Assembly (NCBI RefSeq): GCF_005047595.1
Contig: NZ_SUPL01000004.1
Location: forward strand, 248,001 to 312,000
Length of the DNA stretch: 64,000 bases
Source: Pontimicrobium aquaticum
Lineage (GTDB): Bacteria; Bacteroidota; Bacteroidia; Flavobacteriales; Flavobacteriaceae
Direction: 5' to 3'
The translations under genes were made by a program, and so were the position numbers. Below the pieces are notes generated by a model. The model was not told where the DNA came from, made no database searches, and worked only from the letters and a program-made list of their open reading frames with translations. This document shows positions 1-64,000 of the stretch, in pieces. How positions within the stretch are numbered: position 1 is the first letter of the stretch; each line of letters begins with the position of its first letter.

Positions 1-143
1 CTAACGAATTCTTTATACAAAAAGCTATTGGTTGGGCACTTCGAGAATATGGAAAAACTAACCCTCAATCCGTATTAAATTTTGTAAATTCCACCAGTTT
101 AAAACCGTTGAGTCGAAAAGAAGCTATTAGGAATATTATATAA
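1..143 (+). CDS. DNA alkylation repair enzyme (AlkD family), C-terminal end only
   Basis: The window opens inside this gene; the reading frame begins at base 3 and ends at TAA 141-143. The visible 46 residues include FFIQKAIGWALREYGKTNP, which matches the last helices of AlkD-like HEAT-repeat DNA glycosylases that remove N3- and N7-alkylpurines. The family name rests on recognising this C-terminal motif; the catalytic part lies outside the window. The stop codon directly abuts the ATG of the next gene, so the two are probably translated from one mRNA. Confidence 0.75.
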   Translation, partial: NEFFIQKAIGWALREYGKTNPQSVLNFVNSTSLKPLSRKEAIRNII

Positions 144-857
144 ATGCAATTAAAAAAAACTATAAAGATTATTGCTGGTGTAGTAGTGTTTTTTACATTA
201 CCTACCTTGCTCTTTATAGGCTACATTTATTTTAAATATAATGAAGATGTACCTGTTGGTATTCAAGATGAAGCTGCTGATGCCTTAGCTGATAAGATGC
301 TAGATGTGCTAAACTTTGAAGCTTATAAAAAAACAGAGTATATTGAGTGGACCTACCAAAACAAACGTCGTTACGAATGGGATAAAGCCAATAACTTGTG
401 TACTGTTCGTTGGAAAGAATATAAAGTAGATTTACATCTTGGCTTTCCTGAGCGTAGTAAAGCCTATGTACATAGTTTTAATATTATTGGCAAACAAAGA
501 GATCAACTTGTTAACACAGCTATAAATTACTTTAATAATGACTCTTTTTGGCTAGTAGCTCCTTACAAAGTCTATGACGATGGTGTGAAACGTAGCCTTG
601 TAAAACGAGATGGCAAAGATGCTTTGCTTGTCACTTATACACAAGGAGGCACAACTCCAGGCGATTCGTATTTATGGTCGTTTGATGCTTCTGGAAAACC
701 AGTAAAGTTTAAAATGTGGACAGACCTTTTACCAATGGATGGCTTAGAAGCTTCTTGGAGTGATTGGACAACTACCACCACAGGAGCACAACTCCCAACG
801 TTTCATAAAGTATTGTTCTTTGGTTTTGAAATAAACCATATTAAAACGACACGATAA
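144..857 (+). CDS. membrane-anchored protein of unknown function
   Basis: A 237-residue protein with a hydrophobic N-terminal segment at about residues 8-30 (uncleaved anchor or signal peptide), followed by an entirely soluble domain that is probably periplasmic. No family is recognised. The soluble part is rich in aromatic residues and beta-type sequence (YLWSFDASGKPVKFKMW near residue 190) and has no evident catalytic motif. The ATG follows the AlkD stop codon with no gap, suggesting co-translation, but the topology gives no functional link to DNA repair. Downstream it faces the minus-strand gene at 1001 across a palindromic repeat. Confidence 0.7.
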   Translation: MQLKKTIKIIAGVVVFFTLPTLLFIGYIYFKYNEDVPVGIQDEAADALADKMLDVLNFEAYKKTEYIEWTYQNKRRYEWDKANNLCTVRWKEYKVDLHLGFPERSKAYVHSFNIIGKQRDQLVNTAINYFNNDSFWLVAPYKVYDDGVKRSLVKRDGKDALLVTYTQGGTTPGDSYLWSFDASGKPVKFKMWTDLLPMDGLEASWSDWTTTTTGAQLPTFHKVLFFGFEINHIKTTR

Positions 858-867
858 TGTTTATCCT

Positions 868-994
868 CATTACGAGGAGAAAATCGACGAAGTAATCTTC
901 TTAATCAGAATTAAAAACTAAACAGATTGCTTCACTGTGTTCGCCATGACGTTAGTGATATACAGATTGCCACGTCCTTTGTCCTCGCAATGAC
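868..994. repeat. palindromic intergenic repeat (family A), compound copy
   Basis: The first unit (868-951) starts with CATTACGAGGA and ends with TTCGCCATGACG; its inner arms GAAGTAATCTTC and AGATTGCTTCAC can pair. A second half unit (962-994) reads AGATTGCCACG...CTCGCAATGAC. Related copies lie at 42660-42748 and 63135-63210. It sits between two convergent genes and may act as a bidirectional 3' end. Confidence 0.75.
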
Positions 995-1000
995 AATGTT

Positions 1001-1531
1001 TTACTTACTACTCTGTCCTGAAAACTGTTGCGTTTTTTGTTTAAACAATACATTAAATGTGGTTAAACTACCATAACATCTAGTAATGTATTGTTGCAAA
1101 TCGATCTTTTCTTGTTCGTCAAGGTTTTTACTGGAATTTATTTTTTGCTCCATCACACGCAGTCTGTCACGAACCATCACTATTTTATGAAAAAATGTAT
1201 CAATAGGTATTTCTTTACCTTGTAGCGCTGTATCTCCTGGTTCTAAAATAAGCTGCCCACCTTTCCATTTATCTGCAATAGGTACTACTTCACTCGCATC
1301 GCTCCATTTTTTAAGGATATCAACTAAACTACTTTCTACATCAAATAAGCTTACAGTATCTACATCGTCTGCATTTGCGCGTTCTATCACTTCAAACTCA
1401 CTGTCTAGTTCTATGGTTTCTAAACCATTATCAATAAATGTTACCCAATAATGTCTTGAAGTAACATTGGTAACCACGCCTTTACCATAATCTGGATGGT
1501 TAATTCTGGAGCCTATGCCTAATAATCTCAT
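1001..1531 (-). CDS. small protein with a Tudor/KOW-like N-terminal domain
   Basis: From ATG 1531 this is a 176-residue soluble protein. Residues about 3-45 (IGSRINHPDYGKGVVTNV, followed by a short beta-rich stretch ending in ETIELD) resemble the small SH3/Tudor barrel found at the C-terminus of UvrD/PcrA and in CarD-type proteins; compare VVEHLRFGKGKIIKI in the helicase at 27367-29700. The rest is probably helical. A GTG eight codons upstream (1555) is also open, but it lies inside a hairpin (1550-1565) and the ATG with the MRLLGIGSRI start is more natural. Function unknown; a nucleic-acid or polymerase-binding role is only inferred from the fold resemblance. It is the last gene of a minus-strand group with 1662-2060 and 2072-3748. 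Confidence 0.7.
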   Translation of the reverse strand: MRLLGIGSRINHPDYGKGVVTNVTSRHYWVTFIDNGLETIELDSEFEVIERANADDVDTVSLFDVESSLVDILKKWSDASEVVPIADKWKGGQLILEPGDTALQGKEIPIDTFFHKIVMVRDRLRVMEQKINSSKNLDEQEKIDLQQYITRCYGSLTTFNVLFKQKTQQFSGQSSK

Positions 1532-1549
1532 TTTAAATTTATTTAAAGC

Positions 1550-1565
1550 TCCCACGAAAGTGGGA
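1550..1565 (-). other. hairpin in the leader of the Tudor-like gene
   Basis: TCCCAC-GAAA-GTGGGA forms a perfect six-base-pair stem with a four-base loop. It lies about 18 bases upstream of the ATG at 1531 and covers the alternative GTG at 1555. It may be a fragment of a short intergenic repeat or an element affecting translation. Confidence 0.5.
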
Positions 1566-1661
1566 ATCTATTGTAATCACTTCACAAGTATATTGATTTT
1601 TTAATTTATAGCAATTAAAAAATTTAAAAGACATTTAAAACTATAAATAGTGCTTTATAGA

Positions 1662-2060
1662 TTATGCTTCTCTGTTAACATTTTGTTTCTTAAAAATTTG
1701 TTGCAAACAATTACTGTGATCGTCTAAAAACTCTTCTATCTCCTCTATAAAAGTTTCTTTTGGTTGCTGCCTGTTAATTGTTAAATGAATAATTACAGCC
1801 TCAGGATCTGGATTAAATCCTGTAGTAATGGTCCACGTTAAAGCATTAGGACATTCTAACAATGCAAAACGCAGTCCTCCTCTAATGTTATTTCTAGTTA
1901 AAGTAAATTCACCCCAAATACCACCAATGCTAGCTTCTGATTCGTTATTAGCATCAATAACAATCATTTCATTAGTCATTGACTCTAGATTTTCAAGCGT
2001 CAATACCTCTTGAATATCTTCACTTTGTGTCTCTACTTTTACAATTCTAAAAAACTCCAT
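1662..2060 (-). CDS. small soluble protein of unknown function
   Basis: A 132-residue protein with no signal peptide or membrane segment. The sequence alternates short strands and helices (GGIWGEFTLTRNNIRGGLRF near residues 46-65) and ends in an acidic, Glu-rich helix. No family recognised. It starts 12 bases after the amidohydrolase stop codon and so is probably in that transcript. Nothing in the sequence shows a catalytic site. Confidence 0.65.
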   Translation of the reverse strand: MEFFRIVKVETQSEDIQEVLTLENLESMTNEMIVIDANNESEASIGGIWGEFTLTRNNIRGGLRFALLECPNALTWTITTGFNPDPEAVIIHLTINRQQPKETFIEEIEEFLDDHSNCLQQIFKKQNVNREA

Positions 2061-2071
2061 CTAAATCTTTT

Positions 2072-3748
2072 TTAATTATTTGAGTAGTCGTAAACTTTTT
2101 TACCTCCTACATAAGTCTCTAATATTTTTAAGTCCTTGATATTATTAGGGTTTACTGTTGTTAGATCGCCATTAATAATTACAAAATCTGCCAATTTCCC
2201 TGATTCAAGCGTGCCTTTTATATTTTCCTCAAATGAGCTATAGGCAGCATTTTTAGTATAAGCTGTAAGTGCTTGCTCTACTGTTATTTTTTGTTCAGCC
2301 ACCCAACCTTCAGGGTTTTTATCATCTAAAGTTCTACGGGTTACTGCGGCATATATACCCATTAATGGTGTTGGTGGCGCTACAAACCAATCACTACCAA
2401 AGGCTAATTTTGCTTCAGCATCTAATAATGATTTAAAAGCATAAGTGGTTTTAATTCGCTCTGCACCTATTAATTTTTCTGCCCACCTACCATCGTCAAT
2501 TGCATGATAAGGTTGCATGCTAGGTATGACATTAAGTTCTGAAAATCGCTTAAAATCATCTGGTGATATATGTTGTGCATGCTCTATTCTAAACCTTCTG
2601 TCTCTTTCTCCATTTTCTTCTTGAACGGTTTCAAAAGTATTAAGCAGATTATTAATTGCCTTGTCACCAATAGCATGTATCATCACTTGCAGTTCTGCTT
2701 TATCAGCTGCCTTTACATGTTTATAAATCGTATCGATTGGCATCACAAAAAACCCATTATCTGAAGGATTATCAGTATAAGGCTCAAAAAATGCAGCAGT
2801 ATGCGACCCTAACGATCCATCTACAAATCCTTTTAAACCTCCAACCTTTAACCAATTATCGCCTGCTCCATTAGCATCTATTTCACTCTTTAAACGATTC
2901 CAATCTGTAAGAGGATACATGGCATAAATACGTGTTATTAGTTCATTTTTTGCTTTTACTTTTTTAAGCACATTGTAATGTCCTGCTGCAGACATATGAT
3001 GTACCGAGGTTACACCGTTGGAAGCTAAGTAAGTCATTGCTGCCTGTAATGCTTTTTCATATTCTTCTTCAGTAGGCTCAGTCACAGAAGGCCAAACCAA
3101 ATTTGCAGCATTGTCTTTTAACAACCCTGTAACATCTCCATTTTCAGCTCTAACAATATCGCCGCCTTCAACATCTAATGTTTTGTTTGTTACACCTGCC
3201 AACTCTAAGGCAACTGAGTTTGCTAACGACATATGTCCATCTAATCGTGTAATAAAAACAGGATGGTCTTTAGTAATATCATCAATCCATTCTTTGGTTG
3301 GTAATTCACCTCCCCAATTTTCATGATCCCAATCACCTCCTAGTATCCACGACCCTTTTGGAACTGTTTTAGCAAAGGCCTCAATCCTTTTTATAAACGC
3401 TTCAGGTGTTTTAGCATCTCTTAGCTGTACCGAATTTAAATTAAACCCTCCTGTTAATAAATGTACATGACTATCAATAAAACCAGGTGTTACAAACTTT
3501 CCGTTGGCGTCTTTAATTTTGGTGTTTTCTCCTATAAACTTCGACACGTCTTCATGGCTTCCTACAAAAAGAATGGTATCTCCAGATATAGCCATAGACT
3601 CGGCTATAGGCTGATTGTCGTTACCTGTCCATATAGTTGCATTGGTAATGACTAAATCTGCTTTTTGTACCTCATCTTGACACGAAATGCTAATTAAGGC
3701 TAACATGAAAAATGTAAACAATCGAGTAGCTCTATCTAATAATCTCAT
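2072..3748 (-). CDS. amidohydrolase family lipoprotein (YtcJ-like)
   Basis: A 558-residue metal-dependent hydrolase of the amidohydrolase superfamily, YtcJ/N-substituted formamide deformylase branch. The N-terminus carries a lipoprotein signal (MLALISISCQDE), so the protein should be anchored to a membrane outside the cytoplasm. The first metal motif DSHVHL is near residues 92-97, HAIGDKA near 360, the RIEHAQH motif near 390, and the metal-binding Asp in FGSDWF near 455. These fit a TIM-barrel hydrolase acting on C-N bonds; the substrate is unknown. It heads a minus-strand group with the genes at 1662 and 1001. Confidence 0.85.
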   Translation of the reverse strand: MRLLDRATRLFTFFMLALISISCQDEVQKADLVITNATIWTGNDNQPIAESMAISGDTILFVGSHEDVSKFIGENTKIKDANGKFVTPGFIDSHVHLLTGGFNLNSVQLRDAKTPEAFIKRIEAFAKTVPKGSWILGGDWDHENWGGELPTKEWIDDITKDHPVFITRLDGHMSLANSVALELAGVTNKTLDVEGGDIVRAENGDVTGLLKDNAANLVWPSVTEPTEEEYEKALQAAMTYLASNGVTSVHHMSAAGHYNVLKKVKAKNELITRIYAMYPLTDWNRLKSEIDANGAGDNWLKVGGLKGFVDGSLGSHTAAFFEPYTDNPSDNGFFVMPIDTIYKHVKAADKAELQVMIHAIGDKAINNLLNTFETVQEENGERDRRFRIEHAQHISPDDFKRFSELNVIPSMQPYHAIDDGRWAEKLIGAERIKTTYAFKSLLDAEAKLAFGSDWFVAPPTPLMGIYAAVTRRTLDDKNPEGWVAEQKITVEQALTAYTKNAAYSSFEENIKGTLESGKLADFVIINGDLTTVNPNNIKDLKILETYVGGKKVYDYSNN

Positions 3749-3889
3749 TTTTAGTTTGTTTAAAGTTTTAATTGCTACTACAAGTATATCAAATATTTTT
3801 GGGATAACGATTTACTGTTTCTTTTTGTTACAGCATTTTTCATTATTTTTTTTAATATCTTTAGTTCTTAAATATTAATAACAATAATT

Positions 3890-4438
3890 ATGGTTTACGC
3901 ATTAATTGGTTTTATAATTCTTGTAGTTTTTTATGGAATTGGAATTTACAACAGATTAGTAAAACTAAATACACTTGTAGCTGAAGCTTGGAGTGGTATA
4001 GACGTACAATTAAAAAAACGTTATAATTTAATTCCAAACTTAGTAGAAACGGTAAAAGGGTATGCAAGTCACGAGAAAGAAACCTTTGAAAATGTGACAA
4101 AGGCTAGAAACCAAGCACAAAGTGCCACAACCGTTGAAGGACAACAAGCCGCTGAAAATCAATTAAATAAATCTCTATTAAATTTGTTTGCAGTAGCAGA
4201 GCAATATCCTGAGTTAAAAGCCAATGAGAACTTTTTAAGCTTGCAAGATGAATTGTCTGTGATTGAATCTGACATTGAAAAATCCAGAAGATACTATAAT
4301 GGAACCACGCGAGATTATAATATTTTAATAGACTCGTTTCCTTCAAACCTTATTGCTGGATTAACAAAATTTACTAAAGCTGCATTTTTTGAAATTGACA
4401 CTGACGCAGAAAGACAAAATCCACAAGTTAAATTTTAA
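3890..4438 (+). CDS. lemA: LemA family protein
   Basis: A 182-residue protein with an N-terminal membrane anchor (about residues 3-20) followed by the family signature NTLVAEAWSGIDVQLKKRYN and IPNLVETVKGYASHE, then a long helical region. LemA proteins are membrane-anchored helical bundles of poorly defined function. The next gene starts 3 bases after this stop codon and encodes a DUF2207 protein, a common genetic partner, so the pair is almost certainly an operon and possibly a membrane complex. Confidence 0.93.
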   Translation: MVYALIGFIILVVFYGIGIYNRLVKLNTLVAEAWSGIDVQLKKRYNLIPNLVETVKGYASHEKETFENVTKARNQAQSATTVEGQQAAENQLNKSLLNLFAVAEQYPELKANENFLSLQDELSVIESDIEKSRRYYNGTTRDYNILIDSFPSNLIAGLTKFTKAAFFEIDTDAERQNPQVKF

Positions 4439-4441
4439 GCG

Positions 4442-6175
4442 TTGAAACAACTCTTTTTTATTATACTATTAGTTACGAGCTCTTTTTCTTTGTTTTCGCA
4501 AAGTGAAAGAGTTCTTTCTTTTCATTCAGATATAGAAGTAGATACCTCAAGTACCATTACTGTAAAAGAATCTATTAAAGTATATGCCAACGGAACTATT
4601 TTTAAAAGAGGCATTACACGTACTATCCCAACTGTAATGGTAGATAGTTCAGGCAATCGAGTAAAACTGGATTATAAAATAGTATCTGTGGAAAGAGATG
4701 GTAGCAAATCTAAATACCATACCGAAAAAAGCAGTAACAACATGACCATTTATGTTGGTGAAAGTGATGTATTTTTAAGCGAAGGCGAATACCATTATAC
4801 CATTACCTATAGTATGAGTGGACAAATTCGTTTTTTTGATACTTACGACGAAATTTATTGGAATGTTAATGGTTTTGATTGGGCTTTACCTTTTGGTCAG
4901 GTGTCTAGTAAAATTACACTTCCTGATGGCGGAAACATTATTCAAAATGCCTGCTATACTGGAAGCTATGGTAGTAATAGTTCTAATTGTAACTCAACGA
5001 CGCTCTCTAAGAATATCATAAGCTTTACAGCCGATAATTTAAGAGCTGGTGAAAACTTAACCATAGCTGTAGGTTTTAATAAAGGCATCGTTAATCAACC
5101 GCCGCCACCTCCACCTCCAACGTTTCTTCAAAAGTTTGGTGCACTAATTTTAAGTGGCTTCATTAGTTTAGCACTCCTGTTTTATTACGGATTTACTTGG
5201 TTAAAATTTGGTATCGACCCACCTAAGCCAACAGTATATCCACAGTTTGAAGTTCCAAACAACATGACACCTGCCTCTATAGGTATGCTAGATAAGTTCC
5301 GTTATCATGGCGATTTAATTACAGGTTCCATTTTAAATTTAGCAGTAAAAGGCTATCTTAAAATTGAAGAAGATAATGAAGACTATGTGTTTGGCTTGTT
5401 TAAAAGCAAACAGTTTACCATTCGCAAAGTAAAGGACGACTCTGGAGAACTTAACGATGAAGAGCGTATATTATTTAAAAAGTTGTTTTCAAGTGCATCT
5501 ACGTTAGTATTAGATGGTAAGTACAATTCCAAAGTACAAAGTGCTGTGTCTGCGTTTAAATCCTCATTAAGAAAGCAACATAAAAGCTTAATTTATCAAG
5601 GTTTTAATTTTAAGTTTTGGCTAGTGCCTATTTTAACCATATTCGCTTATATCTTCATATTTATCTTTCTTACGACACAATACTTTCAAGGTGAACATGA
5701 TGTATTAGTGCTCATTGTATTTCTGGTTGTTAATTTTACATTTTTCTTGATTTATCAATATTTAATTAGAAAACCTAGTGTTGAAAAACTGAAGCTCAAA
5801 TCGTTGATCGATGGCTTTAAAATGTATATGAGTGCCGCCGAAGAAAAACAAATTGCCCATTTTAATCCACCTCATTTAACGCCTGAAATTTTTGAAACAT
5901 TATTGCCTTACGCTGTAGTATTAGGTGCTGAAGATGTTTGGGGAGAAAAATTCCAAAATTTAATCGATAAATCGCTTATAGACCAAAGCTATCAACCAAC
6001 ATGGTACTCTGGAGGTCGTATTGGTAATTTCGCAGCCTTTAACCATACACTAAACTCATCGTTATCTAATTCCATTAGCAAATCTGCTACACCACCATCA
6101 AGTAGTGGCAGCGGTTCTGGTGGTGGTGGCTTCTCTGGCGGAGGCGGCGGAGGCGGCGGAGGTGGTGGCTGGTAA
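4442..6175 (+). CDS. DUF2207 membrane protein with polyproline linker and glycine-rich tail
   Basis: A 577-residue protein beginning with TTG directly after lemA. It has a signal peptide (residues 1-19), a periplasmic DUF2207 domain (about 20-215), a seven-proline linker, one membrane segment (about 230-252), a cytoplasmic part, and two further membrane segments (about 390-440). The C-terminus is strikingly low-complexity: a serine-rich stretch, then more than fifteen glycines broken by FS and ending in W. Such a tail is typical of DUF2207 proteins. Function unknown; pairing with LemA suggests a cell-envelope role. The Gly codons (GGC/GGT/GGA) make a GC-rich patch in an AT-rich region. Confidence 0.9.
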   Translation: MKQLFFIILLVTSSFSLFSQSERVLSFHSDIEVDTSSTITVKESIKVYANGTIFKRGITRTIPTVMVDSSGNRVKLDYKIVSVERDGSKSKYHTEKSSNNMTIYVGESDVFLSEGEYHYTITYSMSGQIRFFDTYDEIYWNVNGFDWALPFGQVSSKITLPDGGNIIQNACYTGSYGSNSSNCNSTTLSKNIISFTADNLRAGENLTIAVGFNKGIVNQPPPPPPPTFLQKFGALILSGFISLALLFYYGFTWLKFGIDPPKPTVYPQFEVPNNMTPASIGMLDKFRYHGDLITGSILNLAVKGYLKIEEDNEDYVFGLFKSKQFTIRKVKDDSGELNDEERILFKKLFSSASTLVLDGKYNSKVQSAVSAFKSSLRKQHKSLIYQGFNFKFWLVPILTIFAYIFIFIFLTTQYFQGEHDVLVLIVFLVVNFTFFLIYQYLIRKPSVEKLKLKSLIDGFKMYMSAAEEKQIAHFNPPHLTPEIFETLLPYAVVLGAEDVWGEKFQNLIDKSLIDQSYQPTWYSGGRIGNFAAFNHTLNSSLSNSISKSATPPSSSGSGSGGGGFSGGGGGGGGGGGW

Positions 6176-6191
6176 TAGCCCACATGTTATT

Positions 6192-7376
6192 TTAATTCTG
6201 CATATAACTTTTTACCAAATCCACTAACGCTTTTCCGTGAATATTTTTGGCTATAACCACACCTTTATCGTCAAGAATAAAGTTGGCTGGAATGGTTTGA
6301 ATGCGAATTTTTTTCAAGAAGGGTGCATCATCCCCTTGTAACTCCGATGCTTGTATCCAGCGGTCTGCTCCATCTCGCTCAACAGCGGTTTTCCATGCAG
6401 AGGCATCACTTTCTAGACTGTAAGCTATAATTTGCAATCCTTGGTCATGATAATCATCCCAAAGAGGGACTAAAATCTCACGGTTTTCGATTCGGCAAGG
6501 TGCACACCACGATGCCCACAAGTCTATAATAGTAAGCTTATTGCCCAATTGGTTGTTCACCAAAAGAGTGTCTTTGTTGATTGTGGGAAGCTCTAGGTTT
6601 GGGAATGTATTTCCTACCAATACTGGCAAATTAGAGAGTTCACTTTGTTTACAAAGCTGTTCTACCCAAGGATGTTCTGGTTGTTGCTTCCACTTTGTGC
6701 ATTGTTCCACTAAAAATTCTGGTACACGTTCATAATCATTCACTGGGCTTACCCATCTTAAAGCCACTAGTGCTGGCATAAGGTACTTTGTGCTATCTGC
6801 AAACGTTATCAACTCATTTCGGTACTGTAATACAGCCTGTTCTTTTTCTAACAATTCCTTACCATCTTCTAATTGCCACTCCTTTCCAGCAAGATGGGTT
6901 TGGTAGGCATTCTGGTTGATATCTCTTAAATCTAGCAACGCTTTATTAACCTCAGAAGGTTGTTGTATAGACAAACTTTTTTGAAAACTCTCTAATTTAG
7001 CTGTCACATACAATGGCTCACCCAATTGCCATAATAGTGGCATGTAATTAGAGCTTGTTGGGTCGTCTGTTTGCTTATAGTTAGGTGTTTTTCCAGATGT
7101 TTGTATGACCAACTCCAGTAACATAGGATTTTTAGATGTTGGCAAGTTGCGGAACTCAAAGCTGCCATCAGGATATACTACAGCCGAATCTATAACCCGA
7201 CCAAAATAGGAAGCAGCCACCTCGTTCAAAAGGTCTGGTTCAATGAGGTACAGCTTTACATCTTTTGTTATGCTACCTTCTATATGTCCTGATATATAGG
7301 CAGGAGAATGACAAGAAACCAGAGTTACTATCAATAAAGCAATACTTGTGATACTTTTTACAGAGAGGGTTCTCAT
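6192..7376 (-). CDS. TlpA-like thioredoxin-fold lipoprotein with N-terminal DUF4369-like domain
   Basis: A 394-residue protein with lipoprotein signal LLIVTLVSCHSP. An N-terminal beta domain of the DUF4369 type (about 25-140) is followed by a helical linker and a C-terminal thioredoxin domain (about 255-393). The active site WASWCAPC is intact near residue 290, followed by the family's IPANFILDDKG cis-Pro region. Such proteins handle periplasmic thiol-disulfide exchange. It lies 39 bases downstream of the YceI-like gene on the same strand and may share its transcript. Its stop faces the DUF2207 gene's stop at a distance of 16 bases, with no obvious terminator between them. Confidence 0.88.
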   Translation of the reverse strand: MRTLSVKSITSIALLIVTLVSCHSPAYISGHIEGSITKDVKLYLIEPDLLNEVAASYFGRVIDSAVVYPDGSFEFRNLPTSKNPMLLELVIQTSGKTPNYKQTDDPTSSNYMPLLWQLGEPLYVTAKLESFQKSLSIQQPSEVNKALLDLRDINQNAYQTHLAGKEWQLEDGKELLEKEQAVLQYRNELITFADSTKYLMPALVALRWVSPVNDYERVPEFLVEQCTKWKQQPEHPWVEQLCKQSELSNLPVLVGNTFPNLELPTINKDTLLVNNQLGNKLTIIDLWASWCAPCRIENREILVPLWDDYHDQGLQIIAYSLESDASAWKTAVERDGADRWIQASELQGDDAPFLKKIRIQTIPANFILDDKGVVIAKNIHGKALVDLVKSYMQN

Positions 7377-7415
7377 ATATTTATCGAGACATAGCCTATG
7401 GCTTCATTTAACTAT

Positions 7416-8054
7416 TTAAAGTCTTTTAAGTAAAATATCGACATGTAAAGCCACTTCACTCCAAGTTTTACTAACACCATCTTCACCTGTATGTAATAGT
7501 TCGCAAGCTTTATGCAATGAAGCAAGTGCCTCCATGGCATCCCATTTTTCTAAATGCATAACACCATCAAAAGAAAGGTTGGTATCGCTAGAAGCGGTAT
7601 ATGTTAGTGGAATAGTCTCAGTGTTTCCATTTAACGTAACATCTATCGAGCAGGTATTATTGTCTGCTACCTTAAACACACCTGAAATAAATTCAGGGTC
7701 ATTCATAACATTAAAAAAGAACTCCAAAATTTTAGGGTCCCTTGTATTGGTAATATCATTGGTAAATAAACTACTTACAGGAATACTGAATTTAGCTCCA
7801 TTAAGGGCTTCTAAAGCCGTTTCGCCATTACCAATATTGGTGATGTTTACTTTTTTAAATTCACCACCAATAGCTATTTTATCCGTGGTTTTATAAGCGG
7901 TAAACTTTACTTTTGTAGAATCTTTTACCAAACTAAATGTGTTTTCTGAAGTTTGAGCTTCTTGTGTTTTAGTAGCATCATTTTTTTTAGACTCCTTGCA
8001 TGCTAATACTGCTATAAGTAGAAAGCTTAAAGCAACTAATTTTAAATTTTTCAT
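7416..8054 (-). CDS. YceI-like domain lipoprotein
   Basis: From ATG 8054 the protein has 212 residues and starts MKNLKLVALSFLLIAVLACK, a clear lipoprotein signal with Lys/Glu/Ser residues after the Cys. The upstream start at 8102 would add sixteen residues ahead of the signal peptide and is rejected. The rest matches the YceI lipocalin-like fold, which binds isoprenoid-type lipids in known members: VKFTAYKT, then GGEFKKVNITN, the N-terminal face of the barrel, and FDGVMHLEKWD near residue 160. Ligand unknown. It precedes the TlpA-like gene at 6192-7376. Confidence 0.82.
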   Translation of the reverse strand: MKNLKLVALSFLLIAVLACKESKKNDATKTQEAQTSENTFSLVKDSTKVKFTAYKTTDKIAIGGEFKKVNITNIGNGETALEALNGAKFSIPVSSLFTNDITNTRDPKILEFFFNVMNDPEFISGVFKVADNNTCSIDVTLNGNTETIPLTYTASSDTNLSFDGVMHLEKWDAMEALASLHKACELLHTGEDGVSKTWSEVALHVDILLKRL

Positions 8055-8190
8055 GTAACGTTGTTTTATTAAAACGGACTGTAAATTTACATATAAATAC
8101 AACGCATTGCTAAATACATTGTTAAAGATTTTAGGTTTCGTTTAAGCACCCAAACCGCTATTTTTTATAATACTGTTGGAAAATCATTAT

Positions 8191-8271
8191 TTATTCATCG
8201 ATAGTCCAAGCCTTAACTATTTTAGGTAACCTTGTAATAACTTCTTTTCCAAAAATCACCTCAGTTACTAG
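8191..8271 (-). pseudogene. truncated C-terminal coding remnant
   Basis: A 26-codon open segment on the minus strand ends in LPKIVKAWTIDE and a TAA stop (8193-8191). It has no start codon and an in-frame stop just upstream (8274-8272), five bases before the palindrome that bounds the transposase element. It reads like the tail of a real protein cut off at the element's edge. The parent gene is not recognised, and chance cannot be excluded for so short a stretch. The rest of 8055-8276 shows nothing else. Confidence 0.35.
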
Positions 8272-8276
8272 TCAAA

Positions 8277-8305
8277 TGTTACCGCGCGAATCTTTCGCGT
8301 GGTAT
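8277..8305 (+). repeat. REP-like palindrome, left copy flanking the transposase
   Basis: The core 8282-8302 begins CCGCGCGAA, has a TCT loop and ends TTCGCGTGG, so it folds into a nine-base-pair hairpin with one G-T pair. The exact reverse complement of the 21-base core stands at 8947-8967; four further matching bases (TGTT) extend the similarity on the outer side. The GC-rich palindrome contrasts with AT-rich surroundings. Confidence 0.85.
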
Positions 8306-8339
8306 TAACCCTTAAAATTCTGAAAGACACAAACATTAT

Positions 8340-8879
8340 CTAACAATCCTTTTTCTCCAGCATAATCTGCCGCACTACTGCACTACTGTATTTATAATCT
8401 TCTGCTTTAAAAACAATGCCTTCCTTAACTGGATTATTATGAATGTAATTTATTTTTTGTTGAATAACCCCATTGCTCCATAGTTCAATAGGCTTATTGT
8501 CATGACGCCAGAATTGAAAATTAGTGGTATTTGAACTCTTTTGAGCTTCCTTTTTAAAACAAGCCAATAAAAACTCTTTCCTGCTTTCTCTTGGGTTTTC
8601 TTGAATGGCTTTAATAACAGATTTACTTGTAAATCGTTTAAAATCTCCTAATAATAATTCTGGTTTTTGATGTTCAATACTTCTAAAAATTAAATGAACA
8701 TGGTTGGTCATGATGCACCAAGCATGTATTTCCATTCCTTTGTTTTTTTGGCAATAACTTAAGCTTTCTAAAAGTAAATCTTTGTATTGGTGCCTTGTAA
8801 AAACATCTAACCAACCTACTACAGCAAAACTCACAAAATACAAACCTTCTGGATTACGAAATTTATAATTTCTGCTCAC
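8340..8879 (-). CDS. REP-associated tyrosine transposase (Y1/HUH, RAYT type)
   Basis: A 179-residue single-domain transposase of the IS200-like Y1 superfamily, starting with GTG at 8879. The metal-binding His-hydrophobic-His motif is visible in MTNHVHLIFRS near residue 62. Downstream, the helix with QQKINYIHNNPVKEGIV and YKYSSA (about 140-168) is the conserved RAYT region; the nucleophilic Tyr is expected within it. RAYTs nick single-stranded DNA at REP hairpins and are usually present as single, domesticated genes. Here the gene sits between two inverted copies of a 21-base palindrome, 35 and 67 bases away, which fits that biology closely. No terminal IS structure or target duplication was seen. 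Confidence 0.9.
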   Translation of the reverse strand: MSRNYKFRNPEGLYFVSFAVVGWLDVFTRHQYKDLLLESLSYCQKNKGMEIHAWCIMTNHVHLIFRSIEHQKPELLLGDFKRFTSKSVIKAIQENPRESRKEFLLACFKKEAQKSSNTTNFQFWRHDNKPIELWSNGVIQQKINYIHNNPVKEGIVFKAEDYKYSSAVVRQIMLEKKDC

Positions 8880-8943
8880 TTATTTTAGCTTTGTTTAAAA
8901 ATAGTAAAGCTTTTTAAATAGGAACTGGATTAAAAAAATTAAA

Positions 8944-8972
8944 AATCCACGCGAAAGATTCGCGCGGGAACA
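8944..8972 (-). repeat. REP-like palindrome, right copy flanking the transposase
   Basis: The 21-base core 8947-8967 (CCACGCGAAAGATTCGCGCG plus one G) is the exact reverse complement of 8282-8302. Including the flanks, 27 of 29 bases agree. It lies upstream of the transposase start and ten bases from the stop codon of the next minus-strand gene. Confidence 0.85.
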
Positions 8973-8981
8973 GGGGATAGC

Positions 8982-9443
8982 CTAGAGGATTAAGTTTTCA
9001 AGAATTTTTAATTCTGATGTTTCTAAATTTTTAGTTGGCAAGTACAGCTCTTGTTTAGAGGAAAGACTTAATTTATAATAGGCCTTTCTTTTATGAGCCT
9101 TATCAATTTCAGAGTAATCAACTTCCGATTTTATTTTCCCTTTTTGCAAAAGCAGTTTATCAGCTTGAATAGAAACCTCAACATCAAAATTATTGTACCA
9201 ACTTTTTAAATAAAGCAACACAATAAATGGCTTAAGCATATAATAAACACCAAAGAAAATCATAAACCCTGCATAACCAATTCCTGCTTTTGTATTTCCG
9301 TTAGTATATTGGTTAATTCCCATAATGAGTATTAATGGTCCTGCTGAAAGTCTTAATATCATATAAGGGATACCATAGCCAAAGTAATACTCATTTAAGA
9401 ATATTTTTGTCATTTCAATTTTAGATAGTTGTTGATTTTTCAA
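8982..9443 (-). CDS. small membrane protein with PH-like (YcxB-type) C-terminal domain
   Basis: A 153-residue protein with two hydrophobic segments (about residues 28-45 and 53-73) followed by a soluble domain with strand pattern VEVSIQADKLLLQKGKIKSEVDYSEI. Two membrane helices and then a short PH-like sandwich is the plan of YcxB-like proteins; the assignment is by pattern only. It lies between the transposase element and the AbiH gene, on the same strand as both. Its 3' end touches the right palindrome. It may be host-derived or part of the accessory island. Confidence 0.65.
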   Translation of the reverse strand: MKNQQLSKIEMTKIFLNEYYFGYGIPYMILRLSAGPLILIMGINQYTNGNTKAGIGYAGFMIFFGVYYMLKPFIVLLYLKSWYNNFDVEVSIQADKLLLQKGKIKSEVDYSEIDKAHKRKAYYKLSLSSKQELYLPTKNLETSELKILENLIL

Positions 9444-9477
9444 AGGTTCACACTTGTTTCTTTAAACTCAGTTCTTT

Positions 9478-9494
9478 GTTAGCAATAGTTAATC
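9478..9494 (+). repeat. inverted repeat at the 3' boundary of abiH
   Basis: GTTAGCAATAGTTAATC ends on the last base of the abiH stop codon. It matches, with 15 of 17 bases, the reverse complement of 10578-10594, next to the start codon of the same gene. Confidence 0.6.
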
Positions 9495-10576
9495 TATGGG
9501 AAAAATGTGCTCTCCTCATAGTTTTTGAGTTTTACTCTTAAATCTTTTTCATTATCAATTATTCGACTAATTGAATATATCTGCTTATTAAATGCTTCTC
9601 TAATATTGGATAAATCATTCTTTAAATCACTTCTTTTAAAAAGGTGAATTCTATTACACTTTTGATTATTTAGAATTTCTTTTAACAAGGTTTTATCTGT
9701 TTGTGCTAATGAGTGGCCAATAATTACAACATCATATTCGTCGAAATATTCAAGTGCATCTTCATAAACTGAATTATATTTGTTGTTATTGAGATATTCA
9801 AAAGTTTTGAAAAAACGCAGGAATTCGTCTATTTCAGTAGCTTTGATGTCTTTATAATTAGGATGCTGATCATTTCCATATCCAAAAATTATGTCTTTGG
9901 AATCAATGTCGCCATGTATGTAATTTATTTTTATTTTGTCAGATTGCTCTATATAGTTTTCAATTGAAATGGTGTAATTGAAATTTATAACATAAACATT
10001 TTGGAAAGAATCTATATTAATTGAATTAAAAAACTTCTTTACATATCTGTTAGGTTCAGTTTTTATGGTTTTTAAGTATTCAAAAAGAGTTTCTTTTATC
10101 TCAATAAGATTATTATTTAACTCTACAATTTCTTTTGTTTTTTGTGCTTTAGAATTAGTTGTTTTAAAAATTGAAATTAATTCAAAAAAATAAGCATTTT
10201 CTATATCAAACCAATTTTCGAACTGGTTGCCAAATAGTTTACCTAAAAACCTATTATTGAGTATTTGTTTTAATTGACTTGAAAATAAATTAAGTGTATC
10301 TGGTAATTTTTCAGGAGTTTTAAGAATTTTGTGAGCTGTCAGACGTTGAATGAAATTTCCATTTTCATTAAAAAGATGATTTCGATTAATTTCATTTAAA
10401 AAGCTTTTAAAGATAAATTTTGACTCTTTTACTGAAGATCCGAATTCCATTATTTCGGCAGAGAGTTTTTTATCAATAATGTGATTTGCAAAGTCATTAT
10501 ACGATGTCTTATAGTTGTGAGCTAGGTCAAAACCATTTCCTATGATAAGTATTAAATTTTCTGATTTAAAATTCAC
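9494..10576 (-). CDS. AbiH family phage abortive-infection protein
   Basis: A 360-residue protein starting with GTG at 10576; there is no in-frame ATG until about residue 43, beyond the conserved N-terminus. The N-terminal motif LILIIGNGFDLAHNYKTSY (about 8-26) is the hallmark of the AbiH family, and the C-terminal YDVVIIGHSLAQTDK (about 277-291) is its second conserved block. AbiH was described as a lactococcal abortive-infection protein; its activity is not well defined, and the glycine-rich start suggests nucleotide binding. The gene is AT-rich, has no partner on the same transcript except possibly 8982-9443, and is bounded by short inverted repeats exactly at its ends, which suggests movement as a single-gene cassette. 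Confidence 0.9.
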   Translation of the reverse strand: MNFKSENLILIIGNGFDLAHNYKTSYNDFANHIIDKKLSAEIMEFGSSVKESKFIFKSFLNEINRNHLFNENGNFIQRLTAHKILKTPEKLPDTLNLFSSQLKQILNNRFLGKLFGNQFENWFDIENAYFFELISIFKTTNSKAQKTKEIVELNNNLIEIKETLFEYLKTIKTEPNRYVKKFFNSINIDSFQNVYVINFNYTISIENYIEQSDKIKINYIHGDIDSKDIIFGYGNDQHPNYKDIKATEIDEFLRFFKTFEYLNNNKYNSVYEDALEYFDEYDVVIIGHSLAQTDKTLLKEILNNQKCNRIHLFKRSDLKNDLSNIREAFNKQIYSISRIIDNEKDLRVKLKNYEESTFFP

Positions 10577-10577
10577 T

Positions 10578-10594
10578 GATTAATTATTGCCAAC
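10578..10594 (-). repeat. inverted repeat at the 5' boundary of abiH
   Basis: On the minus strand this reads GTTGGCAATAATTAATC and ends one base before the GTG start codon. It is the near-identical partner of 9478-9494. The remaining stretch to uvrA (10595-10750) shows only AT-rich sequence. Confidence 0.6.
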
Positions 10595-10750
10595 GGTTAA
10601 GATAAATTCAGCTTTAATTACAGTTTATCAACTGTCAAACGAAAGTAGTTATTTTTAGTAAGAAAATCAATACGTACTTCTACGTATATAAGCCTCATTT
10701 ATCAACAATACCCTGTTAGTATGTTACTTCCTATTTACCTATAAAATCTG

Positions 10751-10758
10751 TACCTTTG
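10751..10758 (+). promoter_or_regulatory. uvrA promoter, -7 element TACCTTTG
   Basis: TACCTTTG matches the Bacteroidota -7 consensus TAnnTTTG. It overlaps the upstream TTG at 10756, so transcription would start near 10763, after that codon. This makes ATG 10774 the start. A clear -33 TTG is not visible. Confidence 0.6.
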
Positions 10759-10773
10759 CAACTTTGCCATGTT

Positions 10774-13605
10774 ATGACCAATTTCGAAGAAAACATAGAC
10801 GTACAAGGAGCACGAGTTCACAACCTTAAAAACATAGATGTGACCATCCCTAGAGAAAAACTAGTGGTTATTACAGGCTTGTCCGGGAGTGGTAAATCAT
10901 CCTTGGCGTTCGATACGATTTATGCCGAAGGGCAACGACGCTATATTGAAACGTTTTCGGCCTATGCGCGACAGTTTTTAGGTGGCTTGGAACGTCCTGA
11001 TGTCGATAAAATTGATGGCCTCTCGCCTGTGATTGCCATAGAGCAAAAAACCACGAGTAAGTCACCACGATCAACCGTTGGTACCATTACCGAAATTTAT
11101 GATTTTTTACGTCTGCTGTACGCTCGTGCGAGTGATGCATACAGCTACAATACAGGCGAAAAAATGGTAAGCTATAGCGACGAGCAAATAAAAACGCTGA
11201 TTATTGAGAGTTTCGCTGGTAAACGCATCAATATTTTAGCACCTGTGATTCGTTCTAGAAAAGGGCATTATCGCGAACTGTTTGAGCAAATTGCCAAACA
11301 AGGCTTTGTAAAAGTACGTACCGATGGCGAGGTTAAAGACCTTGTAAAAGGCATGAAGCTGGATCGTTACAAAACTCACGATATAGAGATTGTGATTGAC
11401 AGACTTAAAATTGACGAGACTGTCGATAACGATAAACGCCTTACAGAAAGCATTAACACAGCTATGTATCATGGTGATAATGTGCTTATGGTGATTGATA
11501 ACGACACCAACGACGTGCGCTATTTTAGTAGAAATTTAATGTGTCCTTCGTCTGGGATTTCGTATCCAAATCCTGAGCCAAATAATTTTTCGTTCAACTC
11601 GCCAAAAGGCGCTTGTAGTAAGTGTAATGGTATAGGTACGTTATACCAAGTAAATGAAGATAAGATAATTCCAGACCCAAATATATCCATAAAACATGGT
11701 GGTTTAGCACCGCAAGGCCCACAAAAAAACTCTTGGATTTTCAAACAATTAGAAGCCATAGCTATACGCTTTAAGTTTGATTTGGCAGACCCAATTAGCA
11801 AAATTCCAAAGGACGCCTTAGAGATGATTTTGTATGGTGGCAACGAAAAATTTACTGTGGATAGCAAAACGCTTGGTGTATCGCGTAACTATAACATCGA
11901 TTTTGAAGGGATTGCTAATTTTATTGAAAGTCAGTATAAAAATGCCGAATCTACGTCCATAAAACGTTGGGCAAAAGACTATATGGATAAGGTAGTGTGT
12001 TCGGAATGCGAAGGCTCTCGATTAAAAAAAGAATCGTTGTACTTTAAAGTTAATGGTAAAAACATTTCGGAATTAGCCAATTTGGATATTGTTGATTTAG
12101 CAGCATGGTTTAAAGATTTAGACACCCATTTATCGGACAAGCAAAAAACCATTTCCGAAGAAATTATCAAAGAAATAAAAGCACGTATTCAGTTTTTATT
12201 GGATGTTGGCTTAACATACTTAACTTTAGATAGGAGCTCAAAATCCTTATCTGGTGGTGAAGCACAGCGTATTCGTTTAGCAACTCAAATAGGGTCGCAA
12301 TTGGTTGGCGTGCTCTATATTCTAGATGAGCCAAGTATTGGCTTGCATCAGCGTGATAACGAAAAGTTGATAAATTCGTTAATCTCTTTGAGAGATATTG
12401 GTAATTCAGTCATTGTGGTAGAGCATGACAAAGACATGATTGAGCGTGCAGACCACGTGATCGATATTGGTCCTTTTGCAGGAAAACATGGTGGCGAAAT
12501 TATTAGTGAAGGCACACCTGATGAGCTTAAAGCGCATCATACACTTACAGCCGATTACTTAAACGGCACCAAAGAAATTGAAATTCCAAAAAAACGTCGT
12601 AAAGGCAATGGGAAAACAATGACTCTAACTGGTTGTACAGGAAACAACTTAAAAAATGTATCTGTAAAATTTCCTTTAGGAAAAATGATTGGTGTGACTG
12701 GTGTGTCTGGGAGTGGGAAATCGACGTTAATTAACGAAACGCTCTACCCTATTTTAAACAACTATTACTTTAATGGTGTAAAAACACCAATGCCATATAA
12801 AAAGATTACTGGCTTAAAGCATATTGATAAAGTGATTGATATTAATCAGTCGCCAATTGGACGTACGCCACGAAGTAATCCTGCTACTTATACAGGTGTG
12901 TTTAGTGAAATACGTAGCCTGTTTGCTAAAATTCCTGAAGCAATGATTAGAGGTTATAAACCTGGTCGTTTTAGCTTTAATGTTGCTGGTGGACGTTGTG
13001 AAACCTGTAAAGGTGGTGGTTTGCGTGTTATAGAAATGAATTTTCTACCAGATGTGTATGTAGAATGTGAAACCTGTCAGGGTAAACGCTTTAATCGTGA
13101 AACTTTGGAAATTCGTTACAAAGGAAAATCGATTAGCGATGTATTAAACATGACGATTGACGAAGCAGTCCCATTTTTTGAACACATCCCAAAAATATAC
13201 CGAAAACTAAAAACCATACAAGATGTTGGTTTGGGCTACATCTCGTTAGGACAACAAAGCACAACCCTTTCTGGTGGTGAAGCACAACGCATTAAACTAG
13301 CTACCGAATTAAGCAAACGCGACACAGGAAACACCTTCTATATTTTGGATGAACCAACTACTGGATTGCATTTTGAGGACATTCGCGTACTCATGCTAGT
13401 ACTCAATAAGTTAGTTGACAAAGGCAATACGGTATTGATTATTGAACACAATATGGATGTTATTAAAACAGTAGATCATATTATTGATATTGGTTATGAA
13501 GGTGGAAAAGGTGGTGGACAAATAGTAGTTGAAGGCACTCCAGAAGCTGTCGCTAAGCACCCTAAGAGCTATACAGCTAAGTTCCTAAAAAAAGAACTAA
13601 ATTAG
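10774..13605 (+). CDS. uvrA: excinuclease ABC subunit A
   Basis: UvrA is the damage-recognition ATPase of nucleotide excision repair and works with UvrB and UvrC. From ATG 10774 it has 943 residues, the usual size. It has two ABC ATPase modules: Walker [10 protein letters not shown] near residue 35 and GVSGSGKST near 640; signatures LSGGEAQRI near 490 and 830; Walker [11 protein letters not shown] and [10 protein letters not shown]. The first zinc-finger block reads CPSSG...CSKCNGIG, with Ser where many UvrA proteins have the second Cys, while the second (CETCKGGG...CETCQG) is complete. A TTG six codons upstream falls inside the promoter and is rejected. The LOG-family gene follows 32 bases downstream. 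Confidence 0.97.
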
Positions 13606-13637
13606 CGTTTGGTATAAAATAAAATTGAAGCGAAAAG

Positions 13638-14327
13638 ATGAATAAAAGTTTACATCCAAAAGGTTGGAATGAAATAAAAACAAACGACTCCTGGGCAATT
13701 TTTAAAATTATGGGTGAGTTTGTAAACGGTTTTGAAAAAATGAGTCGCATAGGACCTTGTATTTCCATATTTGGTTCAGCAAGAACAAAACCTGATAACA
13801 AATATTACAAATTAGCACAAAGCATTGCTAAAGAAATTGTGGAAGCTGGCTATGGTGTTATTACTGGTGGTGGACCAGGAATTATGGAAGCTGGTAATAA
13901 AGGCGCGCATTTAGGCGGAGGAACTTCGGTAGGTTTAAATATAGATTTGCCTTTCGAGCAACATGACAACCCATATATTGATAGTGACAAAAGTCTTGAT
14001 TTTGATTATTTCTTTGTTAGAAAAGTAATGTTTGTAAAGTATTCACAAGGCTTTGTAGTGATGCCTGGAGGCTTTGGTACGTTAGACGAATTATTTGAAG
14101 CTATCACACTTATTCAAACCAATAAAATTGAAAAGTTTCCAATTATATTAGTAGGAACAGAGTTTTGGAGTGGCGTGATAAATTGGATTAAGGATACATT
14201 ACTTGATAAATTTGGAAATATTAGCGCAACCGATTTAGATCTAATCAACCTAGTAGATACAGAAGCTGAAGTTATCGAGATTCTAGACTCGTTCTATAAA
14301 AAGTACGAATTGAGTCCTAATTTTTAA
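13638..14327 (+). CDS. LOG family (TIGR00730) Rossmann-fold protein
   Basis: A 229-residue member of the lysine-decarboxylase-like/LOG family. The diagnostic PGGFGTLDELFEA motif is near residue 140 and a GGGPGIMEAGNKGAH block near 75. Characterised members are cytokinin riboside 5'-monophosphate phosphoribohydrolases that split nucleotide monophosphates into base and ribose phosphate; the bacterial substrate may be a purine nucleotide. It follows uvrA with a short gap on the same strand and may be cotranscribed. Confidence 0.9.
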   Translation: MNKSLHPKGWNEIKTNDSWAIFKIMGEFVNGFEKMSRIGPCISIFGSARTKPDNKYYKLAQSIAKEIVEAGYGVITGGGPGIMEAGNKGAHLGGGTSVGLNIDLPFEQHDNPYIDSDKSLDFDYFFVRKVMFVKYSQGFVVMPGGFGTLDELFEAITLIQTNKIEKFPIILVGTEFWSGVINWIKDTLLDKFGNISATDLDLINLVDTEAEVIEILDSFYKKYELSPNF

Positions 14328-14352
14328 TAAACCTAATTCTTTCTCCCTAAGA

Positions 14353-15603
14353 ATGGTAAAAAAATATGTAGTAGCAATAGTAATGCTTACTAGCCTTTTT
14401 GGGTATTCGCAAGAAACCTTTAAGGCCATGTTTTACAATGTGCTAAATTTTCCTTTACAGGAACCAGTAAGTAGGATTCAGTATTTAGATGTTATTTTAA
14501 ATGATTATTTACCAGATGTATTTATGATTTGCGAATTAAACAACGAAGACGGTGCCGATGATATTTTAAGGCTCATGCAAGATATAAACCCAAACTATCA
14601 AAGAGCCTTGTTTGTTGAAAACACTTCAGATGATACTATTGGGGATCAAAACGATTTACAGAATATGATTTTTTATGATAGTTCCAAGTTTATTCTAGAA
14701 TCTCAAGCAGAAGTTACTACTATATATCGAGATTTTAATCATTACAAATTAAAATTAAACACTATAGACCAAGCCAGTAAACCAGTATATTTAGATGTGT
14801 TTGTAACACATTTAAAATCTTCCAGCGGTACAGATAATAAAAATTTACGTAAACAAATGGTCGATGCTTTTGTAGCCTATTTAAGCACCATGCCAAATGA
14901 TAGTAATGTGCTTCTTGCAGGAGATTTAAACCTATATACTTCTTCTGAGCCAGCTTTTCAAGAACTAATTGACCAAACAAACAATATCACCTTGATGGAT
15001 CCTGCGAATCGTATTGGAAGTTGGAGCAATAACACAAGCTATTTAGATGTGTTTACGCAGTCAACAAGAACAACAAGTGCTCTTGGAGGTGCTGGTGGTG
15101 GTTTTGACGATAGGTTTGATTTTATTATGACTTCCGAAAACATGGCTACAAACCCTGATATTTCGTTTGTTTCTGGTACATACCAAGCTTATGGCAATAA
15201 CAACAATAGTAGCTGTTATAATGAAAATATTAATTCAGTAAATTGTAGTGGTCCAACATTTAGTCAATCTATTAGAGATGCACTTTATTATTTTAGCGAC
15301 CATTTACCAGTAACTTTAACACTAGAAACTAACGAAACGCTAAGCAATAAAACATTAGAACCAGAATATGGCATAACCATTGAAGGAAGTAATTTAATAA
15401 GAGATAATATTACTGTGAAAATTCATCCACAACTAAACATTACTACATTGCGCATATATAATGTTTTAGGACAAAAAATGGAAGAATATAAAGTTGTTGA
15501 TAGGAATTTTATTAACTTAAATGTTTCATACTTGTCAAGTGGCATGTATTATATTATAACAGATAAAAATATAACAGAGCCCTTAAAATTTATCAAGCAC
15601 TAA
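14353..15603 (+). CDS. secreted endonuclease/exonuclease/phosphatase with T9SS sorting domain
   Basis: A 416-residue extracellular enzyme. A signal peptide (about 1-20) precedes an EEP-fold domain: FYNVLNFP near residue 28, GDLNLYTSSEPAF near 195, DDRFDFIMTS near 255 and the SDHLPVTL block near 315. The last 75 residues form a type IX secretion C-terminal domain with the familiar LRIYNVLGQKMEEY and LSSGMYYIIT motifs. EEP enzymes hydrolyse phosphodiester bonds; the substrate may be DNA, a phospholipid or a sugar phosphate. The next gene begins one base after the stop. Confidence 0.9.
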   Translation: MVKKYVVAIVMLTSLFGYSQETFKAMFYNVLNFPLQEPVSRIQYLDVILNDYLPDVFMICELNNEDGADDILRLMQDINPNYQRALFVENTSDDTIGDQNDLQNMIFYDSSKFILESQAEVTTIYRDFNHYKLKLNTIDQASKPVYLDVFVTHLKSSSGTDNKNLRKQMVDAFVAYLSTMPNDSNVLLAGDLNLYTSSEPAFQELIDQTNNITLMDPANRIGSWSNNTSYLDVFTQSTRTTSALGGAGGGFDDRFDFIMTSENMATNPDISFVSGTYQAYGNNNNSSCYNENINSVNCSGPTFSQSIRDALYYFSDHLPVTLTLETNETLSNKTLEPEYGITIEGSNLIRDNITVKIHPQLNITTLRIYNVLGQKMEEYKVVDRNFINLNVSYLSSGMYYIITDKNITEPLKFIKH

Positions 15604-15604
15604 T

Positions 15605-18439
15605 TTGAGATATCGAATTCTACATATATTTATTGTTGCTTTAACATCAACAAGCTTGTTTTGTCAAGATAAAATTGATATTAAAGCTACATTTAATATA
15701 GATTTTGATCAAATACAAATCAACCAATTCATTTCATATAAAAACACATCAAACGATACATTAAGTACTATTTACTTAAACGATTGGAGTAATAGTTATT
15801 CTACAAAAAGCACACCGCTTGCAAAACGTTTTTCAGAAGAGTACGATGGTAAATTTCATTTTGCTAAAAGTGAAGAAAGAGGCTTTACAACAGTTACATC
15901 TATAATTAATCAATCAAACAATAGTTTGAGTTTTGAACGCCTAAAAGCACATCCAGATATTATAAAAGTAACTCTAGAAATGCCAATAGCTCCAAGCGAA
16001 AGCTACGAGATTACCTTAAAATATATAGTTAAAATTCCTAGTACGAAGTTTACCGATTATGGTGTTACGCCTTTAAAAGATTATAATTTAAAGTATTGGT
16101 ATATTACACCTACTATTTATGATGGTAAATGGCACTATTACAGCAACAAAAATTTAGATGATCTTTTTGTACCGAAAGCTGATATTACGCTTCAAGTTGA
16201 ATTTCCAAGAAACTATTTACTTACCTCTGAGCTCGATTTAGTAAACACAACACAAAACACTAATTCTCAAACTGCGCTTTTAAAAGGAAATAACAGAGTG
16301 GATTCTAGACTTTTTTTACAGAAACTACCTGTTTACAGAACCATTCAAACCGATAAATTTTCTATTGTTTCAAACTACACCGAAAAAGATTTGGAACCTT
16401 CTAAAAAAGCTGTTATTACCGATAAAGTTGTACAGTTTGTAACCAAGCACTTGGGATCTTATCCTCATAAAAAACTTATTGTTTCTAATATAGACACCAA
16501 AAAAGATCCTGTGTATGGATTAAATCAATTACCAGATTTTATTAGACCTTTTCCTAAAAATTTTCAGTTTGAATTACAACTATTAAAAAACACGCTTGGG
16601 AATTATTTAGATAATACGCTACTTATAAATCCGCGTAAAGAACAATGGTTAAAAGATGGTATTCAAATTTATTTTCTCATAAAATATATTGAAGAAAATT
16701 ATCCAGATATGAAATTAGCTGGTTCTTTAGCTGATATTTGGGGACTTAGAGCGTTTCATGCTGCCTCTTTAAAATTTAACGAACAGTACAGTTTCGTGTA
16801 TATGCATATGGCCAGAACTAATAGAGATCAGCCTTTAACTACCTCAAAAGATTCGCTTTTAAGATTCAATAGCGATTTAGCTAACAAATACAAGGCAGGT
16901 GTCGGATTAAAGTATTTAGATGATTATATAAATGCTCAAACTTTAGAAAATACCTTAAAAGAATTTTTAAAAACGTATGCTCTTAAAAACACAGACACAA
17001 ATGCCTTTGAAACCTTATTAAAGTCTAAAACAGATAAAAATCTGGATTGGTTTTTTAAGGACTATGTTAATACCAATAAAAAAATTGATTTTAAAATAAA
17101 GAGCTTAAAAAAAACAGACGATTCTATTACATTAACCATAAAAAACAAAAGGCAAAACAGTATGCCTGTGTCTTTATTCACACTTAAAAATGATACAGTA
17201 ACCTCAAAAATATGGATAGAAAATATTAAGAATAATAAAACCCTAACCATACCTAGGTTTGATACCAACAAACTTGTACTAAATTATGACAATTCAATCC
17301 CCGAATATAATTTAAGAGATAATTGGAAATCATTAAATGGGTTTCTTGCAAACAACAAACCTCTACAGTTAAGACTGTTTAAAGATGTAGAAGACCCTTC
17401 TAAAACACAAGTGTTTTTAATGCCTCTTATAGAGTATAGAAATATATATGATGGACTCGTTATTGGAAGTAAGTTTTATAATAAAACTTTATTGCGTCGT
17501 GGTTTTAACTATAAATTTGCTCCTAGCTATGGAACTAAGTCTAAATCGTTTACATTTTCAGCATCCATAAATTACACTCAAAATATCGAGAATAAAGACT
17601 TATACGGTATTACTTATGGTATGTCAGGAAAGTATTCGTCTTTTGGTCCAAACTTGTTTGCAAGAGTTATTACACCATATTTAAGATTCAATTTTAGAGA
17701 TCACACCGATTATAGGTCTAACAAATTTCAATCGTTAAATTTTAGATATATAGATATTAATAAAGACGAAGATGTAAATAATATTACCAGTAATATCGAT
17801 CCTAATTATAGTGTTTTTAACGCTCGTTATATAAACACAAACCCTGGTCTTATAGATTATTACAAATGGTTTACCGATTTTCAGCTTGCTAAAAATTTTG
17901 GTAAGCTCTCATTTAACTATGAGTATAGAAAATTATTTGAAAGCAACAGACAAATAAATTTACGTTTTTTCACAGGAGTATTTTTATATAACAAAAACCC
18001 ATCAGACTTTGATTACTTTAGTTTTGCTTTAGATAGACCTACTGATTACTTATTTGACTACAATTATTTAGGACGCTCTGAAGCTTCAGGAATTTTTAGC
18101 CAGCAAATCATTATTGCTGAAGGAGGCTTTAAATCTAAATTAAACACACCTTTTGCCAATAGATGGATGAGTACTGTTAATTTTAGTACGACACTTTGGA
18201 AATACATTCAAGCTTATACCGATTTTGGTTTGGTAAAAAATGCATTGACTCCAGTTAAATTTCAATATGATACAGGTTTAAGAGTAAATTTAGTAACCGA
18301 TTACTTTGAAGTGTACTTCCCTATTTATTCAAATCTTGGTTGGGAAATAGGGCAACCAAACTACGATCAAAAAATACGTTTTGTGTTTACAGTCGATCCT
18401 AAATCGCTACTTGGTTTGTTTAGGAGAAAATGGTATTAG
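15605..18439 (+). CDS. outer-membrane protein with degenerate M1-peptidase-like domain and C-terminal beta-barrel
   Basis: A 944-residue protein with a TTG start (MRYRILHIF) and a signal peptide (about 1-20). Residues about 25-500 follow the layout of gluzincin M1 aminopeptidases: an N-terminal beta domain and a helical domain with the conserved context EQWLKDGIQIYFLIKYIEE near residue 350. The zinc-binding HEXXH is absent: where it belongs (about 325-335) the sequence reads LLKNTLGNYLDN. It is therefore probably not a peptidase. The last about 350 residues alternate polar and hydrophobic positions and end in RRKWY, as outer-membrane barrels do. It probably shares a transcript with the secreted EEP enzyme upstream. 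Confidence 0.75.
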   Translation: MRYRILHIFIVALTSTSLFCQDKIDIKATFNIDFDQIQINQFISYKNTSNDTLSTIYLNDWSNSYSTKSTPLAKRFSEEYDGKFHFAKSEERGFTTVTSIINQSNNSLSFERLKAHPDIIKVTLEMPIAPSESYEITLKYIVKIPSTKFTDYGVTPLKDYNLKYWYITPTIYDGKWHYYSNKNLDDLFVPKADITLQVEFPRNYLLTSELDLVNTTQNTNSQTALLKGNNRVDSRLFLQKLPVYRTIQTDKFSIVSNYTEKDLEPSKKAVITDKVVQFVTKHLGSYPHKKLIVSNIDTKKDPVYGLNQLPDFIRPFPKNFQFELQLLKNTLGNYLDNTLLINPRKEQWLKDGIQIYFLIKYIEENYPDMKLAGSLADIWGLRAFHAASLKFNEQYSFVYMHMARTNRDQPLTTSKDSLLRFNSDLANKYKAGVGLKYLDDYINAQTLENTLKEFLKTYALKNTDTNAFETLLKSKTDKNLDWFFKDYVNTNKKIDFKIKSLKKTDDSITLTIKNKRQNSMPVSLFTLKNDTVTSKIWIENIKNNKTLTIPRFDTNKLVLNYDNSIPEYNLRDNWKSLNGFLANNKPLQLRLFKDVEDPSKTQVFLMPLIEYRNIYDGLVIGSKFYNKTLLRRGFNYKFAPSYGTKSKSFTFSASINYTQNIENKDLYGITYGMSGKYSSFGPNLFARVITPYLRFNFRDHTDYRSNKFQSLNFRYIDINKDEDVNNITSNIDPNYSVFNARYINTNPGLIDYYKWFTDFQLAKNFGKLSFNYEYRKLFESNRQINLRFFTGVFLYNKNPSDFDYFSFALDRPTDYLFDYNYLGRSEASGIFSQQIIIAEGGFKSKLNTPFANRWMSTVNFSTTLWKYIQAYTDFGLVKNALTPVKFQYDTGLRVNLVTDYFEVYFPIYSNLGWEIGQPNYDQKIRFVFTVDPKSLLGLFRRKWY

Positions 18440-18455
18440 TATATTTAATTATTCT

Positions 18456-18483
18456 TAATCAAAAATTGATTATTTAAGTTTTT
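18456..18483 (+). terminator. possible terminator after the M1-like barrel gene
   Basis: TAATCAA-AAA-TTGATTA forms a seven-base-pair stem, followed after a few bases by a run of seven T. The stem is all AT except two pairs, so the call is weak. Confidence 0.4.
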
Positions 18484-18549
18484 TTGAATAATTGTTAATA
18501 ATATTTGTTTTTTGTTGAGAATTTGTTAGTTTATTAACAACACACACCA

Positions 18550-18580
18550 TTGCGCAACATACAAATATTTGCTAAATTTG
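18550..18580 (+). promoter_or_regulatory. promoter of the fused E1 dehydrogenase gene
   Basis: TTG (18550-18552), a 20-base spacer and TAAATTTG (18573-18580) match the Bacteroidota consensus fully. Transcription should begin near 18585, 17 bases before ATG 18602 and after the upstream TTG at 18569. Confidence 0.75.
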
Positions 18581-18601
18581 CAGCAACTTAATCCTTATCA
18601 A

Positions 18602-21013
18602 ATGCAAACAAATTCCGAGCTTACCAAGAACATGTCTTTTGATGATTTTAAAAGCGAAATCATTAGTGATTATACTATTGCAGTAACAAGCAGAGAGTGC
18701 AGTTTACTTGGTCGTCGTGAAGTTTTAACTGGAAAAGCAAAATTCGGAATCTTTGGTGATGGGAAAGAAATACCTCAATTAGCTTGGGCAAAAGCATTTA
18801 GAAATGGTGATTTTAGGTCTGGTTACTACAGAGACCAAACGTTTATGATGGCTATTGGGCAGCTAACAATTGAGCAATTTTTTGCAGGCTTATATGCACA
18901 CACAAGCATTGAAGCTGACCCAATGAGTGCAGGAAGACAAATGGGAGGTCATTTTGGAACCCATAGTTTAGACGACAACTATAACTGGAAAGATCTTACC
19001 AAACAAAAAAACTCAAGTGCCGACATCTCTCCTACTGCAGGGCAAATGCCGAGGCTATTAGGATTAGCTCAAGCATCTAAAATTTATAGAAACGTAGAAG
19101 GTATTGATAGCTCAAATTTTTCAGTTAAAGGAAATGAAGTTGCTTGGGGAACCATAGGAAACGCTAGTACTAGCGAAGGGTTGTTTTTTGAAACTATTAA
19201 TGCTGCAGGTGTTTTACAAGTCCCGATGGTTATAAGCGTTTGGGATGATGAATATGGTATTTCGGTACACGCAAAACATCAAACTACTAAAGAAAACATT
19301 TCAGAAATCCTTAAAGGGTTTCAACGAGACAAAAAAGGTAATGGTTACGAAATTATTAGAGCAAAAGGCTGGGATTACCCTAGCTTAGTAAATGCCTTTG
19401 AAGAAGCTTCAAAAATTGCCAGAGAAGAGCATGTTCCTGTGTTGTTACATATTGATGAACTAACACAACCACAAGGCCATTCTACTTCTGGTTCTCATGA
19501 GAGATATAAAAGTCCTGAAAGACTAACATGGGAAAAAGAGCATGATTGCATTGCAAAAATGCGTGAGTGGATGATTAGCAATAGCATCATCACCAATGAG
19601 GAAGCCACACAGTTAGAAAAGGATATTAAAAAGAAGGTTAGAGACGGTAAGAAAGCCGCTTGGAATGCCTTTATTTCGCCAATTTTAAATGAAAGAGCTG
19701 AACTTAATACACTTCTTGAAAAAGTAGCTCCTACAAGCCCTAATAAAGTATTTATTCAAAAAATCACAAACGACCTAAATGCTATTGATGAGCCTACTAG
19801 AAAAGATGTTATTTCGGCCGCAAGAAAAGTTTTAAGATATATCACTTTTGATGATTCTAAAGAAAAAACTGAATTGCAAAATTGGATAAATAGCTATTTC
19901 GATATCAATCAGCCAAAATACAGTTCACACTTATACAGCCAATCAAAACTAAGAGCCACAAACATTTCTGAAGTTACTCCAACATATGATGAAAGTCCAG
20001 AAATGGTTGATGGCAGAATTATCATAAGAGATAATTTTGATGCCATTTTCAGCAAATATCCTGAAGCCTTAATCTTTGGAGAAGACTCAGGGAATATTGG
20101 TGATGTAAACCAAGGGTTAGAAGGTTTACAAGAAAAGTATGGTGAATTAAGAGTTGCAGATGTAGGTATTCGAGAAGCTACCATTTTAGGACAAGGTATT
20201 GGAATGGCTATGAGAGGGTTACGTCCTATTGCCGAAATTCAGTATTTGGATTACATCATGTATGCACTTCAAATAATAAGTGATGATCTAGCTACTTTAC
20301 ATTACCGAACCTTAGGAAAGCAAAAAGCACCCATGATTGTGAGAACAAGAGGTCATAGACTGGAAGGTATTTGGCATTCGGGTTCACAAATGGGCGGTAT
20401 TTTAAACTTAGTGAGAGGCATGTATGTTTTAGTACCTAGAAACATGACTAAAGCAGCAGGTTTTTATAATACTATGCTAGAAAGTGATCAGCCAGCACTT
20501 ATAGTTGAGTGTTTAAATGGTTATAGATTAAAAGAAAAAATGCCAAGTAATATTGGTGAATTTAAAACTCCTGTAGGTGTTATCGAAACCGTAAAAGAAG
20601 GTAGCGATATTACGTTAGTTTCTTACGGTTCTACCTTACGAATGGTAGAGCAAACTGCCAAAGAATTATTGGAAGTTGGTATTGATGCCGAAGTAATTGA
20701 TGTGCAATCACTAATTCCATTCGATATTAACCATGATATTGCAAAAAGCTTAGAAAAAACAAACCGTTTAATGATTATTGACGAAGATGTTCCTGGTGGT
20801 GCTTCGGCTTATATTCTAGATGAGATTATGAATACTCAAAAAGGGTATTTACATCTTGATAGTCAACCGCAAACATTAACCGCAAAAGAACACAGACCAG
20901 CCTATGGAACCGATGGTGATTATTTCTCAAAACCATCTTTGGAAGATATTTTTGAAGCGGTTTACAACGTAATGCTTGAGGTAAACCCAGAGGATTACCC
21001 AAAATTGCGTTAG
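18602..21013 (+). CDS. fused alpha/beta E1 component of 2-oxoacid (branched-chain) dehydrogenase
   Basis: An 803-residue thiamine-diphosphate enzyme carrying both E1 subunits on one chain. The alpha half (about 1-430) has RSGYYRDQTFMMAIG, the GRQMGGHFGT block, and the cofactor region GNASTSEGLFFETINAAGV followed by VWDDEYGISV. The beta half (about 470-803) has IFGEDSGNIGDVNQGLEGL, the REATILGQGIGMAMRGLRPI block, and EDVPGGASAYI. It decarboxylates 2-oxoacids, probably branched-chain ones, and passes the acyl group to a lipoyl E2 encoded elsewhere. ATG 18602 is chosen because the longer TTG frame starts inside the promoter. A terminator hairpin follows. Confidence 0.92.
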   Translation: MQTNSELTKNMSFDDFKSEIISDYTIAVTSRECSLLGRREVLTGKAKFGIFGDGKEIPQLAWAKAFRNGDFRSGYYRDQTFMMAIGQLTIEQFFAGLYAHTSIEADPMSAGRQMGGHFGTHSLDDNYNWKDLTKQKNSSADISPTAGQMPRLLGLAQASKIYRNVEGIDSSNFSVKGNEVAWGTIGNASTSEGLFFETINAAGVLQVPMVISVWDDEYGISVHAKHQTTKENISEILKGFQRDKKGNGYEIIRAKGWDYPSLVNAFEEASKIAREEHVPVLLHIDELTQPQGHSTSGSHERYKSPERLTWEKEHDCIAKMREWMISNSIITNEEATQLEKDIKKKVRDGKKAAWNAFISPILNERAELNTLLEKVAPTSPNKVFIQKITNDLNAIDEPTRKDVISAARKVLRYITFDDSKEKTELQNWINSYFDINQPKYSSHLYSQSKLRATNISEVTPTYDESPEMVDGRIIIRDNFDAIFSKYPEALIFGEDSGNIGDVNQGLEGLQEKYGELRVADVGIREATILGQGIGMAMRGLRPIAEIQYLDYIMYALQIISDDLATLHYRTLGKQKAPMIVRTRGHRLEGIWHSGSQMGGILNLVRGMYVLVPRNMTKAAGFYNTMLESDQPALIVECLNGYRLKEKMPSNIGEFKTPVGVIETVKEGSDITLVSYGSTLRMVEQTAKELLEVGIDAEVIDVQSLIPFDINHDIAKSLEKTNRLMIIDEDVPGGASAYILDEIMNTQKGYLHLDSQPQTLTAKEHRPAYGTDGDYFSKPSLEDIFEAVYNVMLEVNPEDYPKLR

Positions 21014-21044
21014 TAACATAACCCTTATAATTTTATTAATACTC

Positions 21045-21073
21045 AAAAGCTCTATCAACTAGAGCTTTTTTTA
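21045..21073 (+). terminator. terminator after the E1 gene
   Basis: AAAAGCTCT-ATCAACT-AGAGCTTTTTTT: a nine-base-pair stem followed by a T run, 31 bases after the E1 stop codon. Confidence 0.8.
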
Positions 21074-21099
21074 TATATTTAAGACACAACATCTTAAAT

Positions 21100-22710
21100 A
21101 TGCTCACCAAAAAAGACAAAGCACAACTTAGAAGTATTATTTTTCGTCATTTAGATGGTCTTGCTGTTGCTACAACCGCCTTTTGCTTACATAAAAAAGG
21201 TGTCACCAAGTATTTAATTGATAATCAAGAAACAAGTTTAAGCGAGCTTACAAAATCGTTTAACGCAAACGAAGGCTACTTAAATGTTGCCCTAAGAATA
21301 CTATGCTCTCAGGGTTGGTTGGATAGAATTATTGATAACAAGACCAGTGAAATTTATTATTCAACAAATAAAAACAGCAACAAAGCTTTCCTCTTAATTC
21401 CATTGTATGAAGAAGCTGTTAACCTTATCTCCTATTCCATCAAATTTCCTGATGAACGTATTGGACCAGATGCTTTTAGTGTTTTAGAAAAAATATTCAA
21501 ACAATATGAAGGTGATTTTGGCTTAAAAAATGTCAAAAAAGAGACTATTGAACATCAAGTACTCATGCACATTGAAGGCGTCATTATTGCGCCGATTATT
21601 GTGCTGCTTGGTGTAAATGGGCTGTTTCATAAGTATTTTATGGAAGCTTCTTTTAGAGCTCAAGAATATCACAAAAACCCAGAAAGTTTTAAAAAAATAC
21701 TAGATTTCTTCACTTATTTAGGATGGTTTCATAAAAAGAATGACACCTATAGGTTTACTGACAAAGGTCTATTTTTTGCAAAACGTGCCAGTGCTTATGG
21801 TGTTACTGTTTCCTATTTACCTACATTTTTTAATCTGGATAAGCTTATTTTTGGAAATCCACTAATACTTAAAACAAAATCTCCAAATGACACCGAAAAA
21901 CATGTACATCGAGAAATGAATGTTTGGGGAAGTGGTGGAGCACATTCAACATACTTTAAAATAGTAGATAAAATTATTATTGAGTTATTCAACAAACCAA
22001 TAGACGAACAACCAAAAGGCATTTTAGATATGGGTTGTGGTAATGGTGCCTTTATTCAGCATATTTTTGATGTGATTGAACACCAAACACTAAGAGGAAA
22101 GCTACTTGAAGAACACCCTTTGCTGCTCGTTGGAGCCGATTTTAATCAAGCTGCTTTAAAAGTAACCAGAGCAAACCTTATTAAAGCAGATATTTGGGCA
22201 AAAGTAATTTGGGGCGATATTGGCAGACCCGATTTACTGGCAAACGATTTAAAAGAAGATTATAATATCGATCTAAAAGATTTACTGAATGTTAGAACCT
22301 TTCTAGATCATAACCGTATTTGGGAACCTCCAAAAAAAGCAACCAAAAGAACAAGTAAATCCTCAGGTGCCTATGCTTTTGAAGGAAACAGGCTTAGCAA
22401 TAACTTAGTAGAATCTTCTTTAAAAGAGCATTTGGAAAAGTGGAAGCCTTATGTTGAAAAATTTGGATTGTTGATTATTGAGTTACACACTGTGAATCCT
22501 GAGCTTGTTGCAACCAACTTAGGAAAAACTGCAGCGACAGCCTATGATGCTACACATGGTTACTCCGACCAATACATATTGGAAGTCGATGTGTTTAACA
22601 CTATTGCCAAAGACGCTGGTTTATATCCAGATGAACGTTACTTCACTAAGTTTCCAAATAGTGAGTTGGCCACTGTTAGCATTAACCTATTAAGAGGAAA
22701 AGAAAAATGA
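21100..22710 (+). CDS. large class I SAM-dependent methyltransferase
   Basis: A 536-residue soluble protein. The N-terminal part (about 10-90) looks like a winged-helix domain (LDGLAVATTAFCLHKKGVTK, then NEGYLNVALRIL) of the type that mediates dimerisation in O-methyltransferases; a similar helical unit repeats near 180-240. The catalytic part carries SAM motif I, LDMGCGNGAFIQHIF, near residue 310, then LLVGADFNQAALKVTRANL. It is much longer than a usual small-molecule methyltransferase and resembles AprA-related and polyketide-associated enzymes. The substrate is unknown; no biosynthetic cluster surrounds it. It stands alone after the E1 terminator and ahead of doxX. Confidence 0.75.
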   Translation: MLTKKDKAQLRSIIFRHLDGLAVATTAFCLHKKGVTKYLIDNQETSLSELTKSFNANEGYLNVALRILCSQGWLDRIIDNKTSEIYYSTNKNSNKAFLLIPLYEEAVNLISYSIKFPDERIGPDAFSVLEKIFKQYEGDFGLKNVKKETIEHQVLMHIEGVIIAPIIVLLGVNGLFHKYFMEASFRAQEYHKNPESFKKILDFFTYLGWFHKKNDTYRFTDKGLFFAKRASAYGVTVSYLPTFFNLDKLIFGNPLILKTKSPNDTEKHVHREMNVWGSGGAHSTYFKIVDKIIIELFNKPIDEQPKGILDMGCGNGAFIQHIFDVIEHQTLRGKLLEEHPLLLVGADFNQAALKVTRANLIKADIWAKVIWGDIGRPDLLANDLKEDYNIDLKDLLNVRTFLDHNRIWEPPKKATKRTSKSSGAYAFEGNRLSNNLVESSLKEHLEKWKPYVEKFGLLIIELHTVNPELVATNLGKTAATAYDATHGYSDQYILEVDVFNTIAKDAGLYPDERYFTKFPNSELATVSINLLRGKEK

Positions 22711-22785
22711 ATAACTTAGTAGAAAATACAATTCTAATTAACAAACCTATAAATCAGATTTTTTAAAATCATTAAACTAACTAGC

Positions 22786-23163
22786 ATGTTCACAAAAAAC
22801 TACAACGACTTAGCCTTAGCCATTTTAAGAATTGGCACTTCAGCCATGATGCTTACTCATGGCATCCCAAAAATCAGTCGCTTATTTGCTGATGAAGTAC
22901 AATTCATGGATTTTCTAGGTTTAGGAGCTACAACCTCTTTAACGATGGCTTTAATTGGCGAAGTTATAGCTCCAATATTTATCATTTTTGGGTTTAGAAC
23001 AAAATTGGCCGCGATATTCCCAATAGCGACTATGTTAGTAGCGTTCTTTTTTGTGCATTTAGATGACCCTTTTGGAAAGCAAGAAAAAGCATTGTTGTTT
23101 TTAATGACTTATTTAGTGATATTTCTAGCTGGTCCTGGGAAGTTTTCGATAGATAGTAAATAA
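22786..23163 (+). CDS. DoxX family membrane protein
   Basis: A 125-residue protein with four hydrophobic helices. The start LAILRIGTSAMMLTHGIPKI and the GEVIAPIFIIFGFRTKLAAI block are typical of DoxX/SURF4-like proteins, which are often linked to quinol or sulfur redox reactions but mostly uncharacterised. Its stop codon lies one base from the stop codon of holA on the opposite strand. Confidence 0.88.
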   Translation: MFTKNYNDLALAILRIGTSAMMLTHGIPKISRLFADEVQFMDFLGLGATTSLTMALIGEVIAPIFIIFGFRTKLAAIFPIATMLVAFFFVHLDDPFGKQEKALLFLMTYLVIFLAGPGKFSIDSK

Positions 23164-23164
23164 A

Positions 23165-24169
23165 TTACCCCATAATCCTCACCATCAACTCTTTTAATAA
23201 ATCGCCTTGCGGTACAGCATTGGCACCAACACCTTTACTCTTAACATCAAACTCACGTAAGGTAGCAATGACGCTACTTACTTTTTTCATTGGGTAATTT
23301 CTAGCAGCATTGGTGTATTCATTTACAAAATAAGGATTTACTCTAAGTTTAGAAGCAATATTTCTCGGCGATTTATCATTCAAACCATGTAAATGTAATA
23401 GTTGCGAAAAGAAATTAAATAACAACGACACTGTAACCACCATTGGGTTATCCTTTGGGTTATCAGCAAAATAATTAATTATTTGATGTACTTTAACTAC
23501 GTTCTTCTCTCCTATCGCTTTTCGTAATTCAAAATTATTGTAATCCTTAGAAATGCCTATATTCTCTTCAATAAGCTCAGGAGAAATTTGAGTCTCTTTA
23601 GGTATGATTAACTGAAGTTTTTCCAGTTCATTGTTTATTTTACTTAAATCGGTTCCTAAAAACTCCACCAACATTTGAGCGGCTTTTGGCGAAATACTAT
23701 AACCTTTTAGCGACAATACACGACGTATCCAATCGGCTACCTGATTTTCGTAAAGTTTCTTGCTTTCATAAACAACACCAACTTTTTTAATAGCTTTATA
23801 CAAGGCTTTGCGCTTATCAATTTTTTTGTATTTGTAATTTACAACTAAGACTGTTGTTGGTTGCGGATTATCGGCATATACAGCTAGCTTTTCAATGGTT
23901 CGTGATAAATCTTGTGCTTCTTTTACAATAACCACCTGCTTTTCGGCCATCATTGGATAACGTTTAGCGTTACTAGCAATATCATCAATCGATACATCAC
24001 GACCATACAACACCATTTGATTAAAGCCTTTTTCTTCTTCAGCTAATACATTAGCTTCAATAAAATCAGAAATCTTATCAATGTAATAAGGTTCCTCACC
24101 CATTAAAAAATAAATAGGTCTAATATTACCGCTTTTAATATCATTTACTAGTTGTTTAACTTCGTCCAA
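23165..24169 (-). CDS. holA: DNA polymerase III subunit delta
   Basis: A 334-residue clamp-loader delta subunit, which opens the sliding clamp at primer-template junctions. Typical blocks are the start with IYFLMGEEPYYIDKISDFIE (about 19-38), TTVLVVNYKYKKIDKRKALYKA near 105-125, LVEFLGTDLSKINNELEKL near 165-185 and the C-terminal collar helix ending QGDLLKELMVRIMG. The length is normal. The gene runs away from the orphan HsdR-N-like gene; the region between them holds a palindromic repeat. Confidence 0.93.
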   Translation of the reverse strand: MDEVKQLVNDIKSGNIRPIYFLMGEEPYYIDKISDFIEANVLAEEEKGFNQMVLYGRDVSIDDIASNAKRYPMMAEKQVVIVKEAQDLSRTIEKLAVYADNPQPTTVLVVNYKYKKIDKRKALYKAIKKVGVVYESKKLYENQVADWIRRVLSLKGYSISPKAAQMLVEFLGTDLSKINNELEKLQLIIPKETQISPELIEENIGISKDYNNFELRKAIGEKNVVKVHQIINYFADNPKDNPMVVTVSLLFNFFSQLLHLHGLNDKSPRNIASKLRVNPYFVNEYTNAARNYPMKKVSSVIATLREFDVKSKGVGANAVPQGDLLKELMVRIMG

Positions 24170-24192
24170 AACAATTAATGTTAGTGCGTTAA

Positions 24193-24276
24193 GTCAGTTC
24201 GAGTTAAGCTCGAAATCTCGAGCGAAATATCGAGAACTTCTCGATAAAATTTTCTTTAAAAATCACTCAAAGTGAC
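24193..24276. repeat. palindromic intergenic repeat (family B)
   Basis: Outer arms GTCAGTTCGAG and CTCAAAGTGAC are near inverted repeats; the interior carries several CTCGA/TCGAG units. A related copy lies at 33845-33957. It occupies the divergent intergenic space between holA and 24299. Confidence 0.6.
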
Positions 24277-24286
24277 ATTATAATTA

Positions 24287-24294
24287 TAAATTTG
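24287..24294 (+). promoter_or_regulatory. -7 element TAAATTTG before the HsdR-N-like gene
   Basis: A full match to TAnnTTTG ends five bases before the GTG start at 24299, so the mRNA should begin at or next to the start codon. No convincing -33 TTG is visible. Confidence 0.6.
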
Positions 24295-24298
24295 TGTT

Positions 24299-24745
24299 GT
24301 GCAAAAATTACATTTTCCTACATATACCTTTCGATTCAAAAATAGCGAAAATAAACCTTATATTTTTGATGAAATTCGCAAAAAATTTGTGGTTTTACAA
24401 CCTGAAGAATGGGTACGCCAACATTGTGTACACTACCTTATTAATGAAAAAAAATATCCAAAATCATTAATTAACGTTGAGAAGGAGCTAAAAATTAACA
24501 ACTTAAAAAAACGTTACGATATTGTAATATTTAATAGTGATGGCTCCATACATTTAATTGTAGAATGTAAAGCACCAAAAGTAACGATTAATCAAAATAC
24601 ATTCGATCAAATAGCACGTTATAATTTAGCTTTAAACGCAACGTATTTAATGGTTACTAACGGATTAAATCATTATTATTGCAATATTGATTTTGAAGAA
24701 GAACGCTATCAATTTTTAAAAGATATTCCTGAATACCAACTGTGA
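24299..24745 (+). CDS. orphan protein with HsdR N-terminal-like nuclease fold
   Basis: A 148-residue protein starting with GTG. The core YDIVIFNSDGSIHLIVECKAP (two pieces, about 79-99) contains the D...(E)xK pattern of PD-(D/E)xK nucleases (D near 80, ECK near 96-98), as in the N-terminal domain of type I restriction subunit HsdR. No helicase domain, methylase or specificity gene is nearby, so this is not a restriction system. Such single-domain proteins are common in Bacteroidota and unexplained. It overlaps the glycosyltransferase start by four bases (GTGA), indicating translational coupling. The promoter position implies a leaderless message. Confidence 0.82.
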   Translation: MQKLHFPTYTFRFKNSENKPYIFDEIRKKFVVLQPEEWVRQHCVHYLINEKKYPKSLINVEKELKINNLKKRYDIVIFNSDGSIHLIVECKAPKVTINQNTFDQIARYNLALNATYLMVTNGLNHYYCNIDFEEERYQFLKDIPEYQL

Positions 24746-25731
24746 AAATAGCCATTATCATATTAAACTGGAACGGAAAAGCTTTGTTAGAGCAATTTTT
24801 ACCATCGGTTGTATCGTTTTCTAAAGACGCTGATATTTATGTAGCTGATAATGCTTCTAGCGATGACTCAGTATCATTTTTAAAAGCACATTTCCCTCAG
24901 GTAAACATAATTCAAAACAGTGTAAATGGCGGTTATGCGAAAGGCTATAACGATGCATTAAAACATGTTAAGGCAGATGTTTATTGTTTATTAAACAGTG
25001 ATGTAGAAGTCACAGAAAACTGGTTACTACCAATTCACCAAATTTTCTCAAACGAACTAAATACTGCTATCGTTCAACCAAAAATTCTAGACCAAAAGCA
25101 AAAAGATTACTTTGAGTATGCAGGAGCAGCTGGCGGATTTGTAGATAAATTTGGTTATCCGTATTGTCGTGGTCGTGTTTTTAATACCATTGAAAAAGAC
25201 GAAGGTCAATATAATGATATAGTAGACATTTTCTGGGCTTCTGGAGCTTGTTTATTTGTAAGAAGTAGCGTTTATAAAACTTTAGAGGGTTTTGATGAAG
25301 CCTTTTTTGCTCATATGGAAGAAATAGATTTTTGCTGGCAAACAAAAAATCTAGGATATGATATTAAATATGTAGGCACCTCAACAGTATATCATGTTGG
25401 AGGCGCTACATTAAGTAATACAAGTCCCAGAAAAACCCATTTAAACTTTAGAAACAGCCTCTATACTCTTGTGAAAAATGCCTCAGGAAATATACTGTAT
25501 TTAGTTTTTATGAGACTTGTGCTAGATGGAGTAGCTGGTGTAAAGTTTTTGTTAGAATTAAAACCGTGGCATACATTTGCCATCATTAAATCTCACTTTG
25601 CTTTTTACAGTCATTTAAAAACACTTCTTAAACAAAGAAGAACTCAAAACAAACTACCAAAATACTATACTTTAAAAAGTATTGTTTGGGCTTATTTTAT
25701 TGCTAAAAAGAGATATTTTAATAGTTTATAA
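24742..25731 (+). CDS. family 2 glycosyltransferase
   Basis: A 329-residue GT-A fold enzyme starting with GTG inside the stop of the upstream gene. IAIIILNWNGKALLEQFLPS (2-21) is the nucleotide-sugar start, YVADNASSDDSVSF near 33-46 carries the conserved Asp residues, VYCLLNSDVEV near 88-98 the metal-binding region, and FDEAFFAHMEEIDFCWQ near 180-197 the ED-type catalytic region of the rhamnosyltransferase-like branch. It probably transfers a sugar to a cell-surface glycan or lipid; the acceptor is unknown. It is the only glycan gene here. Confidence 0.9.
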   Translation: MKIAIIILNWNGKALLEQFLPSVVSFSKDADIYVADNASSDDSVSFLKAHFPQVNIIQNSVNGGYAKGYNDALKHVKADVYCLLNSDVEVTENWLLPIHQIFSNELNTAIVQPKILDQKQKDYFEYAGAAGGFVDKFGYPYCRGRVFNTIEKDEGQYNDIVDIFWASGACLFVRSSVYKTLEGFDEAFFAHMEEIDFCWQTKNLGYDIKYVGTSTVYHVGGATLSNTSPRKTHLNFRNSLYTLVKNASGNILYLVFMRLVLDGVAGVKFLLELKPWHTFAIIKSHFAFYSHLKTLLKQRRTQNKLPKYYTLKSIVWAYFIAKKRYFNSL

Positions 25732-25782
25732 AATAGTTACTAAAAGTTTTGTTAATACTACACTTATTTAACGTTTTTTATA

Positions 25783-25790
25783 TAGTTTTG
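25783..25790 (+). promoter_or_regulatory. -7 element TAGTTTTG before the OmpA lipoprotein gene
   Basis: A full match to TAnnTTTG, 38 bases upstream of ATG 25829. The -33 region lacks a well-spaced TTG. Confidence 0.55.
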
Positions 25791-25828
25791 TATCATTCGT
25801 CGAATAATTAATTAATTAACAACACATC

Positions 25829-26689
25829 ATGAAGAGAATTTTATTGTTAAGCCTATCAGCTATGCTTGTTTTAAGCTCGTGCGTATCTAAAAAAGAATAT
25901 GCAGCACTTGAGGCAAAACAACAAGAAACACAAGACTTATTAAACTCTGCAACAGTTAAATTAAACTCTTGCTTAGCAGATGCTGCAGCCGCAAATGCAC
26001 GTGCTGAAACATTAAAAGATCAGCTTGCTGATATGCGTAAAAACCACGAAAGTCTTATTCAACAAAATAAAGATTTAACGATGCTTACTGCAAAAGGAGC
26101 AGATAATGTTGAAAGAACATTAGAAAGTATTAAAGAAAAAGATCTTAAAATTACTCGCTTACAAGATGCTATTAATAAAAAAGATAGTGTAACATTAGCC
26201 CTAGTAACTAGCTTAAAACGTGAAGTTGGAATAAACGACCCAGACATTGAAGTAAATGTTGAAAAAGGCGTTGTGTTTATTTCTATTTCTGATAAGTTAT
26301 TATTTAGAAGCGGTAGTTATGTAGTAACATCAAACGCTAAAAATGTATTAGCTAAGGTTGCTAAAGTTGTAAACGACAAGCCAGATTTTGAATGTATGGT
26401 TGAAGGACATACTGATAGTCAATCTTACCAAAAAGGTGTGTTATTAGATAACTGGGATTTAAGTGTAAAACGCTCAACATCAATCATTAGAGTTTTAGAA
26501 GATTTAGGTGTAAGCTCAACACGTTTAATTGCAGCAGGAAGAAGCTACCACGTACCATTAGTTGATAATGATACTGCTGAAAACAGAGCAAAAAACAGAC
26601 GTACGCGTATTGTTATTATGCCAAAAATCGATCAGTTCTATGACATGATTGAAAAAGAAATGAAAAATTTATCTGCTGGAGGAAACTAA
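25829..26689 (+). CDS. OmpA family lipoprotein with coiled coil
   Basis: A 286-residue protein. The lipoprotein signal LSAMLVLSSCVSKKEY is followed by a coiled coil (about 25-120) rich in Ala, Gln, Lys and Glu, then an OmpA C-terminal peptidoglycan-binding domain (about 135-265): LLFRSGSYVVTSNAKNVLAK, CMVEGHTDSQSY and NRAKNRRTRIVIMPK. It should tether the outer membrane to the cell wall. It has its own promoter and a strong terminator. Confidence 0.92.
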   Translation: MKRILLLSLSAMLVLSSCVSKKEYAALEAKQQETQDLLNSATVKLNSCLADAAAANARAETLKDQLADMRKNHESLIQQNKDLTMLTAKGADNVERTLESIKEKDLKITRLQDAINKKDSVTLALVTSLKREVGINDPDIEVNVEKGVVFISISDKLLFRSGSYVVTSNAKNVLAKVAKVVNDKPDFECMVEGHTDSQSYQKGVLLDNWDLSVKRSTSIIRVLEDLGVSSTRLIAAGRSYHVPLVDNDTAENRAKNRRTRIVIMPKIDQFYDMIEKEMKNLSAGGN

Positions 26690-26711
26690 AATCCAAAAAA
26701 GATAACCTTAT

Positions 26712-26743
26712 AAAAAAAGCTCAACTAATTGTTGAGCTTTTTT
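26712..26743. terminator. bidirectional terminator between ompA-type gene and Sua5/YrdC gene
   Basis: AAAAAAAGCTCAAC-TAATT-GTTGAGCTTTTTT: a long stem flanked by A and T runs that can end transcripts from both convergent genes. Confidence 0.85.
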
Positions 26744-26746
26744 ATT

Positions 26747-27367
26747 TTAAAATATTTCTAAGCTTCCTTTACCTTGCCTTATAACCTCTGGTTCATCACC
26801 AGAAAAATCGATAATGGTTGATGGCTCATTATCGCCATAACCACCATCAATAACCAAATCTACGAGTTTATCCCATTTTTCTAAAATTAACTCTGGATCT
26901 GTAGTATATTCTAAAACCTCATCTTCATCATAAATTGATGTTGAAATAATCGGATTCCCTAATTGCTTAACAATTTCTAAGGCAATACTATTATCAGGAA
27001 CCCTAATACCTACTGTTTTTTTCTTTTTAAAAGCATTTGGTAAACTTTTAGATCCTGGAAGCACAAACGTATAAGGCCCTGGAAGTGCTCTCTTTAAAAC
27101 TTTAAAAGTAGAAGTGTCTATTTGCTTTACATAATCACTTAAATTACTCAAATCATGACAAACAAACGAAAAGTTAGCTTTATCTAACTTAACACCTTTT
27201 ATTCTTGCAACACGTTCTAGGGCTTTTGTATTAGTAATGTCACAACCTAAACCATACACAGTATCTGTAGGGTAAATTATTAACCCTCCTTTTTTTAAAA
27301 CCGAAACAACTTTTGCAATTTCTTTTGGGTTTGGGTTATCTTCGTAAATCTTAATAAATTCTGCCAT
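26747..27367 (-). CDS. L-threonylcarbamoyladenylate synthase (Sua5/YrdC/YciO family)
   Basis: A 206-residue YrdC-fold protein. The family makes threonylcarbamoyl-AMP for the t6A37 modification of ANN-reading tRNAs. IYPTDTVYGLGCDI (about 31-44) is the conserved substrate pocket, with KRALPGPYTFVLP near 86-98, GIRVPDNSIALEIV near 120-133 and PIISTS near 139. The length fits the short YrdC/YciO class lacking a Sua5 C-terminal domain; YciO-type members may have another role. Its ATG overlaps the helicase stop codon by one base. Confidence 0.88.
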   Translation of the reverse strand: MAEFIKIYEDNPNPKEIAKVVSVLKKGGLIIYPTDTVYGLGCDITNTKALERVARIKGVKLDKANFSFVCHDLSNLSDYVKQIDTSTFKVLKRALPGPYTFVLPGSKSLPNAFKKKKTVGIRVPDNSIALEIVKQLGNPIISTSIYDEDEVLEYTTDPELILEKWDKLVDLVIDGGYGDNEPSTIIDFSGDEPEVIRQGKGSLEIF

Positions 27368-29700
27368 TAACCAATTATTTTAAGTTTTGCAAAACGTAAA
27401 AGTAACTTTTTAGAGCCTCCATTTTCAAAATTTATTTCAGCTTTCATATCTGCACCTTTACCTTCAATTTTTATGATTTTTCCTTTTCCAAATCGCAAAT
27501 GTTCCACCACATTACCAACCGTTAATTTACTGTCAAATAAATTGGTGTTCCCATTAGTATTAGATACTTTTTTAAGATGCTTAGGAGGCGTTATTTTAAT
27601 ACCTTCAGGTTTTGTTTTTGGAGCTCCTTTTTTTCGAGTATCACGAGATTTAGGAGGCTTAAATCTAATTTTATTTTGAGGAACGTCACCAAAAATATCA
27701 GGATCTAACATCGGATTAAAACGTCGTTCTTCTGGAGGCGTTACGATGTCTAAATATTGATCGTCTATTTCCTCTATAAATCTACTAGGTTCTGCATCAA
27801 TTAATTTTCCCCATCGGTAGCGTGTTAAAGCATACGTTAAATAGGCTTGCTTTTCGGCTCTGGTTAAGGCTACGTAAAATAAGCGTCGCTCTTCCTCAAG
27901 TTCACTGCGTGTATTCATGCTCATTGCACTTGGAAACAAATCTTCCTCTAACCCTACAATATAGACATAAGAAAACTCTAATCCTTTAGCCAAATGTATC
28001 GTCATTAAAGCCACTTTATTATCATCTCCTTTGTCATTATCTAAATCGGTTGCTAAAGCAACATCTTCTAGATATTCAGCTAAGGATCCTGTTGCATCTG
28101 CAACTTCTATTTGTCCATCTACAAAATCTTTCATTCCGTTTAAGAGCTCTTCGATGTTTTCCATTCTCGTTACACCTTCTGGTGTACCATCTTTTTTAAA
28201 TTCTCTAATTAATCCACTTGCTTTAGTGACATGGTCTGTCAGCTCAAAAACATTAGCAGTTTGATTCATTACTTGAAAGCTTTCTATTAGTGTTACAAAG
28301 TTTTGAAGCTTATTTTTTGTGCCTGAATTAATATTTACCTCTACTTTATCGAGGTTTTTTAAAACCTCAAAAATAGAACGATTGTAGCCATTAGCAGCCA
28401 CAATTAACCTATCAATAGTGGTTTGACCAATGCCACGTGCTGGAAAATTAATAATTCGCTTTAAAGCTTCTTCATCTGCTGGATTAATAACCAAACGCAA
28501 ATACGCCAACACATCTTTAATTTCCTTTCGTTGGTAAAACGACAAGCCTCCAAAAATTCTATACGGAATATCTCTCTTGCGTAAAGCATCCTCAATAGCT
28601 CTAGATTGTGCGTTGGTGCGATATAACACAGCAAAATCGCTATTCTGCAGTTGATTTTGCATTTTGTTTTCGAAAATAGAACTCGCAACGTAACGACCCT
28701 CGTCTCCATCGTTTATAGAACGGTGTACCTTTATCTTCGCACCTTCTTCATTTGCTGTCCAAACGACCTTATCTAACTTGGTTTGGTTTTTATCTATAAT
28801 AGAATTGGCTGCATTTACAATGGTTTTAGTTGAGCGATAATTCTGCTCAAGCCTAAACACTTTAACATCATCATAATCACGCTGAAAGTTTAAAATATTA
28901 TTGATATTAGCACCTCTAAACGCATAAATACTTTGTGCGTCGTCACCAACGACACAAATGTTCTGGAATTTATCGGACAAAGCCCTAACAATTAAATACT
29001 GTGAGTGATTGGTATCTTGATACTCATCTACCAAAATATACTTAAATCTGTTTTGATACTTTGCCAATACCTCTGGAAAACGCGTAAGCAACTCATTGGT
29101 TTTTAAAAGCAAATCATCAAAATCCATAGCTCCTGCTTTAAAGCACCTATCTACATATTCTTTATAAATATCACCAAGTCTAGGTCGTCGCGCCATAGTA
29201 TCAGCTTCGATAAGCTCAGGGTTTTGAAAATAAGCTTTTACAGTAATTAAACTGTTTTTATAAGATGAAATTCTGGAATAGATTTGCTTATACTTATACA
29301 CCTCTTTATCAAGTCCCATTTCCTTAATAATGGCAGAAATAAGTCGTTGAGAGTCTTGTGTATCGTAAATAGTAAAATTGCTAGGGTAACCCAATTTATC
29401 GGCCTCAAATCGTAAAATTTTAGCAAAAATCGAGTGAAACGTTCCCATCCATAAATTTTTGGCTTCACTATCGCCAACAATTGTGGCAATTCTGCTTTTC
29501 ATTTCACGAGCAGCTTTATTGGTAAATGTGAGTGCTAAAATGTTAAATGGGTCAATTCCTTGACTCATTAAATAAGCAATTCTAAACGTAAGTACACGTG
29601 TTTTTCCTGATCCTGCTCCAGCAATGACAATCATGGGACCATCTTTTTGCAAAGTTGGTGCTAATTGCGCTTCATTTAATTGACTTAAATACTTATCCAA
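27367..29700 (-). CDS. UvrD/PcrA-type ATP-dependent DNA helicase
   Basis: A 777-residue superfamily 1A helicase. LNEAQLAPTLQKDGPMIVIAG (in part the Q motif), Walker A GAGSGKTR near 28-35, LALTFTNKAAREMKSRI near 55-71, ILVDEYQDTN (motif II) near 220, VVGDDAQSIYAFRGA near 250, the FRLEQNYRS motif near 282, and VALMTIHLAKGLEFSYVYI near 563. The C-terminus (about 725-777) is a Tudor-like domain that in PcrA binds RNA polymerase. It unwinds DNA 3' to 5' in repair and replication restart. The Sua5-type gene follows with a one-base overlap. Confidence 0.94.
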   Translation of the reverse strand: MDKYLSQLNEAQLAPTLQKDGPMIVIAGAGSGKTRVLTFRIAYLMSQGIDPFNILALTFTNKAAREMKSRIATIVGDSEAKNLWMGTFHSIFAKILRFEADKLGYPSNFTIYDTQDSQRLISAIIKEMGLDKEVYKYKQIYSRISSYKNSLITVKAYFQNPELIEADTMARRPRLGDIYKEYVDRCFKAGAMDFDDLLLKTNELLTRFPEVLAKYQNRFKYILVDEYQDTNHSQYLIVRALSDKFQNICVVGDDAQSIYAFRGANINNILNFQRDYDDVKVFRLEQNYRSTKTIVNAANSIIDKNQTKLDKVVWTANEEGAKIKVHRSINDGDEGRYVASSIFENKMQNQLQNSDFAVLYRTNAQSRAIEDALRKRDIPYRIFGGLSFYQRKEIKDVLAYLRLVINPADEEALKRIINFPARGIGQTTIDRLIVAANGYNRSIFEVLKNLDKVEVNINSGTKNKLQNFVTLIESFQVMNQTANVFELTDHVTKASGLIREFKKDGTPEGVTRMENIEELLNGMKDFVDGQIEVADATGSLAEYLEDVALATDLDNDKGDDNKVALMTIHLAKGLEFSYVYIVGLEEDLFPSAMSMNTRSELEEERRLFYVALTRAEKQAYLTYALTRYRWGKLIDAEPSRFIEEIDDQYLDIVTPPEERRFNPMLDPDIFGDVPQNKIRFKPPKSRDTRKKGAPKTKPEGIKITPPKHLKKVSNTNGNTNLFDSKLTVGNVVEHLRFGKGKIIKIEGKGADMKAEINFENGGSKKLLLRFAKLKIIG

Positions 29701-29839
29701 ATCTGTGATTTTTAAAGCGTGAATTTAGCCAATGTTATGGTGATTTCTTAATGATATTACTAATAATTATAAACAATTATAATTGGAGTTATAGTTTTAG
29801 TAAAAATTAAATACCTTTAAGGCTCTTAATTTATTTTTT

Positions 29840-30382
29840 ATGAAAAAAACTGAACTTTTCTTATCTATTTTCATGCTGAGTGTATTTATAGTGTTTGCAC
29901 AAGATAATCGTGAAAAAGGACTCATTGTTAAAAATTTTGGTGAAACCTTTAAAGTAGAACACCAAGACATAAAAACAGACACGTCTGCCGAGTTTAAAGT
30001 GATTTTTGATGTCTCTCAATCATCTGCCGACAAAAGTGTTGTAAATAAATATATTGTAACCGCAGCTAGGTTTTTAAATATGCACGCTAGCGAAGGCATG
30101 AAAAAAGAGCAACTAAAAGTTGCCATGACCATTCATGGAGGCGCGTGGCAAGACGTATTAAATAACGAAGTTTACAAAGAAAAATACGGTGTTGACAACC
30201 CAAACTTTAAGTTAATAAACGAACTTACCGAAGCTGGAGCAGATATTATTATTTGTGGTCAAACAGCAGGATTTAGAGGCATTACAAAAGATAACGCTAA
30301 CCCAAATGTTAAATTTGCTTTATCCGCAATGACAGCGTTATTACAATACCAAAGCGAAGGCTATACTTTTATTAAATTCTAA
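29840..30382 (+). CDS. secreted DsrE-like protein
   Basis: A 180-residue protein with a signal peptide (about 1-21, ending before AQDNREKG). The remainder has the DsrE/DsrF-like alpha/beta layout: FKVIFDVSQSSAD, then KYIVTAARFLNMHAS, LKVAMTIHGGAW, and ADIIICGQTAGFRGI near 140-155 with one conserved Cys. DsrE-type proteins act in sulfur transfer; an extracytoplasmic form is common in Bacteroidota but its role is unknown. An M20 peptidase gene follows after two bases. Confidence 0.8.
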   Translation: MKKTELFLSIFMLSVFIVFAQDNREKGLIVKNFGETFKVEHQDIKTDTSAEFKVIFDVSQSSADKSVVNKYIVTAARFLNMHASEGMKKEQLKVAMTIHGGAWQDVLNNEVYKEKYGVDNPNFKLINELTEAGADIIICGQTAGFRGITKDNANPNVKFALSAMTALLQYQSEGYTFIKF

Positions 30383-30393
30383 AAATGCATCAC

Positions 30394-31665
30394 ATGAAAA
30401 AATTAATACTATCTCTTTTGCTATTACAAAGTTTTATAGGATTCTCACAACACGGTTTAGACAAAGAGGTAACAGCTATAGAATCTAAGGTTATAGAATG
30501 GCGTCGTTATTTTCATCAAAATCCTGAATTATCAAATAGAGAATTTAAAACTGCTGAAAAAATTACTGAACACCTAAGGTCGTTAGGTTTAGAGGTTCAA
30601 ACTGACGTTGCACATACAGGTGTTGTTGCCATACTAAAAGGAAAAAAACCTGGAAAAGTATTAGCACTTAGAGCAGATATTGATGGATTACCAGTTCCTG
30701 AACGTGCTGATTTACCTTTTAAATCGACTGCAAAAGGAGAATATAATGGCGAAGAAGTTCCTGTAATGCATGCTTGCGGACATGATACTCACATAGCAAT
30801 TTTAATGGGTGTTGCTGAAATTTTAACCAATCACAAAGATAAAATTAATGGTACTATTAAGTTTATTTTTCAACCTGCTGAAGAAGGTGCTCCAACTGGA
30901 GAAGAAGGTGGTGCTAAACTCATGGTTAAAGAAGGTGTTTTAAAAAATCCTGATGTAGATGCCATTTTTGGACTTCACATTAGTTCTGGTCAAGCTGTAA
31001 ACACCATAGGCTACAAACCTGGTGGCAGTATGGCTGCTGTAAACAGCTTTGTTATCAATGTAAAAGGAAAACAAACACATGGCTCCATGCCTTGGGGAGG
31101 AATTGACCCTATTATGGTAAGTGCTAAAATAATTGATGGATTACAAACACTTGTGAGTCGTGAAATGCCTCTTACTGAAGAAGCCGTAGTATTATCTATT
31201 GGCAAAATAACCAGTGGTGTACGTAGTAATATTATTCCTGAATCAGCTGAAATGGTAGGAACTCTACGTACCCTCGATACTAATATGCAATCTCACATCC
31301 ATAAGCGTATGCGAGAAATGGTTACAGACATAGCTAAAGCTTATCGTGCCGAAGCAACCATTGATATTGATGAAGGCTACCCTATTACCTATAACGATCC
31401 AGCACTGACTTCAAAAATGCTACCTTCATTAGAAAAAGCAGCTGGAAAAGACAACGTAATACTTATGAAAGCTATTACTGGAGCTGAAGACTTTTCTTTC
31501 TTCCAACAAGAAGTTCCAGGACTATACTTCTTTTTAGGTGGTATGACTCCTGGTAACACGCAACCATATCCACACCATACTCCAGATTTCTTTATCGATG
31601 AAAGCGGAATGATTCTAGGCGTTAAAACCTTTATTCAATTATCATTAGATTATTTAAAAAAATAG
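30394..31665 (+). CDS. secreted M20-family amidohydrolase
   Basis: From ATG 30394 the protein has 423 residues and a signal peptide (MKKLILSLLLLQSFIGFSQ); an ATG three codons earlier is also possible. It matches M20D N-acyl-L-amino-acid amidohydrolases: WRRYFHQNPELSNREF near 33-48, HACGHDTHIAILMG near 127-140 with metal ligands, FQPAEEGAPTGEEGGAK near 162-178, and the C-terminal YPHHTPDFFIDE. It probably removes acyl groups from amino acids or peptides outside the cytoplasm. The upstream DsrE-like gene ends close by, so they are likely one operon. Confidence 0.9.
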   Translation: MKKLILSLLLLQSFIGFSQHGLDKEVTAIESKVIEWRRYFHQNPELSNREFKTAEKITEHLRSLGLEVQTDVAHTGVVAILKGKKPGKVLALRADIDGLPVPERADLPFKSTAKGEYNGEEVPVMHACGHDTHIAILMGVAEILTNHKDKINGTIKFIFQPAEEGAPTGEEGGAKLMVKEGVLKNPDVDAIFGLHISSGQAVNTIGYKPGGSMAAVNSFVINVKGKQTHGSMPWGGIDPIMVSAKIIDGLQTLVSREMPLTEEAVVLSIGKITSGVRSNIIPESAEMVGTLRTLDTNMQSHIHKRMREMVTDIAKAYRAEATIDIDEGYPITYNDPALTSKMLPSLEKAAGKDNVILMKAITGAEDFSFFQQEVPGLYFFLGGMTPGNTQPYPHHTPDFFIDESGMILGVKTFIQLSLDYLKK

Positions 31666-31680
31666 CGAAACTCTAAATAA

Positions 31681-33225
31681 ATGACCTTTATCTCTCAAAT
31701 AACGTGGTGGATGTGGATACTTATTATACTAATTATATTAGCTATTCGCGATATTTTACAACGCAAACATACCATAAGTCATAATTACCCAATAGTAGGC
31801 CATTTACGCTATTTATTTGAGAAAATTGGCCCAGAAATACGTCAGTATTTTGTAGCTAACAATCGTGAAGAGCTTCCTTTCAATAGAATTGAACGTGGTT
31901 GGATTTATGCTTCAGCTAAAAAAGAAAATAACTACGAAGGCTTTGGAACTGATAGAGATATTTACCAACACCAGCATATCTTTATCAATAATGCAATGAT
32001 GCCTTTTAGAATAGATAAAGATCATCCAAATACTATAGATAAGTGCTTTTTACCGTGTGCTAAAATTATTGGAGCATACAACAAACGCAAAAAACCTTAT
32101 CGTCCAGCGTCTATCATTAATGTATCCGCAATGAGCTTTGGCTCGCTTTCTGCAAAAGCAATAGAATCATTAAACAAAGGTGTTAAAATTGCAGGTGCTT
32201 ATCATAATACAGGAGAAGGTGGTTTGTCTCCTTATCATAGTAATGGTGGTGATGTTGTATTCCATTTTGGAACCGGTTATTTTGGAGTAAGAGATAAAGA
32301 CGGTAATTTTTCTATGGAAAAATTAAAGCAACTCGTACAAGACAATCCATTTATTAGAGCTATTGAAATTAAGTTATCGCAAGGTGCTAAACCTGGAAAA
32401 GGAGGTGTGCTTCCTGGTGCAAAAATTTCCAAAGAAATTGCTAAAATACGTGGTGTAGAAGTCGGTAAAGACGTGCTATCCCCACCTAGCCATTCGGCTT
32501 TTTCAAATGTAAAGGAATTACTAGATTTTATAGAAGCTATTGCCGAAAACACAGGACTTCCTGTTGGTATTAAAGCCGCCATAGGTAAACTAGACGAGTG
32601 GGAAGAACTCGCAGATTTAATGTTGATTTCCAATAAAGGCCCTGATTTTATTACTGTTGATGGTGGCGAAGGTGGTACAGGTGCTGCTCCTCCAAGTTTT
32701 GCGGATCATGTGTCATTACCTTGGGTTTACGGATTTAGTGATTTATATAAAGTATTTCAAAAGCGAAAACTAGCAGAGCGCATTGTATTTATTGGAAGTG
32801 GCAAGTTAGGGTTTCCTGCAAAAGCAGCCATGGCATTTGCTATGGGAGCAGACTGTATAAATGTAGCTAGAGAAGCTATGATGAGTATTGGCTGTATTCA
32901 AGCACAAGTTTGTCACACCAATCGTTGTCCTAGTGGTGTAGCTACGCAAAATAAATGGCTACAAAACGGAATTGATGTTCCGCTTAAATCAGTAAGGTTA
33001 GCACAATACTTTAAAACCTTTAGAAAAGAATTAATAGAGATTACACATGCAGCAGGCTATGAGCATCCATGTCAATTTAATATGAAAGATATTGATGTTA
33101 ATGTTGATGATCATAATCTATCGGAAGAATTAAACAAAACTTACAACTACGAAAAACACCCTGTACCATTTAATAATATGCAAGAATTAAAAGAATGTAT
33201 ATATTTGGGTGGAAAGAGTCAGTAA
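31681..33225 (+). CDS. FMN-binding glutamate-synthase family protein
   Basis: A 514-residue protein with an N-terminal membrane segment (about 5-22) and a GltS/GltB-like FMN barrel. Visible blocks are NVSAMSFGSLSAKAIESLN near 142-160, NTGEGGLSPYH near 177-187, IEIKLSQGAKPGKGG near 224-238, DGGEGGTGAAPPSF near 326-339 and CHTNRCPSGVATQN near 410-423, where Cys residues could bind an iron-sulfur cluster. It lacks the glutaminase domain of true glutamate synthase, so the reaction is uncertain. It lies 15 bases after the M20 gene. Confidence 0.88.
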   Translation: MTFISQITWWMWILIILIILAIRDILQRKHTISHNYPIVGHLRYLFEKIGPEIRQYFVANNREELPFNRIERGWIYASAKKENNYEGFGTDRDIYQHQHIFINNAMMPFRIDKDHPNTIDKCFLPCAKIIGAYNKRKKPYRPASIINVSAMSFGSLSAKAIESLNKGVKIAGAYHNTGEGGLSPYHSNGGDVVFHFGTGYFGVRDKDGNFSMEKLKQLVQDNPFIRAIEIKLSQGAKPGKGGVLPGAKISKEIAKIRGVEVGKDVLSPPSHSAFSNVKELLDFIEAIAENTGLPVGIKAAIGKLDEWEELADLMLISNKGPDFITVDGGEGGTGAAPPSFADHVSLPWVYGFSDLYKVFQKRKLAERIVFIGSGKLGFPAKAAMAFAMGADCINVAREAMMSIGCIQAQVCHTNRCPSGVATQNKWLQNGIDVPLKSVRLAQYFKTFRKELIEITHAAGYEHPCQFNMKDIDVNVDDHNLSEELNKTYNYEKHPVPFNNMQELKECIYLGGKSQ

Positions 33226-33226
33226 G

Positions 33227-33252
33227 CAGTGTTCAGTTACAGTATTCAGTTT
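33227..33252 (+). repeat. short tandem repeat after the FMN-protein gene
   Basis: Two 13-base units, CAGTGTTCAGTTA and CAGTATTCAGTTT, differ at two positions and start one base after the upstream stop codon. The remaining gap to 33316 holds AT-rich sequence. Confidence 0.5.
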
Positions 33253-33315
33253 AAAAAGTTATAGTATTTTTATAACCAAAACCAAACGATTAATAAACGC
33301 CTAAACTAATAACCT

Positions 33316-33837
33316 ATGGAAATTGAAAAAATTTTTGAAGCAATACTATATGCTGTTCCTGCTTTAATTACTGGAATGATTGCCTATTACTTTTTTAAAG
33401 AGCACACTAAGAATGAAGATGGTCGCAGACGCTTTTTATTACATAAAGACATACAAGTAAATACGCTTCCAATCCGCTTACAAGCCTACGAACGCATGGC
33501 TTTATTTTTAGAGCGCATTACACCATCAAAACTACTAATTAGAGTAAGTCCAACTAGTTCAGATGAAAATACTTATGAATCATTACTTGTAGCAACCATT
33601 GAACAAGAGTTTGAGCACAATTTATCACAACAAATTTATGTAAGTGACGAATGCTGGAACATAATTGTAGCTGCAAAAAATGCTACAATTCAACTTATTA
33701 GAAAAGCTGGTTTGTTAGAAAAAACCGGAACAGCCGATAAGCTTAGAGAGGTTATTTTAACCGAAATGATGGAAAAAAGAGCGCCAAGTGACGCTGCTTT
33801 ATCTTTTATAAAAAATGAGGTTGGCGAATTATGGTAG
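33316..33837 (+). CDS. membrane-anchored protein of unknown function, conserved-looking
   Basis: A 173-residue protein with one N-terminal membrane helix (about 8-26) and a cytoplasmic helical part: FLLHKDIQVNTLPIRLQAYE near 41-60, MALFLERITPSKLLIRVSP, and a C-terminal segment with EMMEKRAPSDAALSFIKNE. The regular composition and good start suggest a real conserved gene. No named function. It precedes a family B repeat and faces the patatin gene. Confidence 0.7.
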   Translation: MEIEKIFEAILYAVPALITGMIAYYFFKEHTKNEDGRRRFLLHKDIQVNTLPIRLQAYERMALFLERITPSKLLIRVSPTSSDENTYESLLVATIEQEFEHNLSQQIYVSDECWNIIVAAKNATIQLIRKAGLLEKTGTADKLREVILTEMMEKRAPSDAALSFIKNEVGELW

Positions 33838-33844
33838 TTTAAAT

Positions 33845-33957
33845 GTTACTTCGAGTGAAATTTTATCAAAATTTTGCATCGAGAAGTGAATTTTATATTT
33901 TGAGATTTTCTTGTTTTGATACTTTCTAACAACAAAAGCCAGCACACTCAAAATGAC
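33845..33957. repeat. palindromic intergenic repeat (family B), second copy
   Basis: Outer arms GTTACTTCGAGTG and CACTCAAAATGAC are inverted relatives of each other; TCGAGAAGTG lies inside. It resembles 24193-24276 in both arms and the TCTCGAT/ATCGAGA interior. It lies between two convergent genes. Confidence 0.6.
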
Positions 33958-33989
33958 GACAACTCTTTATTAGCTATTTTTTTAAAACA

Positions 33990-34895
33990 TTATTTCAACT
34001 CATTCGACAAAGGATCTAAATGTTTCTTTTTTGCATAATCATAACCTTGTTGCCACCAATTTACCATTAAGCGTTTGCTAAAAATCAAGGAGTTTTCGGT
34101 TAAGCTCGTTGGCGTATAATACAAATTAAGCTCTACATTATTATTTTTAGCTGCTAATTTCCCTATGGTAATATCGTTTTTTTCAACCTGATTTAATAAA
34201 TGACCAAACAATCCCAACATTAATGAAAATGGATTTTTTCCCAATACTTTTTTCTTTTCCAAGCTTTCAGCTTCCAACACAATAGCATCTACCTCTGTAG
34301 CACCTCTTAAAATAGCTTCACGTATTGGTATTACACAGCCTAAACCTCCATCAGCATACTCAAAACCATCAACTGTAGCAAGCGACATAAACGGAATGTA
34401 ATTACATGAAATCCATATCCAATCACAAAATTCTTCATAAGTACAATCTTTAATAGACTTATACTCTACCCTGTTTTTAGACAGGTTAGACACTGTTACC
34501 ACCACATCTTCTTTCGTTGCTAGAATAGTTTTAAATTCATCTCTTGTAAAATTACGTCTGATATTTCTCTTTAAGTGCTTACTCTCTCCAAAGGTTCGTT
34601 TCATTCTAATAAATTGCCATAGTGAATTTATAAAGTCAATAGACACAAATTCGCGATCTCCTTTTTTACGCTGCACAAAAGGGCTAACGCTAAATATGTC
34701 ACGCTGTGTAACATTGGTAAATAACTCATAAACCTTATCTATCTTGTTTAATGATAGATGCGGAATCAACAAACTACCTGTTGAAGTTCCTAAAAACATA
34801 TCGTATTCCCTACCAAGGTCTTGCATTAAATATTGCGCAACACCTCCAGCAAAAGCGCCTTTACTTCCTCCTCCTGATATAACTAGTGCTTTCAT
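33990..34895 (-). CDS. patatin-like phospholipase
   Basis: A 301-residue protein with the patatin catalytic set: oxyanion glycines ISGGGSKGAFAGG (6-18), nucleophile Ser in LGTSTGSL near 36-43 and catalytic Asp in YADGGLGCVIPI near 180-191. No signal peptide, so it should act in the cytoplasm or at the inner membrane face, hydrolysing acyl lipids. It stands alone on the minus strand, divergent from the adhesin gene. Confidence 0.92.
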   Translation of the reverse strand: MKALVISGGGSKGAFAGGVAQYLMQDLGREYDMFLGTSTGSLLIPHLSLNKIDKVYELFTNVTQRDIFSVSPFVQRKKGDREFVSIDFINSLWQFIRMKRTFGESKHLKRNIRRNFTRDEFKTILATKEDVVVTVSNLSKNRVEYKSIKDCTYEEFCDWIWISCNYIPFMSLATVDGFEYADGGLGCVIPIREAILRGATEVDAIVLEAESLEKKKVLGKNPFSLMLGLFGHLLNQVEKNDITIGKLAAKNNNVELNLYYTPTSLTENSLIFSKRLMVNWWQQGYDYAKKKHLDPLSNELK

Positions 34896-35025
34896 AAATA
34901 TTTACTATAATACAATTTATTAACAAAAAAACTACTACATAAAACACCTTAAAACCTAACCTACCTAACAACAGAGTTTTATAGGTTATTCTTTAGAATT
35001 TTATGCTATAATTTACTTATAAAAT

Positions 35026-35054
35026 TTGTTGATTAAAAATTTTACTTATTTTCG
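35026..35054 (+). promoter_or_regulatory. probable promoter of the adhesin-sprF operon
   Basis: TTG (35026-35028), an 18-base spacer and TATTTTCG (35047-35054), one base off the TAnnTTTG consensus. It lies 27 bases upstream of ATG 35082. Confidence 0.5.
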
Positions 35055-35081
35055 TGTAAGAATTAACCTAAATATAATTTA

Positions 35082-38000
35082 ATGAGTAAGAATAAAACCC
35101 ATGTTTTTACTGCTTTATTTTTCTTAATTATAGTTATATCTATTTTTGGGCTTAGCAAAAAGAACTTAACCGACCATTTAAAAGCACTCAACTCTCACTT
35201 TAAAGTTTTTGCTCCTGTTGTTGATTTTAATTTTAATAATGATGGTGCTTGCTCTGGAACACCTATCACATTTACACCTAACGTTGTTGGTGACGCACCA
35301 TTTATCTACGATTGGGATTTCGGAAACGCAAATACCTCAACCGAGAGCAACCCTAGTCACACTTTTGAAGCCTTAGGATGCGGCACCCTAAACCAAAATG
35401 TCACTCTTACTGTTACAGACTCAAACGGATTAAGTGCTTCTGTAACCAAATCCATTTCTATTCAAGAGAAGCCTGATTTAGCCTTTACAAATTTAAATGC
35501 TCCTGGAGGATCCTCAGCTCCTTTTGAAAAATGTGGAGACAACAACTTTGATTTAGAATACACTATCAATGTTGACAACGTCTCTAATTCTACTGCTTGT
35601 ATCACTTCCTATAACATTGACTGGGGAGATGGCAGCACTGAAACAAACATCGCTTTTCCTATTGCGCACACATACACACAATTAGGTTCTTTTAATATGA
35701 CGATTACTGGGATTGGTGCTAATTGCAACAACTCCATAACCTATGTTGTAAAAAATTCCAACAACCCTATTGGAGCTTTAGTAACACCTGGAAATACAAC
35801 AAATTTATGTCTCCCTGTCGCACCTATGGAATTTGCTATTGGATCATGGGCTTTAAATCCTTCAGACACGAATTACCGTGTAGATTATGGCGACGGAACA
35901 GTAGTAAATTATTCGCAAGCTCAATTAGAAAGTTCAATATATTACAATTCATCAAACCCACCAGCTTCTCAAGATTTTCCAATACCTCATACTTTTACAA
36001 GTTTTAATTGTCCTAGTGGAGATATAGTCACTTTAACAATTACAACTTCTTGTGGTCAATCTGTTTTAACTGCTGGCCCAATAATTATATTAGATGCGCC
36101 TATCACTAATTTTAGCGTAACAAACATTGCGTGCGCTAATACTCCTGTTTACTTTAACAACACCACTATTGCAGGCTACACCAACGACTGTAGTACTGTT
36201 GATGTATATACTTGGGACTTTGGTGATGGTAGCCCTACATCAAACGCAGTAAATCCAAGTCATGTTTATACTACTCCAGGAACCTATACTGCTACTTTAT
36301 CTTCTGTAACACCCTGTGGTATTGGAGCAACAGTTTCAAGAACTATTTGCGTAGAACCAATTTTAGAACCAAATTTCACCTTTGATAATGCATGTGTCTC
36401 CGAAGTATTTCAAATTACCAACACCACAGACACAAGTCAAAGCTGCGGAACAGAAACCTATAGATGGGAAATGATTTCCTATTCAGAAGCCTATTGTGGC
36501 GAAGAACCCGAACGATGGTATTTTACCAATGGCACAAATAGCTACTCAAGAGAGCCTGCTATTAACTTTATAACTCCAGGCATTTATTACCTTAGGTTAA
36601 CTACTAGAAATTCTTGCGGGATTGACAGACACATTACAAAGAGGATTGATGTAAAGAAAAAGCCAGTAATTTCATTAGAACCTATATCAAATTTTTGCGA
36701 ATCAGCTACCATCTATCCAGTAGGAAGAATTGAAGAAACCTGCTCTCCTAGTTCAGAAATAACATACTCTTGGAGCTTTCCAGGTGGCTCACCTTCAACA
36801 TCAAACCAATTAGATCCAGGACAAATCAACTACTCTTCTAGCGGCAATTACACTGTAACATTTAGTGTATCTAACAGTTGCGGCACTACAACTGTAAGCG
36901 ATACATTTTCGGTAGATTTAGATTTATCTCCAATTATTTCAGATAAATCCATCGAAATTTGTAGCGGAGAGACTTTTGTTGTAAATCCTAACAACTCAGG
37001 CACAGATAATGTTCCTGCAGGAACAAGATACACATGGTCCACTCCAGTTGTATCTCCGGCTGGAGCTGTTAGTGGTGCTTCAGCACAGTCAACTCCAAGA
37101 TCTAATATTAGCCAAACATTAATTAACAATACAAATTTTCCTGCTACAGTAACATATACCGTATCACCTGTTTCAGGCGCTTGTCTTGGTCCAGATTTTA
37201 CAATAACCGTTACTGTAAACCCTACAATAAATGTAGATTCTACCATAATTAATAATTCTTGCTTTGAATCAGACGACGCTTCAATAAACATTACAATATC
37301 TGGTGGCATACCTTTTAGTACAGGAAATCCATATAATATTACATGGACTGGCCCAAATGGATTTACAAGCACAAATGAATACATCACTAATTTAGAGCCC
37401 GGAAACTACACACTCTCTATTACCGATGATGGCAATTGTCCATTTACCACAACTTACACTATCACAGAACCAGGGTTATTTAGGTTCACAGGAAACAAAA
37501 CAGACATTTCGTGTTTTGGAGCAAATGATGGCAGAATTAATTTAAATGTGTATGGCGGCGTTCCTGCATATACTTATTCTTGGACAAAAGATGGCAATCC
37601 GTATGCTATCTCTGAGGATTTGAACAATCTTGGTCCTGGAGTATATGAAGTCACAATTACTGAAACCAATAATTGTGGCATTTTAACCGAAGCATACACG
37701 ATAATTGAACCTCCTTTACTTCAAGCTAGCTTAGTAAATCAAGTTAATATTGAATGCTATGGTGCTTTTACAGGCGAAATCTCTGTAGAAGTTACAGGAG
37801 GCAGAGCCACAGAAATAACTCCAGGAGTTTTTAATTATAGATATTTATGGACTGGTCCAAACGGCTTTACCAGTTCTAACGAGGACTTAATAAATGTTGA
37901 AGCTGGCACTTACAACTTAACAGTAACCGATAATTCTGGCTGTACAGACACACTGCAAGTTACATTATTACAAAATCCAGAAATCCAAATAGATTATACC

Positions 38001-39449
38001 ATCACAGAAATTATATGTTATAATGATGACAGCGGAGGCATTACTATTAACAATATTACAGGAGGTGTTCCTCCATACGAACCAGTACAATGGAGCAACC
38101 TAGGAACTGGAATGTCTCAACAAAACCTTTCAGCTGGCACTTATACAATCACCATTACTGATGCCTTAGGCTGTATTAGGGTTTTCCCAATTACAATAGA
38201 CAATGCTCCTGTTTTTGAAATAAACCCTGATGTCAGACAAATTTCTTGTTACGGTGAAAACGACGGAAGCATCAAACTAAATCTTATAGGAGGTGCCACT
38301 CCTGTAACTTTAGTTTGGGATGATAATTCTACCGCAGGAGACGAACGAAATAATATTGGTCCTGGCACCTATACAGCAACTATTACAGACGCCTTAAACT
38401 GTGAAATAACAGAAACATTTACCATTAGCGAGCCTGATGAGTTAGAAATGTCTGCGAGCATTACTGATGCACTAGATTGCGATGATGTAAATTCTGGAGC
38501 TATAGATTTATCAGTAACAGGAGGCACACTACCTTTATCCATAAGATGGTCAAATAATGCCACTACCGAAGACCTCACAAACACACCACCTGGAAACTAT
38601 ACAGTAACAATTACAGATGCTAATGGCTGTGAAATTACCGAAACCTTTGAGGTAAAACGTTTTGATCCGCTTGATGCACCTATAGAAGTTATCACCAATT
38701 TTGATTGTGATACACGTTACGTAGATCAAACATTTATTGCACATCCTGAAGGAGGAGTACCTCCATACCAATTAAGTTGGTCTAGCGGAACTATAACAGG
38801 AGCCAATAATGAAATTATGAATACCGATGAAAATGGCTTAGTAATCCTTACCATAGTCGATAGCCTTGGATGTAGTAGAGATATCTCTGTTCAAGTTGAC
38901 ACTCCTGTTCTGGGTGACGCAGATTTTGAAACAAGCTCTATTGGCTATAGCGTTTATGGATTATACGCTATTCAAGACCCTATACAATTTACAAATTTGG
39001 CTACAGGAGATTTTGTCAGTGTTATTTGGGATTTTGGTGATGGGAATTTTTCAGATGAAGAGAATCCTGTTCACTCTTATGTTAATGTTGGCACTTATAC
39101 CGTTTTACAAACTGTAACCTACCCTTTTGGATGCACCTATTCTCGAACCATAACACTAGACGTTGAAAAAGGATACAGCTTAATAATGCCTAATGCTTTC
39201 ACGCCAAACAACGATGGGGTAAACGACTACTTCACTCCTTCTTTTCTAGGCTTAAGCGATATGACACTAAATATTTATGATACTTGGGGAGGCGTAATAT
39301 ATTCTGAATCAGGAGAAGATATTAGAGGCTGGAATGGCAAAGTAAACGACCTAGATAGTGAAAACGGAAACTACTATTACAAATTTATCGCTAAAACCTT
39401 CTATGGAGCTACCGTAACTAAAGAAGGTCCAATAGTATTAATCAAATAA
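35082..39449 (+). CDS. SprB-like modular cell-surface adhesin with gliding-associated C-terminal domain
   Basis: A 1455-residue secreted protein. An N-terminal hydrophobic segment (about 9-24) serves for export. PKD-type domains follow (YDWDFGNANTSTESNPSHTF near 77; YTWDFGDGSPTSNAVNPSHV near 380). From about 715 to 1270 run seven SprB-type repeats of 75-90 residues, each with an opening Cys, a GG and a closing NxC (for example ISCFGANDGRINLNVYGG). Another PKD domain near 1275-1360 (WDFGDGNFSDEENPVHSY) precedes the CHU_C-type C-terminal domain (MPNAFTPNNDGVNDYF near 1368), a type B signal for T9SS. It is far smaller than SprB but of the same plan. A SprF-like gene follows 13 bases downstream. 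Confidence 0.92.
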   Translation: MSKNKTHVFTALFFLIIVISIFGLSKKNLTDHLKALNSHFKVFAPVVDFNFNNDGACSGTPITFTPNVVGDAPFIYDWDFGNANTSTESNPSHTFEALGCGTLNQNVTLTVTDSNGLSASVTKSISIQEKPDLAFTNLNAPGGSSAPFEKCGDNNFDLEYTINVDNVSNSTACITSYNIDWGDGSTETNIAFPIAHTYTQLGSFNMTITGIGANCNNSITYVVKNSNNPIGALVTPGNTTNLCLPVAPMEFAIGSWALNPSDTNYRVDYGDGTVVNYSQAQLESSIYYNSSNPPASQDFPIPHTFTSFNCPSGDIVTLTITTSCGQSVLTAGPIIILDAPITNFSVTNIACANTPVYFNNTTIAGYTNDCSTVDVYTWDFGDGSPTSNAVNPSHVYTTPGTYTATLSSVTPCGIGATVSRTICVEPILEPNFTFDNACVSEVFQITNTTDTSQSCGTETYRWEMISYSEAYCGEEPERWYFTNGTNSYSREPAINFITPGIYYLRLTTRNSCGIDRHITKRIDVKKKPVISLEPISNFCESATIYPVGRIEETCSPSSEITYSWSFPGGSPSTSNQLDPGQINYSSSGNYTVTFSVSNSCGTTTVSDTFSVDLDLSPIISDKSIEICSGETFVVNPNNSGTDNVPAGTRYTWSTPVVSPAGAVSGASAQSTPRSNISQTLINNTNFPATVTYTVSPVSGACLGPDFTITVTVNPTINVDSTIINNSCFESDDASINITISGGIPFSTGNPYNITWTGPNGFTSTNEYITNLEPGNYTLSITDDGNCPFTTTYTITEPGLFRFTGNKTDISCFGANDGRINLNVYGGVPAYTYSWTKDGNPYAISEDLNNLGPGVYEVTITETNNCGILTEAYTIIEPPLLQASLVNQVNIECYGAFTGEISVEVTGGRATEITPGVFNYRYLWTGPNGFTSSNEDLINVEAGTYNLTVTDNSGCTDTLQVTLLQNPEIQIDYTITEIICYNDDSGGITINNITGGVPPYEPVQWSNLGTGMSQQNLSAGTYTITITDALGCIRVFPITIDNAPVFEINPDVRQISCYGENDGSIKLNLIGGATPVTLVWDDNSTAGDERNNIGPGTYTATITDALNCEITETFTISEPDELEMSASITDALDCDDVNSGAIDLSVTGGTLPLSIRWSNNATTEDLTNTPPGNYTVTITDANGCEITETFEVKRFDPLDAPIEVITNFDCDTRYVDQTFIAHPEGGVPPYQLSWSSGTITGANNEIMNTDENGLVILTIVDSLGCSRDISVQVDTPVLGDADFETSSIGYSVYGLYAIQDPIQFTNLATGDFVSVIWDFGDGNFSDEENPVHSYVNVGTYTVLQTVTYPFGCTYSRTITLDVEKGYSLIMPNAFTPNNDGVNDYFTPSFLGLSDMTLNIYDTWGGVIYSESGEDIRGWNGKVNDLDSENGNYYYKFIAKTFYGATVTKEGPIVLIK

Positions 39450-39462
39450 AGACAACTAAAAA

Positions 39463-40464
39463 ATGAAAATAAAAAGCATTATCATACTAGTCTTTCTTTG
39501 TCTTTTTATTAAAGCGAATGCTCAAGACCCTGTTTTTACACAATATTTTTTAATTCCAGAAACCTTAAACCCTGGGTTTTCTGGATTTATGGAAACCACA
39601 TATGGAGGCGTTATACACAGAGAACAATGGCCTGATTTAAACTTGAAAATAGATACCGACTATGCTTTTATTAACACCTGGAATGAAGGCATGAATACAG
39701 GTATTGGCCTAAGTTTTTTAAGTCAAAGAGAAAATATTACCAACTACAATTTCACTCAAATTAATGCCAATTATGCTTATAGAGTACGCATAAGCGACAA
39801 TTGGTATTTTAGACCAGCCATAGAAGCTGGATTTGGATTTAAGTCTTATGCATTTCAAAACTTAGTCTTAGAAGATCAAATTAACATCTACACAGGAGTC
39901 ATCAACACTAGTTCTATGGATCCTATTTTACTTAACAACAAAGTAAGCTTTTTTGATATTTCGGCTGGAATGGTGTTTAATACAGATAATTTTTGGTTTG
40001 GACTCTCAATGAAACACCTTAATAAACCCAATATTTCTTTTACAGATAATGGAAATGTTCCATTAGATACTTTTTTCTCTGCAAGTTCTGGATACGAATT
40101 TCATTTAGCAGATTTTATAGATGTTAGTTGGTTTCCGTACGAAACAAAAATGCTTGTTGCCACAAATTACATGCAACAAGGGCGTCATAGCCGATTAGAT
40201 TTAGGAGCCTCAATATTGTTCGAAAAAATGTTTTTAGGAGCTTCATTAGTTACAAGCCCATCAAAAAATGGTCCTTACAACCACTTAATCTCCTCTGTTA
40301 ATTTATACACAGGCTTACAGTATGAAAACTTAAGATTTGGTGTTTCCTATGATTTAAATACATCTAAAATTGGAAAAACAGGAGGCATTTATGAATTATC
40401 TTTAACATATCAGTTTGATTTAGATGTAAAATGCTTTGCTTGTCCGAACTATACTGGCAGATAA
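39463..40464 (+). CDS. PorP/SprF family type IX secretion membrane protein
   Basis: A 333-residue outer-membrane protein with a signal peptide (about 1-20, ending in KANAQ) and the family start DPVFTQYFLIPETLNPGFSG, then many amphipathic strands. A GGIYELSLTYQFDL strand lies near the end, with CFACPNYTG after it. SprF is needed for surface delivery of SprB, and PorP/SprF proteins typically sit next to the adhesin they serve, as here. The two genes are clearly an operon. Confidence 0.93.
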   Translation: MKIKSIIILVFLCLFIKANAQDPVFTQYFLIPETLNPGFSGFMETTYGGVIHREQWPDLNLKIDTDYAFINTWNEGMNTGIGLSFLSQRENITNYNFTQINANYAYRVRISDNWYFRPAIEAGFGFKSYAFQNLVLEDQINIYTGVINTSSMDPILLNNKVSFFDISAGMVFNTDNFWFGLSMKHLNKPNISFTDNGNVPLDTFFSASSGYEFHLADFIDVSWFPYETKMLVATNYMQQGRHSRLDLGASILFEKMFLGASLVTSPSKNGPYNHLISSVNLYTGLQYENLRFGVSYDLNTSKIGKTGGIYELSLTYQFDLDVKCFACPNYTGR

Positions 40465-40521
40465 AATTTTAAACGCACTATTTAACACTCAATATTTACT
40501 GTAAATAACTATTTTAGTTTT

Positions 40522-42651
40522 ATGAATGGTAATATTCTACAAACTCCAATAGATTATTTAAAAGGTGTTGGTCCAAATCGCGCAGATTTACTGCGCAAGG
40601 AGCTTGGTATTCACACCTATCAGGACTTAATTAACCTGTTTCCCAATCGGTATATAGACAGAACGCAGTATTACAAAATCAATCAACTACAACAAAACGC
40701 TTCCGAAGTTCAAGTTGTGGGTAAAATTACCAATTTAAAAGAAGTCGCTCAAAAAAGAGGCAAACGCTTAGTGGCAACGTTTCAAGATGACACTGGAACC
40801 ATGGAATTTGTATGGTTTAGAGGTCATAAATGGATTCGCGACAGCATTAAACTAAACACACCTTATGTGGCTTTTGGTAAAGTTAATTGGTTTAATGGAC
40901 GATTCAGCATACCTCATCCAGAACTGGAGTTAGTAGCTGAGCATGAGAAAAATTTACGTTCGGCTATGCAAGCGGTTTATCCATCAACAGAAAAGTTATC
41001 TAATAAAGGCATTACCAATCGTGTGATTATAAAAATCATACAGCAATTATTTTTAGAAACGAAAGGAAAATTTACCGAAACGCTTTCTAAAGATTTAATT
41101 GAAGAACAAAAATTATTATCAAAATCTGAAGCACTTTTCAATGTGCATTTTCCAAAGTCACAATCACTTTTAGCACATGCACAATTTCGATTAAAATTTG
41201 AAGAATTATTTTACATTCAACTACAATTAATTTTAAAAAACCTCATCCATAAATCAAAAATAAAAGGCTTTCCTTTTAAAAAAGTAGGCAACCATTTTAA
41301 CACCTTTTTTAAAGACCATTTACCTTTCGAATTAACCAATGCACAAAAGCGAGTTATTAAAGAAATTCGACACGATTTAGGAAGTAATGCTCAAATGAAT
41401 CGATTATTACAAGGAGATGTAGGTTCTGGAAAGACCATAGTTGCGTTAATGTCAATGTTAATCGCTATTGACAACGGTTTTCAAGCGTGCTTAATGGCGC
41501 CAACTGAAATTTTGTCAGTCCAACACTACAACAATTTAAAAGAACAATGTAAAAAACTGAATATCAGCATTAAACTATTAACTGGTTCAACTAAAACTTT
41601 AGAAAGACGAAAAATTCACGAATCTTTAGAAAATGGCAAATTAAACATCTTAATTGGCACACATGCTCTACTTGAAGATAAGGTGAAATTTAAGAATTTA
41701 GGACTCGCCATTATCGACGAACAACATCGTTTTGGAGTCGCTCAAAGAAGTAAACTTTGGAAAAAAGGCCCTACCTCTAGGGAGGTTGGTGGGGCTGTTC
41801 CTCCACACATCTTGGTGATGACTGCTACACCAATTCCAAGAACCTTGGCAATGTCTGTTTATGGTGATCTCGATATCTCCATAATTGACGAATTACCACC
41901 AGGCAGAAAGGAGATAAAAACCGTACATCGATTTGATAAAAACCGTCTGCAAGTTTTCAGGTTTATACGAGATGAAATAAAAAAAGGCAGACAAGTCTAT
42001 ATTGTTTATCCATTAATTCAAGAAAGCTCAGCTATGGATTATAAAGACCTCATGGATGGCTATGAGAGTATCTCCAGAGATTTTCCAATGCCAGAATACC
42101 AAATCTCCATTGTGCACGGAAAAATGAAAGCTGCAGATAAAGATTACGAAATGCAGCGTTTTGCCAAAGGAGAAACACAAATTATGGTAGCCACCACAGT
42201 GATTGAGGTTGGTGTAAACGTGCCAAATGCTTCGGTTATGATTATAGAAAGTGCCGAACGTTTTGGTTTATCGCAGTTACACCAATTACGTGGTCGTGTT
42301 GGTCGTGGTGCCGAACAGAGTTATTGCATCCTCATGACTGGACATAAATTGAGCAACGATAGCAGAACGAGATTAGAAACCATGGTGAGCACCAACGATG
42401 GCTTTGAAATAGCTGAAGTCGATTTAAAACTTCGTGGTCCTGGAGATATTATGGGAACACAACAAAGTGGCGTACTCAACCTTAAAATAGCCGACATCGT
42501 TAAGGATAAAGATATTTTACAGCAAGCGCGCTTTTACGCTAAACGTGTTTTAAGCCAAGACCCTACTCTATCTAGTACAGACAATAAAGTAATTTTAAAC
42601 ACTTACAAACAGCTTAGTAAGTACAAAAATATTTGGAATTATATTAGCTAG
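40522..42651 (+). CDS. recG: ATP-dependent DNA helicase RecG
   Basis: A 709-residue fork-remodelling helicase. The N-terminal wedge (OB-fold) domain covers about 1-200, then TNAQKRVIKEI and Walker A LLQGDVGSGKT near 295-305, DEQHRFG near 400, MTATPIPRT near 433-441, TTVIEVGVNVPNA near 557 and QLRGRVGRG near 590. Just after KLWKK (about 415-426) the chain reads GPTSREVGGAV before PPHIL, where the usual linker is about three residues; the DNA there is a GC-rich imperfect palindrome (41767-41799). This looks like an in-frame repeat insertion in a surface loop between motifs. The frame is intact, so the protein is probably functional. Confidence 0.96.
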   Translation: MNGNILQTPIDYLKGVGPNRADLLRKELGIHTYQDLINLFPNRYIDRTQYYKINQLQQNASEVQVVGKITNLKEVAQKRGKRLVATFQDDTGTMEFVWFRGHKWIRDSIKLNTPYVAFGKVNWFNGRFSIPHPELELVAEHEKNLRSAMQAVYPSTEKLSNKGITNRVIIKIIQQLFLETKGKFTETLSKDLIEEQKLLSKSEALFNVHFPKSQSLLAHAQFRLKFEELFYIQLQLILKNLIHKSKIKGFPFKKVGNHFNTFFKDHLPFELTNAQKRVIKEIRHDLGSNAQMNRLLQGDVGSGKTIVALMSMLIAIDNGFQACLMAPTEILSVQHYNNLKEQCKKLNISIKLLTGSTKTLERRKIHESLENGKLNILIGTHALLEDKVKFKNLGLAIIDEQHRFGVAQRSKLWKKGPTSREVGGAVPPHILVMTATPIPRTLAMSVYGDLDISIIDELPPGRKEIKTVHRFDKNRLQVFRFIRDEIKKGRQVYIVYPLIQESSAMDYKDLMDGYESISRDFPMPEYQISIVHGKMKAADKDYEMQRFAKGETQIMVATTVIEVGVNVPNASVMIIESAERFGLSQLHQLRGRVGRGAEQSYCILMTGHKLSNDSRTRLETMVSTNDGFEIAEVDLKLRGPGDIMGTQQSGVLNLKIADIVKDKDILQQARFYAKRVLSQDPTLSSTDNKVILNTYKQLSKYKNIWNYIS
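41767..41799 (+). repeat. palindrome-like in-frame insertion in recG
   Basis: CCTACCTCTAGGGAGG is an imperfect palindrome followed by TTGGTGGGGCT, GC-rich in an AT-rich gene. It encodes GPTSREVGGAV. The form resembles intergenic palindromes known from flavobacteria; no second copy was seen in this window. Confidence 0.5.
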
Positions 42652-42659
42652 TCGCGTTT

Positions 42660-42748
42660 GTCATTGCGAGACCAAAGGTCGTGGCAATCTTATTATTAGA
42701 AACTCCTTTTTAAAAGATTACTTCAGTCGTACCTCCTTCGTAATGACA
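42660..42748. repeat. palindromic intergenic repeat (family A)
   Basis: Begins GTCATTGCGAG and ends TTCGTAATGAC, with inner arms CGTGGCAATCT and AGATTACTTCAG. Its first 31 bases closely match the reverse complement of 964-994. It follows recG by eight bases. The rest of 42749-42944 holds a hairpin (42751-42795) and AT-rich sequence without a gene. Confidence 0.75.
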
Positions 42749-42750
42749 GA

Positions 42751-42795
42751 ATAAAAAAAACTCAAAGCCTCAACCAACCAAGAGTGCTTTGAGTT
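42751..42795 (-). terminator. hairpin with T run on the minus strand
   Basis: AACTCAAAGC (42759-42768) and GCTTTGAGTT (42786-42795) form a ten-base-pair stem with a 17-base loop. Read on the minus strand it is followed by eight T. No minus-strand gene ends directly here; the nearest is the TlpA-like gene ending at 43704. Confidence 0.5.
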
Positions 42796-42944
42796 ATAAA
42801 CTGACATTAATAAATGTTCGTTTTTTAATTGATCTTACTAACCAAACTAAAGTTACAATCTTAACCTATGCAAGTTGTTAGCATACTGTTAATTAACGAA
42901 TTTTTAAGACGCCTTATTGTTAATAATTAGTTTCGAGAAGTGTT

Positions 42945-42952
42945 TATCTTTG
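42945..42952 (+). promoter_or_regulatory. -7 element TATCTTTG
   Basis: A full match to TAnnTTTG. A TTG at 42917-42919 is 25 bases upstream, slightly too far. It stands 25 bases before a 14-codon open frame (42977-43021) and 112 bases before the gene at 43064. Confidence 0.55.
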
Positions 42953-42976
42953 TAGAAATTTCTTATAACTTCGCTT

Positions 42977-43021
42977 ATGGATGCTGAATTTGCTTCAGTA
43001 TCGGTTGATAACATCAATTAA
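42977..43021 (+). other. 14-codon open frame in the promoter-proximal position
   Basis: ATG to TAA encodes MDAEFASVSVDNIN. It lies at the distance from the -7 element where start codons of other genes in this window are found (about 20-40 bases). It could be a leader peptide, the N-terminal stump of an interrupted gene, or chance. Confidence 0.35.
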
Positions 43022-43063
43022 AACTGAGTTTATTTTGACCATTGACAGCATTTTGAAAAAAAT

Positions 43064-43609
43064 ATGATTAAAGAAAACCTGAATTCAATATTAATTGGAA
43101 TTATATCAAGTATATTAGCTTCTATCTTGATATATTTCATAGTTCCGCTTTTAAGAAAATTAGGAAAGAAAATCGTCCTTAAAATTAGTGAGCGAAATAA
43201 AAAATTTAGAGAAAAAATAATTTCACGAATGGCAAGGAAACAATCCACACATTTAAAAGATATTTATCTCTTGACCCTTATGAATGTGATTATTGTTGTT
43301 GCTATCATAATGATTATTGGTGAAAATCTAGATTTTTCTACTAATTATTTCAGCGAAACAACTGAAATAGTTTTCTTATTTTCAATTATGTTTATCCTTT
43401 ATGTTGGATTTTTATTCAGAATGTTTACGACTGAATTAATAGTTGACCGAATAAGAAAATTTGAATTTGAAATAACTATGCTTGACGTTCATTTGAATAA
43501 AAAAGAAATCAAACTATTCAAATCAGAATGGGTTAAAATGAAAACCGAAAATGACTATTCTAAATTAAATAATAAAATATACAAGTTGTTAGCAAAATAT
43601 GAATGTTAG
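43064..43609 (+). CDS. small membrane protein of unknown function
   Basis: A 181-residue protein with three predicted membrane helices (about 10-27, 69-88 and 102-123), a basic stretch between the first two (RKLGKKIVLKISERNKKFRE) and a charged cytoplasmic tail (about 125-181). No family recognised. The sequence is very Lys/Ile-rich and AT-rich compared with recG and the TlpA-like gene around it, which suggests acquired DNA. It has no neighbour on its strand except the short frame upstream. Its ATG is preceded by an A-rich stretch, as usual here. Confidence 0.65.
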   Translation: MIKENLNSILIGIISSILASILIYFIVPLLRKLGKKIVLKISERNKKFREKIISRMARKQSTHLKDIYLLTLMNVIIVVAIIMIIGENLDFSTNYFSETTEIVFLFSIMFILYVGFLFRMFTTELIVDRIRKFEFEITMLDVHLNKKEIKLFKSEWVKMKTENDYSKLNNKIYKLLAKYEC

Positions 43610-43703
43610 AAACGTTATCAAACAACATGTATAGCTTATTGTAATTCATTATCTTTCTGTTACAGCAGAAAACCATGCACAAATCCGATAATCTGAACAA
43701 AAA

Positions 43704-44912
43704 TCACTCACCCAACAAACTCTCCATAAACACATTAAATTCTTTTTGGAATTCTACATATTTCTCACCAGTAGCAGGTCCATTAAAGCCTGTATGTATT
43801 TTACGCACCTTTCCTGTTCTGTCTAAATAAATGGTGGTTGGGTACGACATGACCTTATTTAGCATGGGTAGTTTTTCACTCGCCTTACCTTTATCGTTCG
43901 TACCAATTTGTGCAATGAGTATTTCATAGTTTAAGCCAACACGTTCTTTCATTCTGGTTAAGCCGTTAATAGCTTTCTCTTTGGTTTTTGCATTTTCAAA
44001 AGCCAAAGCCACAATCTCTAAGCCTTTATCTTTATTAGCTTCATAGAATTTTGAATAAAACTTAGTTTCATCTAAACAATTAGGACAATAAGAACCCATA
44101 AGCTGTACCAATACTACTTTGTTTTTAAAACGTTCGTCACTTAGCGATACCTTGTTTCCTTCTAAATCTGGAAAGGAAAAATTAAAAGTATCGTAACCTT
44201 CCTTTAAAAAGGTGAGTGTATAGGCATCCATCATTTCAAAATCTGCATTTCGCTTCCCTACAAAGGTTTCTAAAGAATGGTTTCCTGAGTAAAACTTACC
44301 AACCATACTAGAATCAGTTATATGTGCTTTAAATAAAAAAGCATGAGCGCCATCAAAGGTTGAAATCTTCAACGTATCGACCGTTACAACACCTTCTAAA
44401 AAACGATAGTCACCTGTTGGTGTTCTAATATTTCCTGTAACCTTGTTGCCATTTTGTTCTAAAACCGCTTTTGCAAGATATATGTTTCCGTAGTCGTTAA
44501 ATTCCATTTCCCAAACACCAGACACATCGGCATCTTTATTACTTGGCTTATCATCAAATCGATGGTTAACACCATATTCCGAGTAAAACTCTACATACCT
44601 ATCTCTGTCGGCATCAATCCACTGTCCTTTAATATTCTTACCATCAAATTTGCCGTTAATTACGGTTCTAAAAAATGGTAATTTTATAAACACAGAATCA
44701 TTTCTATAAGTAATTTCATCAACCTCAACAACCTCATCAGCATTGTATATCTTTAAAGTAGTACTAGACGTCACTTCAAACATAAATGGCATGTCTTGGT
44801 TTTCTTGACCAATTATGTTTCCTCTGTAAGTACCTATTTCTAATGTTTTCTGTTCTTTTTCTTGACAAGACAAGACTAACAATAACACCAATACCAATAA
44901 ACTTTGTCGCAT
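43704..44912 (-). CDS. TlpA-family disulfide-reductase-like lipoprotein
   Basis: A 402-residue protein with lipoprotein signal MRQSLLVLVLLLVLSCQEKE; the acidic residues after the Cys suit surface export. The middle (about 20-240) is beta-rich with no named domain. The C-terminal thioredoxin fold (about 255-400) has the active-site motif MGSYCPNC near 275 and the YPTTIYLDRTGKVRKIHTGF block near 355. It should act on thiols outside the cytoplasm. It is a single gene facing away from pheT. Confidence 0.88.
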   Translation of the reverse strand: MRQSLLVLVLLLVLSCQEKEQKTLEIGTYRGNIIGQENQDMPFMFEVTSSTTLKIYNADEVVEVDEITYRNDSVFIKLPFFRTVINGKFDGKNIKGQWIDADRDRYVEFYSEYGVNHRFDDKPSNKDADVSGVWEMEFNDYGNIYLAKAVLEQNGNKVTGNIRTPTGDYRFLEGVVTVDTLKISTFDGAHAFLFKAHITDSSMVGKFYSGNHSLETFVGKRNADFEMMDAYTLTFLKEGYDTFNFSFPDLEGNKVSLSDERFKNKVVLVQLMGSYCPNCLDETKFYSKFYEANKDKGLEIVALAFENAKTKEKAINGLTRMKERVGLNYEILIAQIGTNDKGKASEKLPMLNKVMSYPTTIYLDRTGKVRKIHTGFNGPATGEKYVEFQKEFNVFMESLLGE

Positions 44913-45001
44913 ACCTGAATAATTTGTTAAAAGTTCGAAATAACAACAAATTATGCATATAAAAAAATAAGCTTACACTATAGTTAAAAGTGAAGTATTA
45001 G

Positions 45002-45009
45002 TATATTTG
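45002..45009 (+). promoter_or_regulatory. pheT promoter, -7 element TATATTTG
   Basis: A full match to TAnnTTTG, 22 bases before ATG 45032. The -33 position carries TTA rather than TTG. Confidence 0.6.
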
Positions 45010-45031
45010 TCGCTTGTAAAGACACGAACAA

Positions 45032-47461
45032 ATGAAGATTTCATACAATTGGTTAAAGCAATTCATTAACTTAGATTGGAATGCCGAAAAAACTGGCGAA
45101 CTGTTAACAGATTTAGGACTGGAAATAGAAGGTATAGATACCTATCAATCGGTTAAAGGTGGTTTAGAAGGCGTTGTTATTGGCGAAGTATTAACTTGCG
45201 AACAACACTCAAATGCAGATAGATTAAAAGTAACAACCGTTAATATTGGCACTGATACTCCTTTACACATTGTATGTGGTGCACCTAATGTTGCCGCTGG
45301 ACAAAAAGTACCTGTAGCCACCATTGGCACGACATTATACACACCTGAAGGTGAAGCTTGGACCATTAAAAAAGGGAAGATTCGTGGTGAAGTTAGCGAA
45401 GGTATGATCTGTGCCGAAGACGAACTAGGATTAGGTACATCACACGATGGCATTATGATTCTTGATAACGATATTGCTGTTGGCACGCTAGCGGCTGATA
45501 TTTTTGACATTGAAAACGATCAGGTTTTTGAAATTGGTTTAACACCAAACAGAGCTGATGCTATGAGCCATTTTGGTGTCGCTCGCGATTTAAAGGCTGG
45601 ATTGATTCAGCAAGATGTTAACTTAGAATTAATTACACCTTCGGTAAGTGCCTTTCATGTTGATAATCGTTCTCTTAAGATTGATGTTGATGTTCAGGAT
45701 AAACAAAGAGCACCAAGGTATTGTGGTGTAACCATTTCTGGGCTAAAAGTTTCAGCATCTCCAGCTTGGTTACAACATCGCTTAAAAGCCATTGGCTTAT
45801 CACCAATAAACAATGTGGTAGATGCTACCAATTATGTATTACACGAATTAGGACAACCTTTACACGCCTTTGATGCCGATAAAATTGCAGGAAAAAAGAT
45901 TATTGTAAAAACACTTCCAGCAGGCACTAAATTTGTAACGCTTGACGACGTTGAACGCGAACTACACGAGGAAGATTTAATGATTTGTGATGGTAAAGAA
46001 AAGCCAATATGTATTGCTGGTGTATTTGGTGGTATGCATTCTGGAGTGACTGAAGAAACCACAAGCATCTTTTTAGAAAGTGCTTATTTTGATCCTGTAT
46101 CTATTAGAAAATCGGCTAAACGTCATGCCTTAAATACTGATGCATCTTTTAGATTTGAAAGAGGCATCGACCCAAATATTACGGAGTATGCTTTAAAACG
46201 TGCTGTATTATTAATTACTGAAATTGCTGGAGGAGAAATTACTAGTGATGTGATTGATGAATATCCTGTAAAAATTGAAGATTTTCAGGTGCGTTTAAGC
46301 TTTGAAAATGCTAAGAATTTAATTGGTGAAGACATTCCAAGAGAAATCATCAAGCGTATTTTAATGTCGTTAGATATTAAAATTAATAATGTTACCGAAA
46401 CTGGTTTAGGCTTAACTGTTCCTGCTTATAGAAACGACGTGCAACGTGAAGCTGATATAATTGAAGAAATTTTACGTGTATATGGTTATAATAATGTTGG
46501 TACTACCGAAAAACTAAACGCCTCTATCTCAAATTCTTCAAGATATGAAGATCATAAAGTGCAAGATGTTATTGGCAACCAATTAGTATCACAAGGGTTT
46601 TACGAAATCATGGCTAATTCTTTAACCACTCCAGACTATACAAAGCTAAGTGAGCAGTTAAAAGAGGAGCACAATGTAGTAATGCTAAATCCTTTAAGTA
46701 ATGATTTATCTGTACTAAGGCAGTCGTTATTGTTTTCTGGGTTAGAAGCCATTGCTCATAATATTAACCGACGCCAAACTAGCTTAAAACTATTTGAATT
46801 TGGTAAAACGTATCACAATTATAATGAAGCTCGTGAGGAGCATAAACATTTATCGTTGTTGTTAACTGGAAACAAAAACACCGAACGTTGGAACACAGAG
46901 AACAAAGCAAGCGACTTCTTCTACTTAAAAGGAAGTGTAGATGCTATTTTAAGCAGATTAGCAATTTCTAGAGCCAGAACTTCACCAATAAAAAATGATG
47001 TGTTTAGTGAAGGTTTAAGTATTGGACTTGGCAAAACCAAATTAGTGGACTTTGGAATTGTAAAGAAATCTATTTTAAAGGCGTTTGGAATTTCACAAGA
47101 CGTTTTATTTGCAGATTTTAATTGGGACAACATCCTTGAAGTAGCAAGGCGTAACAAAATTACCTTTACTGATATTCCTAAATATCCTGAGGTACGTCGT
47201 GATTTTGCCTTATTATTAGATCAATCTGTGCAGTTTGAAGATATTCATAAAATTGCAAAACAAACTGAAAAGCAATTACTTAAAAATGTAAATTTGTTTG
47301 ACGTTTACGAAGGTAAGAACTTGCCAAAAGGTAAAAAGAGTTATGCGGTGAGTTTTACGTTGCAAGACACACACAAAACACTTACTGACAAGCAGATTGA
47401 CAAAATAATGAGCAAACTACAAGCAAATTTCGAGAGGCAGCTTGGTGCAGAATTGAGATAA
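45032..47461 (+). CDS. pheT: phenylalanyl-tRNA synthetase beta chain
   Basis: An 809-residue subunit of the (alpha-beta)2 enzyme that charges tRNA-Phe. MKISYNWLKQFINLDW is the typical start; a tRNA-binding OB domain (about 40-155; VIGEVLTCEQHSNADRLKVT), the B3/B4 editing domain (about 215-400; NNVVDATNYVLHELGQPLHAFD), the B5 domain (about 405-475), the catalytic-like core and the C-terminal anticodon-binding FDX-ACB domain (about 715-808; FPKY-like DIPKYPEVRRDFALLLD). pheS is not adjacent. A PAP2 gene starts one base after the stop. Confidence 0.97.
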   Translation: MKISYNWLKQFINLDWNAEKTGELLTDLGLEIEGIDTYQSVKGGLEGVVIGEVLTCEQHSNADRLKVTTVNIGTDTPLHIVCGAPNVAAGQKVPVATIGTTLYTPEGEAWTIKKGKIRGEVSEGMICAEDELGLGTSHDGIMILDNDIAVGTLAADIFDIENDQVFEIGLTPNRADAMSHFGVARDLKAGLIQQDVNLELITPSVSAFHVDNRSLKIDVDVQDKQRAPRYCGVTISGLKVSASPAWLQHRLKAIGLSPINNVVDATNYVLHELGQPLHAFDADKIAGKKIIVKTLPAGTKFVTLDDVERELHEEDLMICDGKEKPICIAGVFGGMHSGVTEETTSIFLESAYFDPVSIRKSAKRHALNTDASFRFERGIDPNITEYALKRAVLLITEIAGGEITSDVIDEYPVKIEDFQVRLSFENAKNLIGEDIPREIIKRILMSLDIKINNVTETGLGLTVPAYRNDVQREADIIEEILRVYGYNNVGTTEKLNASISNSSRYEDHKVQDVIGNQLVSQGFYEIMANSLTTPDYTKLSEQLKEEHNVVMLNPLSNDLSVLRQSLLFSGLEAIAHNINRRQTSLKLFEFGKTYHNYNEAREEHKHLSLLLTGNKNTERWNTENKASDFFYLKGSVDAILSRLAISRARTSPIKNDVFSEGLSIGLGKTKLVDFGIVKKSILKAFGISQDVLFADFNWDNILEVARRNKITFTDIPKYPEVRRDFALLLDQSVQFEDIHKIAKQTEKQLLKNVNLFDVYEGKNLPKGKKSYAVSFTLQDTHKTLTDKQIDKIMSKLQANFERQLGAELR

Positions 47462-47462
47462 C

Positions 47463-48317
47463 ATGAAAAGGCATTTTTTAATATTGTATGTATTATTTTT
47501 AGGCTACTGCTCAATAAGTGTAGCTCAAGATGAAACGGCAATATCTAATGCTAATGATAGTTTAAACACCTGGCAAACTTTTAAATACGATACTAATGCT
47601 TCTTGGCGCAGTATAAAACATGCCGTTACCAGACCGTTACACTGGAAAGGTAAAGACTATGCAACATTTGGTGGAATGGTATTAGGCACTGTGATAATTT
47701 CTGCTGCTGACAGAGAAACCAGTGATTTTTTTAGAAGACAGGATGATAGTTTTCCACAACCTATTCAAGAATTTGGATTTTATTTTGCTGCACCTCAAAA
47801 TTACTTAATGGCAAATGCTGGTTTGTACGGTTTTGGCTTACTAACAAAAAACGAACAAATAAGAAAAACAAGTGTTTTAATTATTTCGTCTTCAATAACT
47901 GCTGGCTATTTACAAATTTTAGCAAGAACTGCCTTTGGTCGTGCTCGCCCTTTTTCAGGAAAAGATCCTTATACTTTTAAGCCTTTTAATGGAAATGAAG
48001 ATTACCTGTCTTTTCCTTCAGGACATACTGTGCTTGGAGTTACCATGGCACATTCTATTGCTAAACAATTTGATAATACTTGGACAAAAATTGGAATTTA
48101 TTCTATTGGAAGTATTCCTGCTTTATCGCGTTTAATAGATGGTGCACATTGGCTAAGTGATATTGTTTTTGGAGCAGCTTTATCAATAGTTGTAGTAGAT
48201 AGTATAGATAAATTTTTATTTAATTCCAATACTTATAATTACCCTAAAAAGAAAAAACTTATGTCTTGGAACTTTAGATTTAGTGGCAATCAAGTAGGCC
48301 TAGTAGGTACTTTTTAG
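47463..48317 (+). CDS. PAP2 superfamily lipid phosphatase
   Basis: A 284-residue protein with a signal peptide-like start (about 1-22). All three acid-phosphatase motifs are present: ARTAFGRARPF near 157-167, FPSGHTV near 187-193 and SRLIDGAHWLSDIVFG near 217-232. Several hydrophobic helices fit an integral membrane enzyme, most likely dephosphorylating undecaprenyl pyrophosphate or lipid A/phosphatidate. It starts one base after pheT. Confidence 0.88.
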   Translation: MKRHFLILYVLFLGYCSISVAQDETAISNANDSLNTWQTFKYDTNASWRSIKHAVTRPLHWKGKDYATFGGMVLGTVIISAADRETSDFFRRQDDSFPQPIQEFGFYFAAPQNYLMANAGLYGFGLLTKNEQIRKTSVLIISSSITAGYLQILARTAFGRARPFSGKDPYTFKPFNGNEDYLSFPSGHTVLGVTMAHSIAKQFDNTWTKIGIYSIGSIPALSRLIDGAHWLSDIVFGAALSIVVVDSIDKFLFNSNTYNYPKKKKLMSWNFRFSGNQVGLVGTF

Positions 48318-48402
48318 AAAAAGGCACCTTGTTTGTTCATAAACAAAAAGAACAGAATAGAACAGAACAAAGCACCTTAATCAATTATAAACCTAATAAA
48401 CT

Positions 48403-48570
48403 AAACACTTTCAACTATTGGAAAATCAATGGGCACTTTGGCAACACTCCCATTTTACTCTTGATATTACCAAATATTACTTTCGATTTGGCATTAACTT
48501 GGTCTCGTCTCTTATTGGAACTTGTATTTCTTTCATAGCAATATTAATTATGAGTTTTACTAAGTTTTGA
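48403..48570 (+). pseudogene. possible coding remnant without a start
   Basis: An open stretch of 55 codons preceded by a stop and lacking an early start codon. It encodes QHSHFTLDITKYYFRFGI and then a hydrophobic segment (LVSSLIGTCISFIAILIM). The composition looks protein-like, but no family is recognised, and it overlaps the 3' end of the YHS gene by 27 bases. A frame of this length can arise by chance in AT-rich DNA. Nothing else stands out in 48318-48543. Confidence 0.25.
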
Positions 48571-49017
48571 CCAGTTTTTATTTGCTACAGACACTAATTT
48601 ATTATGGTTGTTTTCTGCCAACCAAAGTTGTTGGGCATCCAATTCTAAATTATATAAATACAAAAAGTACTTGCCATCTTTTACAATAAACTTGTTTGGG
48701 TCTGGTCTAAACTTTGCTCCTGCATACACACCAAAAGCACAGAATCCACCATATTGAGGTATATAACGCTCAGGATTTTTTTCAAAAGCTGCTTTTTGTT
48801 CAGCAGATGTAAAGTAATATGTTATTTTTTTATGTTCAGATTTGTATTGCTTTAATCCCTTTTGAGCGATACCTAAATCTAAATAAGACACAGGACTATA
48901 GCCTTGTAATGCTATATTACTATTATCTATATTATTAGCTTTATTATCTTGTGAAAAGCCTGTTGTTGTTGCTAAAAACGCTAATGCAAGCGCAATTATT
49001 TTTATTGAATTTTTCAT
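48544..49017 (-). CDS. YHS domain-containing secreted protein
   Basis: A 157-residue protein with a signal peptide (about 1-22) and a YHS-type domain: YSPVSYLDLGIAQKG near 39-53, then KITYYFTSAEQKAAFEKNPERYIPQYGGFCAFGV near 64-97 (in pieces). YHS domains are small and are often thought to bind metal; the first Cys of classical members is missing here, one Cys remains in GGFCAFG. It is the last gene of a minus-strand group with the SPW-like and NTF2-like genes. Confidence 0.85.
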   Translation of the reverse strand: MKNSIKIIALALAFLATTTGFSQDNKANNIDNSNIALQGYSPVSYLDLGIAQKGLKQYKSEHKKITYYFTSAEQKAAFEKNPERYIPQYGGFCAFGVYAGAKFRPDPNKFIVKDGKYFLYLYNLELDAQQLWLAENNHNKLVSVANKNWSKLSKTHN

Positions 49018-49037
49018 TTTAATTTAATTTTAATTTA

Positions 49038-49391
49038 TTAATAATCGTTTTCGCTTAATGATACTACTGTAAATACTACAGCTGCATTAAACAAGTAGTA
49101 ATTTGCTTCCATTCCTGTAAAACCCAGTGCAAACGGAAGTATCATAAATGCTATAGCTACTACTAAATCTATAGCAAGATGCCCTTGAAAAGGTATTCGT
49201 CTAAATGCTCCTAATTTGTAATTGGTTAAAAGACTAACTGCTAAAACCGCTATTCCTGTAACTACAGAAATCCAATGAGATGCAGTATTTACGCTTCCCA
49301 ACCCTAATACAAAAGGTGCTAAAATAAGTCCAACTCCAGCAGAATAATCTGCAACTCCATGAAGTGTTGGGGAAATAAATCGGAATTTCAT
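49038..49391 (-). CDS. SPW-repeat-like small membrane protein
   Basis: From ATG 49391 the protein has 117 residues and four membrane helices. The repeated motif is visible as ISPTLHGVADYSAGVGLILAP near 5-25 and a second, weaker half (HLAIDLVVAIAFMILPFALG). This is the SPW or DoxX-like small membrane plan. A longer frame to 49484 overlaps the upstream gene and is rejected; ATG 49391 lies one base after that gene's stop codon, a strong sign of coupling. Function unknown. Confidence 0.7.
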   Translation of the reverse strand: MKFRFISPTLHGVADYSAGVGLILAPFVLGLGSVNTASHWISVVTGIAVLAVSLLTNYKLGAFRRIPFQGHLAIDLVVAIAFMILPFALGFTGMEANYYLFNAAVVFTVVSLSENDY

Positions 49392-49392
49392 G

Positions 49393-49746
49393 TTAGTTGG
49401 CATTAAAATATTCTTCTTGAATAACTTTTCCTTCATAGTTCCAAATTCGACGAATAACTTCGTGCCAATAAATATGGCTACCATCTTTCATGTTGAAGTC
49501 GAAAGTAAATTCTGAAGCTGATATATTACCATCTACAATAGTGTGATGATGTGTAATGCCATTTACTTGAGCTATTGCTCCTGCAAAGCCTTCCATTTTT
49601 TCTACCATCTGGTTTTTATTTGAAGTTTTAACGCCTCCAAAATCTGACGTGGTAGCATCGTTAGCAAAAAATTGTTTCACAGCATCTACTATTGCACCTT
49701 GTGCAACCACACTGTCCATTTCTGTAACTAATTCTTTAATATTCAT
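49393..49746 (-). CDS. SnoaL/NTF2-like protein
   Basis: A 117-residue protein with the cone-shaped NTF2 fold pattern: an N-terminal helix (LVTEMDSVVAQGAIVDAVKQF), FANDATTSDFGGVKTSNKNQ, HHHTIVDGNISASEFTFDF and the final strand with HEVIRRIWNYEGKVIQEEYF. Such proteins bind small ligands or catalyse isomerisations; the ligand is unknown. It precedes the SPW-like gene by one base and follows the AraC gene after 90 bases. Confidence 0.8.
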   Translation of the reverse strand: MNIKELVTEMDSVVAQGAIVDAVKQFFANDATTSDFGGVKTSNKNQMVEKMEGFAGAIAQVNGITHHHTIVDGNISASEFTFDFNMKDGSHIYWHEVIRRIWNYEGKVIQEEYFNAN

Positions 49747-49836
49747 TCTTTTATTTTTAATGATTAAACAATATATGTTTGTAATTACATTGCAAATATG
49801 AGAATGGAATACAGGTTAAGACCTATAAAAAAAACG

Positions 49837-50889
49837 CTAAAAGTTGTACTTTTTATTTTGAAATTGAGATGGTGTTTCTCCGGAATATTTTTTAAAAAAC
49901 GTAGAAAAATGGTTAGGTTCTTCAAAACCCAACTGATATGCAGTATTGGTAATACTAACTCCTTCCGACAATAATCGTTTTGCAGTGTTAGTAAGCTCTA
50001 ACCTTATTAATTGCCCTAATGATATATTAGTCTTATCTTTTACTTTTTTAGATAATGCTTTTATGGAAAGGTTCATCTTGTTGGCATAAAACCCGAGAGA
50101 TTGTTCTTGAGCATGATAGTTATGGATTAGTTCAAAAATATTTTGAGCAAAAGAATCTCTCTGTTGAAAATCGAAATCAGACCTAAACTGTTTTGGTGTT
50201 TTTCCTGTATGAGCTTTAAAAACACGGTTAAAGTATGCAGCATCCTTATAACCCAATTCATATGATATTTCTTGCACACTCTTATCAGTAAACGCTATTT
50301 CTTTTTTGCTTTCTAATAACCGCTTATTTCCTAGAAGGTTTTTTAAAGAAATTCCAACTTTATCTTTGATAAGTGCCTGCGCTTGATACCCATTATCGCT
50401 TACTATTTCAGCCAATTCATTATTAGTAAGATGATTTTTATACTCTTCATCAATGACATCTTTAACATCAAAAATTAAGTGGTATTCTTCTTTATTTGCA
50501 TGAAATGGATTTTGCCAAAACCATTGCTTGGAGGATATATCAACAATATCTGCAGTTTTACTGGAAAAAACTGTGTTTTGAAGATATTTCTGGCAGTCTT
50601 CACATTCATTGAAATTTATATAACCCAAAGAAATTAAGTGCTTAAAAAGCACTCTTACATCTTTGTTTTTAAAAATTGCCTCTTCATTAAAAACTATCTG
50701 CCTAACCTCAAAATCATCAGATAAAAACTTTATATACTGTCCCTTTTCTAAATAAATGATTTTGTCTTGCCAATTCAAATACGCTTTAAAATCTACTTCT
50801 ATACTTCCATGACCCGAAAGTATTTGAAAAAGTGAGTATTGGTTTATAAAGTAAACCTTATTAATTTCTGGAGAAAATTTACTAACCAT
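49837..50889 (-). CDS. AraC-family regulator with two tandem DNA-binding domains
   Basis: A 350-residue protein. The N-terminal part (about 1-90) looks like a cupin-type sensing domain. Two AraC-type HTH units follow. The first (about 155-240) contains LLESKKEIAFTDKSVQEISY, ELGYKDAAYFNRVFKAHTG and KTPKQFR; the second (about 247-346) contains LEL...AKRLLSEGVSITNTAYQL, GFEEPNHFSTFFKKYSG and ETPSQFQ. AraC proteins normally have a single unit of two HTH motifs, so this is a duplicated domain. It probably controls the YHS/SPW/NTF2-like genes just downstream, an inference from order and strand only. Confidence 0.88.
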   Translation of the reverse strand: MVSKFSPEINKVYFINQYSLFQILSGHGSIEVDFKAYLNWQDKIIYLEKGQYIKFLSDDFEVRQIVFNEEAIFKNKDVRVLFKHLISLGYINFNECEDCQKYLQNTVFSSKTADIVDISSKQWFWQNPFHANKEEYHLIFDVKDVIDEEYKNHLTNNELAEIVSDNGYQAQALIKDKVGISLKNLLGNKRLLESKKEIAFTDKSVQEISYELGYKDAAYFNRVFKAHTGKTPKQFRSDFDFQQRDSFAQNIFELIHNYHAQEQSLGFYANKMNLSIKALSKKVKDKTNISLGQLIRLELTNTAKRLLSEGVSITNTAYQLGFEEPNHFSTFFKKYSGETPSQFQNKKYNF

Positions 50890-50982
50890 TATTAAGATTG
50901 TTAGATTATTAGTGTCACTTAATTAAAAAACCTAACAATGAGTAATTAATGTTTATCAACAATAGTTTATCTTAAAATGCTA

Positions 50983-51714
50983 TTAACAATATAGAGCACT
51001 AAATAGTGTGGCTAATCCTATCATCAGGATTAAATACAAAGACATTCTTTTAAAAGTGTCTTGTGATATTCTTCTTAGTAAGAGTTTACCCAAATAAGTA
51101 CCTATAATACTTATCACTATTAAAAAAGGAATATAAATTAGAATTTCTTTGGTGATAAACCCATTAAAGAAATACACAATAGTTCTACTAAAATCTACAA
51201 AGAAATCAATTATAGCAGAGGTTGCTATAAAAACGTTTTTTTCAAGGTTAAAAGCAGCCATGGTTAAACCTCTAATAGCGCCTCCTGTTCCTAAAACACC
51301 AGCAAACAACCCAGAAAATGCTCCTCCTAAAAATGCTTCTCTCTTATTTGCTTTAATAATTAGGTTCTTTTTAATGAGAAACAGTAAGCTTAGACCAATT
51401 AAGAAAATTCCAAGAATTATTTCTAGTAAATACTCATTTAAATGTTTGGCAATAATTCCTCCTATAATCACAAAAATTACTGCTGGAATTCCTAAATAAG
51501 CTATTAATCTTTTATCAATGCCTTTTTTGAACATGGCAATCTTACTTAAATTACTTGCCACATGAAACAATGCAGTAATACCCAAAACCGTTTGAAAATC
51601 GAAATAAAAATTGGCAACAGGCACAAAAAACACAGACGACCCAAAACCACCAACAGTACCAATAATTTCAGCAAATAAAGCTAATAGTAAAAAAAGGTAT
51701 TCTAGGTTTTTCAA
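50983..51714 (-). CDS. TauE/SafE family anion exporter
   Basis: A 243-residue membrane protein with about eight hydrophobic helices and the characteristic start LFAEIIGTVGGFGSSVFFVP and repeat-related GAFSGLFAGVLGTGGAIRGLTM near 133-154. The family exports sulfite, sulfoacetate or related organic anions; the substrate is unknown. It lies downstream of the P1 peptidase on the same strand (14 bases), so the two may be cotranscribed. Confidence 0.9.
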   Translation of the reverse strand: MKNLEYLFLLLALFAEIIGTVGGFGSSVFFVPVANFYFDFQTVLGITALFHVASNLSKIAMFKKGIDKRLIAYLGIPAVIFVIIGGIIAKHLNEYLLEIILGIFLIGLSLLFLIKKNLIIKANKREAFLGGAFSGLFAGVLGTGGAIRGLTMAAFNLEKNVFIATSAIIDFFVDFSRTIVYFFNGFITKEILIYIPFLIVISIIGTYLGKLLLRRISQDTFKRMSLYLILMIGLATLFSALYC

Positions 51715-51728
51715 TTGATACTATTAAG

Positions 51729-52868
51729 TTAATTCTTGACTTTATTATACTTGTGCATTAGTTCTAACACCTTATCTATTGGTAAAGAATTAACTGCATG
51801 TCCATCACGCCCAGTTATGGTTTTAGCGGCGAATAGTGAGTTTAAAATAGCTTCTTCAGTAGATTCTATGGTTGCCAAAAACAAAGGTGACATATCATCA
51901 TTTCTCACTTCTTTTTTTTCGTTAAACATAGATTTGCTTTGATACGGAATTAGATTTTCATTTGCTGTAGAAACTGCAATCACATAATCACCACTTCCAT
52001 TTGAGGCAATGCCTCCTGTTTTACCAAGTCCTATCATAGCACGTTTTGCTATACGTTCTAAGTTTCGAGCATTTAATGGTGCATTAGTCATAACAACTAT
52101 CATACAAGAACCATCAGCATCATTCAAAATTTTATCTCTATAAGGATATTTTTGCAGTTCTTTGGCAATTGGCACGCCATTAATCTCTAACACACCACCA
52201 AAATTTGTTTGTACTAACACACCAACTGTATAGCCTCCTAAAGATTCAGGAAGCACTCTAGAAGACGTTCCAATACCTCCTTTATAACCAAAACAAATAG
52301 TTCCAGTCCCAGCACCTACATTACCTTCTTCTACGCTTCCGCTTTTAGCATTTGCGATAGCATTTAATATATGTTGTTCAGTAACATGGCGTCCACGAAT
52401 ATCATTTAACCAACCATCGTTGGTTTCGCCGACTACCGAGTTAACTGAACTTACATTTTTGTTTTCTTCTTGATTTAACGTATAACTTATTAAACCCTCC
52501 ATTCCTGGAGCCACGCTCAGAGTATTCGTTAGGATTATTGGTGTTTCAATATTACCAAGTTCCTTAACTTGACTATAACCAGCAAGTTTTCCAAAACCAT
52601 TACCAATATAAATGGCAGCAGGCACTTTGTTTTGAAAAACATTCCCTTGATGTGGTATAATAGCAGTGACTCCAGTTCTAACATTATCGCCTTCAATGAT
52701 GGTTTCGTGACCAACGGTTACGCCTTCAACATCTGTTATGGCATTAAGTTTTCCTGTTTTTAAAACACCTATTTCAATGCCGTAATCTCTAAGTCGTTTG
52801 TTTTGTGCGTCCATAGTTGCTGATAATATTAAAGCAATTATTAGAAAGTAATATGTAGTTTTCATCAA
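51729..52868 (-). CDS. secreted P1-family peptidase (DmpA/BapA type)
   Basis: A 379-residue N-terminal-nucleophile hydrolase with a signal peptide (about 1-21). The conserved start LRDYGIEIGVLKTGKLNAITDVEGVTVGH (in part) near 26-54 and the self-cleavage region GYKGGIGTSSR near 200-210 are present; the nucleophile is the Ser after Gly-Thr. GSGDYVIAVST near 290 and GRDGHAVNSLP near 355 are also typical. Members are D- or beta-aminopeptidases. Gene order runs decarboxylase, then this, then the TauE exporter. Confidence 0.9.
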   Translation of the reverse strand: MMKTTYYFLIIALILSATMDAQNKRLRDYGIEIGVLKTGKLNAITDVEGVTVGHETIIEGDNVRTGVTAIIPHQGNVFQNKVPAAIYIGNGFGKLAGYSQVKELGNIETPIILTNTLSVAPGMEGLISYTLNQEENKNVSSVNSVVGETNDGWLNDIRGRHVTEQHILNAIANAKSGSVEEGNVGAGTGTICFGYKGGIGTSSRVLPESLGGYTVGVLVQTNFGGVLEINGVPIAKELQKYPYRDKILNDADGSCMIVVMTNAPLNARNLERIAKRAMIGLGKTGGIASNGSGDYVIAVSTANENLIPYQSKSMFNEKKEVRNDDMSPLFLATIESTEEAILNSLFAAKTITGRDGHAVNSLPIDKVLELMHKYNKVKN

Positions 52869-52876
52869 TTTATATT

Positions 52877-54319
52877 TTATACTGATTGGTTTAGTTTGCT
52901 TAATCCTCTTTGTATCATAGAAATTGCTTTGTCTATAGTATCTAATTTAGTTCTAAAAGACAATATAGCCATTCGAATTACAAATTTTCCATTTATTAGA
53001 GTTGAACTTAAAAATATCTCACCATCGTTGTGAAGTTCTTTTAAGAGTTTCTCATTGAATGCATTTTCATTACCATCAATAGTTGGATACCAAAAATAGC
53101 TCACTGACAAATCTGGGTCTGGACCAACTTTAAACCCAATTTTTATTAATTCTTCTCTAAAATACTGGGTTAAAAGTAGTTTTTCTTCAAGACAAGCAAC
53201 AAATGGTTCTATTCCGTGTAGCTGCAAAGGCAACCACATACGTAAACTCCTAAAGTGTTTTGTTAATTCTGGTGACACATCAGCTGGATTTACAGGCATA
53301 GCATCATCAATAGCATCTTGCATATAGTTGGCTCGATAATGGTTTGAATGATACACTGCTTCTTTGTCTTTCACAAGCACTGCTCCTAATCCGTAAGGGA
53401 GAAACAATCCTTTGTGTGGATCAATTACTAACGAATCTGCCATTTCTATACCATTAAAACGGTGTTTAACCTTGTCAATCAGAATAAAAAATCCTCCATA
53501 AGCGCCATCAATATGATACCAAAGGTTATTTGCTTTTGCTATATTTCCTATATCCTTTAATGGGTCTATTGCTCCAGTATCGGTAGTTCCAGCAGATGCT
53601 ATAACTACAAATGGATTAAGTCCGTGTTTTTTATCAGCTTTAATTTTTTCTTCTAAATCAGACGCTACAATTCTTGAATTTGCATCTAACTCTAAATACC
53701 TAATCTGCACATCTTCTAAACCAATAATCCGTAACGCTTTTTGAATACAATGATGCACTTGAGGGCTCATATAGATAACACTTTTTTCAATGACAGCGTT
53801 TTTAATACCGTGTTTATCTCTAGCAGCTGTTAGAGCTATTAAATTAGCAATAGAACCTCCAGACGTTAAATTTCCAATAGCAGATTCAGGAAAACTAAAC
53901 AACGATTTCATCCAGTTTAATAATTCATACTCTATAGCTACACCACCTGGACATGAAAAATGCATACCAACATATTCGTTGGTAACGTCCGCTAAATAAT
54001 CTGCTATAGACGATGTGTAAATACCTCCTCCTGGAATATAACCCAAGTGTCCACCTGATGCTGCATTAATACCTTTAGCTGCCACCTCATTAGCATACAA
54101 TTCTAAAATATCTTCTATAGGTTTTGTTTTATTAGTGATTTTAAACACATGAGGTGTTTCTTTCTCTCCACAAAATGCCTTAGTTGTTTCTATTGAATTG
54201 AGAAATGAATTGGCATAAGCATTTACCTTATTTAAATATGCATTTCTTTGAGCTTCGTTTGGTTCAAGAGGTTGAGATTTGGATTGTAAATCTAAAATTT
54301 GTTGCTTTAATTGGTTCAC
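52877..54319 (-). CDS. PLP-dependent group II amino-acid decarboxylase
   Basis: A 480-residue fold type I enzyme. Conserved parts are FSCPGGVAIEYELLNWMKSL near 120-139, GNLTSGGSIANLIALTAARD near 148-167, HIDGAYGGF near 268-276, and the cofactor Lys in DSLVIDPHKGLFLPYG near 294-309. The family includes aromatic L-amino-acid, glutamate and aspartate decarboxylases; the substrate cannot be decided by eye. It starts a minus-strand run with the P1 peptidase nine bases downstream. Confidence 0.9.
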   Translation of the reverse strand: MNQLKQQILDLQSKSQPLEPNEAQRNAYLNKVNAYANSFLNSIETTKAFCGEKETPHVFKITNKTKPIEDILELYANEVAAKGINAASGGHLGYIPGGGIYTSSIADYLADVTNEYVGMHFSCPGGVAIEYELLNWMKSLFSFPESAIGNLTSGGSIANLIALTAARDKHGIKNAVIEKSVIYMSPQVHHCIQKALRIIGLEDVQIRYLELDANSRIVASDLEEKIKADKKHGLNPFVVIASAGTTDTGAIDPLKDIGNIAKANNLWYHIDGAYGGFFILIDKVKHRFNGIEMADSLVIDPHKGLFLPYGLGAVLVKDKEAVYHSNHYRANYMQDAIDDAMPVNPADVSPELTKHFRSLRMWLPLQLHGIEPFVACLEEKLLLTQYFREELIKIGFKVGPDPDLSVSYFWYPTIDGNENAFNEKLLKELHNDGEIFLSSTLINGKFVIRMAILSFRTKLDTIDKAISMIQRGLSKLNQSV

Positions 54320-54441
54320 TAAAATTGTTTTAAAAAATCAATTCTACATTTCTGTAAGAATTAGTAACATTTATAGCTCTAAAAGTACGGAAATTGATTT
54401 GTTTTTTTGTATCTTTAATAGACATCTTAAACTTATTAATT

Positions 54442-54672
54442 ATGGAATCACATTATAAGAGAATATATACAGGAAGCATGATAATTGTACAATTATTAAC
54501 ATCGAAATTAGAAGATATTGGCATTACACCTGTGATTAAGGAGCAAAATGAATCTGGTCTTGACCCAAAAATTTATGGTGGCCACATGTTACAAGAAGTT
54601 TTTGTTCATGAAGACGAGTTAGATAAAGCTGTTCCAATTATTCAGGCTGCTTTGGCTGATATGGAAGCCTAA
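54442..54672 (+). CDS. DUF2007 domain protein
   Basis: From ATG 54442 this is a 76-residue protein starting MESHYKRIYTGSMIIVQLLT. It contains the DUF2007 pattern (a short ACT-like signal-transducing domain): VQLLTSKLEDIGITPVI, GGHMLQEVFVHEDELDKA. An upstream TTG at 54394 would add a hydrophobic extension of poor quality and is rejected. Function unknown. A bidirectional terminator separates it from the ABC-F gene. Confidence 0.82.
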   Translation: MESHYKRIYTGSMIIVQLLTSKLEDIGITPVIKEQNESGLDPKIYGGHMLQEVFVHEDELDKAVPIIQAALADMEA

Positions 54673-54704
54673 ATTAGTACTCGGTAACCAGTTTTATATA
54701 AAAC

Positions 54705-54739
54705 AAAAGAGCCAAAAAAATTAAATTTTTGGCTCTTTT
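54705..54739. terminator. bidirectional terminator between DUF2007 and ABC-F genes
   Basis: AAAAGAGCCAAAAA, a short loop and TTTTTGGCTCTTTT form a 14-base-pair stem with A and T flanks that can end transcription from both sides. Confidence 0.85.
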
Positions 54740-54757
54740 ATATTTTGAAACTTATAA

Positions 54758-56386
<1,629 letters not shown>

Positions 56387-56495
56387 TTAGCTTTTTAATT
56401 TTACTCAGATGATTAATAATTGAAAAATACACCTTATTAAACCTACAAATTAAAGCATTTCACTCCTTGACATAAAGCGCTTTGTAAGTTTGCGG

Positions 56496-56526
56496 CAAAA
56501 GTAACAAAATCAATTCATCAAAGCAA
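56496..56526 (-). promoter_or_regulatory. ABC-F gene promoter
   Basis: On the minus strand TTG (56526-56524), a 20-base spacer and TACTTTTG (56503-56496) match the consensus fully. The leader would be about 105 bases, longer than usual here. The divergent interval 56384-56638 holds this and the promoter at 56588 and nothing else visible. Confidence 0.7.
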
Positions 56527-56587
56527 TTAAATAGCAGGTATAATAACATTTAACAACGCCTTAACACCAGTTTTAGTATGCAAAACA

Positions 56588-56595
56588 TACTTTTG
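56588..56595 (+). promoter_or_regulatory. -7 element TACTTTTG before the thioredoxin-like lipoprotein gene
   Basis: A full match to TAnnTTTG, 44 bases before ATG 56639. No TTG at the right spacing is seen. Confidence 0.5.
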
Positions 56596-56638
56596 TATTG
56601 AAATATAAAAATCTCTGTATCGAGATTATAGGTTAACC

Positions 56639-58048
56639 ATGAAGCAACTAATTGTTTTTTTATTAGTAATTATAACTCTTTTTAGCTGCAATACCAATGA
56701 AAACACTTGTGGTAAAGCATTTATTGGTGGTGAAATTATTAACCCAAATAATAACTATGTTACACTATATAGAGATGCTTCTCCTATAGATACTGTGTAT
56801 CTTGATAAAAACAATCGCTTTTCTTATCAAATTGAAACACTTAATCCTGGATTACACTCATTTAGGCATGATGGTGAATATCAAGTTGTAATTATTGAAC
56901 CTAATGATAGTATTATGATTAGGTTAAATACTATTGATTTTGATGAGTCCTTAGTATTTTCTGGAAAAGGTTCTAAAAAGAACAACTACCTCATAAACAT
57001 GTTCTTAAAACTTGAAGATGAAGAGTCGTTTATTTATCAATTTTCTAAATTAAACCCAGAGAAGTTTCTTGCAAAACTCGATTCTATTAAAAATGAAAAG
57101 TACCAGTCTCTAACTAAGTTTAAGGAGAAATATAATCCAACTGATTATTTTACTGATGTTGCCGAAATTGGCATTGATTACAGCTATTATAGAGATAAAG
57201 AGATTTATGCTTATAGATATTTTGGTATTAACGACCCCTTACCATTAGATTCTTTACCTAAAGATTACTTTGATTTTAGAAGTGATATAGATTATAATCG
57301 AGAAGAGCTAAAAGAGTTTTACCCATACTTTAATTTCCTTTTCCCTCATTTTAATAATTTGGCAATGGAAAAGTATTTTAAAGATAATAATGAAGAACAA
57401 TTAAAACGCACAAACATTGAGTATCATTTAAACAAACTTGAGTTAATTGATGATATGGTTAAAAGTGAAACAATGAAAAATATTCTTTTAAAGTTTCCAA
57501 CCATAAACTTTTTAAACTACTCTAACTCTTTTAAAGATTCCGATGCTATGTATAATTCGTTTTTAGAAAAGAATAGCAATGAGCAAAACAAAATATACAT
57601 AACAAACCTCCATAAAACTCTCAATAGATTACGTCCTGGAAACAACCTTCCAGATATTGAATTGCTCAACTTTAAAAATGAAACTGCAACGTTAAATAAT
57701 ATTACTAAAAGACCATCGGTTCTATACTTTTGGACAAGTGCAAATAAATATCATTTTAAGAATAGTCATGCAAAAGTAAAAGAGTTAAAAGCGTTATACC
57801 CAAAAATTGATTTTATTTCAATAAATATTAACTCTAATAACGAGTCTAATTGGAAACTTATACTGAAGCAAAACAATATAGATACTACCAACGAATACCG
57901 CTTTAGAAACCCTGATGTTGCAAAAAGGTTGTTGGCAATTCGCTATATTAATAAAGTGATAGTTGTTGATAAAAATGATAATATTCTCTCATCAAACTCC
58001 AATTTGTTTGGAAGCGAGTTTAAAAAATTACTCAATGAGATAAAATAA
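56639..58048 (+). CDS. thioredoxin-like lipoprotein lacking the CxxC motif
   Basis: A 469-residue protein with lipoprotein signal MKQLIVFLLVIITLFSCN. The N-terminus (about 25-120) resembles DUF4369 domains (AFIGGEIINPNNNYVTLYRD). A long helical middle follows, then a C-terminal thioredoxin-like fold (about 335-469): LPDIELLNFKNETATLNNIT, SVLYFWTSANKYHFKNSHAKVK and INKVIVVDKNDNIL. At the active-site position after FW the sequence is TSANKYHF, with no Cys, so it cannot do disulfide exchange. Other copies at 6192 and 43704 keep the motif. Confidence 0.82.
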   Translation: MKQLIVFLLVIITLFSCNTNENTCGKAFIGGEIINPNNNYVTLYRDASPIDTVYLDKNNRFSYQIETLNPGLHSFRHDGEYQVVIIEPNDSIMIRLNTIDFDESLVFSGKGSKKNNYLINMFLKLEDEESFIYQFSKLNPEKFLAKLDSIKNEKYQSLTKFKEKYNPTDYFTDVAEIGIDYSYYRDKEIYAYRYFGINDPLPLDSLPKDYFDFRSDIDYNREELKEFYPYFNFLFPHFNNLAMEKYFKDNNEEQLKRTNIEYHLNKLELIDDMVKSETMKNILLKFPTINFLNYSNSFKDSDAMYNSFLEKNSNEQNKIYITNLHKTLNRLRPGNNLPDIELLNFKNETATLNNITKRPSVLYFWTSANKYHFKNSHAKVKELKALYPKIDFISININSNNESNWKLILKQNNIDTTNEYRFRNPDVAKRLLAIRYINKVIVVDKNDNILSSNSNLFGSEFKKLLNEIK

Positions 58049-58076
58049 AAAAAAGCTACTCTAGGGTAGCTTTTTT
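58047..58076. terminator. bidirectional terminator between thioredoxin-like and transaldolase genes
   Basis: AAAAAAAAGCTAC-TCTAGG-GTAGCTTTTTT: a strong stem with A and T flanks overlapping the stop codon end of the plus-strand gene and facing transaldolase. Confidence 0.8.
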
Positions 58077-58094
58077 ATTTATATAAGTAGAATA

Positions 58095-58748
58095 TTAGTT
58101 TCCTTTTTTATAATCTTCCAAGAATTTAGCTAAGCCAATATCTGTTAGTGGATGTTTTAATAAACCTTCAATAGAACTTAAAGGCCCTGTCATTACATCG
58201 GCTCCTAATTTGGCACAATCTATTACGTGCATGGTATGACGCACCGAAGCTGCTAAAATTTGTGTTTCAAAAGCATAGTTATCAAATATATGGCGAATCT
58301 CACCTATAAGGTTTAAACCATCGGTTGAAATGTCGTCTAGTCGTCCAATAAAAGGGGACACATACGTTGCGCCAGCTTTTGCTGCTAATAATGCTTGTCC
58401 AGGAGAAAACACAAGGGTAACGTTGGTTTTTATACCTCTTTCTGAAAAATATTTGCAAGCTTTAACACCATCCTTAATCATTGGTAATTTAATAACAATT
58501 TGGTCGTGTAATTCTGCTAAAGCCTCACCTTCTCTTACCATGCCTTCAAAATCGGTTGAAATAACCTCAGCACTTACGTCGCCATCAACAATATTACAAA
58601 TATCCACATAGTGCTTTAAAATATTATCGTGACCTGTAATACCTTCTTTAGCCATTAATGATGGATTTGTTGTTACACCATCAAGTACTCCAAGGTCTTG
58701 AGCCTCTTTTATCTGATCTAAATTTGCTGTATCAATAAAAAATTTCAT
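58095..58748 (-). CDS. transaldolase / fructose-6-phosphate aldolase (small TalC type)
   Basis: A 217-residue TIM-barrel aldolase of the small TalC/FSA class. [20 protein letters not shown] is the classic start, [12 protein letters not shown] near 25-36 the second strand, IVIKLPM near 81-87 holds the Schiff-base Lys, and [20 protein letters not shown] near 107-126 follows. It interconverts pentose-phosphate intermediates or cleaves fructose-6-phosphate. Single gene. Confidence 0.95.
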
Positions 58749-58864
58749 GTTTGTAAACGTCGTTTAAAGTTCTGTTAAATTTCGATGCGAATTTACAATA
58801 TTAGGCGAGCTCCTAATTATTTTTTAATTAAAACATATTAACAACTTAGCAAAACTTTTCAATG

Positions 58865-59668
58865 CTATAATTTGTAATGCTTCATCAAGAGTTTTTCATA
58901 AACCTTATCTGGAAGAACTCGTTTTAAAACAATAGAGAATTTCTGCATAAACTCTCCTACTTTATAATGTACTTTTGGGTGTTTTACATTAATTACCTTA
59001 AATATAGCTTTTGCCATTAATAATGGATCTTGGCCACTATCAACATGTGCATTCATAAGTTCTAAGGTATTACCATATTGCTCTTTATAAGGGGAATTTT
59101 CTAAAACTGGCGCATGGTAGCGTCCAGCGGCTATATTTGTTGCAAAATCGCCTGGAGCTATATTAGTCATATGTATATTAAAGCCTTTTATTTCCATTCT
59201 AAATGCTTCGGTAATAAGTTCTAAAGCACCTTTACTTGCACTATATACACCACGATAAGGCAATCCCATATAACCAGCAATAGAAGTTACATTAATAATG
59301 AGTCCTGAGTTTTGCTTACGCATGTGTGGTAATACAGCCTTAATGACGTTAATTGGTCCAAAAAAATTAGTATCAAAGTTTCGTTTAATTTCTACTTCAG
59401 GAATCTCTTCTATTGGGCCTGTAATTCCAGCTCCTGCATTATTTATTAGCACATCTATCTTTCCTTCTTTACTAATAACTTCTTCTACACAATTAAGAAT
59501 CGTATTATTATCTGTAACGTCTAAGGCAACAATTGGAAACTGACTGTTAGGATAGTTTTGTGGATTTCTACTTGTACCGTAAACTGTAAACCCTTTGTCT
59601 TTTAAAAATTCTCCAACAGATTTTCCTATTCCAGAGGATCCTCCTGTGATTAAAACAACTTTAGACAT
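58865..59668 (-). CDS. short-chain dehydrogenase/reductase
   Basis: A 267-residue Rossmann enzyme. The cofactor motif TGGSSGIG is at about 8-15, the NNAGAG motif near 85, the catalytic Ser in NVTSIAGYMG near 138 and YSASK near 152-156. The C-terminal part (NIAPGDFATNIAAGRYH) is typical of the classical SDR group. NAD(P)-dependent; substrate unknown. Its start lies near the SRP RNA 3' end on the same strand. Confidence 0.92.
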   Translation of the reverse strand: MSKVVLITGGSSGIGKSVGEFLKDKGFTVYGTSRNPQNYPNSQFPIVALDVTDNNTILNCVEEVISKEGKIDVLINNAGAGITGPIEEIPEVEIKRNFDTNFFGPINVIKAVLPHMRKQNSGLIINVTSIAGYMGLPYRGVYSASKGALELITEAFRMEIKGFNIHMTNIAPGDFATNIAAGRYHAPVLENSPYKEQYGNTLELMNAHVDSGQDPLLMAKAIFKVINVKHPKVHYKVGEFMQKFSIVLKRVLPDKVYEKLLMKHYKL

Positions 59669-59715
59669 GAAATATTTAAGATTAGTTTAGCCAAAAGTAA
59701 GAAACTTTAAGGCAC

Positions 59716-59818
59716 AAAAAAAGGCAAGCTACCTACATCACACCGCTACGACCATTTACCTTTGCTGCGTTCCCGCCCTGGAGGATTCAACAGGAGCTGG
59801 TTGTGTAGGACTTGCCTC
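59716..59818 (-). ncRNA. ffs: signal recognition particle RNA, small bacterial type
   Basis: The minus strand contains the universally conserved apical part of 4.5S-type SRP RNA: TCCTCCAGGGCGGGAACG and GCAGCAAAGGTAA (59789-59758 region). Terminal arms AGGCAAG (59816-59810) and CTTGCCT (59728-59722) close the long hairpin. A run of T (59722-59716) ends it. SRP RNA with Ffh targets membrane proteins to the translocon. Confidence 0.95.
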
Positions 59819-59821
59819 GTG

Positions 59822-59851
59822 CAAAGATACAATCTTTTAATAGTTGCGCAA
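59822..59851 (-). promoter_or_regulatory. SRP RNA promoter
   Basis: On the minus strand TTG (59851-59849), a 19-base spacer and TATCTTTG (59829-59822) match the consensus exactly. The RNA would begin near 59818, four bases after the -7 element. Confidence 0.85.
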
Positions 59852-59906
59852 TGATTTTTTTTACTGAATTTAAATAAATAAATTGCTCCAAATTACAATT
59901 AAAAAA

Positions 59907-60941
59907 ATGCGACTATTTAAACTTCTTACAATCATACTTTTACCTATGTTTATGATTGCCTGTGGTAGTAATTCTGAAAAAAAATCGAAAAATTTTTCAA
60001 TCACAACTAATGCTAAGAAAAATACTATTAGCAAAAGTGAAACATTGAAACTGTCTATTGATAATAAAAAAGGGCTTGCTATTGATTCGGTAGTTTATAA
60101 ATTTAATAATTCAAAAATTGCAAACACTCTAGATTTGAGTTCTTCTAAACTTGGTGTACAAACAATAGAAGCTTCTGTTTTCTACAACGCTACAAAGGAA
60201 ACTATTTCAACAAGTATCATTGTTTTAAATAATGAAGCTCCTAAAATTTACAGTTTTAATATTATAAATGAATATCCTCATGATATCACATCTTATACAC
60301 AAGGCTTAGAGTTTTATAATGGCGAATTATATGAAAGCACAGGTCAACTAGGAAAATCTAAACTTAGAAAAGTAGATTATAAAACTGGAGAAGTACTTAA
60401 AAATATTGATTTAGCCAAAGAATACTTTGGAGAAGGGCTTACTGTTTTAAATGACAACATTTATCAACTTACATGGCAAAGCAGTATTGGTTTTGTTTAT
60501 GACGTCAATACTTTTGAAAAAAAGAGCAACTTTAAATACGGTAAAAGCAAAGAAGGTTGGGGAATTTGTAACGATGGCAACGTGCTTTATAAAAGTGATG
60601 GTACCGAGCGTATTTGGCTTTTAAATCCTGATACCTTAGCTGAAATAGACCATTTTCAAGCCTATACAAATAAAGGAAAAATTAGCAACCTAAATGAGTT
60701 GGAATGGATAAATGGCAAAATATACGCTAACCGTTATCAAAAAAATGGCGTAGCCATTATTAACCCTGAAAATGGTGCTATTGAAGGTGTTATAGATTTT
60801 TCGTCTCTAAAAAATAAGGTAAAACAACACCCTACACTTGATGTTTTAAATGGCATTGCTTATAACCCAGATACTAGAACAATATTTGTAACAGGAAAAC
60901 ATTGGGACACACTTTTTGAAGTAGAAATTGTTGAAAAATAA
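59907..60941 (+). CDS. glutaminyl-peptide cyclotransferase lipoprotein (glutamine cyclotransferase family)
   Basis: From ATG 59907 it has 344 residues and lipoprotein signal LLTIILLPMFMIACGSN. An upstream TTG at 59883 is rejected because it adds eight residues ahead of the signal. Residues about 30-100 form an unassigned beta domain. The rest is the five-bladed propeller of plant-type glutamine cyclotransferases: HDITSYTQGLEFYNGELYES, GEGLTVLNDNIYQLTWQ, LNELEWINGKIYANRYQ, and LNGIAYNPDTRTIFVTGKHW. The enzyme cyclises N-terminal Gln to pyroglutamate. Confidence 0.92.
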   Translation: MRLFKLLTIILLPMFMIACGSNSEKKSKNFSITTNAKKNTISKSETLKLSIDNKKGLAIDSVVYKFNNSKIANTLDLSSSKLGVQTIEASVFYNATKETISTSIIVLNNEAPKIYSFNIINEYPHDITSYTQGLEFYNGELYESTGQLGKSKLRKVDYKTGEVLKNIDLAKEYFGEGLTVLNDNIYQLTWQSSIGFVYDVNTFEKKSNFKYGKSKEGWGICNDGNVLYKSDGTERIWLLNPDTLAEIDHFQAYTNKGKISNLNELEWINGKIYANRYQKNGVAIINPENGAIEGVIDFSSLKNKVKQHPTLDVLNGIAYNPDTRTIFVTGKHWDTLFEVEIVEK

Positions 60942-60990
60942 TTCAACTATTCTAATGTTATTTATAAACATGAAAGTTTACTTTTACAAA

Positions 60991-62598
60991 ATGAAGCGTC
61001 TATCTTATTTTATTCTTAGCCTAACCATTCTCTTATTTTGGAGTTCATGCCGTAAAGATTTTGAATTTTCAGCAAGTACAGGCACCCTAGAATTTTCTAA
61101 AGACACTGTTTATCTAGATACCGTTTTTACAAATATTGGTTCAAGTACCTACAATCTAAAGGTGTATAATAACAGTAATAACGATATTATAATTCCTTCA
61201 ATCAAACTTAGCGAAGGTTATAATTCGTACTACCGAATGACCATTGATGGTACAACAGGTATTGGTGGTGCACCAAACGAACCTATTGGCAAAGTCTTCG
61301 AAAACATAGAAATGCTCGCCAAAGACAGTATGTATATCTTCATTGAAACAACTGTTGACATACAAGATTTGGCAGCATCGCAAACACAATTTTTATATAC
61401 TGATGCTATTGAGTTTGATTCTGGAGAAAATCTACAAAAAGTAGAATTGGTAACCTTGGTGAAAGATGCTCATTTTATTTATCCAGACCGTTCTACAACT
61501 ATAGACTCTGAAACTGGAGAAGAAATTCACGTTATTGAAACCTTGACCTTTGATGTTGATGGTGATGGAATGGAAGATGAAACCACCATTCAAGGACGTT
61601 TTTTAGCTGATAATGAATTGACATTTACTAACGAAAAACCTTATGTAATATATGGTTATGCTGCGGTTGCAGATAGCAAAACCTTAACGATTGACGCTGG
61701 CGCAAGAGTCCATTTTCATGCTAAATCTGGATTACTTATTACTGGTGGAGCATCTTTAAAAGTTAATGGAGTACCTAGTACAGACCAAGAACTTCTAGAA
61801 GGCGAAGTAATTTTTGAAGGTGATAGATTGGAACCTAATTTTGCAGATGTTCCTGGACAATGGCAAACCATTTGGCTATTTAACAATAGTGTAGATAATG
61901 TTATGAATCATGCTACCATAAAAAATGGAACTATTGGCATTTTAAGTGATGGTAATCAAGATGACCCAACAAAACTAACTATTACAAATTCACAAATTTA
62001 TAATTCTAGTAATTTTGGAATTTTAGGAAGAGGCACCTCAATTGATGGTGAAAATGTGGTGGTAAACAATAGCGGACAATCTTCATTTGCAGGAACTTAT
62101 GGAGGTTCGTATAATTTTGTACATACCACCTTTGCTAATTATTGGAATAACAGTTTTAGGCAATTTCCTTCAGTTTTATTAAATAATTTCATCATTGATG
62201 AGGATAATACAGTTTTTACAAATCCGTTAGATGCTGCAAATTTCACCAACTGCATTATTTACGGAAATGATAATCCAGAACTAATTCTGGAAAAAGATCC
62301 TTCAGATGATTTTAATTTTAAATTTACCAATAGCTTAATCAAGTTCGATAATTCTAGTAATAATTTTACTGGTGATGTGTATGACTTCAGCAACAGTTTG
62401 CTATATGAAAATGTAATTTTTAATCAAGATCCAGAATTTCTAGATCCAAACAATAATCAACTAAATATTCCAAATGGCTCTCCATCTGATAATTTTGGTA
62501 TTATATTTGGAAATTTATCATCAGATATTTTAAACACTCCTAGAAGTGCCACACCAGATTTAGGTGCTTATGAAAGTGTTGAGTTTGAAGATAATTAA
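60991..62598 (+). CDS. lipoprotein with right-handed beta-helix-like region
   Basis: From ATG 60991 it has 535 residues and lipoprotein signal LSLTILLFWSSCRKDFEF, whose post-Cys residues resemble surface lipoproteins; an in-frame ATG at 60970 is an alternative. The N-terminal about 230 residues are beta-rich. From about 265 the sequence shows short Asn-, Thr- and Gly-rich strands (LTITNSQIYNSSNFGILGRG) that suggest a right-handed beta-helix of the pectate-lyase type. The catalytic function is unknown; it may be a surface-exposed carbohydrate-related or structural protein. Confidence 0.75.
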   Translation: MKRLSYFILSLTILLFWSSCRKDFEFSASTGTLEFSKDTVYLDTVFTNIGSSTYNLKVYNNSNNDIIIPSIKLSEGYNSYYRMTIDGTTGIGGAPNEPIGKVFENIEMLAKDSMYIFIETTVDIQDLAASQTQFLYTDAIEFDSGENLQKVELVTLVKDAHFIYPDRSTTIDSETGEEIHVIETLTFDVDGDGMEDETTIQGRFLADNELTFTNEKPYVIYGYAAVADSKTLTIDAGARVHFHAKSGLLITGGASLKVNGVPSTDQELLEGEVIFEGDRLEPNFADVPGQWQTIWLFNNSVDNVMNHATIKNGTIGILSDGNQDDPTKLTITNSQIYNSSNFGILGRGTSIDGENVVVNNSGQSSFAGTYGGSYNFVHTTFANYWNNSFRQFPSVLLNNFIIDEDNTVFTNPLDAANFTNCIIYGNDNPELILEKDPSDDFNFKFTNSLIKFDNSSNNFTGDVYDFSNSLLYENVIFNQDPEFLDPNNNQLNIPNGSPSDNFGIIFGNLSSDILNTPRSATPDLGAYESVEFEDN

Positions 62599-62666
62599 CG
62601 TCTTTTTAACTATATCACATCATGCTTTTATTTACTTTAAAGCATTAAAAATCAAAACAAAAAACT

Positions 62667-63101
62667 ATGAAGCGCTTAATTACCGTATTGCTATGCGTAC
62701 TAGCACTTAACTTAACACAAGCACAAACAAACAAAGCTGGTGTTGAAAAAGCCTGTATGAATTACATTGAAGGATTTTACGAAGGTGACACTGCCAAACT
62801 TAAAGAAAGCTTACAACCTAGTTTAAATAAATTTGGGTTCTGGAAAAACAAAGATGGAAATTATGACCAACAAGATTACATGTCTTTTGAGAAAGCTTTA
62901 GCTTATGCAACAAACGTAAAAGAGAAAAAACAATTTGCAAAGCCTGATGCTCCAAAAGTTGTTGAAGTTTTAGGTATTGGCAACTCAATTGCTGCAGCAA
63001 AAGTTACTGCTTGGTGGGGAATTGATTATATTTTGCTTTCTAAACGTGGTGATAAATGGATGATAGAACAAGTAATTTGGGAAGGACCATTAGAAAAGTA
63101 A
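62667..63101 (+). CDS. secreted NTF2-like (putative lumazine-binding) protein
   Basis: A 144-residue protein with a signal peptide (MKRLITVLLCVLALNLTQAQ). The rest has an NTF2-like fold: an N-terminal helix (VEKACMNYIEGFYEGDTAKL), then SLQPSLNKFGFWKNKDGNY, and final strands AAAKVTAWWGIDYILLSKRGDKWMIEQVIW (in part). Members of this group are often called putative lumazine-binding; the ligand is not known. A family A repeat follows the stop. Confidence 0.82.
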   Translation: MKRLITVLLCVLALNLTQAQTNKAGVEKACMNYIEGFYEGDTAKLKESLQPSLNKFGFWKNKDGNYDQQDYMSFEKALAYATNVKEKKQFAKPDAPKVVEVLGIGNSIAAAKVTAWWGIDYILLSKRGDKWMIEQVIWEGPLEK

Positions 63102-63134
63102 TTTAAACACTTGCTGCAAAATTAAATTAAAAAG

Positions 63135-63210
63135 CGTCATTACGAGGAACAAAGCAATCTGTTAAATTGTAATAATATCAATAGATTACTTCACTACGTT
63201 CGTAATGACG
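63135..63210. repeat. palindromic intergenic repeat (family A)
   Basis: Begins CGTCATTACGAGGAAC and ends TTCGTAATGACG, with inner arms AAGCAATCT and AGATTACTT. It lies between convergent genes, as does the copy at 868-951. Confidence 0.75.
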
Positions 63211-63231
63211 TTTACTTTGTTAGTCTTGTTT

Positions 63232-64000
63232 TTACGATTGATACTCGTTTTGAGCAAATAGCGGTCTGTGAGCCATCATAGCATACACCTTTTCTTTAAC
63301 ACCTTCTAAAACCGCATCATTTTCGTAATTCATAATTACCTCATCAATGAGCTCAACAATTGGCGCCATATCTTCCTCTTTCATACCTCTAGTTGTAATT
63401 GCAGGAGTACCAATTCTAATTCCTGATGTTACAAATGGCGATTTATCATCAAAAGGCACCATATTTTTATTCACAGTAATATCTGCTTTCACTAACGCTT
63501 GTTCAGCATCTTTACCTGTAATTTTTTTATTTCTTAAATCAATAAGCATCATGTGGTTATCTGTTCCATCAGAAATAATATGATAGTCTTTATCTACTAA
63601 AGCTTTTGCCATGGCATCAGCATTCTTTTTTACTTGCAACGTATAATGCATAAAATCATCCGTTAAAGCTTCTCCAAATGCAATGGCTTTTGCTGCTATA
63701 ATATGCTCTAATGGACCTCCTTGATTTCCAGGAAACACAGCGGAGTTTAAAAGTGACGACATCATTTTTGGCTTTCCAGATTTTAAAGTTTCTCCAAATG
63801 GGTTTTCAAAATCTTTTCCCATCATAATCAAACCTCCTCTTGGCCCTCTTAAGGTTTTATGAGTAGTAGTTGTTACAACATGACAATGAGGCAAAGGATC
63901 ATTTAAAATACCTTTCGCAATTAATCCTGCTGGATGCGAAATATCGGCCATTAAAATTGCTCCAACCTTATCGGCTATCTCTCTAAAACGCTTAAAATCC
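63232..64000 (-). CDS. glyA: serine hydroxymethyltransferase, C-terminal part
   Basis: The gene enters the window at 64000 and ends at 63232; 256 residues are visible. [20 protein letters not shown] leads into HPAGLIAKG, and the cofactor Lys motif [16 protein letters not shown] is present, followed by [20 protein letters not shown]. GlyA converts serine and tetrahydrofolate to glycine and methylene-tetrahydrofolate. The N-terminal part lies outside the window, so an internal Met at 63951 is not the start. Confidence 0.96.

Follow-up and report, generated by a model that had tools for sequence, protein, structure and literature searches.

The closest described counterparts of the system presented here are the sedentary chromosomal integrons of the Vibrio superintegron type, in which tens of single-gene cassettes stand in one orientation, together with attC sites built as imperfect palindromes (R''-L''-loop-L'-R') with a G/TT crossover (the slash marks the point of strand exchange throughout), and with a recombinase gene and an attI site at the head of the array. 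Single integron cassettes can also be integrated outside the array, at secondary genomic sites called attG. Bacteroidota are listed among the phyla with integrons in reviews (PMC8618304, PMC9668308); only one complete integron in Bacteroidetes, that of Salinibacter ruber, was given with IntegronFinder 2.0 (PMC9024848), and a Tenacibaculum genome paper using the same program reported no integrons (PMC10013915). In the openly searchable literature, no account of Flavobacteriaceae arrays, of long cassette-specific ends or of docking elements was found; the one paper there that mentions both AbiH and integrons does not link them.

The abiH gene considered here lies in a window of 64,000 nucleotides from Pontimicrobium aquaticum (Flavobacteriaceae; contig NZ_SUPL01000004.1, positions 248,001 to 312,000) and is, on the comparisons given below, very probably a mobile gene cassette of an integron-like system. 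The host system resembles the chromosomal integrons in the features named above, with an attI-like sequence where they have attI, and passes for one by most of the usual marks, but it lacks the IntI-defining one. It differs from them in recombinases that are nearest to XerA and have no IntI insert (about 14 residues against about 58 in IntI4), in an extra N-terminal part of ~95 aa on several of these recombinases, in an R' that reads GTTRnnn instead of GTTRRRY, and in cassette ends that are cassette-specific and complementary over about 14 nt. As in the attG cases, the AbiH cassette lies outside an array; its site is a recurring palindromic element, found both empty and filled. The protein is of the same family as the AbiH abortive-infection gene (PF14253), here carried as an integron-type cassette. 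An earlier note on this DNA knew of no described mobile unit of this form for AbiH; the unit is an integron-type gene cassette and as such of a known kind, though the variant is unusual.

The abiH gene and its inverted repeat

The gene, its ends and the variable stretch around it are as follows.

9494 to 10576, minus strand: abiH coding sequence, 360 aa, GTG start
9478 to 9494, minus strand: predicted cassette 3' end (R'' side) and left arm of the repeat, GTTAGCAATAGTTAATC, in gene sense GATTAACTATTGCTAAC; shares one base with the stop codon TAG (9494-9496) and pairs with the 5' end except at positions 4 and 11
10578 to 10594, minus strand: predicted cassette 5' end (R' side) and right arm of the repeat, GATTAATTATTGCCAAC, reverse complement GTTGGCAATAATTAATC in gene sense; starts one base beyond the GTG (10574-10576), with strand exchange predicted between 10594 (G) and 10593 (T)
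6176 to 10594, no strand: stretch missing from sister species, between a DUF2207-like gene and uvrA, with AbiH as its uvrA-side end

The gene product was identified as AbiH by Pfam (PF14253, E 7e-32) and by PADLOC (AbiH, E 7e-10). The 17-base inverted repeat reported in the earlier note proved to be real: 15 of the 17 positions pair, the arms are placed exactly at both gene ends, and the core TTAAYTATTGCYAAC has exact matches at the two arms only in the whole genome. By itself the repeat is modest, being only moderately unusual for AT-rich DNA. An equally good pair was obtained in 1 of 600 shuffles of the ~88-nt flanks, and inverted repeats of like quality arise by chance within the same AT-rich 1.7 kb around abiH (e.g., pair I6), which speaks for a chance repeat in the flanks of an ordinary gene. 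The repeat is notable because of its placement at the gene ends, and it is the comparisons that explain this placement. Its exact position at both ends, the signature at position 11 and the first rank among the 67 open reading frames of the window (see below) count against chance, which is also contradicted by the ends of homologous AbiH cassettes and by the empty and filled docking elements, and we regard a chance origin as very improbable.

Some further candidates were set aside. An exact match of the 17-mer in genome G189 is due to chance and lies inside a coding gene, and an AbiH locus with an exact 17-bp inverted repeat (L016) resembles a pair of terminator hairpins. When two mismatches were allowed, the motif was only weakly enriched in the own genome (121, control 102), and no relevant Rfam family was found within the window.

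The stretch 6176-10594 as a single element is unsupported, and sister species carry different genes there; further genes absent from the sisters adjoin the AbiH cassette, and the stretch is therefore not one event. It also holds a Y1 (IS200-like, RAYT-type) transposase gene at 8340-8879 (window 8340-8964), with a CGCGAAAGATTCGCG hairpin ~70 bases upstream of its start.

A rule for cassette ends

When 299 genomes of the family were searched with the 17-mer, two loci (L077, L078) came to light in which the same boundary sequence surrounds tandem single genes, with long imperfect palindromes between them. One of the genomes (G078) contains a cassette array of ~40 kb, whose cassettes almost all share one strand and whose upstream end carries a tyrosine recombinase; in sister species, too, a recombinase is followed by cassettes with attC-like sites of ~125 nt between them.

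From the arrays of the own genome and its relatives, 67 single-gene cassettes in 8 genomes were taken. In each, the opening 17 bases, from GTT, were set against the last 17, to AAC, read as reverse complement. Cassettes start with GTTRnnnnn and finish with its reverse complement. Within a cassette, start and end agree at positions 1-9 in 93-100% and at positions 12-14 in 79-94% of cases, and 61 of the 67 have A at position 11 of the start and G at this position of the end. When ends were exchanged among the cassettes of one genome, the mean match fell from 12.7 to 7.8 of 17, and positions 4-9 matched in only 29-56%. Swapping the starts also made the hairpin predicted for the excised form less stable, by a mean of 5 kcal/mol. 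The ends are thus cassette-specific, alike within a cassette and far less so between cassettes. The classical attC consensus GTTRRRY does not fit these sites, and little R''/R' pairing was found inside one array site; the complementarity joins the two ends of a cassette instead.

AbiH obeys this rule with 15 of 17 matches, A/G at position 11 and one further mismatch at position 4. The unit consists of one gene with complementary ends, G/TT on the 5' side and AAC on the 3' side, and, scored by the rule, AbiH comes out at the top of the 67 window open reading frames (9.6; runner-up 6.3). On the preferred reading, the inverted repeat is the pair of cassette ends, which after circular excision would form the outer stem of the folded recombination site.

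For the complementary arms at the start and stop codons, the earlier note had suggested as its other possibility an mRNA whose ends pair with each other; such pairing would control abiH expression. In the same arrays, cassettes with many different, unrelated genes have such ends too, the distance to the start codon varies, and recombination explains them; the RNA-level role is not needed and is, in our judgment, highly unlikely as their cause, while a secondary effect of the arms on expression is possible.

Cassette arrays, recombinase and attI-like site

A covariance model of the attC-like sites, built from 12 sites, detected 24 to 55 sites per genome in six genomes of the genus. The own genome gave 44 matches, some in arrays on the small contigs C6, C7 and C10 and others dispersed one by one; single cassettes outside arrays are common. 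The host system therefore possesses cassette arrays with attC sites. At E <= 1e-6, sites were present in 132 of the 149 genera sampled of the family; in the phylum, only 42 of 148 genomes had sites, so the model does not fire indiscriminately.

A tyrosine recombinase gene is located at the head of the array. In the own genome it lies at C5:22282-23463 and is followed by the attI-like ATATAACACG/TT; in most of the best 30 recombinase loci, ATATAACnAG/TT stands directly behind the stop codon and is followed by the start of a cassette, and 17 of these 30 have an attC within 1.5 kb, several of the loci being cut by contig ends. The ATATAACnAG/TT region looks like a putative attI and head of the system. 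In 101 of the 149 genera there are relatives of the recombinase that reach E <= 1e-40. The array-head proteins are nearest to XerA and to the model 'site-specific tyrosine recombinase/integron integrase', with NF040815 as the best family. Aligned with the solved IntI4, the protein of the own genome (G000) matches on both sides of the integron-specific insert and not over it, residues 187-245 of IntI4 facing only 285-299 of the query, and the insert is likewise missing from the other aligned array-head recombinases. The IntI-specific additional domain was not found, TIGR02249 remaining below the cut-off in all 10 genomes. The array-head proteins presumably recombine the sites.

Most array-head recombinases (L106:10283-11464 of G000, L108, L105, L109, and L110) carry an N-terminal extension of ~95 aa, which gave no significant Pfam match and is missing from two shorter ones. 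In sister species, the attI-like ATCCACATATAACCAG/TT was also seen away from the main array (L148, L156), which suggests second array heads or relics. At the loci L196-L225, the recombinase gene is repeatedly no more than a few hundred bases away from where the contig stops, as is expected if cassette arrays break assemblies, and the cassette content of these genomes is probably undercounted.

The docking element

Outside the arrays, the outer base of AbiH abuts an element of ~50 bp.

10595 to 10643, minus strand: left part of the docking element, TTCGTTTGACAGTTGATAAACTGTAATTAAAGCTGAATTTATCTTAACC in gene sense; the same element stands ahead of ten different cassettes in the genus

The 5' flank CTGAATTTATCTTAA has seven exact occurrences in the own genome; the same ~45 bp, in most of them reading CTTCGTTTAAC..., stand ahead, and differing cassette starts follow at the same base. 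Including sister species there are ten filled copies, in which the element ending in CTGAATTTATCTTAA precedes AbiH and nine other cassette starts, always at the same point and with a constant crossover base. The complete docking element is a recurring palindrome of ~58 nt, TTCGTTTAAC-N-ATTAAACGAA, built like an attC without a gene. An empty copy in the own genome (G000:C2:51811-51868) reads CTTAACA/TTAAACGAA, and filled copies elsewhere read A/TT-cassette-attC-G/TTAAACGAA, a layout by which strand exchange falls between bases 1 and 2 of the cassette end. Several single cassettes of the sister species begin at the right arm of the palindrome and have GTTAAACGAA after their attC. Exact empty elements numbered 19 in the 299 genomes of the family, against 1 for the reversed control.

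Upstream of uvrA, the orthologous element is empty in two sister species (G200, G300); in the window, AbiH splits the right arm of this element at 10594/10593. The AbiH unit thus sits in a defined recombination site that is also found unoccupied, and the empty copies of the target end at the boundary bases of AbiH, as is expected of a unit with boundaries of its own. At AbiH the junction reads CTTAACCG/TT (CCG/TT), where the usual one is CTTAACA/TT (CA/TT).

Terminal inverted repeats flanking one gene, with a Y1 (RAYT-like) transposase gene nearby (8340-8879), might also point to a transposon or MITE-like unit moved by a DDE or Y1 transposase. Transposon families share their ends, whereas here the ends vary between cassettes yet match within each; insertion is confined to a single base of one element, and no target duplication is evident; relatives have attC sites and array-head tyrosine recombinases; and identical ends with target duplications were not seen on other cargo genes. 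A transposon origin thus seems scarcely credible. Under the preferred reading, as a cassette, GTT would be cut behind its first base by the tyrosine recombinase of the array head, which is encoded at another place in the genome. The cassette would enter an array at attI or attC or, in the case of AbiH, the right arm of the docking element that lies upstream of uvrA; the array-head recombinase presumably performs this reaction, with a folded single strand as the likely substrate. The end rule, the arrays, the docking element in both states and the homologous AbiH cassettes are demonstrated by comparison of genomes.

We lean towards a broader reading, that a near-universal integron lineage exists in Flavobacteriaceae, with XerA-like recombinases without the IntI insert, cassette-specific ends of ~14 nt as an extra outer stem, and dispersed, gene-less attC-like docking elements, which distributes defence genes such as AbiH and has largely been overlooked by tools trained on classical integrons. 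If the system works in this way, a large environmental bacterial family swaps genes, including defence genes, by a type of recombinase not known to operate integrons, and where and how cassettes land could readily be tested on the docking elements, empty and filled.

Homologous AbiH genes

The flanks of the seven nearest full-length AbiH homologs were compared, and the same kind of ends was found in five of them. In Tenacibaculum aquimarinum, AbiH (60% identity) is a single docked cassette with a complete attC, and in Lutibacter oricola (two contigs) and Wenyingzhuangia aestuarii (one contig) it lies between two attC sites as an array cassette. The AbiH of the metagenome-assembled genome (MAG) BB35 combines cassette ends with the short tail seen in the window. 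The genes of Flagellimonas and of a Saprospiraceae MAG are without cassette ends, and such ends were not seen in more distant AbiH genes of the family. The proposal of a cassette with its own boundaries is therefore supported by the end rule, by homologous AbiH cassettes, and by the empty and filled docking elements.

The missing attC and the short tail

No attC match was found by the covariance model near 9478, 3' of AbiH, even with filters off, and a complete attC is lacking. The following sequence stands where a normal attC of ~125 nt would be.

9453 to 9477, minus strand: 25-nt tail AAAGAACTGAGTTTAAAGAAACAAG, common to the AbiH locus L135 and to L150/L192

The tail AAAGAACTGAGTTTAAAGAAACAAG follows AAC; the other places that share it are the AbiH of BB35 and one locus in a sister species. 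It could be a site in miniature or what is left of a lost attC beside a decayed right arm. Within it, GTTTAAAGAAAC may represent the right arm of the docking element, at best in degenerate form, but the presence of this tail at two unrelated loci makes it possible that GTTTAAAGAAAC is no right arm at all. Judged from the lack of a normal attC, the AbiH copy is probably a stalled cassette, and the claim made here is accordingly one of arrival as a cassette and not of a present ability to leave.

A 28-nt sequence, AACAAAGAACTGAGTTTAAARAAACAAG, was observed with small variations after cassette-like 3' ends at three unrelated loci (L192 minus strand 3331, L135:3596, and window 9453-9480) and is possibly a miniature attC. 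A second dispersed cassette, in a decayed state, is present in the window at 43012-43692, with a 181-aa open reading frame (43064-43609), a weak attC match at 43618-43692 (18.9 bits, E 0.008), and a degenerate docking element, ..CAATTAAAACTGAGTTTATTTTGACCA/TTGACAGC.
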